Shown here: piece by piece, positions 1-48,806 of the stretch
Layout of the letters: each line of letters opens with the position of its first letter
Numbering within the stretch: position 1 is the stretch's first letter
Source: a virus
Length of the DNA stretch: 48,806 nucleotides
Direction: 5' to 3' (one strand)
Virus record (IMG/VR): IMGVR_UViG_3300031539_000053
Location: 1-48,806 of that record
Translations under genes and position numbers: made by a program
Notes under the pieces: generated by a model
Databases searched by the model: none
Told to the model about the DNA's origin: nothing
Seen by the model: the letters and a program-made list of their open reading frames with translations, nothing else

Positions 1-867
1 CGTGATGAGGTCCCAGACGTTGAGGTCGTCACCGCCCCCGCCCCCTGAGCTCGCGCCTTCGCCGTTCGCCTCGCGGCGTACGCGGGTGAGGCCGTCCTTG
101 TCCAGCACCGGAGGGATGCGCTGCCCCGGCCAGTCCTGAGGGTGGACGAGCACCTGCATCTCCTGACCAGCAGGGTGCTTGTCGAGGATGGCTCGGACGA
201 CAAGGTTGACCGGCTGGCGCAGGTCCAGTTTGGTCATCACCTTGGGATCGACAGGTGAGTCCAGGAACAGCCCGCGCAGGTCGCGCCCGTCGATCTTCAC
301 CATCGAGCCGTTCTCGGTGTGGGTGACGAACCAGTTGTCGACGATGCCTGCGAGCACCATCTGACTGTCAGGCATGTCGGCGAGGATGGATGGCCGTCGG
401 CCGCTGCTCTCCTGCGAGACCATCCCTCGTGCGAAGTTGGCCGCGCGCACCGAGCCCATGAAGATCTCGATGCCGGCCGAGCGGACCAGCCGAGGATCGA
501 TGGGGAGCTCGCGCCAGTCAAACTCGAGCGAGAACTTGCCGGCCGTGCGGTAACCAGGAAGCTCTACGCTGGCCGACTTGGGCACGCGGTTCTGCACGAA
601 CGACAGGTTGCTCTTACCCATCTGGGTGATCAGCGGTCGCGTGTTGGGGAGGTGCTCACCCGGCTTGTCGACGAACGCCTGGCCGAGTGACACGCGAGGC
701 GCGCGCCGGTTGGTCGCGGGGCTTGGTGCTGACGCAGGGGTGGAGACCGCCGTGGGATCTCCACCCTGCGGACCTGGCTCCGGGATGTCATCCTGCACGC
801 GGAACGTCTCATCGAACCTGAGCCGCAGGTTAACGACCGTGCTGGGGTAGAGGACGTCACCTGACAT
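1..867 (-). CDS. Baseplate hub-like tail protein (gpD-like), 3' end outside window
   Basis: The frame is open from an ATG at 867 to the left edge, giving at least 289 residues with the C-terminus missing. The start overlaps the stop of the upstream gene as TGATG. A disordered Pro/Ala/Ser stretch (about residues 28-58) is followed by a beta-rich region with a block around VDNWFVTHTENGSMVKIDGRD near residue 180, then VWDLIT at the window edge. Position after the tape measure and the LysM-like baseplate gene, plus the look of the sequence, suggest a P2 gpD/T4 gp27-type hub or late-control protein. The family call rests on gene order and weak sequence resemblance, so it is moderate; the tail location is more secure. 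Confidence 0.5.
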   Translation of the reverse strand, partial: MSGDVLYPSTVVNLRLRFDETFRVQDDIPEPGPQGGDPTAVSTPASAPSPATNRRAPRVSLGQAFVDKPGEHLPNTRPLITQMGKSNLSFVQNRVPKSASVELPGYRTAGKFSLEFDWRELPIDPRLVRSAGIEIFMGSVRAANFARGMVSQESSGRRPSILADMPDSQMVLAGIVDNWFVTHTENGSMVKIDGRDLRGLFLDSPVDPKVMTKLDLRQPVNLVVRAILDKHPAGQEMQVLVHPQDWPGQRIPPVLDKDGLTRVRREANGEGASSGGGGGDDLNVWDLIT

Positions 868-2012
868 CAGCAGAGATCCCTGTCCGGGTTCGCGGGCACG
901 AAGACCACCTGCCCTGCGACGAGCCCACTCGACAGCAGGTTGTTGAACACCATCAACGAACGCCACTCGTCAGGTGTCCCGTAGAACTGGGTCGAGACGG
1001 TGCGCAGGTCCATGCCGTCGCGTGCCTGGAACACGCGGATCACGTCTGCGGTGATCCGACGGATGAGCTCGTACTGGCGGCTGGCCGCGAGGTTGCGCAT
1101 GTCGGTTGCGGCGTCGGCGCTCTCACGGACGTTGGCCCTGACGGAGAGTAGCTTCCCGAACGACAGGATCGCTCCGAGATCGAGGGTCGCGCCATCGACT
1201 GCGTTCTCAGCGGTGTCGATATACTGGTCTGCTTCCAGCTTGATTCCGTCGAGGATCCCGGCCACCCGCTTGAGCCCCACGATGGGTGTTGCGACGTCGT
1301 CGCCCACCGAGGTCACAGCGTCTGCGAGCCCGTCGACGAAGTCCTGGAGGTTCGCTGCTACAGCGCCGAGCTGCGCCCCGATGTCCGAGAAACGATCACC
1401 TGCCGACGGAACAACCGAGGTCGTGTCGCCGACCGTGTTGAGTCGGTCCTGCATCTCGTTGGGCAGGTCACCGATCAGCCGGCCAGTGCCCGCGTCAACC
1501 ACCGGGATCTCGTTGAACGACTCGGCCTGCGACGACCAGACGAACCCCATCTCCCAGTCGACGTCGTGGCCGGTCTGCCAGCGCGCGGTGAACCGATCCA
1601 TGATCCCGCGTCGGGCCTGGTCGAGCCACGTGACCTCGACCTCCTGGCCCTTGCGTCGGATGTCATCGACGAGCTTGACTAGCTGACGCACGTCATCAAT
1701 GAACTGGATGATCTCCTGTGCGTCATCGGAGACCCAGAACGCGGACGCGTTGTTGCTGTCGAGGCGGAGATGCTCGCTGATGAACTTGTCCTTCCACGCA
1801 CCGCTGATCGTAGTGGGCTCCTCCTTCGCGCCATACACCTGGAGCGTTCCGATGGGTGAACCGGGGTACCAGTCGACGGTATTGCGCTGCGTGCCCGAGA
1901 GCTCGAACGGACGGTATGGCAGGGCGCGCTTGCGGAGCACCAGCCGACGCTTGTCGCCAGTCAGCTCGCGGATAACGAACGAGGTGACGAGGGCTGAGCC
2001 AACCTCGGCCAC
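867..2012 (-). CDS. Baseplate/tail protein with C-terminal LysM-like segment
   Basis: A 381-residue protein. The N-terminal third holds conserved-looking aromatic and proline residues (LPYRPFELSGTQ near 30, YPGSPIGTLQVYG near 50). The middle is an acidic, helix-prone stretch. The C-terminus (about 345-375) contains GTPDEWRSLMVFNNL then a GQVVFVPA ending, which resembles the Y/F-G-T..W..L...N.L..G..V..P pattern of LysM-type modules found in contractile-tail baseplate proteins such as T4 gp53 and XkdP. Its stop overlaps the next start, and its own ATG overlaps the stop of the tape-measure gene. It probably joins the tape measure to the hub. Function is inferred from gene order and this motif. 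Confidence 0.5.
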   Translation of the reverse strand: MAEVGSALVTSFVIRELTGDKRRLVLRKRALPYRPFELSGTQRNTVDWYPGSPIGTLQVYGAKEEPTTISGAWKDKFISEHLRLDSNNASAFWVSDDAQEIIQFIDDVRQLVKLVDDIRRKGQEVEVTWLDQARRGIMDRFTARWQTGHDVDWEMGFVWSSQAESFNEIPVVDAGTGRLIGDLPNEMQDRLNTVGDTTSVVPSAGDRFSDIGAQLGAVAANLQDFVDGLADAVTSVGDDVATPIVGLKRVAGILDGIKLEADQYIDTAENAVDGATLDLGAILSFGKLLSVRANVRESADAATDMRNLAASRQYELIRRITADVIRVFQARDGMDLRTVSTQFYGTPDEWRSLMVFNNLLSSGLVAGQVVFVPANPDRDLC

Positions 2013-3718
2013 TAGCGCACCGTGAACAGCGGGGCGAACCCGGACTGGAGTTTACGCTCACCCATCGAACCCAGCTCGTTGGCGAACCCGACAGCGATGC
2101 GGTCAGGATCGTAGCCCTCGGCAAACGCCTGCTTGATGTCGAACCGCGAGCCACGGAAATCCTGATAGACCTGCGCGTCCTCCTTGCCCTTGGGCACCGA
2201 AGCCTTGGGGGGTGCGACATACTTTGAGGTCGTCGCGCCATCCGTGCCCTTCATGATCATCTTGGCGTGGGCGATCATGCGGCGAGTAGCGTCGGCACGC
2301 TCACTCATGGGGAGCCTGCCGATCTCCTTGGTGCGCTTCCCGAGGTACTCTTGCGCCTTGAACACACCACCGCCGGTGCCCTTGAAGATGTCAGGGATCA
2401 GCCCAACGATCTTCTCGACCATCTTTAGGATGAACCCGATCACCTGGCCGATCTTCTCGACGACCTCCAAGAAGGCGTAGCCAACACCTCCGAAGAACTT
2501 CCCGAGGGCGCTGTCGCCGCTGAACATGCTGGCGATCTTCCCACCGATCCGTCCGATCGTCGCGAAGATGCCCCCAAACGTCTTCTTGAGCCTAGTCGTG
2601 ATGCCGTTGAAGTTCTCCCCGAGTGCCTTCACCGCGACGACGATCAACCCGAAGATGGCTCCGAGAGGGGCCATCTTCAGCAGCGTTTTACCAATGGGAG
2701 CGAGGGAGGACGCGCCTTTGAAGAACGATGCTAGGACCGCTGTCACGGCGGGAGCAGCCGCACCTGCGCCACCTGCCTTGACCAGCTTCGCAGCGCGCTT
2801 CTTGTAAATACCTATGCCACCGGCCACGACCCCACCGATGCCGACGCCTCCGGTCAGCTTCTGGGTCGCGGTGTTGACCAGCATGATCTTCGCGTAGGTC
2901 TTGGCCATCGCGATGATCTTGTCCATGTGCTTGACGAGGAAGTTCCCGAACTTCTCAGCACCGGCCATCCAGCCGTCGATCGCACCGGAGAACTTGTTCG
3001 ACAGCTTCTCGAGCGCGGGGGCGAGCTTGACCACGATCCCTGCGGTCAGTCGGTTCCACGCAAGGCCGACGCGAGCTGATGCGTCCTGCCACTTGGCGAT
3101 ACCTGCGAGGCCGTCGTCGTTGAAGGCAGCGTTCTTCTTCGTCAGATCGTCGAACGATGCCTTGAGCGCCTCAGGTCCTTCGGCCATCGCGCCAGCCAGC
3201 TTGGCAGCCTCGACCTGCGAGATGCTGAGCACGCGAGCGATGCCGGTCGCGCCGAGCTTCCCCGACTTGACCGCCTTGGACATCGCCAGCAGGGACTTCT
3301 CGGCACCGCCCTTGAGCTCGACGCCGTATGCCTTCGCCGTCTTGGCGAGGCCCTTCTGCCCTTCGTTCAGCTTCGTTCCAGCCTTGCCGAGCTTGGTGAA
3401 GATGTTGGCCACCATGCCAGCATCAACACCTGCACCCTGGAGCGCGTTCGACATGCCTGCGGCACGGTCACCAGCGACACCTGTGATGCTCGCGATCTTG
3501 TCGATGTGCTCGATGTACCCCTTGGCACCAGCGATCAGCGGACCGATGGCGAAGAAGCTCGCCATCATGGCCGTGCCCTTGACCATGCCGGTGAACCGCG
3601 AGCTCGCACGGTCGACAGCGCCGCCTAGCTTCCCGACGTTCTTCTCGAGCGTGGAGAGCTTCGGCGACGCCTTGTCATCGATGTCGAAGTCGATAACTAC
3701 TTCGGGGTCATCGGCCAT
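2012..3718 (-). CDS. Tail tape measure protein
   Basis: A 568-residue protein sitting directly after the frameshifted chaperone pair, the standard place for a tape measure. The N-terminus (VIDFDIDDKASPKLSTLEKN) matches tape-measure openings in contractile-tail phages. It is rich in Ala, Gly and Lys, with long helices and hydrophobic stretches, notably around residues 45-65 and 355-375 (APLGAIFGLIVVAVKAL). At about 0.15 nm per residue the length predicts a short tail of roughly 85 nm. No lytic enzyme domain is seen. The start overlaps the end of the frameshift product by 11 bases. Confidence 0.85.
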   Translation of the reverse strand: MADDPEVVIDFDIDDKASPKLSTLEKNVGKLGGAVDRASSRFTGMVKGTAMMASFFAIGPLIAGAKGYIEHIDKIASITGVAGDRAAGMSNALQGAGVDAGMVANIFTKLGKAGTKLNEGQKGLAKTAKAYGVELKGGAEKSLLAMSKAVKSGKLGATGIARVLSISQVEAAKLAGAMAEGPEALKASFDDLTKKNAAFNDDGLAGIAKWQDASARVGLAWNRLTAGIVVKLAPALEKLSNKFSGAIDGWMAGAEKFGNFLVKHMDKIIAMAKTYAKIMLVNTATQKLTGGVGIGGVVAGGIGIYKKRAAKLVKAGGAGAAAPAVTAVLASFFKGASSLAPIGKTLLKMAPLGAIFGLIVVAVKALGENFNGITTRLKKTFGGIFATIGRIGGKIASMFSGDSALGKFFGGVGYAFLEVVEKIGQVIGFILKMVEKIVGLIPDIFKGTGGGVFKAQEYLGKRTKEIGRLPMSERADATRRMIAHAKMIMKGTDGATTSKYVAPPKASVPKGKEDAQVYQDFRGSRFDIKQAFAEGYDPDRIAVGFANELGSMGERKLQSGFAPLFTVR

Positions 3719-4375
3719 GGTCGACTCCCGTCTTGGTCCCGGCTGCTTCCTTCTCCAGCCAGAACATCAGCCCGTTGTTGAACGACGTGATCAGCGCCGA
3801 GGTGGAGCACATGAGGTGCTCCATCGGTTGGTGCCCATAGCGGGCGGCGTAGCTGATCAGCTTCCAGAGGTCCATGATGTGCTCGTCGATGTCCGGGTAG
3901 AGTTCCATCACAGACCGGATGAAGACGCCGATCTGATGCGGTCGCGGTTGTCGGGGGAGCGCTAGCCCGCTTTGATCTTCCGACTCCCCAGGAACTTTTT
4001 TGCGACACCGTCGCCCGCCGTCGCCATGTCTGCGTAAGCCGTGAGGATGAGCTCGCGGATTGCGGGGTCGGTGCGCTCGAGGACCGTCTCGTCCTCGGCC
4101 TCGGCCTTGTTCAGCTTGCGCCCATCGACCTCGACGAGAGAGAACCGCGCCCAGGCGTACGCAAGACGCGCCTGGTTGCCGGCGGCGCGCTCAGCAGCAG
4201 CCACCTCCTCGCTCATCTCGAGCTTCACCATGCCGATGGACTTCTTGATGTACTCGTCCTGCCCGGCGAGGCCGAGCTCCTTGACCGACCCGTCCTCGTT
4301 GTAGGTCGTCTCGGGAAGCTCGTACTCGTAGATCGCTCGCTCACGCTTGCGCCCAATGTTCAACGCCGCATCCAT
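3708..4375 (-). CDS. Tail assembly chaperone, -1 frameshift fusion product (gpGT-like)
   Basis: The chaperone reading frame ends at 3962. A classic A_AAA_AAG heptamer lies at 3995-4001, in the correct phase near the end of that frame. From there the -1 frame stays open to a stop at 3708, adding about 95 residues that include VMELYPDIDEHIMDLW and WLEKEAAGTKTG. The extension has no convincing start of its own. The result mirrors lambda gpG/gpGT and the equivalent pairs in most long-tailed phages, where the fusion recruits tube protein to the tape measure. The slippery site and open frame are seen directly; the frameshift event itself is inferred. Confidence 0.75.
3962..4375 (-). CDS. Tail assembly chaperone (gpG-like)
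   Basis: A 137-residue, charged, helix-rich protein between the tube gene and the tape measure, the usual place for the first tail assembly chaperone. The start is an ATG with an AGGAAGG ribosome binding site 8 bases upstream. Residues 70-110 carry EVAAAERAAGNQARLAYAWARFS-type helices, and the C-terminus is KKFLGSRKIKAG. Ribosomes that do not slip at 3995-4001 make this short form. It probably binds the tape measure during tail assembly and is absent from mature virions. Confidence 0.7.
   Translation of the reverse strand: MDAALNIGRKRERAIYEYELPETTYNEDGSVKELGLAGQDEYIKKSIGMVKLEMSEEVAAAERAAGNQARLAYAWARFSLVEVDGRKLNKAEAEDETVLERTDPAIRELILTAYADMATAGDGVAKKFLGSRKIKAG
3995..4001 (-). promoter_or_regulatory. 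-1 programmed ribosomal frameshift slippery site
   Basis: The coding strand reads GCA AAA AAG TTC in the zero frame, so the heptamer is A AAA AAG. It is about 11 codons before the zero-frame stop and upstream of a downstream frame open for about 95 codons. Confidence 0.75.
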
Positions 4376-4394
4376 GCTGCACCCTTCCTATCTG

Positions 4395-4823
4395 CTAGAG
4401 CTGGCTGTAGTCGTCGCCTGCGAAGTCGAGGCTGATCGCGCCGTAGTCAGCTCGCGATCCGAACGACAGCGGGATCTCCCCGAACTGCATGTCGCGCAGG
4501 AGCACGCGCACGCGATCCCCACCAGGGAACGCCAGCGTGACCTTCGCGTTGACGCGCGCGCCGGGGGTCCGGTTGCGGGCCTTGTCGACCAGTCGCCGCA
4601 TGAACGCGAGGATCTCGCCGTTCTCGAAGTGAACCTCCATGCGGCCCCGATACCCGCGGTACACGGTGTCGTGGCGGTCGGTGGTCTCACCGAGGTAGCC
4701 CTCGGTGAGCATCTCGAGCTGGGCGGCCATCTCGAATGACCGCACGTCGTTGATGCTGGTGAGGGGCGAGTTGTCCTCGACGAGGAGCAGCTCGACCTCC
4801 TGCCCTTTGATCCTCTGTGCCAT
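4395..4823 (-). CDS. Tail tube protein
   Basis: A 142-residue protein beginning MAQRIKGQEVELLLVEDN, following the sheath gene and preceding the chaperones, as expected for the tube of a contractile tail. Size and beta-rich composition fit the P2 FII/XkdM-type family, as does the RGRMEVHFENGEILAFMRRL block near residues 70-90. The start has CAGGAG 7 bases upstream. A strong inverted repeat lies just before the gene, so its expression may be separated from that of the sheath. Confidence 0.75.
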   Translation of the reverse strand: MAQRIKGQEVELLLVEDNSPLTSINDVRSFEMAAQLEMLTEGYLGETTDRHDTVYRGYRGRMEVHFENGEILAFMRRLVDKARNRTPGARVNAKVTLAFPGGDRVRVLLRDMQFGEIPLSFGSRADYGAISLDFAGDDYSQL

Positions 4824-4842
4824 GGTGTGACTCCTGAAAAGA

Positions 4843-4889
4843 GATAGGGCGCGGGGTGACCCATCGCTGGATCGTCCCCGCGCCCTATC
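4843..4889 (-). terminator. Strong hairpin, probable intrinsic terminator
   Basis: Two perfectly complementary 14-base arms (4843-4856 and 4876-4889) flank a 19-base loop. Read on the minus strand, the hairpin is followed by TCTCTTTTC, a U-rich tract. It lies between the small gene at 4949 and the tube gene at 4823 and would reduce read-through from the sheath transcript. Confidence 0.65.
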
Positions 4890-4948
4890 CCCGCTGAGAC
4901 CGGGTGAAGCGCCCCCACCGGCCTGTCCGGTAGGGTGACTCTGAGAGC

Positions 4949-5158
4949 CTATGCCTCGGCCCGCGTACTGTCAATTCCGAAGCCGGAACCGATCAGCAAG
5001 GGCTGGCAATCACAACGCTTGCCAGCCATGACGCCACACCGGGTGTGGTGCAAGGCGAACGAGCATTCCTGCTCGAGCGCGTGTCGCCACACGTCATCTG
5101 GGATGAGGTCGACGGAGGCAACCTTGGGGGCGCGCTTCCTCCGTCGACGAACGGTCAC
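4949..5158 (-). CDS. Small basic Cys-containing protein, unknown
   Basis: A 69-residue protein starting with GTG, which overlaps the sheath stop as GTGA, so it is probably translated by coupling. The N-terminus is very basic (RRRRKRAPK). Four cysteines (CSFALHHTRC at about 32-41 and KRCDC near 47-51), with nearby histidines, could bind a metal. It sits between sheath and tube, where most phages have nothing or a small unknown. I do not recognise it. Confidence 0.55.
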   Translation of the reverse strand: MTVRRRRKRAPKVASVDLIPDDVWRHALEQECSFALHHTRCGVMAGKRCDCQPLLIGSGFGIDSTRAEA

Positions 5159-7218
5159 GAGCTGCTGACCTCCGCAGAGGTGACGACGCCCTCACCGATC
5201 TCAGTCTGGAGGACGATGAAGTCCGCCGTCGCGAGCGTCCGCACCTTGATGATGATGACGTAGATGCCCTGGGCCTCGGACTGGGGTGTGTTCCCCGACT
5301 TGCCATCGATGACGTAGCTGTCGATCCGCTGGGCCGCGACGTTGTCCGGGGACAGCAGCCCCTGAAGGAAGTCGTCGACCTGGCCGAGCGTCCCATCCTT
5401 GAACGACTCAGACATCGGCAGCTTGGCGAAGGGCTTGAGCGCGTTCGCGATCGAGTCCTGGATGAAGTCCGCCATCTTGCGGCGGTTGATGTTCTTCTTG
5501 CCACCGGTGAGCGAGGTCGTCACGCCCGACTGGAAGATGGGCCCGACCGTCTTGTCGATGCGGACGCCGGCCACACCGCGCAGGCGCAGGAACTTCCACG
5601 CGTTGATGTCGAGGTTCGGGACGTTCGTGGCGTACCCGAGGATTGGTGCCAGCACCTTGCGGGTCACCCCGGACGCCTCGCCAGGGTTCCGCTCGGGCGC
5701 GAGCGAGCCCATGATGGACGCCATCCAGCCGTCGCCACCCGTGTCGAGGATGCCGTCGCTGGTCGTCGACCCATCCGCGAGTAGGGTGGGGATGCCAACC
5801 GCCTCCGGGATGAACGTCTTGGATGGCGGCCAGTCGTAGAACACCCGCTCGTCACGGTTCGCACCGACACCCGGATCAGCATCCGCGCCGACCGAGGTGA
5901 GGGCGGTTGCCTTGACGAGGTCGAGCTCGGGGGAGATCGAGCAGGTTCGTCCGACGCCGTTCTCACTCGCCACGAGCACGTGGCTGCGGAGCTTCGTTCG
6001 GATCGTGCTCGACTTGCGGGCGGCCCAGACGTGGGCCACCTCGCTGGCCGGCACGTTGTCGAACAGGAGTGAGTCGATGGACTCGGCGTAGAGCACGTCG
6101 ATCGCTGCGGCGTTGGCCGCGTTCGCGCGCTGGACACCTGCGGTGTAGGCCACCGCAGTGGTCGGGCCGACCTTGCCGTCGAGACCCGAGAGCGGGTCCC
6201 ACGTCGTGGCCGTGGGTGCGGCGGGGGCGACGAGCGGGTCGATCCGCGTGTCGACGGCCCACGTCCCATTCGCACCCGAGGAACCGGTGCCAGCGCCGTC
6301 GGTCAGCGGACGGACGGGCACGGTGAAGCTGCCCTGCGCTGTGAAGATCGAGCCCGCACCGGGGCCATAGCTGTCGGCGGCGTGGCCGGCGTGGAGCCGG
6401 TACGGCAGCGCCACGGCGGTCGTCCAGTCGAACGAGGTCCCGCTGATCTTCTCGGCCACGAGGTTGGTGGCGTCGGTGATCGAACGAACGCGATACGTGA
6501 GCGCGTTCGCGCCAAGACCGGCGGCCCCACCGATGACACCGATGACCAGGATGTCTCCGATCTCGACACCGACCTTGCCGTCAGGTCGCGAGAGCGTCAG
6601 GAACGACCCGGTGGCCGACGTGAAGATCTGCGTCAGCGCCGCGCCGATCGCCGTGACCGAGCCGTCGACCGCGGTCTTGTACGCATCGGCGTTCGAGAAC
6701 GAGGTTCGCGCCGCGATCTTGAGCCGGTCGACAGCAGCCGTCTCGCTCTTGAACTCGCGACCCGCTGCCACGTCAGCCGCGGCGATGGGGACGATCGGCG
6801 TCGGGTCGGTGGCCGACTTGTTCGTCGGGAGCTCGCGCCACAGCCGAACACCGGACGCTGAGGCCAGGTTGACCGCCACGCCGACGAGACGACCGAACGT
6901 CTTGTTGCGGAGCTCGGCGTAACCGCTGCCGCAGTCGCCGCCGAACTGGCCCAGTGTCGGGTCGAACCCGCCGAACTTGTTCAGCAGGTCCTGGGCACTG
7001 ATGATGTCCTGCGCCTGCGGGTTGCTCGTGAACACGCCTGCCGAGTCGACGACCACCGCGTAGGTCATGTCGGAGAACTCGCCGACGAGCGCCACGACGT
7101 TCGTGCTCAGACCCTGGACCGCCGCGGGTGGCGGCAGGTCGATGATGTTGATGCCCTCGATGGCCGTGATGACCTCATCGGGCGGGAACTCGGAAAATCG
7201 TCGGATGAAGCCGGCCAT
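5155..7218 (-). CDS. Tail sheath protein
   Basis: A 687-residue protein with the sheath signature: an N-terminal segment through INIIDLPPPAAVQGLSTNVVALVGEF (about 24-50), a large variable middle, and a conserved C-terminal domain including NINAW-like PNLDINAWKFLRLRGVAG and the last strand GIYVIIIKVRTLATADFIVLQ. The C-terminal arm exchange region of phage sheaths ends this way. A very strong AAGGAGG site precedes the ATG, and a sigma70-like promoter lies just upstream. It is the main evidence that the phage is a contractile-tailed myophage. Confidence 0.88.
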   Translation of the reverse strand: MAGFIRRFSEFPPDEVITAIEGINIIDLPPPAAVQGLSTNVVALVGEFSDMTYAVVVDSAGVFTSNPQAQDIISAQDLLNKFGGFDPTLGQFGGDCGSGYAELRNKTFGRLVGVAVNLASASGVRLWRELPTNKSATDPTPIVPIAAADVAAGREFKSETAAVDRLKIAARTSFSNADAYKTAVDGSVTAIGAALTQIFTSATGSFLTLSRPDGKVGVEIGDILVIGVIGGAAGLGANALTYRVRSITDATNLVAEKISGTSFDWTTAVALPYRLHAGHAADSYGPGAGSIFTAQGSFTVPVRPLTDGAGTGSSGANGTWAVDTRIDPLVAPAAPTATTWDPLSGLDGKVGPTTAVAYTAGVQRANAANAAAIDVLYAESIDSLLFDNVPASEVAHVWAARKSSTIRTKLRSHVLVASENGVGRTCSISPELDLVKATALTSVGADADPGVGANRDERVFYDWPPSKTFIPEAVGIPTLLADGSTTSDGILDTGGDGWMASIMGSLAPERNPGEASGVTRKVLAPILGYATNVPNLDINAWKFLRLRGVAGVRIDKTVGPIFQSGVTTSLTGGKKNINRRKMADFIQDSIANALKPFAKLPMSESFKDGTLGQVDDFLQGLLSPDNVAAQRIDSYVIDGKSGNTPQSEAQGIYVIIIKVRTLATADFIVLQTEIGEGVVTSAEVSSS

Positions 7219-7243
7219 GGTGGGCCCTCCTTAGGGTTGGGTG

Positions 7244-7272
7244 ATCCTACTGCAAGCGTGCGCGGGTGTCAT
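7244..7272 (-). promoter_or_regulatory. Sigma70-like promoter of the tail sheath gene
   Basis: On the minus strand ATGACA (7267-7272, five of six consensus -35 bases) is followed by a 17-base spacer and TAGGAT (7244-7249). The predicted start leaves a short leader containing the AAGGAGG site of the sheath gene. The -35 overlaps the stop of the upstream gene. Confidence 0.5.
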
Positions 7273-8006
7273 AGTTCCTCGGTCCTCTCGACGACTACCA
7301 CCTCGTGCTTCGGCTGGAACTTCGGCAGCGACCGAACACGGAACAGCGAAACCTGGCCTCCCAACATGATGGAACCTGGGCGCCATCGGCGCCGGGCGTC
7401 ACCCTCTGAGTCGAGCATCTGGGTGCTCATCGGCTCAAACACGACCCGCTGGTTGTAGTAGTGGGGCAGATCGAGCTTGAACCCATACATCCAGTCGACC
7501 GGGTTGAGGGCGTCCTCGAGCATCATCGACACCCCAACGCGTTCGCCAGGGCTCGAGCAGTAGAGCTCGACGACGAGGGTCACAGTGACCTCGGCGTACT
7601 TGATCAGGTAGCTCTTGGTGTCGTCAGGCTCAGCCCCATTGACGACGACGAGCTTGGGGTCGAGGACCGGTGTCAGCGAGTGGTAGTCGTAGGCGGCTTC
7701 GCCTGCTGCCATGATGGCTGCCGAAGGGAACTGCGCGAACTGATCGGTGTCCGCCCACACGTCATGGACCTGCTGGAACCGGACCCGCACACCTGCCACG
7801 TCGAGGTGGACCTGCTCGAGGTACTCCTTGAGGCCGCGCTTGAGCGCGGTGACTGCGTCGGTCTCCCGGTTGGCCGTCAGCTTGGGTGGTGGCTCGGTGG
7901 CACTGGTGATCAGCACCGTCCCGCCAAGCGCGGGCGGAACCAGCAACGGTGTGCCGGCGAGCTCCTCAGGGGGCGGGGGCCCTGGTGGGCACTGGTCGAT
8001 GCTCAC
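7269..8006 (-). CDS. Putative tail terminator/tail completion protein
   Basis: A 245-residue protein directly upstream of the sheath, with a GTG start coupled to the previous stop (GTGA). After a proline-rich N-terminus (residues 5-25) comes a compact alpha/beta region: TALKRGLKEYLEQV helix, then KYAEVTVTLVVELYCSSPGERVGVSMMLEDAL (written in two parts here by function: a strand pair and a helix). Tail terminator proteins of myophages often lie here and have this helix-then-sheet layout. The assignment comes mainly from position. Confidence 0.4.
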   Translation of the reverse strand: MSIDQCPPGPPPPEELAGTPLLVPPALGGTVLITSATEPPPKLTANRETDAVTALKRGLKEYLEQVHLDVAGVRVRFQQVHDVWADTDQFAQFPSAAIMAAGEAAYDYHSLTPVLDPKLVVVNGAEPDDTKSYLIKYAEVTVTLVVELYCSSPGERVGVSMMLEDALNPVDWMYGFKLDLPHYYNQRVVFEPMSTQMLDSEGDARRRWRPGSIMLGGQVSLFRVRSLPKFQPKHEVVVVERTEEL

Positions 8007-8551
8007 TTGGTCCCGCCCTGTCCGGCCTTCCAGCGGTCGAGGGCGGCGGTCACCTCACGACGAACTTCCATCATCACGGCCTGAATGAGCTGATGGTTGG
8101 TGAGCGGCCCGGTAAGCACCTTGCGCGCGAGCAGCCCCCGCTTCGCGATGGCGTTGGCGATCGCGAAGCTCGCGCTCTTGGCCTCCTTGCGAGAGAGCCC
8201 AAGCTTGCGCCGGGCCCAGAGCTCGATCTGCTTGGGGGGTGGACGTCGCGCGCCCTTCTTCCGCCCGTACTCGATGACACCTGCGTAGGACCGTGTGTTG
8301 AAGACGCGCCCCCCAGACTTGGTCAGCTCGAACTGCCACGCCTGTCGATAGGCCCCGGTGTCGACCGCACCGATGGAGCCACGCGGTGACGCCGGCATAG
8401 CGTTGACAGTAGCGGCCTGGGCGATCCCCACACCTCTCATCACGCCTGAGTGGACGCCTCGCGTCGCCGCGCCTTCCCACCCCACCAGGGCTCCGCGGAG
8501 CTTGCGGATGTAGGTCTGGAACTGCTTCATCGTGAAGGAGACCGATGGCAT
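8003..8551 (-). CDS. HK97 gp10-like neck/tail completion protein
   Basis: A 182-residue basic protein. I start it at the ATG at 8551 (MPSVSFTMKQF), which overlaps the previous stop as TGATG; a longer frame reaching 8614 lies wholly inside the upstream gene. The block AVDTGAYRQAWQFE, followed by NTRSYAGVIEYGRKKGARRPP, is the standard signature of the HK97 gp10-like family, where a Y...IE.G motif follows the strand pair. These proteins help complete the neck or tail end. Context between two other neck-region genes agrees. Confidence 0.6.
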   Translation of the reverse strand: MPSVSFTMKQFQTYIRKLRGALVGWEGAATRGVHSGVMRGVGIAQAATVNAMPASPRGSIGAVDTGAYRQAWQFELTKSGGRVFNTRSYAGVIEYGRKKGARRPPPKQIELWARRKLGLSRKEAKSASFAIANAIAKRGLLARKVLTGPLTNHQLIQAVMMEVRREVTAALDRWKAGQGGTK

Positions 8552-9120
8552 CAGCCCTCCGGGCTCCGGTCTCGCTCGCGGTTCTCGATGACCGAGACGA
8601 GGGTGATGCTCCACTGGAACTGGAGAGGCTGGTACTGCGGGACAGAGTCCCGGACGAAGCGGCGGCGTTCCGACGGCCGCCCATCCCTACGGAAATACTC
8701 AACCTCGTAGTAGACGGTCTCGTTGGGCGCGACCTGGTTGCCGCCTGGGCCGATGCCGATTAGCTGCTCCTCGGTGTAGCGACCGCTCACGTACTGGAGC
8801 TGGACGACGCCCTGCTCGTTGATACCGACCGGCGTCACGCTCTCTGCGAGAGCCCCTAGGTTGGCCACCAACGGCGTCGGCAGGAGCTCCATCTCGTGGA
8901 CCACCTCCTCGACTCCGACGCCCCTACGGCCGCCAGAGAACCGCGTACGCACGATGTGGACGCGGTATGGCCGCGCCCCGAGCTTGGTGTAGATGTCCCG
9001 GATCCGGTCAACCGCTGGGATCAGCTTCTGGGCGAGGGAACAGGCCAGCGTGCTCACGTCAGGGACGGTGAACCCGTCCTTCGTCGTGCAGGTACACGGG
9101 TCACCGCAACCACACCCCAC
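8551..9120 (-). CDS. Neck-region structural protein with Cys-rich N-terminus, unknown
   Basis: A 189-residue protein. The start is GTG at 9120, close behind the upstream stop. The first 12 residues are MGCGCGDPCTCT, a dense Cys cluster that could bind metal or cross-link in the virion. The rest is beta-rich, with GVGVEEVVHEMELLPTPLV near 68-86 and a terminal strand LQFQWSITLVSVIENRERD. Position in the connector-to-sheath interval suggests a head closure or neck protein. No family is firmly recognised. Confidence 0.5.
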   Translation of the reverse strand: MGCGCGDPCTCTTKDGFTVPDVSTLACSLAQKLIPAVDRIRDIYTKLGARPYRVHIVRTRFSGGRRGVGVEEVVHEMELLPTPLVANLGALAESVTPVGINEQGVVQLQYVSGRYTEEQLIGIGPGGNQVAPNETVYYEVEYFRRDGRPSERRRFVRDSVPQYQPLQFQWSITLVSVIENRERDRSPEG

Positions 9121-9123
9121 GAG

Positions 9124-9540
9124 CTAGCTCCGCACCGGAATCGAGCCCGCCGACCCTGGCCCCCCACCAAACAGACGGCGGAAGCGCACGGCCCCAGGGT
9201 ACAGCGGTGCACCCAAGGTGTCAGCGAGGCGGGCTGCCCAGCGGCTGTACTCGTCCTCGAGCTTGTCGATGTTGTCCGCCCGGATCGAGATGTCCGAGAG
9301 GCTGTCAGCGATCAAGTAGTTCTGACCATCAAGCATCCGGCACTCGATCTGGTCCAACACCGTGATGAGCTTGCGGATGCGATCCTCGGCGGCTGTCAGC
9401 ACGCGGTCCATTGCTGACTCGACGAGGAACAGGGTCTGGATCGGCGCAGGGATTCCGAACGTCAGCGCCGCCGCAGGGGCTACCTGTAGGTAGCCCATGT
9501 GGTAGCGGATCCGCTCCTTCTCTGCGTCGTCGAACGCCAC
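9124..9540 (-). CDS. Putative head-tail adaptor protein
   Basis: A 138-residue, mostly helical protein with a GTG start near the stop of the previous gene. Long helices (DRVLTAAEDRIRKLITVLDQ and DISIRADNIDKLEDEYSRW) and a position after capsid genes and before gp10-like genes match adaptor or connector proteins. The C-terminal tail is Gly/Pro-rich. Role is inferred from order and secondary-structure impression only. Confidence 0.4.
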   Translation of the reverse strand: MAFDDAEKERIRYHMGYLQVAPAAALTFGIPAPIQTLFLVESAMDRVLTAAEDRIRKLITVLDQIECRMLDGQNYLIADSLSDISIRADNIDKLEDEYSRWAARLADTLGAPLYPGAVRFRRLFGGGPGSAGSIPVRS

Positions 9541-9543
9541 TGG

Positions 9544-9867
9544 CTAGTCCTGCACCATCTCGAGCTTGAGCCCCTGGACGAGCAGCTTGGCGACACCAGC
9601 CTCGCCGCCGTAGCCAGCCGCGTCGATGATGGTGTCGGCCTTCACATCGATGATCTGGCCGTCGTGGGAGAACCGGCAATTGGCCATCACCCGGTATCGC
9701 GGCACACGCTTGGTGGGCTTCGCCGGTACTGGGCGCGCGGGCGGCGTGACCTCGATGTCGACGTCTGAGACGTCAACGTCCTTGAACGTCGGTGCAGGAG
9801 CCTTGGGCTTCTGACCGTCCGAGCCGATCTTCGCAGACTCCAGGGGATCGTACTTCGCGCGAGCCAT
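9544..9867 (-). CDS. Small capsid-region protein with conserved-looking C-terminal domain
   Basis: A 107-residue protein with a strong AAGGAGGAG site before its ATG. The first half is disordered and Pro/Lys/Asp-rich. The second half (PRYRVMANCRFSHDGQ to AKLLVQGLKLEMV) is a compact domain seen near capsid genes in many phages, where a strand pair is followed by a QG-x-LE ending. It may be a minor head or connector-bound protein. It follows a strong hairpin after the capsid gene, so its level is probably reduced relative to capsid. Confidence 0.5.
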   Translation of the reverse strand: MARAKYDPLESAKIGSDGQKPKAPAPTFKDVDVSDVDIEVTPPARPVPAKPTKRVPRYRVMANCRFSHDGQIIDVKADTIIDAAGYGGEAGVAKLLVQGLKLEMVQD

Positions 9868-9888
9868 GGGCTCCTCCTTGAAATGCAG

Positions 9889-9921
9889 AATGGGGCGAGG
9901 GGGACTGCCCCTCGCCCCATT
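9889..9921 (-). terminator. Perfect 14-bp hairpin after the capsid gene
   Basis: Arms 9889-9902 and 9908-9921 are fully complementary around a 5-base loop. The stem is G+C-rich and, on the minus strand, is followed by CTGCATTTC, a weak U tract. It lies between the capsid stop and the next start. It should act as a partial terminator or an mRNA-stabilising hairpin for the capsid message. Confidence 0.6.
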
Positions 9922-9953
9922 GTAGCAAGCTGCGGGGCAGTCCGGTGTGAGCT

Positions 9954-11351
9954 CTACTGGCCCGTGAGGATCTGCTGAACCCGCTTGTAGCGGGCCCCGT
10001 CACCGGTGGTGGCGTCGGTGCGAACCGGCCAGTCACCGATGAACTTCCAGCTCGTGGACACCATGTCCTGGAGCCGGTTCAGCGGCGCGCGGATGATGAG
10101 CTGGATGCGCTCCGTCATCACCTCGATGCCGTTGTTGTTGATCGTCGGTTGTCCGACCTTGCCCGTCACGCCAGCCTCGGTGATCAACGCACCGAGGTCC
10201 TGGTAGTACTCGAAGATGGCGGACTGCGCCAGCAGGAGCGTGCGGTGGATCGGGACGCCCGTGAGCGGATCGCCGTTCGACCAGAGCTCGGGGGCGAACG
10301 GATCGTCGAGCGAGAACGTCCCAGTCGTGCCGCCGATGACCGTGTCGATCTGCGGGTTCTCGGAGTTGCGGAACACCACGGTGTTCAAGAGCTCGCCGAT
10401 CGCGAACTGCTTGTACATGTAGTAGTCAGGCAGTGAGGTCAGCAGGCGCTGGAACTCGGCGTCCGAGAAGATCTGGTTCTGCGCCGTCGGGTCCATGTGC
10501 GCGTGGAAGCGACCGTCCGGCATCTCCGGCACGTTCTGCTGCCAGAACCGCGAGACCGCTGTGCGGAGCGCCGCGAGCGTCATGATGTCCCCGGAGCCGA
10601 TGTCGTCGGTCCGGTTGCCACCACCGACGTACACCGAGCTGGTGCGGTCGACAGCGAGCACGGGCTCACGGTCGGTCGTGGCGACGGCGGCGCTGAAGGT
10701 CAGCGTGCCTGGCCCGAGCTCGTCGCCTGGGTCGTCTGGGGTGTACCCGACGACGGTGTTGGCAGTGAGGCCGGCGCCGAGGAGGACGGGTAGCGGGTTG
10801 TTCACCGAGACGGTGGTGAACCGAACCGGCGAACCGGCCGTGAGGTCGGGGCGGCGCGCGCGGGTGAACCCGTTGAGGCGCTTGACGCGCTGGGTCGTGC
10901 CTGCGCCGACGGTCCCATCCCACACGGTGTGCCCGGAGCCAGCCGCGTTGCCGATCTTGTCACGAACCAGTCGGTTCATGGTCTGACCAGCCGAGAGGCC
11001 GAGCTGCTGAGCGTTCCGCAGGAACAGGTTGGCGATCGCAGTGATGCTCGTCGGCATGTGCGTGTCGATCGAGTCGGCGTACTGCTGGAGCGTGGCCTCC
11101 CACTGCTCCGACTGGTACGTCGACGGCGGCGGATCAGACCCCGGCACCAAGGCGCGGGCCTTCGGCGTGATGAGGCCGGTGCCGGTGAACACCATCGTGT
11201 CACCGACGTTGTTCGGCCAGAGCTGCGGCGAGGCCTCGCTGCGGAACAGGAGACGCGGGTAGAGCGCGTCGTGGAACGCCCTCTCCAGCAGGTTCTCCTG
11301 CACCAGTGCCCGGATCTCCGGGGCCTGGCTGATGGTACTGAAGTCTGCCAT
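9954..11351 (-). CDS. Major capsid protein (N4-gp56-like)
   Basis: A 465-residue protein directly after the scaffold, with a good GGAG site 7 bases from its ATG. Features typical of the N4-gp56 family include an N-terminal ENLLERAFHDALYP segment, a TITMPTSI-like helix block (QYADSIDTHMPTSITAIANL), a DIMTLAALRTAVSRFWQQNVP loop region, then HAHMDPTAQNQIF and a late HRTLLLAQSAIFEY strand, with a basic C-terminus RADATTGDGARYKRV-like. Together with the scaffold and the flanking strong hairpin, identification as major capsid protein is secure; the subfamily is somewhat less so. Confidence 0.85.
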   Translation of the reverse strand: MADFSTISQAPEIRALVQENLLERAFHDALYPRLLFRSEASPQLWPNNVGDTMVFTGTGLITPKARALVPGSDPPPSTYQSEQWEATLQQYADSIDTHMPTSITAIANLFLRNAQQLGLSAGQTMNRLVRDKIGNAAGSGHTVWDGTVGAGTTQRVKRLNGFTRARRPDLTAGSPVRFTTVSVNNPLPVLLGAGLTANTVVGYTPDDPGDELGPGTLTFSAAVATTDREPVLAVDRTSSVYVGGGNRTDDIGSGDIMTLAALRTAVSRFWQQNVPEMPDGRFHAHMDPTAQNQIFSDAEFQRLLTSLPDYYMYKQFAIGELLNTVVFRNSENPQIDTVIGGTTGTFSLDDPFAPELWSNGDPLTGVPIHRTLLLAQSAIFEYYQDLGALITEAGVTGKVGQPTINNNGIEVMTERIQLIIRAPLNRLQDMVSTSWKFIGDWPVRTDATTGDGARYKRVQQILTGQ

Positions 11352-11365
11352 GTCGATCTCCTGCG

Positions 11366-11384
11366 GCGAGGCCTATGGCCTCGC
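11366..11384 (-). other. 8-bp hairpin just upstream of the capsid ribosome binding site
   Basis: A perfect 8-base stem (11366-11373 with 11377-11384) around a 3-base loop lies between scaffold stop and capsid start, ending a few bases before the capsid GGAG. There is no U tract, so an mRNA-processing or stability role is more likely than termination. Confidence 0.5.
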
Positions 11385-11386
11385 GT

Positions 11387-11887
11387 TCATGCGTGCGGGT
11401 TGAGACCAAGGGCGCGCAGGCGATCGGAGATCTCCTGCGGCTTGGCCTTGCGGGCGTCGAACTGGTCGCGTTGAGCTTGGTCCACGGCGGCACCACCCGG
11501 AGCAGGCACGACAGGTGCGGACCCGTCAGCTTTCGTTCCGTTGGTGCCGGTCGTGGCGGGTGCCACCGTCTCGCCGAAGAGGTACGGCTTCTCCTTGCGG
11601 AGCTCCGCGTAGAAGTCAGCGCGGTTGAACGCGCCGATCTCTTCTTCCGACTTCCCCTCGAGCTGACGAGTCAGCAAGCGGAGCGCATAGTCGGTGTCCT
11701 GGACGCCGGCCCGATAGAGCTCCTCGCGGAGCGCCATCTCGGCTTCCTTGGCATCGAGCTGCGACTGCAACTCCCGTCGGCGACGCTCCTCGACACGCCA
11801 CTGCTTGCGCATCTTGGAGCGTTCATCGTTGAGACGGAGCGCCTCCATCTCGGCCTTCGGGTCAGGGGTCTTGGACTTGGTCGCCAT
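11387..11887 (-). CDS. Scaffolding protein, nested short form from internal start
   Basis: An in-frame ATG at 11887 (MATKSKTPDPKAEMEAL) is preceded by AAAGGAGAACCTACG, a stronger ribosome binding site than that of the long form. It would give a 166-residue protein holding the whole coiled coil and capsid-binding end. This resembles lambda C/Nu3, where the scaffold is made from an internal start. The short form may be the main scaffold, and the long form a minor species with an extra acidic arm. Start strength is seen; use is inferred. Confidence 0.5.
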   Translation of the reverse strand: MATKSKTPDPKAEMEALRLNDERSKMRKQWRVEERRRRELQSQLDAKEAEMALREELYRAGVQDTDYALRLLTRQLEGKSEEEIGAFNRADFYAELRKEKPYLFGETVAPATTGTNGTKADGSAPVVPAPGGAAVDQAQRDQFDARKAKPQEISDRLRALGLNPHA

Positions 11888-12229
11888 CGTAGGTTCTCCT
11901 TTGGGTTGAGGTGAGGGCTTCACAGGGGCGGGCGGCGGTGACTTCTTCAGCTCGGCGAGAGCCTTCAGCGCATCGGAGTGGGAGGTGAACCCAGCGGCTT
12001 GCGCCGCTTGATCGAGATCTGAGATCGCATCTCTGCGACCCTTCGCTCTGGCCTCTTCCTTGATTCGCTTGAAGTCGCTGTGCTTGACCTGTTGGACCTT
12101 CTCCTCTTGAGACTCCGGTGGCTCCTCTGAGAGTGCTTGCGCAGTCTCGTCGGTCGGCTGGTTGTCTCGGCCTTCGGGGTGATCCCCTACGTTGTCGGGT
12201 GGGTCTTCTGCGTTCTCTTCGGTCTGCAT
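11387..12229 (-). CDS. Scaffolding protein, long form
   Basis: A 280-residue, highly charged, helix-rich protein directly before the capsid gene. The N-terminal 110 residues are acidic and disordered (EENAEDPPDNVGDHPEGR). The middle is a long coiled-coil-like helix (RKQWRVEERRRRELQSQLD near 140-160). The C-terminus is basic with DARKAKPQEISDRLRALGL, as expected for the capsid-binding end of a scaffold. Weak GAGAAG upstream of the ATG suggests modest expression, and an in-frame second start with a better site exists at 11887. No protease motif is seen in the extended N-terminus. Confidence 0.65.
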   Translation of the reverse strand: MQTEENAEDPPDNVGDHPEGRDNQPTDETAQALSEEPPESQEEKVQQVKHSDFKRIKEEARAKGRRDAISDLDQAAQAAGFTSHSDALKALAELKKSPPPAPVKPSPQPKGEPTMATKSKTPDPKAEMEALRLNDERSKMRKQWRVEERRRRELQSQLDAKEAEMALREELYRAGVQDTDYALRLLTRQLEGKSEEEIGAFNRADFYAELRKEKPYLFGETVAPATTGTNGTKADGSAPVVPAPGGAAVDQAQRDQFDARKAKPQEISDRLRALGLNPHA

Positions 12230-12372
12230 GGCGCTTCTCGTCGCTCCTCAGTCCCTGGATTCACCGACTGTTAACCGCCGTCGTGGCGTTGGGTGGGCCA
12301 GAGCTAGATCGACACCATAGGTGGCTGGGTTGGAGGTTGGTTGTACCAGGGGCCGATCGCCCCCGGCAAGAC

Positions 12373-12810
12373 TTACGGCGCGCCGTCGTAGGCGGGCTGC
12401 GCGACCGTCATGTCGACGGCCGAGCTCGGGACGTAGGTGATCACGAAGTCGGTGACACCGGCCTCGAAGGTCAGCGTCTTCCCGTCGTCGCTGATGGTCG
12501 CGAGCGTCGCGCCCGGTGTCCCACCAACGTCGGTCACGTCTCGGTGGCCAGCAGCGGCAGCACCGCCGGTGACGCGAAGCGTGCTCACAGAGAGCGCGCC
12601 ACGACGGTTGGCGTTGGACGCACCGACGGTCTCACCAGTGGCGTCGATCGCCGTGAGGTCGAAGGCCGACGCCGACGCGAGGCCGGCGAACGTGCGCTTG
12701 AGGCCGGTGAGCATGGTGCCCAGCTTCATCGCCGCAGCGATGTCACCGAGCTGGTTCGGGTTGCCCTTGTCGAGGGCGGACTTGAGGGTCGTCGCGACGG
12801 TCGTGGTCAT
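12373..12810 (-). CDS. Putative capsid decoration/structural protein
   Basis: A 145-residue protein with a good AAGGAG site. It opens with a helix (TTTVATTLKSALDKGNPNQLGD) followed by LKRTFAGLASASAFDLTAID and a beta-rich, Gly/Ala/Thr-rich remainder ending VTDFVITYVPSSAVDM. Small proteins of this type lie next to scaffold and capsid in N4-gp56-type phages and are often virion surface or decoration proteins. About 143 bases with no gene separate it from the scaffold; that gap holds a short GGGGC/GCCCC hairpin near 12354. Confidence 0.4.
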   Translation of the reverse strand: MTTTVATTLKSALDKGNPNQLGDIAAAMKLGTMLTGLKRTFAGLASASAFDLTAIDATGETVGASNANRRGALSVSTLRVTGGAAAAGHRDVTDVGGTPGATLATISDDGKTLTFEAGVTDFVITYVPSSAVDMTVAQPAYDGAP

Positions 12811-12840
12811 GGCTGGTGCTCCTTGGTGGGCGAGGTCATA

Positions 12841-13227
12841 TCACGACTTCTCCCCGATGAAGACACGAACGCTGGTCTCCTGCGCGGCTACCCGGGTCAT
12901 GTCGATGGCGGTGTACGGGACGGTCTTGCTGATGAGGATCGCCAGGCCGTCGACTGGGACGACCTGGAGCGCCCCATCGGCGCTTGTCAGACGAAGTGTG
13001 ATCTTCCGGTTGGAGAAGATCACGATGACGTTGGCGTTGGTGACGCCGCCGAAGGCGACGGGCACCGGTGTGTCGACGCCCAGCACGTAGGTGTCCTGCC
13101 CGTTCTTGAGGGCTAGGACGACGGACTCGCAGATCGGTGCGAGCTCCGACGCCGCACCGGAGCCCAACAAGCTCCCTGTCTGCGGCGTGGTACCCCACGA
13201 CCCTACGATCTTGAAGAGGTCGCTCAC
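12841..13227 (-). CDS. Putative minor head protein, unknown family
   Basis: A 128-residue, beta-rich protein with GTG start, ten bases after the upstream stop. It contains many short hydrophobic strands (DTYVLGVDTPVPVAFGG, NVIVIFSNRKITLRL) and the ending TVPYTAIDMTRVAAQE, which recalls the end of the neighbouring 12373 product (YVPSSAVDMTVAQ). A distant relationship between the two is possible. Placement points to a head accessory protein. Confidence 0.4.
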   Translation of the reverse strand: MSDLFKIVGSWGTTPQTGSLLGSGAASELAPICESVVLALKNGQDTYVLGVDTPVPVAFGGVTNANVIVIFSNRKITLRLTSADGALQVVPVDGLAILISKTVPYTAIDMTRVAAQETSVRVFIGEKS

Positions 13228-13236
13228 GTCAGTCGA

Positions 13237-13419
13237 TCAGGTCGGTCCGACCTTGAACGGCGACGGATCGGCAGCGGCGCTGCCTGCGTTGGGCACGTTC
13301 ACCGGCGCACCATCGCGCGGGACGTTGTCCACGTACTTGCCGTGCTCGGCATCGTACTTCTCGACGGAGTCCTTGTACGGGCCGGCCTGACCGACACCCT
13401 CGGCATTCTTCTCGCTCAT
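13237..13419 (-). CDS. Small Pro/Asp-rich structural-region protein, 60 aa
   Basis: The AAGGAG site fits the ATG at 13419 with 7-base spacing; another ATG two codons earlier lies too close to it. The 60-residue product is hydrophilic (YKDSVEKYDAEHGKYVDNVP) and ends in PSPFKVGPT. With its two upstream neighbours it forms a run of three small proline-rich proteins. No function can be assigned. Confidence 0.5.
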   Translation of the reverse strand: MSEKNAEGVGQAGPYKDSVEKYDAEHGKYVDNVPRDGAPVNVPNAGSAAADPSPFKVGPT

Positions 13420-13430
13420 GATCATGCTCC

Positions 13431-13652
13431 TTACTTGACGGGCGTGGGCTGGGCCGGCATCGGAACTTCCGGCTGACCCGTGACGTTGCTGCGGTAGGAG
13501 CCGCCCTGGCCGGGCGTGCCGGTCGGGAAGCCACCTTCGTGGTCGTAGGGGAGGTCGTCTGGAAAGCCTGCCTGGCTGGTCCCGATCTCGAGCGCGCGGT
13601 TGCGCGGGCTGCGAAGACCGCCAGGAGACGGCGATGGAAGTGGCTTGGCCAT
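13431..13652 (-). CDS. Small Pro/Gly-rich protein, 73 aa
   Basis: The ATG at 13652 has AAGGAG at 7-base spacing. The product starts MAKPLPSPSPGGLRSPRNRA and is rich in Pro and Gly throughout, with no predicted fold. A longer upstream frame is an overlap of the previous gene. It may be a flexible virion protein. Function unknown. Confidence 0.5.
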   Translation of the reverse strand: MAKPLPSPSPGGLRSPRNRALEIGTSQAGFPDDLPYDHEGGFPTGTPGQGGSYRSNVTGQPEVPMPAQPTPVK

Positions 13653-13654
13653 GA

Positions 13655-13837
13655 TCAGGCTCCTTCGATGGGGGTGATCGTGAACGGCATCGGCTCGCTC
13701 GCAACGGGCGGCGGACCATCCACAGGGAGCGATCCGTTTCCGGGCCACTCCGGGTTCTGCGTCTGCGTCTGCTCTTCGTAGAAGTTGCCTTCACGGATCG
13801 AGTTGCCTGGCAGTGGCAGAACCTGTGGACGCTCCAT
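13655..13837 (-). CDS. Small Pro/Gln-rich protein, 60 aa, likely leaderless
   Basis: The product starts MERPQVLPLPGNSIREGNF and includes EEQTQTQNPEWPGNG. There is no ribosome binding site. Instead a near-consensus promoter places the predicted transcription start at the A of this ATG. It heads the transcript that runs through the two other small proline-rich genes and the structural proteins. Confidence 0.5.
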   Translation of the reverse strand: MERPQVLPLPGNSIREGNFYEEQTQTQNPEWPGNGSLPVDGPPPVASEPMPFTITPIEGA

Positions 13838-13844
13838 GGCTTCG

Positions 13845-13873
13845 AGACTATGGGCAGAGGGGCCAGGTGTCAA
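13845..13873 (-). promoter_or_regulatory. Consensus sigma70-like promoter with leaderless start
   Basis: TTGACA (13868-13873), a 17-base spacer, then TAGTCT (13845-13850). Seven bases separate TAGTCT from the ATG at 13837, which puts +1 at or next to the start codon. This is the best promoter match in the window and lies in the short gap after folE. Confidence 0.65.
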
Positions 13874-13882
13874 CGTCTTGGC

Positions 13883-14482
13883 TCATCCCCTGATCAGGGA
13901 TAGAAGTTCGCCGCGGGCAGAATCCGAGGATCGAAACGCGCCGAGCATGCAGGAGGTCTTGGTCACAGCGCCCTTCTTGGCGACGCCGCGCGTGCTCATG
14001 CACTGGTGCTCAGCCTCGATAACGACACCTACACCGCGAGGGGCGAGGGCCGTCTGGATGGCCTGGGCGATGTCGACGGTCATCTTCTCTTGGATCTGCA
14101 ACCGCTTGGCGAAGCAGTCGACGACGCGGGCAAGCTTGGACAAACCGACGACGCGGTCACTGGGCAGATACCCGATGTGCGCCACCCCAATGATGGGCAC
14201 GAGGTGGTGCTCGCAGTAGGACTCGAAGGTTAGCCCTTTGACGAGAACCACCTCGTCGTAGCCGGCCACATCCTCGAACGTCTTCGAGAGGATCTTGGCC
14301 GGGTCCTCGTGGTAGCCCCGGAAGAACTCTTCGTAGGCGCGCGCAACACGCGCAGGCGTGTCGACTAGGCCCTCGCGGGCCGGGTCGTCGCCAGCCCACC
14401 GAAGGAGGCAACGAACCGCCTCCTCAGCTTCCGCCCTGGTGGGGCGGAGCGGGACAGCGGCGATCTCAACCTGCGCCGTCAC
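13883..14482 (-). CDS. folE: GTP cyclohydrolase I
   Basis: A 199-residue protein converting GTP to 7,8-dihydroneopterin triphosphate, the first step of 7-deazaguanine (and folate) synthesis. The zinc ligands are visible in SYCEHHLVP (C90, H93) and EHQCMSTRG (C161). Other family blocks are GLVDTPARVARAYEEFF (38-54), SKLARVVDCFAKRLQIQE and MTVDIAQAI. Length matches type IA enzymes. Start is a GTG two bases past the upstream stop, so it is probably coupled. It is far from queD, queE and dpdA, embedded among head genes, but is the logical supplier of that pathway. Confidence 0.92.
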   Translation of the reverse strand: MTAQVEIAAVPLRPTRAEAEEAVRCLLRWAGDDPAREGLVDTPARVARAYEEFFRGYHEDPAKILSKTFEDVAGYDEVVLVKGLTFESYCEHHLVPIIGVAHIGYLPSDRVVGLSKLARVVDCFAKRLQIQEKMTVDIAQAIQTALAPRGVGVVIEAEHQCMSTRGVAKKGAVTKTSCMLGAFRSSDSARGELLSLIRG

Positions 14483-14485
14483 GAA

Positions 14486-15097
14486 CTAGGCGACCGGCTC
14501 GTCTTCGGGAGGAGCTGAGTCCTCAGGGGGCGCGTCTTCGTCTTCATCTGCGGGCCCCTCCTCGACCTCCTCTTCCTCTTCCTCTTCGGGCTCGTTGAAG
14601 TCCTCGTCGACTTCGATCTCTTCCTTGGCGTACTCGCCCGCCTTCAGGATGAAGGCACAGAGCAAGTTCACGTCGGCCTCGTCCTCGTCGATCTGCGTCA
14701 CGAGGGCGTGAGCCACCGCTTCGCAATCGTCGGGAGAGAGCTCGCCGATGTACTTCGCGAAGCCCATCGAGAGCTCGTCAGGCATCCGGTCGACGGCCTT
14801 GCCGACGGCCTTGACGGCGTCGTCCGGGATGTTCTCGAGCAGGAGCTCGGCACCGACGTCATGAGCGAGATCATGAAGCTCCTTGGCCTCCTCGCTCAGC
14901 GTCACTCCGAACTCGCCCCATTCGCTGATGAGCTCGTTGCCGCGACCGACGGGATCGCCGTCGCTGGGCTCGGCCTCGATGTCCTCACCCTCTTCGTCGC
15001 CCAGATCTTCCTCGTTCACGGGGGCCATGCCGAGGGCTGCGGCGTTTGGCGAAACCGACTGCTGGTCGACGAGGGTCTTGAGCTTGGCGTTGTCCAT
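14486..15097 (-). CDS. Very acidic head-region protein
   Basis: A 203-residue protein whose ATG has a strong GGAGG site. The middle (LSEEAKELHDLAHDVGAELL and PDELSMGFAKYIGEL) is helical. The C-terminal 50 residues are almost all Glu, Asp, Pro and Ala (EPEEEEEEEVEEGPADEDED). Coming after the MuF-like and basic protein genes, the acid tail might partner those basic proteins or mimic DNA; that is inference. A palindrome GCTCGCGCGAGC lies in its 50-base upstream gap. I do not recognise the family. Confidence 0.55.
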   Translation of the reverse strand: MDNAKLKTLVDQQSVSPNAAALGMAPVNEEDLGDEEGEDIEAEPSDGDPVGRGNELISEWGEFGVTLSEEAKELHDLAHDVGAELLLENIPDDAVKAVGKAVDRMPDELSMGFAKYIGELSPDDCEAVAHALVTQIDEDEADVNLLCAFILKAGEYAKEEIEVDEDFNEPEEEEEEEVEEGPADEDEDAPPEDSAPPEDEPVA

Positions 15098-15150
15098 CAC
15101 GATCCTCCGGTGTGGTCTAGCGGTAACACGCTCGCGCGAGCACGCGCAAG

Positions 15151-16080
15151 CTATCGAACGACCTTGGCGCCGCCGATGAGCTCCCAGCCCCAGCCCCATC
15201 CGGGACGCCAGGGTTGGAGCACGGCCCGATCGTTCGGGCGGTTGGGCGGGTTCGCCCAGGTCTTCCCGAGCAGGCTCTGTGAGATCTTCAGCCCAGCCGG
15301 GGCGACCGACGGCATCTGGAACTGCCCGCCCGGGCGACAGAGCTGGCCGTGCATCGCGATCGAGTCATCACCGACTCGGTCGTCGAAGGGGACAAGGGTC
15401 ACGTCGGCAACGAGCTCGACCCAGCGCATCATCATGTCAGGGAAGGTCTTGCTCGCATCCTCGACGGCGTCTGCCTGGGTGGCGTTGTAGGCCCATGCGC
15501 CTTCGGTACGGACGATGCGCTCGGCGCGCCACCACTCCATGTCGTAGGCTCTGGTCACCCGCTCGATTGCCTGGAAGCCGGTCTCGCCTTGGATCAGGGT
15601 CTGAGTCAGCGCGCCCTCGAGCTTGGTCACCATGCTCGCGCCGTACTTCGCCATCGACTTCTTGTTGAGCTTGAGCAGTGAGGTCTTCCGCTTGTCGATG
15701 ACGCCGGTGAACCGTGCCGCCTGCTCGATCGGAAGCTGAACCACCGCGCCGCGCGTGGCCTTCTCCATCTTCTTGATGTCGCCGATGAGGGCCTTCGCCG
15801 AAGCCTCCTGCACCTTGACTGTCTCCACACCCATCGCGCTACCGAGACCTCGGCCGAGCTCGGCGAGTCCCTGGTGAACCTGCGCGAGCATCGAGCGGTG
15901 CTTCTGGATCGTGAACGCCGAAGCGCCAGAGCCGATGGCCTTGGAGAGCTTGAGCTCCAGGTCGCGCATCGACTCGATGTAGACCCGTCGCAACTTGGGA
16001 ATGGCCTGCCGGTCTAGGAGGTTGTTCAGCCGCTTGACGTGGCCGATCGACGCCTCTTGGAACGGGGTGAGCTTGCGCAT
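15151..16080 (-). CDS. MuF-like head morphogenesis protein
   Basis: A 309-residue protein, with the start set at the ATG overlapping the previous stop (TGATG at 16080). The N-terminal two thirds is helical and basic. The C-terminal third carries the Mu gpF signature: RIVRTEGAWAYNATQADA, then WVELVADVTLVPFDDRV and HGQLCRPGGQF, i.e. RTE..N, W....D.R and H..L.G elements. Such proteins are minor capsid components near the portal. Location a few genes after the portal agrees. Confidence 0.75.
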   Translation of the reverse strand: MRKLTPFQEASIGHVKRLNNLLDRQAIPKLRRVYIESMRDLELKLSKAIGSGASAFTIQKHRSMLAQVHQGLAELGRGLGSAMGVETVKVQEASAKALIGDIKKMEKATRGAVVQLPIEQAARFTGVIDKRKTSLLKLNKKSMAKYGASMVTKLEGALTQTLIQGETGFQAIERVTRAYDMEWWRAERIVRTEGAWAYNATQADAVEDASKTFPDMMMRWVELVADVTLVPFDDRVGDDSIAMHGQLCRPGGQFQMPSVAPAGLKISQSLLGKTWANPPNRPNDRAVLQPWRPGWGWGWELIGGAKVVR

Positions 16081-16241
16081 CAGCGCCTGGGCTTGGCTGG
16101 CGGCTTGATCGGGATGCGGTCGATGATGTTCTGTGGGGCGGTGGCGTTGCCCTGCCACGTACCATCGCGCAGGGCGTCCGCCGACGCGGTCATCTTCTTG
16201 ACGGCGTCCTTGTAGACCTTGCTTCGACGAGAGACAGGCAT
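16080..16241 (-). CDS. Small basic protein, 53 aa
   Basis: An ATG at 16241 overlaps the stop of the large basic gene (TGATG), and its own stop overlaps the MuF-like start (TGATG). The product starts MPVSRRSKVYKDAVKKMTAS and ends IPIKPPAKPRR, so it is strongly basic like its neighbours. Perfect stop/start coupling on both sides supports it as real. It may be part of the same virion-internal group. Confidence 0.55.
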   Translation of the reverse strand: MPVSRRSKVYKDAVKKMTASADALRDGTWQGNATAPQNIIDRIPIKPPAKPRR

Positions 16242-17719
16242 CAGCGCCGCTTCTTACGGGGGCGTCCCATTGGAAAGTTGGTCAGCTCGCGAGCCTGCGA
16301 CTTGGTCAGCGCCACGCCGTTGACACTGCCGTACGGCGCAGATGGTGAGGCTGGCTTGAGGCTCGACTCTATGGTGCGCTTTGCTTTGAGTTCTGCAAGA
16401 TCGGCGCGCTGCTTCACCCACATCTGCTCGCGCTCCGCCGCATCAGCAGCAAGGCGGGCAGCGTTGTTCTTGTTCACGCGCGCGCCCCACTCGTTGGACT
16501 TCTTCAGCTTCTCAGTGAGGGCGTCAGGTGTCAGCGCAGGACCAGGAGCGAGCTTGCGCTCGCGCGAGATGATATCCGCTTCGCGCGAAGGAAGATTGCT
16601 GAGAGTTCGCCGATAGGGCTTCCCTGTAACTGGGTGCCGCTGTGCAGCGATGATCTCCGCTTCACGCTTCGTGGCGTCGTGCTTTGCCTTCTCGATCCGC
16701 TGGGCGTGCCTCTCGTCCTCGCGTGCACGCCTGACAGCCGCCGACGCCTGGTGCTCCTTCTCCGCCTGGGCCCACTTTGCCTTCGATGCCTCGGCGAGCG
16801 CCGCATCCCGCGACTTCATCAGGGAGCGATCTGCTACGGCCTCGCCATACTTCCCGCGATCCCAAACTTTCAACCCCATCTTGGAGTAGTCGCTGCTCCT
16901 GCCTGGGACCGGCTTGTTGGTCACGTTGGATGTGAGCATCGAGTGCCTGCCCGGCTTGAGCTTGATGCCACCTACTGGTTCGCGCTTGAAGAACTCGCGA
17001 AGCTGCTTGGGCTTGGCAGTTCCGTACCTTGGCACGTTGCCCATGGCTCGCGACTCGGCAGCAATAGCCGCTGCGTTGCGCGCTTGCGGGCCGTGCGCCG
17101 GCGATCCGAGAGCCCCACGCTGTTGTTCAATCTTCTGCCGCATCATGCGATCGTGCTTGGCCTTCTCAGCAGACGACATCGAGGCCGTGGAGCGGACGCT
17201 CTGCGATCCAATGGTAGTGGCACCAGCAGCGCGGGCTCGATCTTCCGCCAGCCGCTTACGCGCGTCGTCACGCTTCCACGTCTGCTCGCGCTTGTGGTCC
17301 CACGTGAGACCGCGACGCTCGAGGGTGGCCCCTGCTTTCTGCTTCCGCATCTCAGCAGAGGTCTGACGAACGGAGAGCTTGATGGGACGGGTGGCACCCG
17401 TAGTAGTGCGGCTGTACTTCGCGTCGAACTGCTTGGGTGTGAGCCCTTCGAACCCAGGTAGATCAGTACGCTTTGACGACGAGCCATAGGTCTTCTCGAA
17501 CGCCCTGCGCTTCTCGAGCTGAGACTGCTGACGAGGCAGCGACTTGGGCCGTGACGACATGGACGATGGGGCGAGCCCCTTGCCCTTGCCCAACGTGCGC
17601 CGCAGAGCGGCGTCACCAACAGCCGGCCCAGCCTTGCGCACGGCGAACTTGGACAGCTTGATCGGTGGCGTCTTCGGGCCACGATTGAAGAACGACTTGA
17701 GACCTTTGAGTGACGGCAT
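16241..17719 (-). CDS. Large very basic protein, paralogue of 17740-18321
   Basis: A 492-residue protein dominated by Arg, Lys, Ala and Ser, mostly disordered with helical stretches (EKAKHDRMMRQKIEQQRG, KAKWAQAEKEHQASAAV). The N-terminus MPSLKGLKSFFNRG and KFAVRKAGPAVGDAALRRTL and KGKGLAPS are shared with the next gene upstream, as is AEMRKQKAG (near 120). A GAAGGAA site precedes the ATG. Placement between portal and MuF, with extreme basicity, suggests a DNA-binding protein packaged inside the head or used in assembly. No enzyme motif is visible. Confidence 0.6.
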   Translation of the reverse strand: MPSLKGLKSFFNRGPKTPPIKLSKFAVRKAGPAVGDAALRRTLGKGKGLAPSSMSSRPKSLPRQQSQLEKRRAFEKTYGSSSKRTDLPGFEGLTPKQFDAKYSRTTTGATRPIKLSVRQTSAEMRKQKAGATLERRGLTWDHKREQTWKRDDARKRLAEDRARAAGATTIGSQSVRSTASMSSAEKAKHDRMMRQKIEQQRGALGSPAHGPQARNAAAIAAESRAMGNVPRYGTAKPKQLREFFKREPVGGIKLKPGRHSMLTSNVTNKPVPGRSSDYSKMGLKVWDRGKYGEAVADRSLMKSRDAALAEASKAKWAQAEKEHQASAAVRRAREDERHAQRIEKAKHDATKREAEIIAAQRHPVTGKPYRRTLSNLPSREADIISRERKLAPGPALTPDALTEKLKKSNEWGARVNKNNAARLAADAAEREQMWVKQRADLAELKAKRTIESSLKPASPSAPYGSVNGVALTKSQARELTNFPMGRPRKKRR

Positions 17720-17739
17720 GGGGATTCCTTCGGACTAGG

Positions 17740-18321
17740 TTATCGCTTCTTTTCCATCCGCGCGGCCGGCGTCGCGACACCCTTGATCAACACCCGCTCA
17801 CCGGCACTCGTCTTGGCGTAGTAGGACTGCCCCGCTTTCTGCTTCCGCATCTCGGCGATCGACTCAGCGGGGACGTGACCGGTGAAGGAGTTGACTGGAA
17901 GATTGCCGGTGAAGTCGCCGTGCTGGGTCCGCAGCTTCCGCTGCTCAGCAGCCTGGCCCTTGTAGCTCGATCGTGGGTGTGGCGTCTTGGCTTTGATCGC
18001 AGCCAACCGCTCCTTGCCAACCTGCTGTGCTGTCTTCCGCGCGGCCTTGGATGCGTCATAGACGGCTTTGTCCTTGGCCTTGTACGCCTCGAGCGTGACC
18101 TCCCCGCGAACCCTAATGTCGTGCTGCTTCTTCTGCAAAGGCGACATTGATGCGCGCGTCGACAGTAGTGACGGTGCGAGGCCCTTGCCGCGAGCAAGCG
18201 TCCGCGCCAGCGCCTCCCTCGCGACCGTCGGGCCTGCCTTACGGACAGCGAACTTCGGCAAGGAGATCTGCTTGACCTCTTGCTTGAAGAACGACTTGAG
18301 CTTCTTGAGCGAAGGAGGCAT
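17740..18321 (-). CDS. Very basic protein, short paralogue of 16241-17719
   Basis: A 193-residue protein sharing with its neighbour the N-terminal module (LKKLKSFFKQ, KFAVRKAGP, ALARTLARGKGLAPS) and the later AEMRKQKAG motif. Between these it has its own helical Lys/Ala section (AYKAKDKAVYDASKAARKTAQ). The pair probably arose by tandem duplication followed by growth of one copy. Start lies six bases after the upstream stop. Function unknown; virion-internal DNA-binding is the favoured idea. Confidence 0.6.
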   Translation of the reverse strand: MPPSLKKLKSFFKQEVKQISLPKFAVRKAGPTVAREALARTLARGKGLAPSLLSTRASMSPLQKKQHDIRVRGEVTLEAYKAKDKAVYDASKAARKTAQQVGKERLAAIKAKTPHPRSSYKGQAAEQRKLRTQHGDFTGNLPVNSFTGHVPAESIAEMRKQKAGQSYYAKTSAGERVLIKGVATPAARMEKKR

Positions 18322-18327
18322 GGACTT

Positions 18328-18753
18328 CTACGCGGTGATCAGACCCGCAACCTGGACCTGTGGCTTGTCTGCTCCAGGCCCGCGATCGATCTCGACGAGC
18401 ACGTAGGACGGGGCCTTCGCTGCCGCCTTCTCGAGCTCCTTCTGATGAACGCGACACGCGGTCACCTTGGAGAACATGACCATCGGTCCGAACGTGGTCG
18501 GCACGGCTGGGATGTACGGCCCAGCTTCGTTGGTCATCGCGATCATCGCGGCGAGCTTGGGCTGACGCTGGACGAACTCGTCGTGGAGCATCAGCATCTT
18601 GATCTGGATCACCGGGATGTTCTTGCACTTGGGCGCAGTGCAGGCCTGCCGGAAGCCGTGCTTGGCGTGAACTTCCTGCGCCGTGGCGACTCCGCCGAAC
18701 AGCTTCTCCCTGTGGATCTTCTCGCCTCTCGGCTTCGGGTCGCGTGGGCTCAT
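18328..18753 (-). CDS. Hypothetical protein with Cys pair, likely leaderless
   Basis: A 141-residue protein. CTAPKC near residues 38-43 could be half of a metal site, with H-rich surroundings (VHAKHGFRQ). The middle has IPVIQIKMLMLHDEFVQ and a segment GPYIPAVPTTFGPMVMF. No ribosome binding site precedes the ATG; a TAGCGT box lies exactly 7 bases upstream. It begins the transcript carrying the basic paralogues. I do not recognise the family. Confidence 0.5.
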   Translation of the reverse strand: MSPRDPKPRGEKIHREKLFGGVATAQEVHAKHGFRQACTAPKCKNIPVIQIKMLMLHDEFVQRQPKLAAMIAMTNEAGPYIPAVPTTFGPMVMFSKVTACRVHQKELEKAAAKAPSYVLVEIDRGPGADKPQVQVAGLITA

Positions 18754-18760
18754 AGCTAGG

Positions 18761-18790
18761 ACGCTAGCACCGCCTGTCCTCCCCTGTACA
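18761..18790 (-). promoter_or_regulatory. Sigma70-like promoter with leaderless start
   Basis: TGTACA (18785-18790), 18-base spacer, TAGCGT (18761-18766), then 7 bases to the ATG at 18753. It lies in the 109-base gap between 18753 and 18863, which holds nothing else that I can see. Confidence 0.5.
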
Positions 18791-18862
18791 CGACGATTGG
18801 CCAGTCCGTCGGTGCTGGGAAGGGGTGCGGCTCGGCGCGCTGTGAGGGGTGGACGTTTGGCG

Positions 18863-19153
18863 TCACTCCCACGGCTCGCGGGTGCGGTAGATCTCGAACT
18901 TGAACGGGTAGGTCCACGCTGCCAGCTTCACGAGGCAGTAGAACAGGAAGAACCGCCAGCGCCTGAACGGCCTCGGCGGCTCGACCTCCACAGCCAACGT
19001 GAGGGCGTACTCCTTGTGGCGCTCCGGGGCCGGGACCCCTAGCGGTGACTCGAGCGGTGCGGCATCTGCGACCAAGTGGTCCTGTGCCACCAGCGCCAGG
19101 TCCGGGTCGTAGGCGGCGCGCGCCATCGCGAGCTCTGCCTCCCACGGCGTCAC
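18863..19153 (-). CDS. Small protein with hydrophobic C-terminal segment, 96 aa
   Basis: The GTG start at 19153 overlaps the stop of the protease-like gene (GTGA). The product opens with MTPWEAELAMARAAYDPDLA and near its end has a membrane-like segment RFFLFYCLVKLAAWTYPF flanked by charges. It could be a single-pass membrane or virion protein translated with the protease-like gene. Two longer alternative frames over the same DNA look like shadows. Confidence 0.45.
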   Translation of the reverse strand: MTPWEAELAMARAAYDPDLALVAQDHLVADAAPLESPLGVPAPERHKEYALTLAVEVEPPRPFRRWRFFLFYCLVKLAAWTYPFKFEIYRTREPWE

Positions 19154-19635
19154 GGTGACACCACGATGGCGTAGTAGGGTCGGTCCTCGTCCGGGAAGCG
19201 CCAGCGGCGCATCAGGTCGGCGAAGCTGATCACCTCCTCGTGTGGTGGCTCCTCGGCTGGATCGATCATCATCACAGTCTCTCCGTCGTCGGTTCCAGTG
19301 ATCGCCACCCAGTGATCCCACTGGTCGACACAGAGCAACGCGGGGTGGCCCATCTGGAGATGACTGACGAGGCGGCTCCACGCACCTGCACGACCGCTGG
19401 TCCAGATGACCTCGGCCGTAAAGCCCAGTGACTCGATGGCGTCGAGGAGGCCGTGCTCATCGGTGCCGTCCACGAAGCTGGTGTCAGCCATCGCCCGGAC
19501 CTCGCGCTCGGAGATGTCGAGGCCGAGGATAGCCAGCGCGTTGACCAAGGCCCCTGGCCCGCACGACCACGCGCGCTCTTGTGCGTGCCCTGCTTGGGTA
19601 CGCACGAGCTCGGCGATCTGCGCAGACGAGGCCAT
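19150..19635 (-). CDS. C39-like/papain-fold cysteine protease
   Basis: A 161-residue protein with the peptidase C39-like layout: catalytic Cys in SCGPGALVNALAILGL (C25), catalytic His in DHWVAITG (H108) and a downstream Asp in MMIDPAEEP (D125). The spacing of about 80 residues and the W-x-A-I following His match the fold. Located beside portal and basic proteins, it may process a virion protein, or act as a host-directed peptidase. It lacks a signal peptide. Family call is good; substrate is unknown. Confidence 0.65.
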   Translation of the reverse strand: MASSAQIAELVRTQAGHAQERAWSCGPGALVNALAILGLDISEREVRAMADTSFVDGTDEHGLLDAIESLGFTAEVIWTSGRAGAWSRLVSHLQMGHPALLCVDQWDHWVAITGTDDGETVMMIDPAEEPPHEEVISFADLMRRWRFPDEDRPYYAIVVSP

Positions 19636-19641
19636 AGGCTT

Positions 19642-20262
19642 TCAGCGCCCACCTTTGCGCTTGTCCAGCGCAGCCCGCTCGCGTCGATTGTAGATGCCTA
19701 GGTTTTTGGCTTTGTGCGCCGCTGCCTTGTTGCGGGCGAGCTCGGCGCGCCCAACAGGTTCAAACCGTGGCGGCGGTGGCATCCCAGGAGGCAGCTTGCC
19801 GCCGAGGGCGCTGAGCCCTCGGCGGAGAGACTTCGGCACGCTCATGTCCTTGCTCGCCGCGCGAGCAGCGGTAGGGGATGCACCCTTCGCAAGGTTCCCG
19901 TGCTCGATCATCTTGGCTTCGTGCCTGTTCAACGTGGCGCGGCTGCGCATATCAGCCGGTAATGCTGAGAGGCGGTCTCGCTCGGCCTTGTGAAACGCCG
20001 ACTGCGCCGCATCAGCCGAGTTGCGGAGCGACGGCCCTTGGTTCGTCACGCGGCGCGCGTCGGTGTACTTCGGGATCGAAGGCAGCGGCGACGACGACAC
20101 CTGCGGAAGCCTGGTCGCGGTCATCGCGCGACCAGGCAGCGGCCCACGGGTGCGCTCGCGTTCTTTCCTTGCGAAGCGTGCCCACCCGTCTTCCTTCTGA
20201 GCTGAGACCAGTGCCTTGATCCCCTTGGGATTGACCTTCTTCTTGAGGAGCTTTCCGAACAT
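19642..20262 (-). CDS. Very basic head-region protein, 206 aa
   Basis: A basic, mostly disordered protein opening MFGKLLKKKVNPKGIKALV, directly after the portal. It has many Arg/Lys/Ser and a C-terminus ending NRRERAALDKRKGGR. It shares the general character but not an obvious alignable module with the 16241/17740 pair. GAAGGA upstream of the ATG may serve as ribosome binding site. It could belong to the same group of head-internal proteins. Confidence 0.55.
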   Translation of the reverse strand: MFGKLLKKKVNPKGIKALVSAQKEDGWARFARKERERTRGPLPGRAMTATRLPQVSSSPLPSIPKYTDARRVTNQGPSLRNSADAAQSAFHKAERDRLSALPADMRSRATLNRHEAKMIEHGNLAKGASPTAARAASKDMSVPKSLRRGLSALGGKLPPGMPPPPRFEPVGRAELARNKAAAHKAKNLGIYNRRERAALDKRKGGR

Positions 20263-20265
20263 GAC

Positions 20266-22179
20266 CTACTGTCCTTCCGTCGGGGCCGGCGGGCTTCCGA
20301 CATCCTCGTCTTCGGGTGTGTCGTCCGTCGTGTCGTCAGGTTTGGTTGCGTTGGCGGCGGCGGCGTTGACCATCTTCGTGGCCACCTCACGCGGGACAGG
20401 GAAGCCGACGATGATGATCTCGATCGCCGCGATAGCGGGAAGCTCGCCCAACGCAACCGACTTGACGAGGTCGGCAAGGGCAGTGACCTGCGCGCCGTTG
20501 AGCGCCACGTCCTGCTTCTTGTCTGGCGTTTCGCCACCCATGTCAACGCCGGGGGCGTTGAGCTCGTCACGCTCCGGCCCTTCGAGCGCCATCCGCTCGA
20601 TCTCTGCCTGCGCCTGACCAGTGGCCGACTTGATGGAGGCCACGGACTTGCTCACATCCTCGAGCTGGAAGAACGGTGCGATGAACTTGGTGGCGGCTGC
20701 GTCGTCGATCAGCTCTGCCATACGTGCACCAGAAGCAGCCTGCACCGCCATGTTCGCGTCGTTCAACGACGGCTCGAAGTACGGCGGCCACGCGAGGTCT
20801 GCCTGGAACGGGCCCTTGCCGAGCTTCTGCGTCTGACCGTCACTGGTCTTCGGTAGGCGGATCTCGAAGCGCGTGATCTTCCCATCCGCGAGGCGAGGCT
20901 TCGTGAGCTGGACCGCTGCAACGAGCACCATGTTGATCAGTCGCTTCACACCCATCTCACCGTACTGCTCGCGGAACGTGTCCGCGCGGGCGAGCATGGC
21001 TGCGAAGTTCCGCTCGACCTCGGTCGCGGTCTTCTGGCCGTCAGGCTGTTCGAGGACGCACTGGGCGACCTCGAGCGCCATATCCTTGTAGAGCTGAGCC
21101 TGCTCACGCGCTTGCATGATGCCGCCACCGCTCATCTCCATGTACTGGGCGGAGCCACCAGCAGGCAGCTTGAGCGCGTTCTGAGATCCCTTGCGGATCT
21201 CACCCATCTGCGCGTCCGTGGTGACGACAACGGTTGGATCACAGTTCGCGAGGACACCGCGCTCACTCTGTGAGAGCAGACGGTCGACGGCCTCGGCGAG
21301 TTCGTAGACGCCCATGCAGTCAGGGTCACCGTCGATCTCCGTGTCCCCAGGCTGGTTCTGGATCCAGACGACGGGGCAGAACCCGAGCCCGTGCTGCACC
21401 GTCGCGGCGATCTTCCAGGAAGGGTTAGGGTTCGTCGGGTCGACGCGGACGGGCTCGAAGATCGTGTCGGTCTTGGTGTCGATCACGCGCCGATACCAGA
21501 AGTCGACCTCGACCCACTCGCCGCTCTCACGATCCTGCACCTCGTGCTTGAACGTGTGCCTGTATTCGATCGAGCCGAGCAACAGGTTGGAACGATCGAT
21601 GAACTTGGGGATGCACCAGCGCGAGTCGAAGACCTCGAACATCGGCCGACCGCTGACGAGCTTGAACCCGACCACGGCTGTCCCAGTAGCGCCGCCGTAG
21701 GTCCGCGCCTGCATCATCGCTGGCCACAGGCGACCGACCTCGACGACCGCATTCACGAAGTCCTCGGTCTGCTTGTCCCCCGCAACGGTGATCCGCGGGT
21801 GCCGCTTCTGGCCGAAGAGGAGCGACGTGAACCGATCGACGATCACCTTGCAGAGGTGGTACGGCGTCGTAGGTCGGCGGAACTGGATCGGAAGCGTCTC
21901 GCTGTTCGCGATGTAGAACCCAGGCGGAACGTAGCCGGCCAGGGCGATCGAGTCGCGCTCGGAGGAGCCGACCACCCGCGAACCATCCCACGCGACCCTG
22001 CGTGGGGCGTACTGCTCGCAGCGGTAGTGGGCCCACCGCTTGTCCAGCGTCTGCTGCCGCGGCGAGAGGCTGAGCTTGCCTACACGCCCTGGATTGGAGG
22101 AGTCGGTGTCGTCACCAATGCCGAGCTGAGCAGCGGCAGCAACCGCGGCGGCGGTGCCCCCATATCCAGTGAGTGCCAT
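20266..22179 (-). CDS. Portal protein
   Basis: A 637-residue protein. Recognisable blocks include YHLCKVIVDRFTSLLFGQK (stem side), QARTYGGATGTAVVGFKL, GFCPVVWIQNQPGD and ELAEAVDRLLSQSERGVLA, all typical of the T4/SPP1-like portal fold used with MuF-type proteins. The C-terminus has an ALADLVKSVALGELP-like helix and an acidic Pro-rich tail. The ATG has no ribosome binding site but carries TAGGCT 6 bases upstream. The large terminase gene lies about 4.4 kb upstream rather than next to it. Confidence 0.85.
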   Translation of the reverse strand: MALTGYGGTAAAVAAAAQLGIGDDTDSSNPGRVGKLSLSPRQQTLDKRWAHYRCEQYAPRRVAWDGSRVVGSSERDSIALAGYVPPGFYIANSETLPIQFRRPTTPYHLCKVIVDRFTSLLFGQKRHPRITVAGDKQTEDFVNAVVEVGRLWPAMMQARTYGGATGTAVVGFKLVSGRPMFEVFDSRWCIPKFIDRSNLLLGSIEYRHTFKHEVQDRESGEWVEVDFWYRRVIDTKTDTIFEPVRVDPTNPNPSWKIAATVQHGLGFCPVVWIQNQPGDTEIDGDPDCMGVYELAEAVDRLLSQSERGVLANCDPTVVVTTDAQMGEIRKGSQNALKLPAGGSAQYMEMSGGGIMQAREQAQLYKDMALEVAQCVLEQPDGQKTATEVERNFAAMLARADTFREQYGEMGVKRLINMVLVAAVQLTKPRLADGKITRFEIRLPKTSDGQTQKLGKGPFQADLAWPPYFEPSLNDANMAVQAASGARMAELIDDAAATKFIAPFFQLEDVSKSVASIKSATGQAQAEIERMALEGPERDELNAPGVDMGGETPDKKQDVALNGAQVTALADLVKSVALGELPAIAAIEIIIVGFPVPREVATKMVNAAAANATKPDDTTDDTPEDEDVGSPPAPTEGQ

Positions 22180-22185
22180 GTGGCC

Positions 22186-22191
22186 AGCCTA
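22186..22191 (-). promoter_or_regulatory. Leaderless -10-like box before the portal gene
   Basis: TAGGCT followed by exactly 6 bases and the portal ATG. No convincing -35 is seen. Identical TAGGCT-N6-ATG arrangements precede the endolysin and the 30036 gene. Confidence 0.4.
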
Positions 22192-22212
22192 CAACGGAGG
22201 GCAGGGTGTGGG

Positions 22213-22473
22213 CTACGACTTGCGAGGCTTGCGCTCGACGCGCCCAGCTTGGTCATCGGCCAGCGCCCGGTCCAGCGGCGACTTCACTGGAGGGGTCGGG
22301 GCGGTTGCAGGCCCTGGGGCCACAAGCTGGAGCACCACCTCCATGTCCGCGACGTACTTCGCAGCGTAGATGGTGGGCGGCTGCCCACCAACACCGACTG
22401 AAGCGATGACTTCCTTGTAATAGGCGACGTCCTTGACGATCTGGGACAGGCGCTCATCGTGGGCGTTGGGCAT
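22213..22473 (-). CDS. Small hypothetical protein, 86 aa
   Basis: The ATG at 22473 (MPNAHDERLSQIVKDVAYY) follows GAAGGG; a TTG six codons earlier is an alternative. The product has an N-terminal helical region and a proline-rich C-terminus (APGPATAPTPPVKSP) ending in basic residues. It overlaps the upstream gene by 20 bases. Position after the lysin suggests a lysis or packaging accessory, but nothing confirms it. Confidence 0.45.
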   Translation of the reverse strand: MPNAHDERLSQIVKDVAYYKEVIASVGVGGQPPTIYAAKYVADMEVVLQLVAPGPATAPTPPVKSPLDRALADDQAGRVERKPRKS

Positions 22474-22714
22474 CGAGGATTTTCCCTTCAAGTTCGACGA
22501 ACCACTCTGGTTGGTCGGTCAGGAGATGGACGCGGGCTCCATCGCTCGAGGCGTAGTACCACACCACGTCCACCTCCCCAAGGCTGGTTAGGATCTGGAC
22601 ACGCTCGAAGGTCACGAAGGCGACCGAGACCGCATAGAGCGCGCCCCCCAGCTTGCCTCCTCGCACGTTGATGGGGAGCTTGAGGTCCGCGATCTGCTGC
22701 GGCGTAAGCGGCAT
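22454..22714 (-). CDS. Small hypothetical protein, 86 aa
   Basis: The ATG at 22714 overlaps the endolysin stop (TGATG). The product begins MPLTPQQIADLKLPI and has a beta-rich middle (YAVSVAFVTFERVQILTSL) and VVWYYASS. No transmembrane helix of holin type is clear. Coupling to the endolysin suggests joint expression. Unknown family. Confidence 0.5.
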   Translation of the reverse strand: MPLTPQQIADLKLPINVRGGKLGGALYAVSVAFVTFERVQILTSLGEVDVVWYYASSDGARVHLLTDQPEWFVELEGKILDAQRPR

Positions 22715-23415
22715 CAGTATTTGATCCCAACACGGCGTGGGTCCCACGCCTCTGGAATTGGGTAGCCGTCGTTCAGCTTGAAGCCTTTCCCTCCGTCTGT
22801 CAGTCCGAGCTCAGCCGACATGGCAAGGGCGACCTCCTTCCAGATCGCAGATCCAGGGTCATTGCGGCGAGTGCTGCTCGACTGGCGATGCGCCACGAGC
22901 GCGCGGCAGTCCGCCCCCCTACCAGTCAAGGTGTCGTCGATCCATCGGATGGTCTGCTTGGATGCCATGACTGTCTCAGATGTCAGCGCGAGCCCGCGCT
23001 CGCGAGTTGGGGTGCTGGGATCATCCCAGACTGTCGACGGGTCGCCGTCCACACCGGCGTAGAGCCCGTCGATCTCGATGCCAACAGTGCCGGCGTTCCA
23101 GCCATTGCCGTGAACGACCAAGCGATTGAAGTCGTGGAGCCAGATGACCTTGCCAGACCTGGTGACGCCGACGTGGGCGCCGACGGTGTCCCATCGCTCA
23201 GGCCTCTCGCCAAGAACACAAGCGGTCTGGTGCAGGCAGATGCCAGTGACCTGCGCCCACGGCCGATCACGGACCTTCCACTTGCCTCCAGGTCCGTGCG
23301 CCTGTGCGGCGGTCTTGCGGCGGTCGTGGAACTCGACACCAGGCATCGAGGGCGCTGGTGTTGGTAGTGCGAGCCTGCCCTTGAGGAGGTTGATCAGCGT
23401 GTCGAGCCACGTCAT
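22714..23415 (-). CDS. N-acetylmuramoyl-L-alanine amidase endolysin (Amidase_2 type)
   Basis: A 233-residue enzyme cleaving the bond between MurNAc and L-alanine in peptidoglycan. Zinc/catalytic residues are seen in GICLHQTA (H62), VVHGNGWNAGTVGIEIDG (His near 102, with the conserved E) and VAHRQSSSTRRNDPG (late His and D-P-G), the pattern common in actinophage lysin A amidase domains. No separate cell-wall binding domain is evident, and no signal peptide, so a holin would be needed. The start has no ribosome binding site but a TAGGCT box 6 bases upstream. Confidence 0.82.
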   Translation of the reverse strand: MTWLDTLINLLKGRLALPTPAPSMPGVEFHDRRKTAAQAHGPGGKWKVRDRPWAQVTGICLHQTACVLGERPERWDTVGAHVGVTRSGKVIWLHDFNRLVVHGNGWNAGTVGIEIDGLYAGVDGDPSTVWDDPSTPTRERGLALTSETVMASKQTIRWIDDTLTGRGADCRALVAHRQSSSTRRNDPGSAIWKEVALAMSAELGLTDGGKGFKLNDGYPIPEAWDPRRVGIKY

Positions 23416-23421
23416 CCACAG

Positions 23422-23427
23422 AGCCTA
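23422..23427 (-). promoter_or_regulatory. Leaderless -10-like box before the endolysin
   Basis: TAGGCT, 6 bases, then ATG. The TAG is also the stop codon of the upstream gene, so part of the match is shared with coding constraint. No clear -35. Confidence 0.38.
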
Positions 23428-23631
23428 GCTCTTTTCCTGCCGCAGCGGAACCAAGGCCATCGCGGGGTCGAAGGAGCCGGACATCAGTGCCATCACGAAC
23501 TGCTGAGGGTTGACGTGCCACTCAGCGCATAGGCTCGCGACGAGGTGGACGAGCACGTTCAACACGAGCTCAGGCTCCTCGCCATGTATGGCTAAGCCGA
23601 GCTTCTCCATCATGCGGTCGACGTCGTTCAT
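23425..23631 (-). CDS. Small hydrophobic-helical protein, 68 aa
   Basis: The ATG at 23631 has an AAGGAG site at 6 bases. The product (MNDVDRMMEKLGLAIHGEE, then LVLNVLVHLVASLCAEW and FVMALMSGSFDPAMALV) has two hydrophobic stretches and lies directly before the endolysin. A holin-like role was considered, but the segments contain His/Glu and look amphipathic, so this is open. Confidence 0.45.
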   Translation of the reverse strand: MNDVDRMMEKLGLAIHGEEPELVLNVLVHLVASLCAEWHVNPQQFVMALMSGSFDPAMALVPLRQEKS

Positions 23632-23641
23632 AGGTGCTCCT

Positions 23642-24202
23642 TCACATCAGATCTCGAATGAGGATGATCGCGGCCTCCAGGCCGTCGTCCTCGAACATCG
23701 CCTGTGTCATCGCGCTCGAAGCAGCGGCGCGGATGATCTTCGCGCGAAGCTGGATGGGGATGACAAGAATGTAATCAGCCGGGAGGCCCTCGGCGACTCG
23801 TCGGCGCGCACCACGTGTGCCCACACGCTTCGACTTGTGACCGCAGCCGAGCTTGGTGATCAGGGCCTGGTCCTCCATCAGCCGACGGGCCATCGTACAA
23901 GCCCACTGCGGTGCGATGGGGCTGGGCATCACAGTCTCGACGGCAGTGTACTCGACGCCATGCTTACCTGGGACCGGGCCGCCCCAGCTCTTCGACAGGA
24001 ACGGTAGCTGTTTGACCACGCCAGCGTGCCGAAGTACATCGGTGTCTCTGCCCGGCCAGCGGTATCCATGATCGTACATCCACCGCCGACTCCTCCTATC
24101 GACGCACTGCGGCTTGTGCTCACCGTGATTCGCGAAGTCGCGCGCGCGCATCTCGACGCCACACCACGAACACTCGCGTGTGAATTCGTTCTTGCGGCTC
24201 AC
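23642..24202 (-). CDS. Zinc-finger-like hypothetical protein, 186 aa
   Basis: A GTG start overlaps the previous stop (GTGA). The N-terminus has a likely zinc site: CSWCGVEMRARDFANHGEH followed by QC (C11, C14, H, C33 region). The remainder is basic and helical, ending LEAAIILIRDLM. It could bind DNA or RNA. It is in the small-gene run between lysin and regulators and belongs to no family I can name. Confidence 0.5.
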   Translation of the reverse strand: MSRKNEFTRECSWCGVEMRARDFANHGEHKPQCVDRRSRRWMYDHGYRWPGRDTDVLRHAGVVKQLPFLSKSWGGPVPGKHGVEYTAVETVMPSPIAPQWACTMARRLMEDQALITKLGCGHKSKRVGTRGARRRVAEGLPADYILVIPIQLRAKIIRAAASSAMTQAMFEDDGLEAAIILIRDLM

Positions 24203-24576
24203 ACACCACCGCAGTCACACCGAACGGTTCGGCGAGAGATGACCGTCGCACAGTGGGCCGCATGCGGATACATTGAAGTCATGCTGTCATCATCACCATC
24301 GTGTGCGAGGCGCGACGCTGCGATCTCGGTGAGAAGCTCCTCCATCTTCGAGGTTTGCGAATCGATCGCGACGCGCGTTCGCATCGAGGCGTCAGCGATG
24401 GTGAGCTGAAGCTGGGCGTTGCCAGGTGGGTTGCAGAACCAGCTCGCTGTCGTGACGCCGGGGATCTCGTATCGGTACTCTGATTTGCCCCCAGCCGACA
24501 CGGCCAAGTAGACGTGGGTGCCGCCACTGGTGCCGTCGGATACGATCTCCACCCATGATCGAAAAAGCTCTGCCAT
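24199..24576 (-). CDS. Hypothetical protein, 125 aa, behind the two-box element
   Basis: The ATG at 24576 lies 7 bases after an AACAAGGC box of the repeated start element. The product begins MAELFRSWVEIVSDGTSG, is beta-rich in its first half (THVYLAVSAGGKSEYRYEI), helical later, and ends with a CDC motif (TVRCDCGGV). No family recognised. Confidence 0.5.
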   Translation of the reverse strand: MAELFRSWVEIVSDGTSGGTHVYLAVSAGGKSEYRYEIPGVTTASWFCNPPGNAQLQLTIADASMRTRVAIDSQTSKMEELLTEIAASRLAHDGDDDSMTSMYPHAAHCATVISRRTVRCDCGGV

Positions 24577-24583
24577 AACCTAT

Positions 24584-24612
24584 GCCTTGTTAGGGGCGGT
24601 GCAAGTTCCTAC
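24584..24612 (-). promoter_or_regulatory. Two-box start element, copy 1
   Basis: Minus strand GTAGGAA (24606-24612), 14 bases, AACAAGGC (24584-24591), then 7 bases to ATG 24576. The first box abuts the TAG stop of the upstream gene. See the repeated-element finding. Confidence 0.6.
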
Positions 24613-24890
24613 TACCTGCACCCAACCTGTCGATCATTGTCGATGAGGAGCGCGCTCAGCCCAACAGGGCACCACACGCGGATGGGGAGCCGGATGTCTG
24701 GGTCGTCAGGGCACTCGGTGCCATCGCGCACGCACCGATCGATCTCACCCTGGTCCAGACGACACCATGTCGATCCGTGTGGTGGTGTTCCAGCGGCGAA
24801 CCAACCACACGGGCACTCGGCCGTCGATGGTTGGACGAACGTGGTAGCGAGACGGAGAAGACCGCACGAGATCCAGAGGATGAGTGTCAT
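24612..24890 (-). CDS. Cys-rich protein with hydrophobic N-terminus, 92 aa
   Basis: I start it at ATG 24890, which sits 7 bases after a TAGGGT box. The product opens MTLILWISCGLLRLATTF, a hydrophobic stretch that could be a signal or anchor, then has CPCGW, WCRLDQGEIDRCVRDGTEC and two later Cys (WCPVG, VGCR). The even Cys spacing suggests disulfides outside the cytoplasm or a metal site. Unknown family. Confidence 0.5.
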   Translation of the reverse strand: MTLILWISCGLLRLATTFVQPSTAECPCGWFAAGTPPHGSTWCRLDQGEIDRCVRDGTECPDDPDIRLPIRVWCPVGLSALLIDNDRQVGCR

Positions 24891-24897
24891 GTGCGCC

Positions 24898-24903
24898 ACC
24901 CTA
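24898..24903 (-). promoter_or_regulatory. Leaderless -10-like box, TAGGGT-N7-ATG
   Basis: TAGGGT followed by 7 bases and ATG 24890, with no ribosome binding site. The same box and spacing precede the large terminase gene. Confidence 0.4.
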
Positions 24904-24905
24904 CG

Positions 24906-25406
24906 TCACCGTCTCGGCATTCGCACGCGCTCGTACTTGTAGTGGCCTGGGTCTCCGGTCCTGGTGAAGACGCCCTGTGTGACGAGACGCGCGAGGTGTC
25001 TTGACACCGTGCGGTAGGTCAGCGTGCCGTAGTCACCGATCACCATCGACGCGATGTCGCCAAGCATGTAGGCGATGCCTGGCGACGTCATGGCCAAGAT
25101 CGACTCCTCGATTGCCTCACGCTGTTCGCACGCGCTTGAAGCTGCATCCTGTGTCTTCGGAACCTTGTGGTCCGCGAGGTGGCAGCCCTTGATGTCCTGA
25201 TACTTGGGGATCAGATACTTGCGCCAGTCGGCCGGCAGCATCTCCCACCGCGGGTCGAGTAGCAGGAGGGTCTGCATCAGCCGGTGCGCATCCTTGATCC
25301 CGATCCGCATCTCCATCCCACGCGCACCAACGATCAACACACGCCTGCGCTTGCGGTTCGGGTCGAACACGAACATGGCCGCCTTGTCGACACGGCGCAC
25401 GGTCAT
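24906..25406 (-). CDS. Winged-helix DNA-binding protein, 166 aa
   Basis: The ATG overlaps the stop of the double-HTH gene. The N-terminal half is basic (DPNRKRRRVLIVGARG). The C-terminal half (about 105-160) reads IAYMLGDIASMVIGDYG, then YRTVSRHLARLVTQGVFTRTGDPGHYKY, i.e. a helix-turn-helix followed by a hairpin wing. It is probably a transcription regulator expressed together with the regulator upstream. Target unknown. Confidence 0.55.
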   Translation of the reverse strand: MTVRRVDKAAMFVFDPNRKRRRVLIVGARGMEMRIGIKDAHRLMQTLLLLDPRWEMLPADWRKYLIPKYQDIKGCHLADHKVPKTQDAASSACEQREAIEESILAMTSPGIAYMLGDIASMVIGDYGTLTYRTVSRHLARLVTQGVFTRTGDPGHYKYERVRMPRR

Positions 25407-26554
25407 GAATCCTCCGAGATAGCGAGGTCGAGAAGCTCGAGCGCTGCCTCGGCTTCCTTACGCGAAGCGATGGTCTCGTTGATGGATCGAGTGTGGGCGT
25501 CGTTGGCGTCGCACAACACGGCGTGGGTTCGCTTCTCCTCTGCGGCTGCCTGGTGGGCGAGTAGACGCGCGCGACCATACGCCTCAGCGAGCTCGGTGAC
25601 AGTGCTCTGTTCGACGAACACGCGCCGACACGCAGGGCAAATCCAGTGATCGCCTTCAGGTACCAAGTCGCGTCCGCCGCCGCACGGGCATCGGATGGAG
25701 TCTCCGTGGTTGCGACCTCTCACGATCTTGGTGATGGTCTCGTTGATGGATCGAGGAAGCCGAGGCAGCGTGACCGGAGGGGGCGCCGCCGCAATCGCTC
25801 CGCAGATCGAGCACTGACGCCGCCCGGTCGCTGGACTATTGGAGCCGAGGTCAGCAACCTGCCACCGATGGTCCGTGTAGGTCGGGCAGCGGATGATCTC
25901 CACAGGACGTTCGCGCTCAGCCTCGCTTTGCTCGATGGCCATCTCGAGCATGGTGTCGACTGAACTGGCGCGAGGCGCGCCCGGGACCGGTCCTGGCATC
26001 TCCATGTCCTTCGACACAGGGCGCTTGATCGCGCCGGTCTCGACGCCGGCCTTGAGCTCAGGGAGCACCGTGTAGAGCTTGTCTAGGTTGACCTGGATCG
26101 GCATCGCGTTGTCGCGCTCCCAGTATCCAACGGCCCCTCCTGTCAGCCCAAGCACCTCACCGAGCTCGTCCTGCGTGACCTCGTTCTCCTCGCGCACGCG
26201 ACGCAAGCCAGCCCCGAACGACTCTGGTGGCGGACGTAGGTCCGCGCCGATCTTGTCGAGACGCTCGTTCTCGCGGCGAGCATGCCCTTGGTACTCCTCG
26301 CGCTCAGGGGCGTCCTCCCCTGTCACGATCTCGTCGGCGAACGTGCCCCACTCTGGGATGTGGGGGGCAACCCGGCGGAGCATGGTCACGAGGCGCTTGA
26401 ACTGTTGACGGCTGGGGATGGCCTCGCCGCGCTCCCACCTCTTGACGACATTCTCGCCGACACCACACCGGTCGGCCACAGTGCGACGGTCTATCTGCAT
26501 GCGGGCCCGCTCGCGCATGAGGGCGTCGTGGAAGGTGATCGCTGGGGTGTTCAT
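25403..26554 (-). CDS. Double helix-turn-helix regulator with zinc ribbons
   Basis: A 383-residue protein starting at ATG 26554, 7 bases after a GACAAGGC box; longer upstream frames overlap terminase. HTH-1 (about 20-45: RRTVADRCGVGENVVKRWERG) and HTH-2 (about 120-150: VTQDELGEVLGLTGGAVGYWER) are Xre-type domains. Further on, CSICG with an upstream Cys and CPCGGG...CPACRR suggest two zinc ribbons. The C-terminus is a charged coiled coil. RSINETI occurs twice, encoded by a 23-base direct repeat. It is the most likely phage master regulator in this window. Confidence 0.65.
   Translation of the reverse strand: MNTPAITFHDALMRERARMQIDRRTVADRCGVGENVVKRWERGEAIPSRQQFKRLVTMLRRVAPHIPEWGTFADEIVTGEDAPEREEYQGHARRENERLDKIGADLRPPPESFGAGLRRVREENEVTQDELGEVLGLTGGAVGYWERDNAMPIQVNLDKLYTVLPELKAGVETGAIKRPVSKDMEMPGPVPGAPRASSVDTMLEMAIEQSEAERERPVEIIRCPTYTDHRWQVADLGSNSPATGRRQCSICGAIAAAPPPVTLPRLPRSINETITKIVRGRNHGDSIRCPCGGGRDLVPEGDHWICPACRRVFVEQSTVTELAEAYGRARLLAHQAAAEEKRTHAVLCDANDAHTRSINETIASRKEAEAALELLDLAISEDS
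25469..25491 (-). repeat. 23-bp direct repeat inside the regulator (second copy 25733-25755)
   Basis: The same 23 bases occur at 25469-25491 and 25733-25755, both in frame and both encoding SINETI. Exact identity at DNA level over third positions suggests recent internal duplication or selection on the DNA itself. Confidence 0.6.
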
Positions 26555-26561
26555 GCTCGCA

Positions 26562-26590
26562 GCCTTGTCAGGGCCGGGGCGCGTTCCTAC
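26562..26590 (-). promoter_or_regulatory. Two-box start element, copy 2
   Basis: GTAGGAA (26584-26590), 14 bases, GACAAGGC (26562-26569), 7 bases, ATG 26554. The terminase stop codon TAG lies inside the first box. Confidence 0.6.
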
Positions 26591-28050
26591 CTGCGGTTGA
26601 AGTCGACGGAGGTGTGGTTCTCGATGGCGCGAACACCAAGCCGGGCACCCTCGCGGGCGAACCACGAGGCCATCAAACGATCACCAGTGTGGGCTGCTGG
26701 TGAGTAGAACAGCATCTCGTCTACCCACAGCGCGACCTCTGGTGCCATCTTGCCGTTGTGGTTGGGGATGCGCCACTTCCCTTGAGACATCTCCGTCGCG
26801 AGGGACTCGATCCCGAACTCGGGGTGTGCCTTGTTCCGGCCAGTCGTGAACGGGATGATCGGCACTGCGCTGCCTGCCACAGCGAACTGACGGATGTAAT
26901 CCTGGGCGGCGTTGTTCTCGACGATGACGATGGACTGGTACCGCTGGTGTGCTTGGTTGATCTTCTGAACGATCTCCGGCCCGGCGAGCTTCGCGGCTTC
27001 GATGTTGAGGACGTTCCGGTTGCCGTGAGGGTCGATGGCGATCGTGAACAGGACGGTCCAGTCGTTGGCGTCCCGCTGCTGGACGGCAAGGTCAACGCCG
27101 GTGTAGGTACGGTACCCAGGCGGCAGGACGTGCAGGGCCGATGCGAGCGACGTGCCCTCTCCGAGTCGGAGGCCGATCTCGATCCAGTCCCGCTTGAAGC
27201 GCGCGGTGCTGTCATCGCGAGCTTCACACATGAGCTGGCGCTGTGCCTCGATGGGGCCGAGCTCCTGCACCTTCTTCGCGATGCGCTCGAGAGACCATCG
27301 CTCAGCCCAACGCGGGTGCCCATCTGCATCCACAACCGGGTACCGGTACGCCGCCCAGCCTGATCGCGCGAAGTGGTGGTACAGGTCCTGCGGATGGAAG
27401 GCCGTGCCGACGCCGCGCATCCGCCCACCCTCAACGATGCGGCCGAGGACGGTCGACGCGACCCACTCGATCAGTCCCTTGCGTTGGTCCTGGGTCTGGG
27501 TGTTCTCGTAGTCAAGCACGTCGTCGAACAGGACGCGGTCGAGGCGAGCGCCGAGGATGTTGCCGTGGACACCGGCGGTCTGAACAGACGGGTCCTTGGA
27601 GATGGTTGGTCGCTTGACGCTGAAGGCGTTGGAGCCCCACGGCTCACCAGGCTGGAGGTTGGGGAAGACATCTCGCAGGTCAGACGAGGTCTCGATGTAC
27701 CGACGGATCGAATCGGCGAGCTTGCCCGCCTGCGTCTTGGTGTTCGACAGGACGAGGTTACGGAGCGACGGGTCGCGGCCGAGCTCGAACAACGTGCGAG
27801 CGATCGAGAGCTGCTGGGTCTTGCCCGACTCGATGTGGGCCCAGATGAGGAGCCGGTCGTGCTCGTCCGCCAGCTTGTGCCACGCGTGGTGCGTGGGTGC
27901 TTGGATGACAGGCGCACCGGTGAGCTCGTCCTTGAGGACTACCTCGCAGAAGACGTTGATGTCTGTGCGGGCGAGGCGTACCAGGAGCGCGCGGCGAGCA
28001 CGCGCCTCACGGATGAGCTGGGACCTACTGACCTGCGACCGAACGAGCAC
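26587..28050 (-). CDS. terL: Terminase large subunit
   Basis: A 487-residue packaging motor. The ATPase has a variant Walker A (AHIESGKT, 71-78), a Walker B (RVLFDDVLD, about 170) and a motif III-like VGTAFHPQDLY. The nuclease domain shows TGVDLAVQQ, VIVENNAAQDY and a late GDRLMASW, the three acidic clusters of the RNase H fold. The start is GTG 28050, 7 bases behind TAGGGT; no ribosome binding site is seen. Size and motifs are normal for the family. It is separated from the portal by about 4.4 kb of small genes, lysin and regulators. Confidence 0.9.
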   Translation of the reverse strand: MLVRSQVSRSQLIREARARRALLVRLARTDINVFCEVVLKDELTGAPVIQAPTHHAWHKLADEHDRLLIWAHIESGKTQQLSIARTLFELGRDPSLRNLVLSNTKTQAGKLADSIRRYIETSSDLRDVFPNLQPGEPWGSNAFSVKRPTISKDPSVQTAGVHGNILGARLDRVLFDDVLDYENTQTQDQRKGLIEWVASTVLGRIVEGGRMRGVGTAFHPQDLYHHFARSGWAAYRYPVVDADGHPRWAERWSLERIAKKVQELGPIEAQRQLMCEARDDSTARFKRDWIEIGLRLGEGTSLASALHVLPPGYRTYTGVDLAVQQRDANDWTVLFTIAIDPHGNRNVLNIEAAKLAGPEIVQKINQAHQRYQSIVIVENNAAQDYIRQFAVAGSAVPIIPFTTGRNKAHPEFGIESLATEMSQGKWRIPNHNGKMAPEVALWVDEMLFYSPAAHTGDRLMASWFAREGARLGVRAIENHTSVDFNRR

Positions 28051-28057
28051 CAGCTCG

Positions 28058-28063
28058 ACCCTA
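28058..28063 (-). promoter_or_regulatory. Leaderless -10-like box before terL
   Basis: TAGGGT, 7 bases, GTG start. It lies in the 29-base gap after the 28080 gene. No good -35. Confidence 0.4.
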
Positions 28064-28079
28064 GCACGCGACCAGCGCG

Positions 28080-28622
28080 CTATAGGGGTTCAGCCAACAG
28101 CGTAGCGGCCACCTGCCAGAGCTCAAGCGCGTCTTGGTCGATGTCGGTACCGTCAACCAGGACCCCATGCCACTCTAGGATGTCGGCCACAGCCTGACCG
28201 AGCTGGAAGCCGCTCTCGATGGAGAGCGCGATCAGCGAGCTGTTCCTGGACTGGTCCTCCGGCCAGGAGTCGCGGTTGTCGAACGACCGTGCCATCGCGG
28301 CTTCGATGTTGAGGACCCTCCGGTAGTGGTCGGGGACAACCTCAATGAAGTACAGCATCCGCTCGACAACCCAGCGCACCTGCGCCTGGGTGAACAGAGG
28401 CCGGACCAAGAGCGGCATGCCCGCCGTCGCGCGGTGCTCGATGTAGAACGGCTGGCGTGCCCAGACCTTGCGGCCCTGAGCCTCATCCCAGACGAGGTAG
28501 TTCCGCTTGGACCAAAGCTGCTCGTCGCGGATGCCGTATCGCGGCTTCGATGTTGAGGACCCTCCGGTAGTGGTCGGGGACATGAGCGCAACGGTTACTC
28601 TTGTGGGACAGGTTGCCTTCAT
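28080..28622 (-). CDS. Hypothetical helical protein with duplicated DNA segment, 180 aa
   Basis: The ATG at 28622 follows AGAAGG. The main part is helical, with LWSKRNYLVWDEAQGRKVW and RWVVERMLYFIEVVPDHYRR near 85-105, and an acidic C-terminus (DGTDIDQDALELWQVA). About residues 14-28 are encoded by a 45-base segment that also encodes PDHYRRVLNIEAA later in the gene, but in another frame, so the N-terminal 25 residues (TTTGGSSTSKP) look newly made. Unknown function. It lies just upstream of terL. Confidence 0.55.
   Translation of the reverse strand: MKATCPTRVTVALMSPTTTGGSSTSKPRYGIRDEQLWSKRNYLVWDEAQGRKVWARQPFYIEHRATAGMPLLVRPLFTQAQVRWVVERMLYFIEVVPDHYRRVLNIEAAMARSFDNRDSWPEDQSRNSSLIALSIESGFQLGQAVADILEWHGVLVDGTDIDQDALELWQVAATLLAEPL
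28294..28338 (-). repeat. 45-bp exact direct repeat, copy A
   Basis: Identical to 28538-28582. This copy encodes the PDHYRRVLNIEAA helix in frame and is probably the original. Confidence 0.85.
28538..28582 (-). repeat. 45-bp exact direct repeat, copy B
   Basis: Identical to 28294-28338, 244 bases away, but read in a different frame within the same gene. Near the gene start, so it rebuilt the N-terminus. Confidence 0.85.
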
Positions 28623-28624
28623 GG

Positions 28625-29047
28625 TTACCCAACCTTCTTGGCGAGCCACTCCGCCGTATCGACGTACTCAACCTTGCAGAACCGCGCACCCTTCTTCACC
28701 AGAATCGCCCCACCTCCGAAATTGTCGGGGCGCGGTGAGCTACAGGTGTAGGCATAGGTGAAGCCGACATGGGTCAGCTTGGTTCCCGACTCCAGAAGGA
28801 ACTTCTTGAGAATCTGGACCACCTGCTCAGTGTCGCCGGTCTCCGTGGCGTAGATGACCACGTCATCATCGCCCTCGAATTCGTACTCGAATCCGACGCA
28901 GCGGTCCTCGACATCTTCGCAGTCACTGATCTGATCGAGGGTCCAGAAGCCCACGGGCTTCTCGTCGAAGAACTTGCGGAGCCAGGTGCGCTCCTTCTTG
29001 GAACGCAGTGGGATCAGGAATGAGAATTGGAAGTAGTTGTTTGCCAC
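28625..29047 (-). CDS. Conserved-looking hypothetical protein, 140 aa
   Basis: A GTG start with AAAGGA upstream. The product begins MANNYFQFSFLIPLRSKKE and has an alpha/beta look: GFEYEFEGDDDVVIYATET, VVQILKKFLLESGTKLTHVGF, then a Gly-rich loop and an amphipathic end (EWLAKKVG). Proteins with this NNYFQFSF.. opening occur in unrelated phages and bacteria, but I know no function. Confidence 0.55.
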   Translation of the reverse strand: MANNYFQFSFLIPLRSKKERTWLRKFFDEKPVGFWTLDQISDCEDVEDRCVGFEYEFEGDDDVVIYATETGDTEQVVQILKKFLLESGTKLTHVGFTYAYTCSSPRPDNFGGGAILVKKGARFCKVEYVDTAEWLAKKVG

Positions 29048-29076
29048 GGTTCAGGATCCTTTGTTCGGGCTGGCCA

Positions 29077-29223
29077 TCACGGAGCCGCCCACGCAACGAG
29101 AAGACCCCAAGCGACACCGAGGGCTACGTGCCATAGCAGACGACGCCTGCGTGAGCGCGCGACGTCACGCTGGTCGGCCATCACGCGGAGGGTCGGTGGT
29201 CTAGTTCGGACCATGGTCGTCAT
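29077..29223 (-). CDS. Small membrane protein, 48 aa, behind the two-box element
   Basis: The ATG at 29223 lies 8 bases after a GACAAGGC box. The product starts MTTMVRTRPPTLRVMADQR, has a basic cluster (ARSRRRRLLWHV) and a C-terminal hydrophobic helix (ALGVAWGLLVAWAAP). It overlaps the end of the next gene upstream by 23 bases. A basic-in, single-span protein could be a holin partner or anchor; unproven. Confidence 0.5.
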   Translation of the reverse strand: MTTMVRTRPPTLRVMADQRDVARSRRRRLLWHVALGVAWGLLVAWAAP

Positions 29224-29461
29224 CGCGGGCTGCCTTGTCGAACCGGTCAGCCCATTCCGACACGCGCCTACGATTCCGGGCGAGCTGTGGCCCAACCTCT
29301 CGGTCGATCAGTTCGCAGAGCTGGTCCTCTGCGACCACCCGGCGTTTGCGCTCGTAGCGCTCCCGCTCGAGGGCGTCTTCGAGTCGGCCCTTGAGGTGGA
29401 CGATCATCAGGAACGCGACCGTGACCGCGCCGAGGCAGGCGGAGCAGACGACCCACATCAC
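29201..29461 (-). CDS. Membrane-anchored coiled-coil protein (possible inner spanin)
   Basis: An 86-residue protein with an N-terminal membrane helix (VVCSACLGAVTVAFLMIV) followed by a long charged coiled coil (KGRLEDALERERYERKRRV). It is coupled to the metalloprotease-like gene (ATGA overlap). The layout matches inner spanins, but actinobacterial phages often lack spanins and the lysin is 6 kb away, so the call is tentative. Confidence 0.45.
   Translation of the reverse strand: MMWVVCSACLGAVTVAFLMIVHLKGRLEDALERERYERKRRVVAEDQLCELIDREVGPQLARNRRRVSEWADRFDKAARDDDHGPN
29232..29261 (-). promoter_or_regulatory. Two-box start element, copy 3
   Basis: GTCGGAA (29255-29261), 15 bases, GACAAGGC (29232-29239), 8 bases, ATG 29223. 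It is wholly inside the 3' coding part of the upstream gene. Confidence 0.5.
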
Positions 29462-30036
29462 CGATGCCCCCAGGTCCGTGCGCGCTGGTCGACCGAGGCA
29501 TAGCGGTACGCGTCCTGCTTGGCGTACGCCTGCTTCTCGAACGGGATCTTCATGTACGCCGGTCGCCAGTCGAACACCTGGGATCCACGCCCTGTGACCT
29601 TGGCCCAGACCCAGCGGGTGAGCTCAGGGGCTGCGTACCAGAAGAACGTCGCACCGTAGACGAGGGCGAACGCAGCCCCGCCGGCGGTCAGCCCGACCAC
29701 GGCCCCGAGCACCGGACGGTCGGCCGAGAGGGGGACCAGGGCCAGCGGCACACCGGCCACCGCGAACACCATCTCCTGCACGACGTGCCCGAACTCATGG
29801 ACCCGGAGGTCACTGCGGTCGCGCTCTGCCTCAGACGAGAACCCGACGATCCACGACCAGCCCTGGCCCCCTGGGTTGCCGATCATCGTGCGTCGAGCGA
29901 TGAACGTGAGCACGCCCGCGCGCCACGCCCACCGGTGAGCTCGGCACCAGAGCACCGCGTACAGGAAGGCTATCAGCGCGTTCGCCGCGAGCAGTGGGTA
30001 GCCGAGGACGAGGAGCCAGCGCCAGGTTCGGGACAT
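29458..30036 (-). CDS. Membrane protein with HExxH zinc-protease motif
   Basis: A 192-residue protein with an N-terminal membrane segment (WLLVLGYPLLAANALIAFLY), then DLRVHEFGHVVQEMVFAV, in which HEFGH (80-84) is the zinc-binding HExxH motif. Two further hydrophobic segments follow (about 88-105 and 110-132). The soluble C-terminus is basic. A membrane metalloprotease is the simplest reading; a third zinc ligand is not obvious. It starts 6 bases after a TAGGCT box with no ribosome binding site. Confidence 0.5.
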   Translation of the reverse strand: MSRTWRWLLVLGYPLLAANALIAFLYAVLWCRAHRWAWRAGVLTFIARRTMIGNPGGQGWSWIVGFSSEAERDRSDLRVHEFGHVVQEMVFAVAGVPLALVPLSADRPVLGAVVGLTAGGAAFALVYGATFFWYAAPELTRWVWAKVTGRGSQVFDWRPAYMKIPFEKQAYAKQDAYRYASVDQRARTWGHR

Positions 30037-30042
30037 CGGGCG

Positions 30043-30048
30043 AGCCTA
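30043..30048 (-). promoter_or_regulatory. Leaderless -10-like box, TAGGCT-N6-ATG
   Basis: TAGGCT, 6 bases, ATG 30036. The TAG is also the stop of the 17-residue gene. Confidence 0.35.
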
Positions 30049-30099
30049 GCTGGGGTGGGCGATCCCGTCCAGATCCTCGTCGGTCAGCCGCTTCGTCAT
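30046..30099 (-). CDS. Possible 17-aa micro-protein
   Basis: ATG overlaps the upstream stop (ATGA). The product is MTKRLTDEDLDGIAHPS. Coupled start, good codon use and filling of an otherwise empty 60-base gap support it, but a frame this short can arise by chance. Confidence 0.3.
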   Translation of the reverse strand: MTKRLTDEDLDGIAHPS

Positions 30100-30410
30100 G
30101 GCTTGTTCTTCCTGGCCGCAGCCTTGGTCCCGGCCTCTCCGGAGGCACGAGCCGCAGCCACAACCCTTATCCAGCAGGTGAGGTTGATCCCGTGAAAGCT
30201 ACGATCGATGGCACCACGCTGGGCGGCCTCCTCCTCTCCGTTGGCCCAGCGCTGCAGTGCGTACTGGATGACCATCACCGTATGTGGATCGTCGTAGCCG
30301 CACGCCCGGAGCTCGCGCATGCCAGCGTCCACATCGATGCGGTCGATGTCGTGTCCTGGGATTCTGAGCACCGGACGGTTCATGGCCCGTGCACGACGGG
30401 TGTCGGTCAT
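30096..30410 (-). CDS. Hypothetical protein, 104 aa
   Basis: The ATG at 30410 overlaps the previous stop (ATGA). The product begins MTDTRRARAMNRPVLRIPG and has DIDRIDVDAGMRELRACGY, VMVIQYALQRWANGEEEAA and a Lys/Ala-rich C-terminal tail (GTKAAARKNKP). Helical and probably soluble. Not recognised. Confidence 0.5.
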   Translation of the reverse strand: MTDTRRARAMNRPVLRIPGHDIDRIDVDAGMRELRACGYDDPHTVMVIQYALQRWANGEEEAAQRGAIDRSFHGINLTCWIRVVAAARASGEAGTKAAARKNKP

Positions 30411-30607
30411 GACTTCCGTCTCCCGATGGTGATCACGTAGCGGGTGTGGGCCACGCGGCTGTGCGCCTTGACCATGCACTTCTTCACATCCACCGGCGTG
30501 ATCGTAGCCGTCCCTGCGACCGCAGCCTTGAGCCGCTCAGCACGCCGCAACACAGCGGCGAGCTCGGTCTCGAAGTCGAAGTTGATCTGTCGTCGAACCT
30601 TACTCAT
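30407..30607 (-). CDS. Small hypothetical protein, 66 aa, behind the two-box element
   Basis: The ATG at 30607 is 8 bases after an AACAAGGC box. The product starts MSKVRRQINFDFETELAAV, then LRRAERLKAAVAGTATITPVD and a basic C-terminus (TRYVITIGRRKS). Compact, basic, possibly nucleic acid-binding. Unknown. Confidence 0.5.
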   Translation of the reverse strand: MSKVRRQINFDFETELAAVLRRAERLKAAVAGTATITPVDVKKCMVKAHSRVAHTRYVITIGRRKS

Positions 30608-30612
30608 CGACC

Positions 30613-30723
30613 CTAGCCTTGTTGATGCGTGTGAGCGTTCCGACCCGCGCAAGCAACCGATGCATACGTGAACGGCGAGTCGCCGAACTCCCTCAGCATC
30701 TCCTCGATCGTTTGGCTGCTCAC
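30613..30723 (-). CDS. Small protein, 36 aa
   Basis: A GTG start overlaps the stop of the upstream gene (GTGA). The product begins MSSQTIEEMLREFGDSPF and ends AHTHQQG. Its last codons run through the two-box element. Coupling and composition support it. Confidence 0.4.
   Translation of the reverse strand: MSSQTIEEMLREFGDSPFTYASVACAGRNAHTHQQG
30616..30644 (-). promoter_or_regulatory. Two-box start element, copy 4
   Basis: GTCGGAA (30638-30644), 14 bases, AACAAGGC (30616-30623), 8 bases, ATG 30607. Confidence 0.5.
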
Positions 30724-31238
30724 GGGGTCTCCTTGGCCAGCGCGATCAGGGCGTTGATGGCTGCGATACCTACCCGCGTCAGGTACCCGCGCCTCATGCC
30801 CTCCAGCGCCTCGACCCGCTCGGGCGTGAGGCAGGCGCGGTAGGCGTCCCGCTCTGCCTTGAGCCGCTCGATCTCCCTGTCCCGCTCCTCGATGGCGTCG
30901 AGGGCGAGGGGCCAGCGGGTGCGCGCGACGTCGTAGAATGCGACGCACGACTTCACGACGAACGGGGCGGCGCAGTCACCATAGCCTCCGTAGCTGATGT
31001 CCGCTTCGACTTCGACAGGAGCCGCGTCACACGTTGCCCTGTCCGCCTGGATCTCGGTGGGGGTCATAGCGACTCCAGTGCGGCGGCGAGGTCGAGCAGG
31101 TGCTCGGTGCTCTGCCTCGGCCATCAACCGGACGATGTGGGCAGCCTGGGCGAGCCGCACCTCCTCGCTGACCTTCAGCTTCTCGGTCAGCTTGTCGATC
31201 TCCTCGCGGAGCAGCTCGACCCTGGAGTTGTAGCTCAT
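30720..31238 (-). CDS. Coiled-coil hypothetical protein, 172 aa
   Basis: The ATG at 31238 begins MSYNSRVELLREEIDKLTEKL, a coiled coil. A short Arg/Pro linker (HRAPARPRRRTGV) leads to an in-frame ATG at 31067 (MTPTEIQADRATC) that may be a second start or mark an old gene fusion. The second part has Cys/Asp/Tyr-rich DISYGGYGDCAAPFVV and another coiled coil (ERDREIERLKAERDAYRA). No known domain. Confidence 0.5.
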   Translation of the reverse strand: MSYNSRVELLREEIDKLTEKLKVSEEVRLAQAAHIVRLMAEAEHRAPARPRRRTGVAMTPTEIQADRATCDAAPVEVEADISYGGYGDCAAPFVVKSCVAFYDVARTRWPLALDAIEERDREIERLKAERDAYRACLTPERVEALEGMRRGYLTRVGIAAINALIALAKETP

Positions 31239-31294
31239 CGTGTCATGCCGATCACGGGGACGCCACACACCGAACACGGTCGCCAAGTGCTCAT
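31235..31294 (-). CDS. Possible 19-aa CxxC micro-protein
   Basis: Its ATG overlaps the stop of the 31291 gene (ATGA) and its stop overlaps the start of the 31238 gene (ATGA). The product is MSTWRPCSVCGVPVIGMTR, with CxxC. Exact coupling on both sides fills a 52-base gap. It could be a tiny zinc-knuckle peptide or just a translational bridge. Confidence 0.35.
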   Translation of the reverse strand: MSTWRPCSVCGVPVIGMTR

Positions 31295-32004
31295 GCTGCA
31301 CCGTACTCGCCGCGCCCGGTGCGCTTGAGCAGGCCGTCGCGGGCGAGCCGGCCGAGCACGTTGCTCGCCTGCACGTTGGTCTGCCCGGTCTCATCCGCGA
31401 GCAGGTCAGGCGTCACCGTGCCCTTGGACGCCAAGTTGAGCGCAACCGCAGAGGGCCCTGATGCCTTGGCTGCGGTCAGCTTCTTCGTGGACTTCGCCTT
31501 CTTGCCCTTGGCACTGCGCTTGCCCTTGGCACTGCGCTTGCCCTTCGGCTCCTCAGCAGCCTCGACGGGTGACCCGCCTGCCGCCTTCAGCATCGCGAGG
31601 AGCGACTTGAGCTCCGACTCCAGCTCGTCCAGCTCGTCCTTCACGATGGTGCGCCGGGCCGCGAGTTTCTCGATCGACTTCTCTAGCGCCGCACGATGAG
31701 CGGCGACTGCACGTTGTTCTGCCATGCTCTTTGCCTTGTCGGGGGCTGGCTGGATTCCGACCGCCTCAGCCTGCGCTGCGGTCTCGATGGGTGCCAGTGC
31801 TGGTGGCGCACCGACGACCTCTGCCCACTCCATCATGATCGACAGCGGGTGGCCCAGCACCCGCATGCACGTCGCGAGGCGCGCCGCTCGCCGAGCCGGG
31901 GGGTACCTCTTGACGACCTCGCCGTCCCGCAGGTACGGGTTCTTCCAGGTGCCACCCCCGTACGGACTGCCTCGGTTCTCCTCGGGCTCAGCCCCGTACT
32001 TCAC
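31291..32004 (-). CDS. Coiled-coil/Lys-rich linker/winged-helix DNA-binding protein
   Basis: A 237-residue protein with GTG start 32004 and a GAAGGAG site. After an N-terminal region (RYPPARRAARLATCMRVLG) comes a coiled coil (ELDELESELKSLLAML), a Lys/Ala/Gly linker with KGKRSA repeats, and a C-terminal winged helix (LADETGQTNVQASNVLGRL then DGLLKRTGRGEYG). It resembles nucleoid-type or H-NS-like architectures with a dimerising coil and DNA-binding end. An in-frame internal ATG at 31725 sits 7 bases after a two-box element and would make a 144-residue form. Confidence 0.6.
   Translation of the reverse strand: MKYGAEPEENRGSPYGGGTWKNPYLRDGEVVKRYPPARRAARLATCMRVLGHPLSIMMEWAEVVGAPPALAPIETAAQAEAVGIQPAPDKAKSMAEQRAVAAHRAALEKSIEKLAARRTIVKDELDELESELKSLLAMLKAAGGSPVEAAEEPKGKRSAKGKRSAKGKKAKSTKKLTAAKASGPSAVALNLASKGTVTPDLLADETGQTNVQASNVLGRLARDGLLKRTGRGEYGAA
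31733..31761 (-). promoter_or_regulatory. Two-box start element, copy 5, inside a gene
   Basis: GTCGGAA (31755-31761), 14 bases, GACAAGGC (31733-31740), 7 bases, ATG 31725 (MAEQRAVAAHRAALEKS). It is inside the coding part of the 237-residue gene, so it predicts an internal transcript. Confidence 0.5.
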
Positions 32005-32045
32005 AGGTCGAAGGCTCCTTCAGCGGTCCGCAAACGTCAACGTCA

Positions 32046-32306
32046 TCAGCCCCTGATGGCCCACCGAGCTTGAAGATCATCGAGTGCGAGCTCGTCTCGA
32101 AGGAGCTGAGCGACGAGCTCAGTCTGGCAGGACAGGCACGTCACCCGCTCTGGGACGTAGCAGATCACTGTGAGGCCGGTGATGTTCAAGCCACACGCCG
32201 TCGGGTGCGTGTCCTCATTGACGGCGCACCAGTCGGCGGGTGTGCCAATACGCCAATGGCTGAGCACACGCAGACCTCGCTGGAAGCATCGGAAGAAGCG
32301 CGGCAT
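32046..32306 (-). CDS. Cys-containing hypothetical protein, 86 aa
   Basis: The ATG at 32306 lies four bases past the stop of the 50-residue gene. The product begins MPRFFRCFQRGLRVLSHWR, with WCAVNEDTHPTACG and CYVPERVTCLSCQTELV. The four or five Cys plus His suggest a zinc-ribbon. C-terminal helix (AQLLRDELALDDLQARW). Function unknown. Confidence 0.5.
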   Translation of the reverse strand: MPRFFRCFQRGLRVLSHWRIGTPADWCAVNEDTHPTACGLNITGLTVICYVPERVTCLSCQTELVAQLLRDELALDDLQARWAIRG

Positions 32307-32310
32307 GGGA

Positions 32311-32463
32311 TCACCACATCGGTCGGTCAGGCAGGCGCGGGCCCTGGTTCGTAGTCGGCGGGCCATCGTACCCGCGCCGCGAGTAGAGCCGTCGTTGAGC
32401 GTCACGAGCGAGATCGGTTGCGTTCGTCAGCGGCGACTTCTTGGTCTGGTCTTTGGGCGCCAT
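32311..32463 (-). CDS. Small basic protein, 50 aa, behind the two-box element
   Basis: The ATG at 32463 is 7 bases after a GACAAGGC box. The product starts MAPKDQTKKSPLTNATDLAR and ends RLPDRPMW; it is basic and probably disordered. Its presence was worked out from the sequence behind the element. Unknown function. Confidence 0.45.
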   Translation of the reverse strand: MAPKDQTKKSPLTNATDLARDAQRRLYSRRGYDGPPTTNQGPRLPDRPMW

Positions 32464-32470
32464 ACCCAAT

Positions 32471-32500
32471 GCCTTGTCGAAACGAGGGGCGCGTTCCTAC
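32471..32500 (-). promoter_or_regulatory. Two-box start element, copy 6
   Basis: GTAGGAA (32494-32500), 15 bases, GACAAGGC (32471-32478), 7 bases, ATG 32463. The TAG of the first box is the stop codon of the upstream gene. Confidence 0.6.
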
Positions 32501-33261
32501 TCGCCGGTGGCCTTCTTGTCGAGGCCTCCTTCAAGGAGCACCAGGCCACGAGCTTGGGCGCGCCGTAGGACCTCGTCCTGGTAGCCAGCCATCTTGACCA
32601 AGTCTGCGATCGGCATCGTGTCGAGCTCTGAGATGACCCCGATGATCTCACCTGGCTCGCCCAGGTACAGCCGCTCCATCTGCATCGCAGTCTGCCCCGC
32701 AGAGGAGAGTTCGCGGAGGGTTGAGGAGTATCGACGCATGATGCCCGAGAGGGACGCCATCTGCTTGTCCGTCAAAGACTCAGTGTTCAGCGATACTTCG
32801 ATCAGCTTCCCGCCCAGTTTGGTCATCGCGTGGCCAAGACCCTCGGCCGATTTCATCGCTGCGGCGAGAGCGTTCATAGTGGCGACGCGAGTGGCTTGGA
32901 TCAGTTTCCCTTCCTGCTCACGGGACTGAAGCGCGTGTTGGCGTGCGCGTTCGCGATCTCGTTCTGCTTCCAGTTCTGCTTTGTCCTGATCGAGGTCGAG
33001 TTGGTCGGCCTCGAGCTGGAGTCGGGAACGGGCGAGCTCTGCCAAGTCCTTGATGATAAGGCGGATTGGCTTGATGCCCCACGGTCGGTCGGGGTAGCCA
33101 ATGTCCCAGGCGCGACGCGCGGTACGACGTTGGACGTTGGCATGACGCGCCGCAGATGAGTGGTTCCCGGGGTCGTCTGTGTAGGCTTCCAGGAGCTTGT
33201 CCCAGAGGGGTTGGTCAACGCGTCCTGAAGAGGTACCCATGGCTGTGTGGAACTGTGTCAC
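32497..33261 (-). CDS. Putative terminase small subunit-like DNA-binding protein
   Basis: A 254-residue protein; GTG 33261 or ATG 33240 may be the start. The N-terminus has an HTH-like region (HSSAARHANVQRRTARRAW), followed by a very long coiled coil (LELEADQLDLDQDKAELEAE-type) and a second helical part ending RGLVLLEGGLDKKATGE. HTH plus coiled coil plus C-terminal helices is the plan of small terminases, though terL is 4 kb downstream. A transcription regulator is the alternative. Confidence 0.4.
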   Translation of the reverse strand: MTQFHTAMGTSSGRVDQPLWDKLLEAYTDDPGNHSSAARHANVQRRTARRAWDIGYPDRPWGIKPIRLIIKDLAELARSRLQLEADQLDLDQDKAELEAERDRERARQHALQSREQEGKLIQATRVATMNALAAAMKSAEGLGHAMTKLGGKLIEVSLNTESLTDKQMASLSGIMRRYSSTLRELSSAGQTAMQMERLYLGEPGEIIGVISELDTMPIADLVKMAGYQDEVLRRAQARGLVLLEGGLDKKATGE

Positions 33262-33339
33262 GGGTGGGCAGCTCTGAGCAACCAGAAGCCTCTTCAGCGC
33301 ACGATTGAGCGTGAGCGGTCTCGGCGGCGTGACCAGGGT

Positions 33340-34098
33340 CTACTTCACACCTAAGATCTTGTGCACCTGGTAGCTCAGGCGCCAGCCGGGGTGGGTACCG
33401 ATGAAGTCGATGCAGGTCTGGACGTTCGATTCAAACTGACCAGCGCCGCTCGGGACCTCTCCTGGCTTGCCGGTGCGGATGGTGTGGAGGTAGGTCTGTT
33501 CGACTGCGGACGCCTCAGTGATGTCCTGGGGTTGGACGAACTTGTGCGACCAGATGCCTAGGACTGAGAGATACTCGAGATCGGCGTTTGACCACTGGTG
33601 TTCGATAGGGCCGCCTGGGATGCCGCCTGGGAGGATAACCTTGAGTTCGGCGGCCGTCCATACCAGAAGCTCGGACCCGCGCTTGGGGGAGACGCAAACG
33701 TGATCGCAAAGGGCGAGTGCAGGGTTGTCGATAGTGCCGTTCGTTTCGATCGCGACGAACCAACCATTTCGCTTGAGTTCGACGATCAGGGCTTCGTCAA
33801 TCTGGAGCGTTGGTTCGCCACCGCTGATGACGACCATCCGACCTGGCTCAGGTAGCGAATGAGTTGCCCAGGCAGCGTCGAGCTGTGTGAGTACGGTTTC
33901 GAGATCCATCTTGGATCCCTTCGCGAAGTTCGTATCGCACCACATGGCGCATGCGCCGGATCCCTTGTGCCTGTCGGCCGGGATCCCGTTCCATTGGTTA
34001 CACCCGGCGAGTCGCATGAAGACGGCTGGTCGGCCAGACCACAAGCCCTCACCTTGGAGCGTGTGGAAGATCTCGGTTACGACGTAGTTCTTGCTCAT
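33340..34098 (-). CDS. queE: 7-carboxy-7-deazaguanine synthase (radical SAM)
   Basis: A 252-residue enzyme turning CPH4 into 7-carboxy-7-deazaguanine. The N-terminus EIFHTLQGEGLWSGRPAVFMRLAGC and later VISGGEPTLQ are diagnostic, as is AIETNGT. The cluster cysteines are C33, C50 and C54, giving Cx16Cx3C; characterised QueE enzymes use Cx14Cx2C or Cx3Cx2C, so the loop is unusual. The ATG overlaps the stop of the HNH gene (ATGA). A 78-base gap follows to the next gene; I see only an unclear leader there. Confidence 0.88.
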   Translation of the reverse strand: MSKNYVVTEIFHTLQGEGLWSGRPAVFMRLAGCNQWNGIPADRHKGSGACAMWCDTNFAKGSKMDLETVLTQLDAAWATHSLPEPGRMVVISGGEPTLQIDEALIVELKRNGWFVAIETNGTIDNPALALCDHVCVSPKRGSELLVWTAAELKVILPGGIPGGPIEHQWSNADLEYLSVLGIWSHKFVQPQDITEASAVEQTYLHTIRTGKPGEVPSGAGQFESNVQTCIDFIGTHPGWRLSYQVHKILGVK

Positions 34099-34565
34099 GG
34101 TTTCGATCTCCAAGTTTTGCCGCGAATCGCTGAGGTCATCGTAGGGGAGGACACCCCGAGTCGGCGCGCGATTGACCGGACGGACTCGCCTGCAGCATGG
34201 GCACGCCGGGCGGCGAGCACCAGCTCGAGGGTGAGCTTGGCGTTCCCGTGGGCCTCCCCGCGGCGCGGGTTGTTCACCCGTCGCCCGCGCTCGTCCATGT
34301 CGCGGACGTTGTCCTGCTGGGTCCCTAGGAGCAGGTGCTTGGGGTTCACGCAGAGCCGCACATCGCACGTATGCCGCACGATAAGGCCCCGGCGGTCAAC
34401 GCCGGGGTTGGCCAGTCCCCACGCGTATACGTGAGCTCCTACAGCCTGCGCCCCTGCGTTGAAGATCCCGTAGCCTGTGCCCTCTGCCTCGGCCCCAGTC
34501 CACAGCCAACAGCCCGTAGGGTCGCGGCGGACGTGTCGCCAGAAGAGGGCCGCGCGCGCCGTCAC
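34095..34565 (-). CDS. HNH endonuclease with C-terminal HTH, probably homing
   Basis: A 156-residue protein with GTG start overlapping the queD stop and stop overlapping the queE start. The HNH_3-type core is visible: CWLWTGAEAEGTGYGIF, then RHTCDVRLCVNPKHLLLGTQ and NVRD. The C-terminus (AARRAHAAGESVRSIARRLG) is a helix-turn-helix of the type attached to phage homing enzymes. It splits queD and queE but preserves both by exact coupling. Likely a mobile intruder rather than a pathway enzyme. Confidence 0.8.
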   Translation of the reverse strand: MTARAALFWRHVRRDPTGCWLWTGAEAEGTGYGIFNAGAQAVGAHVYAWGLANPGVDRRGLIVRHTCDVRLCVNPKHLLLGTQQDNVRDMDERGRRVNNPRRGEAHGNAKLTLELVLAARRAHAAGESVRSIARRLGVSSPTMTSAIRGKTWRSKP

Positions 34566-34975
34566 CGCACGTAGGCGAAGCAGTTTGGCGTCTCCCAGAG
34601 CTTGACCGAGACGACCTGGATCTCGTGTCTGGCCATGAGCTCGCGGGCGACGCCGAGGAACTCGAGCGCCATGTTCTCGGCGGTCGGGGTGGTCTCCATC
34701 TCGTAGCCCTTCTGGGCATACTCGTTGAGGAAAGTCTGGATCGGGTCGCCCTTCTGGTAGAGGAACCCGTGGTCCCAGTTCCTGTCGAGCCAGCCGCCGA
34801 GCTCCGTCTTGATGACACTGAAGTCGATCACGCGGCCGATGGTATCGAGGCTCAGGGCCGTGACTTCGATCTCGAAGACGTACCGATGTCCATGAGCGTT
34901 GCGACACTTTGACTCGTGGTTCATCAGCCGGTGGCCAGCGTCGATCTCCAGCCGGCGCGTGATGGTGATGGTCAC
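34562..34975 (-). CDS. queD: 6-carboxytetrahydropterin synthase
   Basis: A 137-residue enzyme acting after FolE to form 6-carboxy-5,6,7,8-tetrahydropterin. Zinc ligands H15 (DAGHR), H28 and H30 (HGH) and catalytic Cys24 are present, as are WDHG (H69), PTAEN (97-101) and the late Glu in LWETPN. Length is normal. The ATG overlaps the stop of the ParB-like gene. It provides the substrate for the adjacent QueE. Confidence 0.92.
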   Translation of the reverse strand: MTITITRRLEIDAGHRLMNHESKCRNAHGHRYVFEIEVTALSLDTIGRVIDFSVIKTELGGWLDRNWDHGFLYQKGDPIQTFLNEYAQKGYEMETTPTAENMALEFLGVARELMARHEIQVVSVKLWETPNCFAYVR

Positions 34976-35751
34976 GAGGAGGCCCCTTTGATCTTGCGCG
35001 CGCGCTTGGTAGGAGGAGGTGTGGACGCGACCGTTGCCGCTGCCTCCTGGTCCGCACTCGGGATCGTTGCCTGGAGGCGTGAGAGCCAGTGTCGCAGGAC
35101 GGTCTCGGGATTGGTCGAACCGACTGCGGCCGCACTCCGGTTGAACTCCGCCATGAGCTCGTCATGCAGGCGCGCGGCGACCGTGCCTTTGGTCGTGCCG
35201 AGCTGGAACTTCCTGTCGCCGGCGTTCGCCACAGCGGTGCCGCCTCCGTTCGTGGGAGTCGTCGCGAGCCCACCTTCGATCGCTGCCCAGTCGAAGGGCG
35301 TCGTGGATTGCACGAGGGCGTCGAGCTCGGTGGTCGACATAGGCAGCTCGAGGGCGAGCGCCTCCAGCGTCGTCCCTTCGCTCAGGTCCTTGATCAGGCT
35401 GGCGAGCAGGACGGGCTCGGGTGCTCCCCGCAGCTCGTTGGCGATGATGGTCAGCTTCTTCGCCTTCTCGTCGCTGATGGTGCCGAGGTTGACCACCGGC
35501 ACCTCGACCAGCCCCACCTTCTGGGATGCGCGCCAGCGATGCTCCCCATCGATGATCTCGTTCTCGCCGTCAGGGGTGACGCGGATCTTGATCGGCTCGA
35601 CGAAGCCGTTGTTCTGGATGCTGAGGATCTCCTTGGCGAAGGTCTCCTCGTCCATCCGGTTCGGGTTCCAAGGGTTCGGCCGCATCGCGTCGAGCCTCAT
35701 CAGCTCGACCTTCAGTCCGTCACCCCACGACACGCTCTGGCTCTGACTCAT
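34972..35751 (-). CDS. ParB/Srx-fold protein in the modification operon
   Basis: A 259-residue protein. Start is ATG 35751, overlapping the dpdA stop (ATGA). The ParB N-terminal core is clear: LDAMRPNPWNPNRMDEETF, then IQNNGFVEPIKIRV and DGEHRWRAS with the GEHR motif (69-72). A low-complexity Thr/Ala/Pro middle leads to a basic C-terminus (KRARKIKG). Such domains include segregation proteins, CTP-binding regulators and nucleases; none can be chosen here. Location points to a role on modified DNA. Confidence 0.7.
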   Translation of the reverse strand: MSQSQSVSWGDGLKVELMRLDAMRPNPWNPNRMDEETFAKEILSIQNNGFVEPIKIRVTPDGENEIIDGEHRWRASQKVGLVEVPVVNLGTISDEKAKKLTIIANELRGAPEPVLLASLIKDLSEGTTLEALALELPMSTTELDALVQSTTPFDWAAIEGGLATTPTNGGGTAVANAGDRKFQLGTTKGTVAARLHDELMAEFNRSAAAVGSTNPETVLRHWLSRLQATIPSADQEAAATVASTPPPTKRARKIKGASS

Positions 35752-36680
35752 ATGATCACCTTCGGGTGCAAGATAGCATGGTCCCAATCGACGCCGCGAC
35801 GCCGCCACATCTCGTCGAGCTGGCGCTCTGAGGTGACCCACGCCTCGGCGCTGCGAACGAGCACGTCGACGCGGGACCGCATCGTCGACACGATCCCTGT
35901 GGTCGAGGCGAGGTACGACTTGCGCTGCCCTGGCATCTGAGACTTGGCGCGCGAGTGCGTGACACCACCGGTGCGCACGACCTGGATGTCGCAGCCGTAC
36001 ATGGTCGGCGAGATCCACGACGTGGAGTCGACCGAGAAGAACGGCCACCGCTTCAGGTCCTCGTGACCTGTGATCTTGAATGCGTGGACGCGAACGCCGC
36101 GATCGTAGGCCGCCTTCAGGTACTTCTCGTACCGATGCGGCTCGCGCACTGAGGTGTTGTGCCCTTCGATGGCCACGTAGTTGGAGCGACCAGGACGACG
36201 GGCCTCTTCGAGCAACGCGATCCAATCGTCCCAGCCGTGCTCGTCCGAGTGCCAGACCTGGACGAGCCCGTGCCCCAGCCCTGCGGCGAGGAACTTCAGC
36301 CGCTGCTGTGCGACCCAAGTGCTCCCAGAGAGCACACCGATGTCGAGCTCGACCCAGTAGTCGATCAGCTTCGCGTGCGAGGTCGCCTTGACCCACACGA
36401 GGTAGGCGTCTAGGAACTCGTCGGTGTCGGTGTCGAGGGCCGTCGCCGCTCCCTCACCTGTCCGCATCCCCATCCCTGCTGTGCGGAAGGTATGCGCCCC
36501 AGAGTCTGCGAGACGGAGCTTGGCCTGCCGAAGTGCGCGCTCCCACGGAGCGCGCCTCTGCCCAAGGCCGGTCTTCCACGAGCAGTAGTAGAACGACGTC
36601 AGCAGGCACGGCACCTGGGCGCGTGTGACGGCAAGTGAATGATCAAGGGACGACTCGATAGCCGAGAGGTAGATCTTCAC
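35748..36680 (-). CDS. dpdA: DpdA-type DNA 7-deazaguanine transglycosylase
   Basis: A 310-residue TGT-like protein expected to swap guanine in DNA for a 7-deazaguanine. Motifs in TIM-barrel order are LADSGAHTF (57-65, compare DSGGF of TGT), WVELDIG (109-115), NYVAIEGHN (167-175), VHAFKITGHEDL (198-209) and PFFSVDSTSW (213-222), the last holding the probable catalytic Asp218. PFxSVDSTSW is typical of the phage DpdA branch. No zinc-binding tail is seen. Adjacent queD and queE support the call. Confidence 0.82.
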   Translation of the reverse strand: MKIYLSAIESSLDHSLAVTRAQVPCLLTSFYYCSWKTGLGQRRAPWERALRQAKLRLADSGAHTFRTAGMGMRTGEGAATALDTDTDEFLDAYLVWVKATSHAKLIDYWVELDIGVLSGSTWVAQQRLKFLAAGLGHGLVQVWHSDEHGWDDWIALLEEARRPGRSNYVAIEGHNTSVREPHRYEKYLKAAYDRGVRVHAFKITGHEDLKRWPFFSVDSTSWISPTMYGCDIQVVRTGGVTHSRAKSQMPGQRKSYLASTTGIVSTMRSRVDVLVRSAEAWVTSERQLDEMWRRRGVDWDHAILHPKVII

Positions 36681-37543
36681 GCTTCGTGCGCTTCCATGCC
36701 GTGCGGCGTGACGAGCAGGTCGAGGTCAGCCTGGACGATGTTCTCTAGGTGTGCGCGGCTGAGTTCGATGTCCGCACGGACCTTGATCGCATAGTCCGCG
36801 TCACCGTCCACCACCACCATGGCATCGATGTCGTCGTGATCACCGGCTGGGTGGAAGCGCATGATGCTGTGGGACCCTTGCGGGCGGACCTCGACGACGC
36901 GCCAGCCACGAGAGCTGAGCCAGTCCTTGACCTGACGGTAGGCGCGCAGGGGACGTGACTTCCCGAAGAAGGTTGCGAGGACGTGCTGGTACACGTACTC
37001 GGATCGCGCTCGATGGTCACCCTCGTCAACGCGCTCGACTGGGACGCGGAGCGAGTCGACGATACAATCGAGCTCGCGATCGACGCGCTCACGGTAGTCG
37101 TTCTCCGCAGTCGGGGCGCGGTGCCCATCCTCGCTGTAGACGAGCCCATCGGTGGGGATGTAGTAGAGCTGGTCGAACTGCTCGACCCACACCTTCGCCA
37201 TCATGAGCAGGGCCTCCCTGCCTGGCCACTTCGGGAAGCGCGTGTGGTAGTAGGTAGCTAGATCGAGCGGGGTGCGGTCGCAGATGACGAAGTCGACGTT
37301 CGGCCTCAGGACCGCGTGCGCCTCGGCCACCATCTTCGACATCACCATGTGGTAGTGCGCCGCCGGGTAGACGTCGAGGTACTCAGGTGGGAACGGGCGC
37401 TTGCTCCCCGCCTCTGCGGCGAGCTCGGCGCGCACACCGTGAGTGCGAAGCCGCCCAGTGAGGAGCAATGCCAGCGTGCTCTTACCTACGCTCTCCGCAC
37501 CGATGAGCCCGATCATCGTGACGTGCCCAGCAGGACCGTTCAT
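36677..37543 (-). CDS. P-loop kinase-like protein with extra C-terminal domain
   Basis: A 288-residue protein. Residues 14-22 (GAESVGKST) are a Walker A; FVICDRTPLDLATYY supplies the DR-x-P-x-D element of NadR/Ttd14-type (AAA_28) kinases. The last 70 residues form a separate part with FHPAGDHDDIDAMVVVDGDA. HPAGDH also opens the next gene upstream. It overlaps dpdA as ATGA. A small-molecule or nucleotide kinase is likely; its substrate may be linked to the modification pathway. Confidence 0.6.
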   Translation of the reverse strand: MNGPAGHVTMIGLIGAESVGKSTLALLLTGRLRTHGVRAELAAEAGSKRPFPPEYLDVYPAAHYHMVMSKMVAEAHAVLRPNVDFVICDRTPLDLATYYHTRFPKWPGREALLMMAKVWVEQFDQLYYIPTDGLVYSEDGHRAPTAENDYRERVDRELDCIVDSLRVPVERVDEGDHRARSEYVYQHVLATFFGKSRPLRAYRQVKDWLSSRGWRVVEVRPQGSHSIMRFHPAGDHDDIDAMVVVDGDADYAIKVRADIELSRAHLENIVQADLDLLVTPHGMEAHEA

Positions 37544-38025
37544 GCCTTGTCCCCGGCGTAGTCTTCAGGAACCGACCGCACACCGCTATCAACCGACCAC
37601 GTCACGAGATCGTACGGGAGGCCTACCGAAACCTGGTCGTCCTTGCGGAGCATCCTGATCCAGCGAGCTTCCATGTTCGCGCGCACCATCAGTCGCGCTG
37701 AGCGGATCCAGTAGAGGTTGAGCAGGCGCTCGACACGATGTGGAAAGGTGCCGATGGTGATCGCCACCTGACCCCCAACACACGCGCTGAGGAGCGCCTC
37801 CTCGAACTGGTCGAACGCCTCGAAGTTCTCGGTGAGGAAGATGTGCGTCACCTCCGCCCAGTCGATGCGTCCGAGAATGTCGCGCAGGTCATCCGGGCCG
37901 GGCCAGGCGTCGAGGAAGGCTGTGGGACGTCCGAGGCACTGTGGGCCCTCGACTTCGAGCCCGTACCAGAGCGCGCGCTTGGTAACGCCGATATGATCAC
38001 CGGCTGGGTGTGGCGGCGTGGTCAT
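37540..38025 (-). CDS. Unknown protein of the modification block, 161 aa
   Basis: A 161-residue protein with start ATG 38025 after a GAGGAG site. It begins MTTPPHPAGDHIGVTKRALW, then YGLEVEGPQCLGRPTAFLDAW, an alpha/beta region (EVTHIFLTENFEAFDQFEEAL) and RVERLLNLYWIRSARLMV. It shares HPAGDH, encoded by the same 17 bases, with the kinase-like gene. No enzyme family recognised. Confidence 0.5.
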   Translation of the reverse strand: MTTPPHPAGDHIGVTKRALWYGLEVEGPQCLGRPTAFLDAWPGPDDLRDILGRIDWAEVTHIFLTENFEAFDQFEEALLSACVGGQVAITIGTFPHRVERLLNLYWIRSARLMVRANMEARWIRMLRKDDQVSVGLPYDLVTWSVDSGVRSVPEDYAGDKA

Positions 38026-39025
38026 CTAACTCCTCCATGCACGCGACCATGTTCCTGATCGCATGCGTCCAACGATGTGTGTCGAGCTGGTAAGGCTCGC
38101 GTGCCTCCAACCCTGCGCGTACCTGTGCAACAGCGTGCTCGACGTCGCGGTAGCAAGACCCGAAGATCTCTCGGTACGAGAGACGGTCGGGAACAACAGG
38201 GTGTGCTCCGAGCGACGCGGCCTCCAACATCGCAATGCCCCACGTCTCCTGGAGTGCAGACGAGAAGGCCACACGTGATCCGCCGATCATGTGGTAGTAG
38301 TCCGACTTGGTCGTGCAGACCTCCTTGGTCTTGATCCACTCGACCGCCTGATCATCTGGGTAGGCTTCGCCGTAGGCGCTTCGCACCATGTCAAAGAACA
38401 CTGGGTCCTTCTCAGGGGCGAGGCGATGCGGGAACACCACCCGCCGCGAACGCGCCCCCCACAGCTCATACCGACGCGACCAGTCCTCGGCGTAGAGCGG
38501 GAAGCCTGTGACGCGAATGCTGCCGGTGTCGGTGGCGCGAGCGCCCTCCAGCATTGAGGCATGAGCGTGCGTGGCGACGAACGACAGGTCAGCCGCGGCG
38601 AGCATGGAGGTCTCTGCGTAGCGCGCCCAGTCCTTCATCGTCGGGTGCTGACCCAGGAGATCCCACGGGTCGTATGACCCGGCGTGCCAGCACGCCGCGA
38701 TCTTGAACTTGACTGCGCCGAGGTCACGCATGTACGCGAGCTGGAGGACCGCAGGGTTCCAGGCATCAAGGAGCAGGACCCAGTCCCCATCACGGACAGC
38801 GCCGCGTTGTAGATCGTGCGCGAACGCAGCGAGCTGGGTGGCCTTGAACACGTTGGTGTCGACCACGTCGAGAAACTGGCCTTGCTTGATCGCGAGCTGA
38901 GTCGGTGCACCCATGACGGTGTGGACCTCACAGCCGAGCTCCTCAAGCTTCGGTGGGAACCAGTGCAGCCATTGGGCGCTGTACCGTTCCTCAAGCGGCT
39001 CGATCGGTAGCAGATGGATCTTCAT
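37997..39025 (-). CDS. GT4-type glycosyltransferase
   Basis: A 342-residue protein with GT-B layout. The C-terminal half has RRVVFPHRLAPEKDPVFFD (donor-binding loop) and VAFSSALQETWGIAMLEAAS, in which E-x7-E (ETWGIAMLE) is the GT4 donor motif. The N-terminal half has HLLPIEPLEERYSAQWLHW and a H-G-S loop (CWHAGSYDP). It could glycosylate the modified base or a virion protein. Start and stop are both coupled to neighbours. Confidence 0.7.
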   Translation of the reverse strand: MKIHLLPIEPLEERYSAQWLHWFPPKLEELGCEVHTVMGAPTQLAIKQGQFLDVVDTNVFKATQLAAFAHDLQRGAVRDGDWVLLLDAWNPAVLQLAYMRDLGAVKFKIAACWHAGSYDPWDLLGQHPTMKDWARYAETSMLAAADLSFVATHAHASMLEGARATDTGSIRVTGFPLYAEDWSRRYELWGARSRRVVFPHRLAPEKDPVFFDMVRSAYGEAYPDDQAVEWIKTKEVCTTKSDYYHMIGGSRVAFSSALQETWGIAMLEAASLGAHPVVPDRLSYREIFGSCYRDVEHAVAQVRAGLEAREPYQLDTHRWTHAIRNMVACMEELDDHAATPSR

Positions 39026-39678
39026 CCGTCGTAGTTGCCCCAGTCACGCGGACTGTTGAAGACGTACCCATCGCAGTCCTTACAGAGATCGAGTGACTGC
39101 GAGCCCTCGACATCATGGCAACACAGGGCGAACGAGCCGTCCCAGAGCACAACCTGCCACGAGTCCTTCAGGTAGGAGCAACGCTGGGCACCGCCGTGCT
39201 GAGGCAGGTCGAGGTACCCACTGAACGAAACCATCTCCTTCTTCGGGGCGTCCGACTTCACCAGCAGTCGGTGCTCGGTGAACTCCAGCCCCTCGGGGAT
39301 AGCGAAGCTCTTGAGGCGCACGCCGAACGGATCGGTGTGCAGGCGCAGCCACGACAGCCCTGCATCGCGAAGACGCTCGAGGCGTGCCTGCACCAGACCC
39401 TTGCCGTTGGTTGAGAAGCCGACGGTGACACCGAGCTCGACCGCCACCTCGATCAGCCGCTCCAGCTTCTTGTGGAGGAGGGGCTCGCCGAAGTGATGTA
39501 GAGAGACGACCTTGTTCTCCATGCAGGCGATGGCTGCACGAAGCGTCGCCTCCTCGATGAAGCCTCGCTTGCGTGCGTGCGTGGGCTGCGGGCAGTAGGT
39601 GCAGGTCGCGTTGCACCAGTTCGTGGTCTCGATCTGGTAGACCTTTCGCGAGTCTGGGGCCGCGTCGAAGACGCTCAC
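39022..39678 (-). CDS. Radical SAM enzyme (second in the block)
   Basis: A 218-residue protein. The GTG start overlaps the previous stop. C22-x3-C26-x2-C29 (WCNATCTYCP) is the canonical cluster motif, followed by a GGE-like HHFGEPLLHKK and GFSTNGKG. The C-terminus carries extra Cys (RCSYL, FALCCHDVEG, LCKDCDGY), a SPASM-like arrangement for a second cluster. It differs from QueE, so it likely does another step, perhaps tailoring the base. Confidence 0.75.
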   Translation of the reverse strand: MSVFDAAPDSRKVYQIETTNWCNATCTYCPQPTHARKRGFIEEATLRAAIACMENKVVSLHHFGEPLLHKKLERLIEVAVELGVTVGFSTNGKGLVQARLERLRDAGLSWLRLHTDPFGVRLKSFAIPEGLEFTEHRLLVKSDAPKKEMVSFSGYLDLPQHGGAQRCSYLKDSWQVVLWDGSFALCCHDVEGSQSLDLCKDCDGYVFNSPRDWGNYDG

Positions 39679-40013
39679 GAGAACACCACCTTCGCGCCAG
39701 CTTCTCCGTCCTCCCAGATCTCGATCCAAGCGGGCGCACGGTGGCCTGCCTCAGTCAGCTTGGTGAACATGTCCTTCGCGATCATCTCGCACGACTGGGC
39801 ACCGAAGTCGGTGTTGGGCGCGTAGACCTTCCGCATCCAAGCCTGTGCCGTATGGAACTCCACATCCCGGTCATCGTGGCCCACCTTCCACGCAGCAATC
39901 ATCAGGAACAGGTGCCGGTGCGTGTTGGACAGATAGGCGACCTCACCAGGCGCGTTCGGCCAACAGTGGAAGCCTGGGATCCGATGCGTGACTAGGACGG
40001 TTGATTCAGTCAA
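39675..40013 (-). CDS. Hypothetical protein of the FHxWP type, 112 aa
   Basis: I choose TTG 40013, which has GGAG six bases upstream, over a TTG eight codons earlier. The product has GFHCWPNAPGEVAYLSNTH and HRHLFLMIAAW, then HDDRDVEFHTAQAWMRK. Similar small proteins occur beside radical SAM and modification genes in actinophages, as far as I recall. Function unknown. It overlaps the stop of the previous gene by eight bases. Confidence 0.5.
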   Translation of the reverse strand: MTESTVLVTHRIPGFHCWPNAPGEVAYLSNTHRHLFLMIAAWKVGHDDRDVEFHTAQAWMRKVYAPNTDFGAQSCEMIAKDMFTKLTEAGHRAPAWIEIWEDGEAGAKVVFS

Positions 40014-40170
40014 GGGAGACTCCGCGTTTCGAGACAAGGAACCGCAGGGTCGCGGCGAGGAGCCACGCCCTGTCTTCGGTAACGAGCGGTGGTGGAAGAC
40101 CGCGAGCCATCGCGTCGAGGATCATGTTGGCGAGCAACAAGGCATCCTCGCGCTCGGTCTTCGTAGGCAT
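40006..40170 (-). CDS. Small helical protein, 54 aa
   Basis: The ATG at 40170 starts MPTKTEREDALLLANMILDA, followed by ARGLPPPLVTEDRAWLLAATL and a basic end. Codon use and composition look genuine, while the overlapping frame from 40201 looks like a shadow. No ribosome binding site is apparent. Unknown. Confidence 0.45.
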   Translation of the reverse strand: MPTKTEREDALLLANMILDAMARGLPPPLVTEDRAWLLAATLRFLVSKRGVSLD

Positions 40171-40197
40171 GAAGGGGCGCAAGATCTAGGCAGAACA

Positions 40198-41823
40198 TCA
40201 CGACACCTCGCCCCGGTCAACATGGATGCGCAGGTCGGCAGCGCACGAGGCCACATGCTCATCGTGGGTGATCAGGACAACGCACCTGTCCTTGGCAAGG
40301 TCAGCGACAAGGTCGCTCACGGCGTCTCTGCCATCCGCGTCGAGGGAGTCGAAGACCTCGTCGAAGAAGATCGGCGACACCCACTGCGCTCCGGTGTTGG
40401 TTCCGCTCGCGAGCTCAGCCAGCGCCAGGAGCAGCGCAACGTCCACCCGTCGGCGCTCACCTGCACTAGCCCCGAGGTATCCGCTGTCTCCGCCAGCGCC
40501 AACCAGAGTGAGGGAGATCGCATCGATGGTGCCACCTGACTTCTTCTCGGTGTAGGAACGGAGGTTGATAGTGATCGTCGATGCGAGCTTGCGTAGCCAC
40601 GCGTTGGTCCGCGCCTCGATGCTGGCCAAGGTCTGCCCTAGGACATGGGCGCGAGCACCGCGAACGCCCAGGATGCCTTCGCACGCCTCTAGCTCAACAA
40701 CGTCCAAGGTGACCGTCGCGCGCTTCTGCTCGAGTAGGTGCAGCTTCCCGTCGAGAGTCTCGCGCTCGACTCGCTGAGCTTTCAACGGCGCCTCGATGCG
40801 GGCGTAGGCAGCGCGTGCCGCTGTACCATTGTTGAGCCCGGTGCGAATGCTGTCTGCGATCGAAGACAAGCCGTCACGCTCCTCGATGAGCTCCTCCGTC
40901 GAGGACTGGATCTCGTCGAGACGTGTCGCGTTGGACACGCGGGTATCCTCGGCTGTCTGTTGAGCTGAGACGACCTCGTCGTGCAAGGTCTGCCGCAGCT
41001 TCTTGCCAATAGCTTGACCACAGGTGTGGCACGCATCATCGGCGAGGCGCAGCAGCCGGGCCTCGGCGGCGGCGACCTTCTGGCGTGCGGCACCATCTTC
41101 AGCGAGAAGGAGATCTCGCTCGCGGCGCAGGTCAGCTAGCTCATCGTCCACTTCGCTGCGATGACCTTCAACCTTCGCGAGCTCAACGCGACGAAGACCG
41201 GCATCTGGTGGTGGTGGTGTCTCCGCAAGCAACGTCTCCAACGTGACGATGTTCTCCTCTAGGGAGGCCGCCCGTGCGCCACACATCTCTAGGTCCCGCT
41301 CAGTGGCACCCTTGGAGCCTCGTGCCACGCGCAGATCGGCGCGGCAGGCATCGAGGGCGCGGTCGAACCAGCCAAGGCCGAGTAGCTGTTCGAGCAAGCC
41401 CTTACGTTCGGAGTCAGACGCAAGCGTGAAGTGAGCCGCGTCAGAGGCGCTGAACACACACGTCCGACGCCACACCTCGTGCGACCCAACAACAGAGTCC
41501 AACGACTCCTGCGACTTGGTGTTGGTGTCGAAGGTGACTCCGCCGTCGTTGGTGTGCGACCACTCGAGCTTCTTGGTCTTGCCATTCCAGATTCGCGTGA
41601 CCACCAGGCCGGCATCACGCAGCTCAACGTGTCCGCTCTCCTCGAAACGCCAGGGCGACCAGCGCGCACCGCGCAAAGTCTTCCCCCACAAGGCCGTCGA
41701 GATTCCCTCAATGAACGCGCTCTTGCCAGAACCGTTGGGTCCTGTGACCAGGACAACGCCGCGAGCAGGAAGCTCGACCTGACTCGCGTTGTGCGACATG
41801 AACCCAACAAGATCGAGGATCAC
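40198..41823 (-). CDS. SbcC/Rad50/gp46-like recombination ATPase
   Basis: A 541-residue ABC-type ATPase that partners the adjacent SbcD-like nuclease. Walker A GPNGSGKS (28-35), long coiled coils, a CHTCGQ zinc hook near 267, the ABC signature region GYLGASAGERRRVDVAL (about 450) and Walker B PIFFDEVFDSLD are all present. The size is small for the family, typical of phage versions. It should process DNA ends for recombination or replication. Confidence 0.88.
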   Translation of the reverse strand: MILDLVGFMSHNASQVELPARGVVLVTGPNGSGKSAFIEGISTALWGKTLRGARWSPWRFEESGHVELRDAGLVVTRIWNGKTKKLEWSHTNDGGVTFDTNTKSQESLDSVVGSHEVWRRTCVFSASDAAHFTLASDSERKGLLEQLLGLGWFDRALDACRADLRVARGSKGATERDLEMCGARAASLEENIVTLETLLAETPPPPDAGLRRVELAKVEGHRSEVDDELADLRRERDLLLAEDGAARQKVAAAEARLLRLADDACHTCGQAIGKKLRQTLHDEVVSAQQTAEDTRVSNATRLDEIQSSTEELIEERDGLSSIADSIRTGLNNGTAARAAYARIEAPLKAQRVERETLDGKLHLLEQKRATVTLDVVELEACEGILGVRGARAHVLGQTLASIEARTNAWLRKLASTITINLRSYTEKKSGGTIDAISLTLVGAGGDSGYLGASAGERRRVDVALLLALAELASGTNTGAQWVSPIFFDEVFDSLDADGRDAVSDLVADLAKDRCVVLITHDEHVASCAADLRIHVDRGEVS

Positions 41824-43055
41824 AGCGCAGCCTTCCTGTACGCAACCAGCCTAGCTGCCACACCTTCGCGTGTGCCGGGTGGTGCTACCTCGACCAGCCC
41901 CACATAGTCTGCGACCGGCCCCTCACCTTGCGACGCTGCAACCGCTGCCTGTGCCGCGTCCCGAACGAGAGTGTCATCTTCGATGACCTCGACGAACGCG
42001 ACACACTCGCGCTCGAGGTAATTGTCACGCATCGCGGTCGCCTCTACGAGCTGATCAGGTTGGCACCTGATCCGAACGTAGAGCCTCGACCTCGAGTCGG
42101 TTGTGAGGGTGGCGAGTCGGTCACCGGCGTGTCCCGCCGGTGGCGAGGTTGGGCGCTGCGTAGTCGGCGTTGGAGGAACAGATGACCACCGCGCCGGATT
42201 AAGTGACGTACCTAGCGTGAGCGTGTGGAAGCGCGGACCTTCAATCGTGTGTGTAGTGATTGCATTTGGATCGTTGCTGTCCCACATGATCATCCGCCCA
42301 ACGAGATGCTGGTCAGGTTCCTGAAAGCCTGCGGGAACGAGCGTGCCTGGGATAACCGCTGAGGTGAGCACTGGTGTCCGCGCAGGCTCACGAGACTCTA
42401 TGGGGCGATCGGAGTCGAACCGCTTGAAGGCGTGCCAATTACCGGCGAAGGTCATGTGGACGTCTGCCGCGTCCATCCAGAACCGAAGCTGACCGATACC
42501 GACGGCATCGCGGGCAGCCTTCATGAAGGCTGGCGTGTCCTCGTCCCAGATACCGATGTGGGTCGCAAGGAGGCGGATCCTGGTTGTAGCCTTCCCATGG
42601 ACGACCATCGAGTTGGGTAGCCACTCTGATGCCAGCCCTGGGAGGTAGGGTGCGCATAGCAGTTCAACATCGCCAACACAGATGAGCGATGGGTGTGCGA
42701 TCACCTCGATGCCGTCGATGAGCGCGAGGGACGCGCAGGCATGATCGCCTTCGCCGTCTGACTGAGCGTCGTGGTTGCCTAGGATGACGATGACACGCAT
42801 CCCCGGGCGGTACAGCTTACCTTCGAGAAGTGCCGCGGCGGTGCCAGCTACGAGCTGCGGTGTTGGACGCGTGTGATCGAACAGGTCGCCGAGCACGACG
42901 AACATTTTGCATTCGTGCACCGCAGCGCGGGCGCTGGCTTGTTTCAGCGAAGCCAGCGCCGCGGCTCCACGCTCGTTGATGCCGTTGATCATTGCCCCGC
43001 CCCACCTGCGGTGGTTGGCCACATGAACGTCGGCTACAAATGCCACCTTCGTCAT
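41820..43055 (-). CDS. SbcD/Mre11/gp47-like nuclease
   Basis: A 411-residue metallophosphoesterase. Metal-binding motifs ADVH (8-11), GDLFD (56-60), GNHD (93-96) and a later H pair are present. It overlaps the SbcC-like gene by four bases (ATGA), as usual. The C-terminal region is variable and Thr/Pro-rich. The ATG has no ribosome binding site and lies 7 bases after TACCCT. Confidence 0.87.
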   Translation of the reverse strand: MTKVAFVADVHVANHRRWGGAMINGINERGAAALASLKQASARAAVHECKMFVVLGDLFDHTRPTPQLVAGTAAALLEGKLYRPGMRVIVILGNHDAQSDGEGDHACASLALIDGIEVIAHPSLICVGDVELLCAPYLPGLASEWLPNSMVVHGKATTRIRLLATHIGIWDEDTPAFMKAARDAVGIGQLRFWMDAADVHMTFAGNWHAFKRFDSDRPIESREPARTPVLTSAVIPGTLVPAGFQEPDQHLVGRMIMWDSNDPNAITTHTIEGPRFHTLTLGTSLNPARWSSVPPTPTTQRPTSPPAGHAGDRLATLTTDSRSRLYVRIRCQPDQLVEATAMRDNYLERECVAFVEVIEDDTLVRDAAQAAVAASQGEGPVADYVGLVEVAPPGTREGVAARLVAYRKAAL

Positions 43056-43062
43056 AGAATGC

Positions 43063-43068
43063 AGGGTA
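43063..43068 (-). promoter_or_regulatory. Leaderless -10-like box, TACCCT-N7-ATG
   Basis: TACCCT followed by 7 bases and ATG 43055. Only a weak -35 (ACA end) lies 18 bases further. It occupies the 69-base gap before the SbcD-like gene. Confidence 0.4.
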
Positions 43069-43124
43069 GCGGGGTGTAATTCGCGTTGTACGCGGTTTGC
43101 GTGTTTGGGGTCAGATGGCCGAGA

Positions 43125-43454
43125 TCAGGTGCGAGAGAGGCGCTTCCGACCCTTCTCGCTGATCTGATACAGCCCGCGACCGACGTTGTCCACCCAGCCG
43201 CACGACACAGGGCGGCGCAGCGCGTTCCTGGTCTGGAGCTTGGGGTCATCGCCACCAAACAAGCGAGCAAGCCACGCGATCGTTCGCTGCTCGCGCTTGC
43301 CTGAATGGGAGCGCCCATCCAGAGCCTTGACCAGCGCCTTCTCGTCATCGCTGAGAAGATCGTAGCTGAGGTCGCGGGTGGCCGCGCTCTGACCGGTGGT
43401 CGGCTTGGGCCGCTTGTCTTTGGGAACCTTCCGCAGATCCTTCTTCGTTGCCAT
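43125..43454 (-). CDS. Small winged-helix-like DNA-binding protein, 109 aa
   Basis: The ATG at 43454 has AAGGAG at 5-base spacing. The N-terminus is very basic (MATKKDLRKVPKDKRPK). The rest is helical with a wing-like end (RPVSCGWVDNVGRGLYQISEKGRKRL), the pattern of winged-helix domains. It lies between RecA and SbcD and may regulate or assist recombination. Moderate confidence. Confidence 0.5.
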   Translation of the reverse strand: MATKKDLRKVPKDKRPKPTTGQSAATRDLSYDLLSDDEKALVKALDGRSHSGKREQRTIAWLARLFGGDDPKLQTRNALRRPVSCGWVDNVGRGLYQISEKGRKRLSRT

Positions 43455-43479
43455 TGAAACTCCTTGTAGATCGGTTTGA

Positions 43480-43647
43480 TCATGCCTGTGATCGTCTGTC
43501 AAGGGCGATCAAGATCAACGCCGCTTCGATCACCGATGCAAGCACGCGCTTGAAGTCCGCGTCATCATCCAGACAGCACGCCTGAACCTTGATGAGCGCT
43601 GTGGCCATGACCGACTCGACCTTCGTCTGATCTGGTGGGTTCGGCAT
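43480..43647 (-). CDS. Small protein, 55 aa
   Basis: The ATG immediately follows the recA-like stop (TAG then ATG). The product starts MPNPPDQTKVESVMATALIK, includes ACCLDDDADFKRVL and a helical hydrophobic end (SVIEAALILIALDRR). Likely real because it fills the gap with coupled start. Unknown. Confidence 0.45.
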   Translation of the reverse strand: MPNPPDQTKVESVMATALIKVQACCLDDDADFKRVLASVIEAALILIALDRRSQA

Positions 43648-44682
43648 CTAGTCCTCATCCCCGGTCACGCCGGTCAGTTCTTCATCGATGTCGATGTCGG
43701 GGGTGCCTTCGTCCCCTTCGGCACGATCGTGGTTGCCAGCGAAGCCGGGTTGCCAACCCAGCGCCGCGCAGGCCACCCCATACGCCTTCTTCGTGGCGGC
43801 GGTGTTGTTCGGGATCACCTTGCGGTCCTTCGCGAAGTTCACTGTGCTCCACGTGTTCGACCAGCCGGTATCGTAGTAGAGCCGCACCTGCGCCTTGGCC
43901 CAAGGCTTCCCACCAATCTTGGTCTTCGCAGCCATCATGGTGACCTGCTTGCCGACGTGGTCCGTTCCGACCTTGACAGACTTCCCGCTGAACAGTTCGA
44001 GACGAACCGACGCGTGAAACTTGAGGGCTGCGCCGCCTGGCGTCGTCTTGCCACCGCCCCACTTCCCGATGTCGGCCCGCGTCTGGTTGACGATCATGAG
44101 GAACGCACGCTTGTCGATTGCGAGCGCGGTGAGCACGCGCATCGCAGTGCTCATCATCTTCGCGCGATCTCCAACAGATGCCTTGAAGTCCAGCCCTTCC
44201 TCGACCTCGCGCTTCGTTGGGGTTGCCGCAAACGAGTCCCACCCAACGAAGTTCGGGGGGTCGCCCTTCTTCGTCCGAGGCAGGGACTCGAGGGCAGCCT
44301 CCAGCATCTGGAGCGACTCCTCCAGCGTGTCAGGCTGGGCAAGGATCACACGGTCGAGGTCGCACCCGAACACCGCCGCGCGAGAGGCGTCGAGCGCGTG
44401 CTCGGTCTCGACGAGCACAGCGACGCCGCCTTCCTTCTGCACCCCTGCGATTGCTTGGAACAGCACGCTCGACTTGCCTGCGCCTTCGTCGGCGTAGAGC
44501 TCGACGATACGCCCCAATGGCCAGCCTCCGATGCCAAGGACGTGATGGTCGAGCACATCGATGCCTGTTGGGATCACCTCCTCGATGTCCGAGTCTGCTC
44601 CTTCTGCGAGGAGATGGGCTGTGCCTTTGCCAGCACGCTTGATGATGCCATCGAGGACGGCCTTGATCTTATCGTTTGCCAT
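43648..44682 (-). CDS. RecA/UvsX-like recombinase
   Basis: A 344-residue recombinase. Walker A is ADEGAGKSS (64-72), a phage-type variant of GPESSGKT. VLVETEHALDASRAAVFGCDL matches the RecA block after the first strand, and MIVNQTRADIGKWGG is the L2/NQ-R region. It has an acidic C-terminus, DIDIDEELTGVTGDED. The ATG has no ribosome binding site; an in-frame TGA lies just upstream and a tRNA-like stem ends next to the start codon. Confidence 0.88.
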   Translation of the reverse strand: MANDKIKAVLDGIIKRAGKGTAHLLAEGADSDIEEVIPTGIDVLDHHVLGIGGWPLGRIVELYADEGAGKSSVLFQAIAGVQKEGGVAVLVETEHALDASRAAVFGCDLDRVILAQPDTLEESLQMLEAALESLPRTKKGDPPNFVGWDSFAATPTKREVEEGLDFKASVGDRAKMMSTAMRVLTALAIDKRAFLMIVNQTRADIGKWGGGKTTPGGAALKFHASVRLELFSGKSVKVGTDHVGKQVTMMAAKTKIGGKPWAKAQVRLYYDTGWSNTWSTVNFAKDRKVIPNNTAATKKAYGVACAALGWQPGFAGNHDRAEGDEGTPDIDIDEELTGVTGDED

Positions 44683-44684
44683 GG

Positions 44685-44766
44685 GCGATCAAGTGGGAGT
44701 CGAACCCGGTGGACGCGCCACCTACCACAGCCGTGGGTGCATTATTCACCACAGCCTCTTGATCGC
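44685..44766 (-). other. tRNA-like structured element before recA-like gene
   Basis: On the minus strand the 82 bases begin GCGATCAAG and end CTTGATCGC, a perfect 9-base closing stem, followed by CCA, whose A is the first base of the recA ATG. A GGG-TTCGACT-CCC hairpin has the T-arm loop pattern, and CTGTGGT resembles a His (GTG) anticodon loop. But the T-stem has only three pairs, the D-arm does not pair properly and the variable region is long. It is either a degenerate tRNA or a structured leader. Confidence 0.4.
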
Positions 44767-44829
44767 AGAAAGGTGGGACTGCTCCTGTGTGAATGGAGCA
44801 CGCAGGAGTTGGAGCAGCCCCAAAGAACC

Positions 44830-45666
44830 CTAGTCGAGATCGACCTCATCGTCGAACAGGTCGTCCTCGGCGGTGCGCTGACCGTCGTCAACGTCCACGT
44901 CGATCACGTCCTTCTTCCCCCTCTTCGGGGTAGCGGGGGCACCCACCTCCTCCTTGTCGCCCCACACGTCCTTGGGGTCCTCACCGTCGAACAGTCTGTT
45001 CTGCTGATCGACGGTCGGGATCCGCAAGAGCTGCCGCAGGTCACGCTGGATCTCGATCCAGTCCATGTTCACGAGCTTCGACTGCTCACGCCCAGGCGTC
45101 AGGGTGTAGGCGGTGTCGTCCTTGCCGGTGCCGACGCGCAGGACGCCGATGTTGAACCCGCCGATCGGGTCGAGGAAGTTGCCACCGTTCTCGTCGTCGG
45201 TTCGGATCGCCTTCAGCGCATCGTAGACGCGCTTGCCGAACGCCCAGATGGAGACGGAGTTCTCCGGGTTCTTCGGATCGATGACCACGTTGGCCATCAC
45301 CCGCTTGGACGGGCGCAGGTTCTTCGCGGCCTTGGCGTCGCGCGAGTTGCCGCTGGTCTCGAGCTTGTCAGCCTTCTCGCAGGCGAGGCACTTCTTGCTC
45401 TCGTGCATCTTGGGGCAAGCGAAGATGATCGCCTTCTCGACGCCAGGCATGTTGATGAAGTGCTGGTGCTGGATGACGAAGGGGCTCGGCCAGCCGATCT
45501 TCGGGGGGAGGAAGCGGACGGTCGTGCGACCCACCGGCACCTTCCAGAAGTCGCCTCCCGACGACATCTCCTTCGATTCCTTGTTCATCTGGTCTTCCGA
45601 CCAGTCTCCGTAGGCGACCACTGCGGCCTGGGTGGTCTTCGCGAGCTGCTTCTCTTTGGGTGGCAT
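44830..45666 (-). CDS. gp32-like ssDNA-binding protein
   Basis: A 278-residue protein from ATG 45666, with AGGA nine bases upstream. Residues 35-150 include the OB-like region with a zinc site (FACPKMHESKKCLACEKADK), as in T4 gp32. Aromatic/basic strands (VSIWAFGKRVYDAL) follow, then a long acidic C-terminus (DVDVDDGQRTAEDDLFDDEVDLD-like, in short runs), the usual protein-interaction tail. It is next to recA, consistent with its role in recombination and replication. An upstream TTG at 45714 is less likely. Confidence 0.82.
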   Translation of the reverse strand: MPPKEKQLAKTTQAAVVAYGDWSEDQMNKESKEMSSGGDFWKVPVGRTTVRFLPPKIGWPSPFVIQHQHFINMPGVEKAIIFACPKMHESKKCLACEKADKLETSGNSRDAKAAKNLRPSKRVMANVVIDPKNPENSVSIWAFGKRVYDALKAIRTDDENGGNFLDPIGGFNIGVLRVGTGKDDTAYTLTPGREQSKLVNMDWIEIQRDLRQLLRIPTVDQQNRLFDGEDPKDVWGDKEEVGAPATPKRGKKDVIDVDVDDGQRTAEDDLFDDEVDLD

Positions 45667-45704
45667 GTCCTGTGTTCCTGTGTGAGTTGAGTTGCTTGTC
45701 CGAC

Positions 45705-45733
45705 GCCTTGTCAACGCGGGATGAAATTCCTAC
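45705..45733 (-). promoter_or_regulatory. Two-box start element, copy 7, with a leader
   Basis: GTAGGAA (45727-45733), 14 bases, GACAAGGC (45705-45712). The ssDNA-binding ATG is 38 bases further and has its own ribosome binding site, so at this copy the element cannot be a translation signal. This favours promoter function. Confidence 0.6.
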
Positions 45734-45753
45734 CACGACCCTCTGACTTTTTT

Positions 45754-46080
45754 CTAGACCAGACCCTTCTTCTCAGCGAGCCAGGTGCTGATCACCAGCG
45801 TGCCTTCATCGCCCTCCTCCCTGACCTCGCTGCTGGTGTGAAGCTGGGACAGCGGGATCCACTCCTCCTGCTTCGCGTCGACGGTCCCGAATGGGTCGGT
45901 CGACAGGCCCTCGCCTGTCACGAGGAGCGCGGCTGCGGTCTGCTTGATGGCGCGGATGTTCGGGATCGAGTGGCCGTTGTCAGGCTTCCGGCGACCGCTG
46001 TACTTGCCACGGGACACGGTAGGCTCGCGGTATCCGAATCCGTCCTCGTCGACACCGTCCCAATCCTCCCAACCCATCAC
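45754..46080 (-). CDS. Small protein with WIPLSQ-type domain, 108 aa
   Basis: The ATG overlaps the previous stop (ATGA). The N-terminus is acidic/Gly-rich (MMGWEDWDGVDEDGFGYRE). The C-terminal half (EEWIPLSQLHTSSEV to TLVISTWLAEKKGLV) matches a small widespread phage domain (W.P.SQ........G.L....WLA...GL) usually beside recombination or ssDNA-binding genes. Function unknown. Confidence 0.55.
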   Translation of the reverse strand: MMGWEDWDGVDEDGFGYREPTVSRGKYSGRRKPDNGHSIPNIRAIKQTAAALLVTGEGLSTDPFGTVDAKQEEWIPLSQLHTSSEVREEGDEGTLVISTWLAEKKGLV

Positions 46081-46547
46081 TCAGACCCCGCAGGTTCCCT
46101 GAAACCCGATGTCCCTGCCATCTCGGCACGCGCCAAATGCACAAGGGACTGGAGGTTCTCACGCTTCGCGCGCAGGGCGTCGCAGATGGCGCGCATCGCT
46201 TCTCGCTCATACTCCGCCTCGATCAGCGCGGCCCGGGCGTCGTGAACGATCCTGAGCGCGGTGACCTTGGCGTCGATCTTGGCCTCGGTTGTCTTCTCGC
46301 CCAGCGCCTCCATGTCCTCACGAACAAGAAGACCGTGCGCGGCCTTGATCTCCTCCGATGCCATCTTCGCCGAGATCCAAGCCCTGTGGGCCTTGGCGAA
46401 CTCGAAGCCGTAGTGGGCGATGTCCGCCGGGAGCCGCTCGAGCTCCGTGCGCAGGTCGCCACCGTTGATGTGGATCGCAGCCCGCACATGAGCCTGTGGG
46501 TCTTCGATTGGTTCTGACTGGAACACCTCGTCTAGTTTCGACTTCAT
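46077..46547 (-). CDS. Helical recombination-region protein, 156 aa
   Basis: The ATG at 46547 overlaps the previous stop (ATGA). After MKSKLDEVFQSEPIEDPQAH the protein is a run of charged helices (RAWISAKMASEEIKAAHGLL, KIDAKVTALRIVHDARAALI, REAMRAICDALRAKRENL). Helical proteins like this are common beside gp32/RecA genes in phages and may be mediators or chaperones. No firm family. Confidence 0.5.
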   Translation of the reverse strand: MKSKLDEVFQSEPIEDPQAHVRAAIHINGGDLRTELERLPADIAHYGFEFAKAHRAWISAKMASEEIKAAHGLLVREDMEALGEKTTEAKIDAKVTALRIVHDARAALIEAEYEREAMRAICDALRAKRENLQSLVHLARAEMAGTSGFREPAGSE

Positions 46548-46831
46548 CCTGTCCCCTTCGTTGGTTCTGGTCGCCGGCCGATGATGGCGTGTAGCTCTGA
46601 CATCTCGGCGACGCCTACATAGACTCGATCTCGCCGTCGCCATCGCGGGATCTCGGTATCAATATCGCCTGTTGGGAACCGCTCGCGCACCCAAGCCATC
46701 AGCTTGGGGACGTCGCTGATCCTGATCGAGTCACGACCCTCGCGGAGTGGGCAGAGCCCGCAGGCGAGATCTCCGGTGTCGCCAATGTAGCGAGCCTCGT
46801 TGTCACACTCATTCCGCATGCACTTGATCAT
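46544..46831 (-). CDS. Zinc-binding small protein, 95 aa
   Basis: ATG 46831 overlaps the upstream stop (ATGA). The N-terminus MIKCMRNECDNEARYIGD then DLACGLCPLREG forms a C-x4-C ... C-x2-C zinc ribbon. The rest is charged and helical (VPKLMAWVRERFP). A small regulator or nucleic-acid-binding protein. Confidence 0.5.
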   Translation of the reverse strand: MIKCMRNECDNEARYIGDTGDLACGLCPLREGRDSIRISDVPKLMAWVRERFPTGDIDTEIPRWRRRDRVYVGVAEMSELHAIIGRRPEPTKGTG

Positions 46832-47040
46832 CGTTTGCTCCACTTCACGAGCTTGGTCTTAAGCGTCGACGGGCCCCAGCTACCACCGTCGGTGGGCTGA
46901 ACGTCACATTCGGTGATCGATATCTCATCGTCTAGGTCGGTCGGCTCCTCAACCGAAGTCACGAGGTAGTGCAGACCATCGATCAGCACCCTACCTCCGG
47001 CCTTCGGGGTCGGACCCCGGGTCTGGACACATACCCGCAT
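46828..47040 (-). CDS. Small beta-rich protein, 70 aa
   Basis: The ATG at 47040 follows AAGGA at 7 bases. It begins MRVCVQTRGPTPKAGGRVLI and continues DGLHYLVTSVEEPTDLDDE, ending KLVKWSKR. It overlaps the end of dcd by 50 bases, which is long for this genome, but its own ribosome binding site and coupled stop support it. Unknown. Confidence 0.45.
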   Translation of the reverse strand: MRVCVQTRGPTPKAGGRVLIDGLHYLVTSVEEPTDLDDEISITECDVQPTDGGSWGPSTLKTKLVKWSKR

Positions 47041-47638
47041 CGCGCTGTCCTTCCTCGGACTGGATGAACTTTCCGACGGCGTCGAGTTCGTTCCGCCACA
47101 TCGCCGATGGTTGCGGCATCGGGTCGCGGGTGCGGTACTTCGCTGAGGCCTTGTCCTTGTAGGAGGTCATCGGCGGTCCACTTGCCTCGAACCAGATGAG
47201 CTGGGCAACACGGATGCCTGCGTAGACACGCAGCGGCTTGACGACCGTGATCTCCATCGTCCAGTGGTTGCAGAACCCGACGTCCCCCTTGCCGGCGGTG
47301 ACGTGAACAGACATGCCCAACCTGCCAAGGCTCGACTTTCCCTCCAAGAATGGCACGTGCTCGTGGCTCTCGGTGTACTCGAAGGTCGACGCGAGGTAGA
47401 GCTCGCCAGGTTGGAGCACCATCCCCACGCGCGGGATGTGATGAAGTTCGATGCCGCGCGCGACATTCACATCAAGCGGCTCAGTGTGCCTCCCACTGAA
47501 GTGCTCCTGGTAGGTCTTGATCCACGGACCGAGGTGAACGTCGTAGCTGTTGGTCCCTAGTGAAGACGGGTCGAACGGGTCGATAACGATCGCGCCGCGA
47601 GCTACAGCGGCGAGGATGTCGCGGTCAATTAGCAGCAT
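46991..47638 (-). CDS. dcd: dCTP deaminase
   Basis: A 215-residue enzyme producing dUTP from dCTP. Motifs are SSLGTNSYDVHLG (25-37), GKSSLGRLG (100-108) and TAGKGDVGFCNHWTMEI (114-130) with catalytic Glu129, then RVAQLIWFE. A bifunctional deaminase/dUTPase is possible. It supplies thymidine precursors for replication. It overlaps the polymerase end by 14 bases. Confidence 0.88.
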   Translation of the reverse strand: MLLIDRDILAAVARGAIVIDPFDPSSLGTNSYDVHLGPWIKTYQEHFSGRHTEPLDVNVARGIELHHIPRVGMVLQPGELYLASTFEYTESHEHVPFLEGKSSLGRLGMSVHVTAGKGDVGFCNHWTMEITVVKPLRVYAGIRVAQLIWFEASGPPMTSYKDKASAKYRTRDPMPQPSAMWRNELDAVGKFIQSEEGQRDAGMCPDPGSDPEGRR

Positions 47639-48806
47639 CAGCAGTCTCCTTCAGGTGCTCCGCTACCCAGCGGATCTCTGCGTCTCGAAGGGTCTCCCCT
47701 TTGTTCATCGATCGCAACGAGCCCCACCGTTCGCCTGCATCGACATCCACTACCAGGGGCACCCCCCAGCAGTCAAAGCCTTCCATGATCCGGACGCAGG
47801 CGTCGATGACCACGTCAGCATCTGCTCGTGCTACATCGAGCATGATGGAGTCGTGAACCGTGTTGATGATCTCAGCATCGACGCCTGACGCGTCGATCCA
47901 ATCGTGGATCTTAGGAATCGCGGCGATGGTGTACCAAGCTGCGCGCCCTTGGATCGGTGTGTTGATGCTGGAGTTCTCCGCGTTCATCTTCTTCCACTTG
48001 TCGTGACCGCCAGCCTCGTACAACGGGCGCGTGTGGGAGGCACCGTTGAACCACGGGACCTCGACGAAGCCATACCTGCGCACCTGGTAGAGCAACTGTT
48101 GGATGAGCTTCGCCAGCAGCTTGAAGTGGCCGAGGATGGCACGGCGAACAGCAGCCGCTTCATCGATCGTGCAGCCTAGCTGCTGAGCGAGCCCCGCATC
48201 GGTCTTGCCATAGAGCAGCCCGAAGTTCACAGACTTCGCGTAGGTACGGTGGTACTTGGTGACGTCCGCTGCGTGGATCCCCCACGCGACCTTGGCGATG
48301 AGCTCGGCGGTGCGATGGTGGTAGTCGACGCCATCTACGAAGATCTGAATCATCCCAAGATCGCCTGACATACCTGCGGCAACGCGAAGCTCGATCTGCG
48401 ACTGGTCCAACGAGATCATCACGCGCCCTGGCGCGACGATGAAGCCGTCACGGGCCATCCTGCCTTCAACTGTCTCTGGGCGCGGGATGTTCTGACCGTT
48501 CGGGTTCTCGCTGCTGACGCGTCCAGTCTCGGTACCGTCGAGGCGGAACGTCGGGTGGATGCGTCCGTCGGAGAGGATGTGTGGGATCATCCCTCGCGCA
48601 TAGGTCCCGTCCATCTTCTCAAGGCGTCGGTACTCTTGCATCTGATCAACGAAGGGGTGCATGCCTGCGAGGCGTTGGAGGGTGTCCTTGTTCGTCGACG
48701 GGTCGCCAGACTTCTCGGAGATGCCCTGCTTGGGTAGTCCGAGCTTGTTGAACAGGATGTTCGCGACCTGCTTGGGCGCGTTCGGGTTGAAGTCAGGACC
48801 GTAGGC
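47625..48806 (-). CDS. polA: Family A DNA polymerase, C-terminal 393 residues (5' end outside window)
   Basis: Only the polymerase domain is visible; the frame is open to the right edge. NPNAPKQVANILFNKLGLP and the later NPNGQNIP are classic pol I blocks. Motif A is DQSQIELR (usual DYSQIELR), motif B RTYAKSVNFGLLYG with the K and F conserved, and motif C VHDSIMLDV, where the usual HDE is HDS. The catalytic Asp residues are kept. A 3'-5' exonuclease domain cannot be judged. Confidence 0.92.
   Translation of the reverse strand, partial: AYGPDFNPNAPKQVANILFNKLGLPKQGISEKSGDPSTNKDTLQRLAGMHPFVDQMQEYRRLEKMDGTYARGMIPHILSDGRIHPTFRLDGTETGRVSSENPNGQNIPRPETVEGRMARDGFIVAPGRVMISLDQSQIELRVAAGMSGDLGMIQIFVDGVDYHHRTAELIAKVAWGIHAADVTKYHRTYAKSVNFGLLYGKTDAGLAQQLGCTIDEAAAVRRAILGHFKLLAKLIQQLLYQVRRYGFVEVPWFNGASHTRPLYEAGGHDKWKKMNAENSSINTPIQGRAAWYTIAAIPKIHDWIDASGVDAEIINTVHDSIMLDVARADADVVIDACVRIMEGFDCWGVPLVVDVDAGERWGSLRSMNKGETLRDAEIRWVAEHLKETADAAN

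Follow-up and report, generated by a model that had tools for sequence, protein, structure and literature searches.

A module of overlapping genes in a viral sequence from IMG/VR (record IMGVR_UViG_3300031539_000053) probably makes a glycosylated 7-deazaguanine and installs it in the phage's own virion DNA. We further propose, as a possible but doubtful extension, that this represents a widespread phage base, a 7-deazaguanine whose sugar would be tailored on DNA by an aminoglycoside-type radical SAM enzyme (through dehydrogenation or deoxygenation). 7-Deazaguanines in phage DNA, with DpdA, are known from phages 9g, CAjan and others (Hutinet et al. 2019, PMC6884629); what would be new here is the additional glycosylation and the sugar tailoring.

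Gene content of the module

The window (the whole stretch of DNA analyzed, 48,806 nucleotides) belongs to a contractile-tailed phage, with recognized genes for tail sheath, portal, terminase, major head protein, UvsX, dCTP deaminase and a polymerase I fragment. Positions 33,340–40,013 hold ten intact frames on the minus strand, mostly joined through 4-nt overlaps, which run from 40,013 downward in the order FHxWP, radical SAM, GT4, 161-aa protein, kinase, DpdA, ParB, QueD, HNH and QueE. Every gene named in the earlier note is there, intact and in overlapping frames on the minus strand; the HNH gene between QueD and QueE had been overlooked. Another IMG/VR record matches the window with 100% identity across the 20.9 kb examined, and both have the frames intact, so the arrangement is not an assembly accident; that record represents the same virus and is not an independent case.

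The synthesis pathway FolE, QueD and QueE is fully encoded in the window, and the three enzymes would convert GTP to 7-carboxy-7-deazaguanine (CDG). QueE, the 7-carboxy-7-deazaguanine synthase (33,340–34,098, minus strand; PHROG 8e-28, NCBIfam 2e-47), has an unusual CX16CX3C cluster loop, while QueD, the 6-carboxytetrahydropterin synthase (34,562–34,975, minus strand; Pfam PTPS 3e-28), retains its catalytic Cys and zinc His. FolE (GTP cyclohydrolase I; 13,883–14,482, minus strand; HMM 1e-66, PHROG GTP cyclohydrolase 4e-68) lies remote from the module, amid structural genes. The HNH endonuclease, which carries a helix-turn-helix (34,095–34,565, minus strand), is probably a mobile homing nuclease outside the pathway, and its gene position varies among relatives. 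QueC (PF06508) had no match in the window and none above the curated cut-off in 27 of 27 records searched; the pathway thus stops short of preQ0, and a preQ0-based route is ruled out. FolE, the HNH gene, the kinship of FHxWP with QueD (below) and the lack of QueC are additions to the earlier reading.

The FHxWP protein (112 aa; 39,675–40,013, minus strand, TTG start at 40,013) had no Pfam family above threshold, and its library matches were to PHROG_17812 (unknown function) alone. Profile comparison (hhalign) aligned it with QueD over 103 columns (probability 96.8, E 2e-10), while FolE and six other families gave background scores; a FolE-like T-fold was ruled out on this score. Its AlphaFold2 model (pLDDT 96) has E. 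coli QueD as the best PDB match (TM about 0.8), consistent with a QueD-fold paralogue. Three zinc-type histidines (H16, H32 and H34) and a new Cys in an SCE motif are invariant in 148 relatives. QueD's catalytic Cys and Asp-His pair are missing from FHxWP in the alignment to QueD, which argues for the QueD fold and not the QueD activity. The absence of QueC from the records searched makes CDG the likely substrate. FHxWP is a candidate CDG-processing enzyme, perhaps a decarboxylase, that would act on CDG as the free base, most likely yielding 7-deazaguanine. Cui et al. in 2023 reportedly proposed a CDG decarboxylase, DpdL, in dDG/dCDG phages; FHxWP may be a good candidate for the DpdL family. 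The FHxWP gene of Cellulophaga phage phiST lies within a QueD-QueE-FolE cluster.

The transglycosylase (310 aa; 35,748–36,680, minus strand) is a divergent member of its family (PHROG_887, E 1e-17), and the family profile has the DNA-guanine transglycosylase 7ui4 as its best PDB match, with a modest score (E 0.012). D59 (DSG) and D218 (SVDS) align with the DxGAF and SxDST motifs of 7ui4 and provide the catalytic Asp pair (base and nucleophile); D59, D113, H199 and D218 are invariant in 57/57 relatives. The TGT-type zinc motif CxCxxC...H is absent from the window's sequence, and the protein is therefore named a DpdA-type DNA guanine transglycosylase and not a canonical TGT. Its probable DNA-targeting partner is the ParB-domain protein (34,972–35,751, minus strand; Pfam ParB_N 2e-15), the gene for which lies within 150 nt of DpdA for 26 of the 69 distinct DpdA genes of the window type and also adjoins DpdA in Fusobacterium phage phiFN37. 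In the bacterial dpd cluster, DpdA works with a helper, DpdB, and by this likeness we would guess that ParB guides DpdA. Scans of NCBIfam and PADLOC, libraries that may lack a DpdB model, gave no DpdB match for the ParB protein.

The putative GT4-type glycosyltransferase (342 aa; 37,997–39,025, minus strand) has intact motifs: the donor-binding residues R201 and K206 are conserved in 125/125 relatives, and in the EX7E motif (E260-x7-E268) the second glutamate is found in 124/125 and E or D occupies position 260 in 125/125. Library scores are weak, both for Pfam Glycos_transf_1 (E 0.014; 15.4 bits, under the gathering threshold of 26.4) and for PHROG (2.5e-4), so that the motifs and these scores together suggest the assignment. 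In cellular genomes the GT4 family was found in 5 of 84,980, all of them MAG contigs and each with FHxWP.

Two distinct radical SAM families were found next to GT4. The window's enzyme, the second radical SAM protein of the module (219 aa; 39,022–39,681, minus strand, GTG start at 39,681; Pfam Radical_SAM 5e-11), contains CX3CX2C (CNATCTYC) and a four-Cys, C-terminal auxiliary-cluster motif. The profile of its family matches BtrN in the PDB (E 3e-21, 204/228 positions), with the auxiliary-cluster Cys region included. The other kind, of 450 aa and found in 26 other loci, is closest in the PDB to AprD4 (E 3e-12, radical SAM core), followed by CysS. BtrN oxidizes a cyclitol hydroxyl, while AprD4 deoxygenates an aminoglycoside sugar. 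A family match of this kind is no proof of substrate, and a role in acting on a sugar is put forward conditionally.

Two further frames lie between GT4 and DpdA. The P-loop kinase (AAA_28; 36,677–37,543, minus strand; Pfam 1e-11) ends in a nucleotidyltransferase-like domain, with a GSxS...DxD pattern and weak nucleotidyltransferase matches in three libraries. The 161-aa protein (37,540–38,025, minus strand) had no match in Pfam, PHROG or NCBIfam; its structure model predicts an alpha/beta fold (pLDDT 70, no significant PDB match). It resembles the QueE profile weakly over 73 columns (score 26.9 vs. ≤14.2 in 20 column shuffles), a resemblance without backing from the PDB fold search, and it had one viral match. 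Its relatives are few (loci L111, L112–L114 and L116, and phage X1, upstream of its GT4).

Linkage of GT4, FHxWP and radical SAM genes across viruses

Loci were gathered through the FHxWP, GT4 and DpdA families from IMG/VR, phage records and cellular genomes, and their genes were mapped with iterated HMMs. The productive phage sequence queries were GT4 and FHxWP, while DpdA, the kinase, the 161-aa protein and radical SAM gave almost nothing. Dozens of unrelated viral contigs share this gene set, so it is not a product of chance. Its commonest order is QueD-QueE-FolE-FHxWP-radical SAM-GT4-DpdA, with ParB in some loci, and within each GT4 locus the module frames share a single strand. A 7-deazaguanine gene was present in the fetched DNA of 69 of 71 distinct GT4 relatives, and in 36 of the 71 loci less than 150 nt separates GT4 from DpdA. 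Among the 40 distinct GT4 loci that are well flanked (6 kb or more on each side), 7-deazaguanine genes occur in 40, DpdA in 38 and FHxWP in 37. Chance neighborhood is thereby ruled out for GT4 and for FHxWP. Because the loci are related by descent, these counts serve as evidence of linkage and not as exact probabilities.

The presence of radical SAM genes tracks that of GT4. Radical SAM was found in 32 of 96 FHxWP loci with GT4 vs. 0 of 19 without it (Fisher p = 0.0015), and in 26 of 41 window-type DpdA loci with GT4 vs. 0 of 7 without; shared descent means that such counts and p-values overstate independence. This association suggests that the radical SAM step belongs to the sugar and not to the base, hence the proposal of sugar tailoring. 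Two-thirds of the FHxWP-GT4 loci have no radical SAM gene from either detected family. The earlier note had placed a radical SAM enzyme and a glycosyltransferase in a 7-deazaguanine DNA-modification module, and the 40/40 linkage, the common strand and the tracking of GT4 by radical SAM bear this out. The kinase, which it had also included, is more weakly associated: it joins GT4-DpdA-ParB in a minority of loci (8 of 71 distinct GT4 loci), and its frequency in FHxWP loci with and without GT4 (9/96 vs. 1/19) does not differ significantly. The kinase-nucleotidyltransferase and the 161-aa protein would be optional accessories.

A UDP-glucose 4-epimerase gene (E 5e-82) directly follows GT4 in loci L183 and L185–L189, and the corresponding HMM identified it in 32 loci, including PAC2 (PA5oct group). 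Its position beside GT4 makes a sugar nucleotide the likely donor in those phages.

Proposed pathway and alternatives

We propose that CDG processed by FHxWP would be exchanged for guanine in DNA by DpdA, probably with the ParB protein as its guide; GT4 would then move a sugar from a sugar nucleotide onto this base, after which the radical SAM enzyme would oxidize or otherwise tailor that sugar. The likely benefit of the base is protection from restriction. What the analysis shows directly is which genes are present, their folds and preserved catalytic motifs, their conserved linkage, the lack of QueC and the tie of radical SAM to GT4. The substrate of FHxWP, the glycosylation with its acceptor and donor, the sequence of steps, the sugar tailoring and the occurrence of the base in virion DNA are inferred. 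A bare 7-deazaguanine offers no obvious hydroxyl or side-chain amine to GT4. Decarboxylation would leave no side chain; perhaps FHxWP builds a side-chain group instead, or GT4 attaches the sugar to the exocyclic amine, or the radical SAM reaction comes before that of GT4. This acceptor puzzle, the two-thirds of loci lacking radical SAM and evidence drawn from genes keep the glycosylated base at probable and its tailoring at tentative.

If the DNA held a simple 7-deazaguanine or CDG instead, GT4, radical SAM and the kinase would be mere neighbors, with glycans of the capsid, tail or host as their targets. Such simple systems exist alone, since 19 well-flanked loci have FHxWP but no GT4, several of them together with DpdA, QueD and QueE, and phiST has the FHxWP system without GT4. 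For the loci that do have GT4 we consider this reading unlikely: GT4 occurred with 7-deazaguanine genes in every well-flanked locus, in unrelated viruses and often overlapping DpdA, and the module's neighbors are replication and nucleotide genes and not tail genes. That the extra GT4 and radical SAM genes are neither chance neighbors nor glycan genes, as had been claimed, agrees with this complete linkage.

The occurrence of DpdA in 38 of the 40 well-flanked GT4 loci, and its position adjoining GT4 in half of all loci, point to DNA as the destination. They argue against action of GT4 and radical SAM before insertion, on the free base, nucleoside or nucleotide, and against a product that is a soluble decoy or signal. 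These possibilities, which we regard as quite improbable, draw on phosphoribosyltransferase genes that lie near the module in some loci of the jumbo-phage type and on the kinase's nucleotidyltransferase-like domain, which could activate a small molecule; glycosylation before insertion would, however, still yield modified DNA. Modification of tRNA and not DNA (queuosine-like, cf. glycosylated queuosine) is very improbable, for while the transglycosylase is in the TGT superfamily and its PHROG is named queuine tRNA-ribosyltransferase, the closest solved structure (7ui4) is a DNA-guanine transglycosylase and not a tRNA TGT, the lack of QueC leaves no preQ0/preQ1 route, and the partner is a DNA-type ParB protein.

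A glycosylated base in virion DNA remains our preferred reading. A few loci depart from the usual gene set. YhhQ/QPTR is an importer of preQ0, preQ1 or queuine (PMC11570991), and Vut_1, a YhhQ-type queuosine-precursor transporter, is encoded directly after DpdA in the three well-flanked GT4 loci without FHxWP (L142, L152 and L161); the whole records of these loci, possibly fragments, contain neither QueD nor QueE. In L127 and L149, FHxWP and the transporter occur together without QueD or QueE, a gene content of which the simple scheme gives no account.

Relation to known systems

The window resembles 9g/CAjan-type systems in having FolE, QueD, QueE and a DpdA-type transglycosylase, with post-replicative exchange of G expected. 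Unlike them it has no QueC, so it is not preQ0-based, its DpdA is very divergent, and it adds FHxWP, GT4, the second radical SAM enzyme, the kinase-nucleotidyltransferase and the ParB partner. The dDG/dCDG phages with DpdL reportedly share CDG as the branch point without QueC, and FHxWP may be of the same family as DpdL; the scheme of Cui et al. is said to include no glycosyltransferase, whereas the window has GT4. The bacterial dpd cluster likewise pairs DpdA with a DNA-binding-type helper protein, but the window's module lacks restriction genes.

Phages of the T4 type have DNA with glucosylated hydroxymethylcytosine. As in T4, a phage glycosyltransferase would decorate a modified base, presumably against restriction, but the base and the enzymes are different and the base would arise by transglycosylation and not at the nucleotide level; common ancestry is not implied. 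QTMAN/GTDC1, the tRNA queuosine mannosyltransferase, is a GT4-type enzyme that acts on a 7-deazaguanine in nucleic acid. The likeness here is in the GT4 type; the substrate of QTMAN/GTDC1 is tRNA, with the queuine side chain as acceptor. BtrN and AprD4 are the best PDB profile matches of the module's two radical SAM families (for AprD4 mainly in the radical SAM core), but their substrates are antibiotic sugars or cyclitols, whereas the sugar proposed here would be borne by DNA.

The literature searched, in which coverage of key papers was incomplete, contained no report of glycosylated 7-deazaguanine in phage DNA, and the available passages of the Paride paper make no statement on DNA modification by phage Paride. 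If our reading is correct, guanine would join cytosine and thymine as a phage-glycosylated base, and radical SAM chemistry on sugars bound to DNA would be opened to study. It would also hint at what PHROG_17812 and the unnamed GT4 family do, and would explain the occurrence of QueE and FolE without QueC in several jumbo phages. The pathway is present in cultured phages, with the GT4 linkage repeated in Acidovorax ACP17, Sinorhizobium Phosso, Synechococcus BUCT-ZZ01, Xanthomonas X1 and the Pseudomonas PA5oct group.

Loci with a precursor transporter

Five of the relatives' loci (L127, L142, L149, L152 and L161; the records of L142, L152 and L161 may be fragments) carry a gene for a Vut_1/YhhQ-type queuosine-precursor transporter next to the glycosyltransferase GT4/DpdA genes, and neither QueD nor QueE was found in these contigs, together suggesting that the base is imported. 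L127 and L149 also encode FHxWP, the QueD-fold paralogue, a combination for which the simple scheme does not account. Fusobacterium phage phiFN37 (L006) is a salvage-type relative without GT4, with genes for ParB, a DpdA-type protein and a queuosine-precursor transporter almost consecutive at 9519-11828.

Possible sugar-related genes and FHxWP fusions

The window kinase (36677-37543) is fused to a nucleotidyltransferase-like domain, which lies in its C-terminal third; this pairing could activate or modify a sugar. In Xanthomonas phage PhiXhv-12 (L017:6618-9852), a related glycosyltransferase gene adjoins genes that resemble those for glucosamine-6-phosphate synthase and GlcNAc deacetylase; this may be a further sugar-decorating cluster. 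FHxWP is part of fusion proteins in Chryseobacterium phage MA9V-3 (L013:8434-9315) and Vibrio phage Bakedbeans (L012:8218-9369), preceded by an endonuclease VII-like domain in one and by an unassigned 260-aa region in the other.

QueE loop, HNH endonuclease and direct repeat

The window QueE (33340-34098) has an unusual iron-sulfur loop, CX16CX3C, common to loci L111, L112 and L018, whereas the nearest NCBIfam subtype carries CX14CX2C in its name. The position of the HNH endonuclease gene (window 34095-34565) relative to the module varies among relatives (L111, L112, L115), as that of a homing nuclease would. An exact 45-bp direct repeat occupies window positions 28294-28338 and 28538-28582, its copies 244 bp apart.
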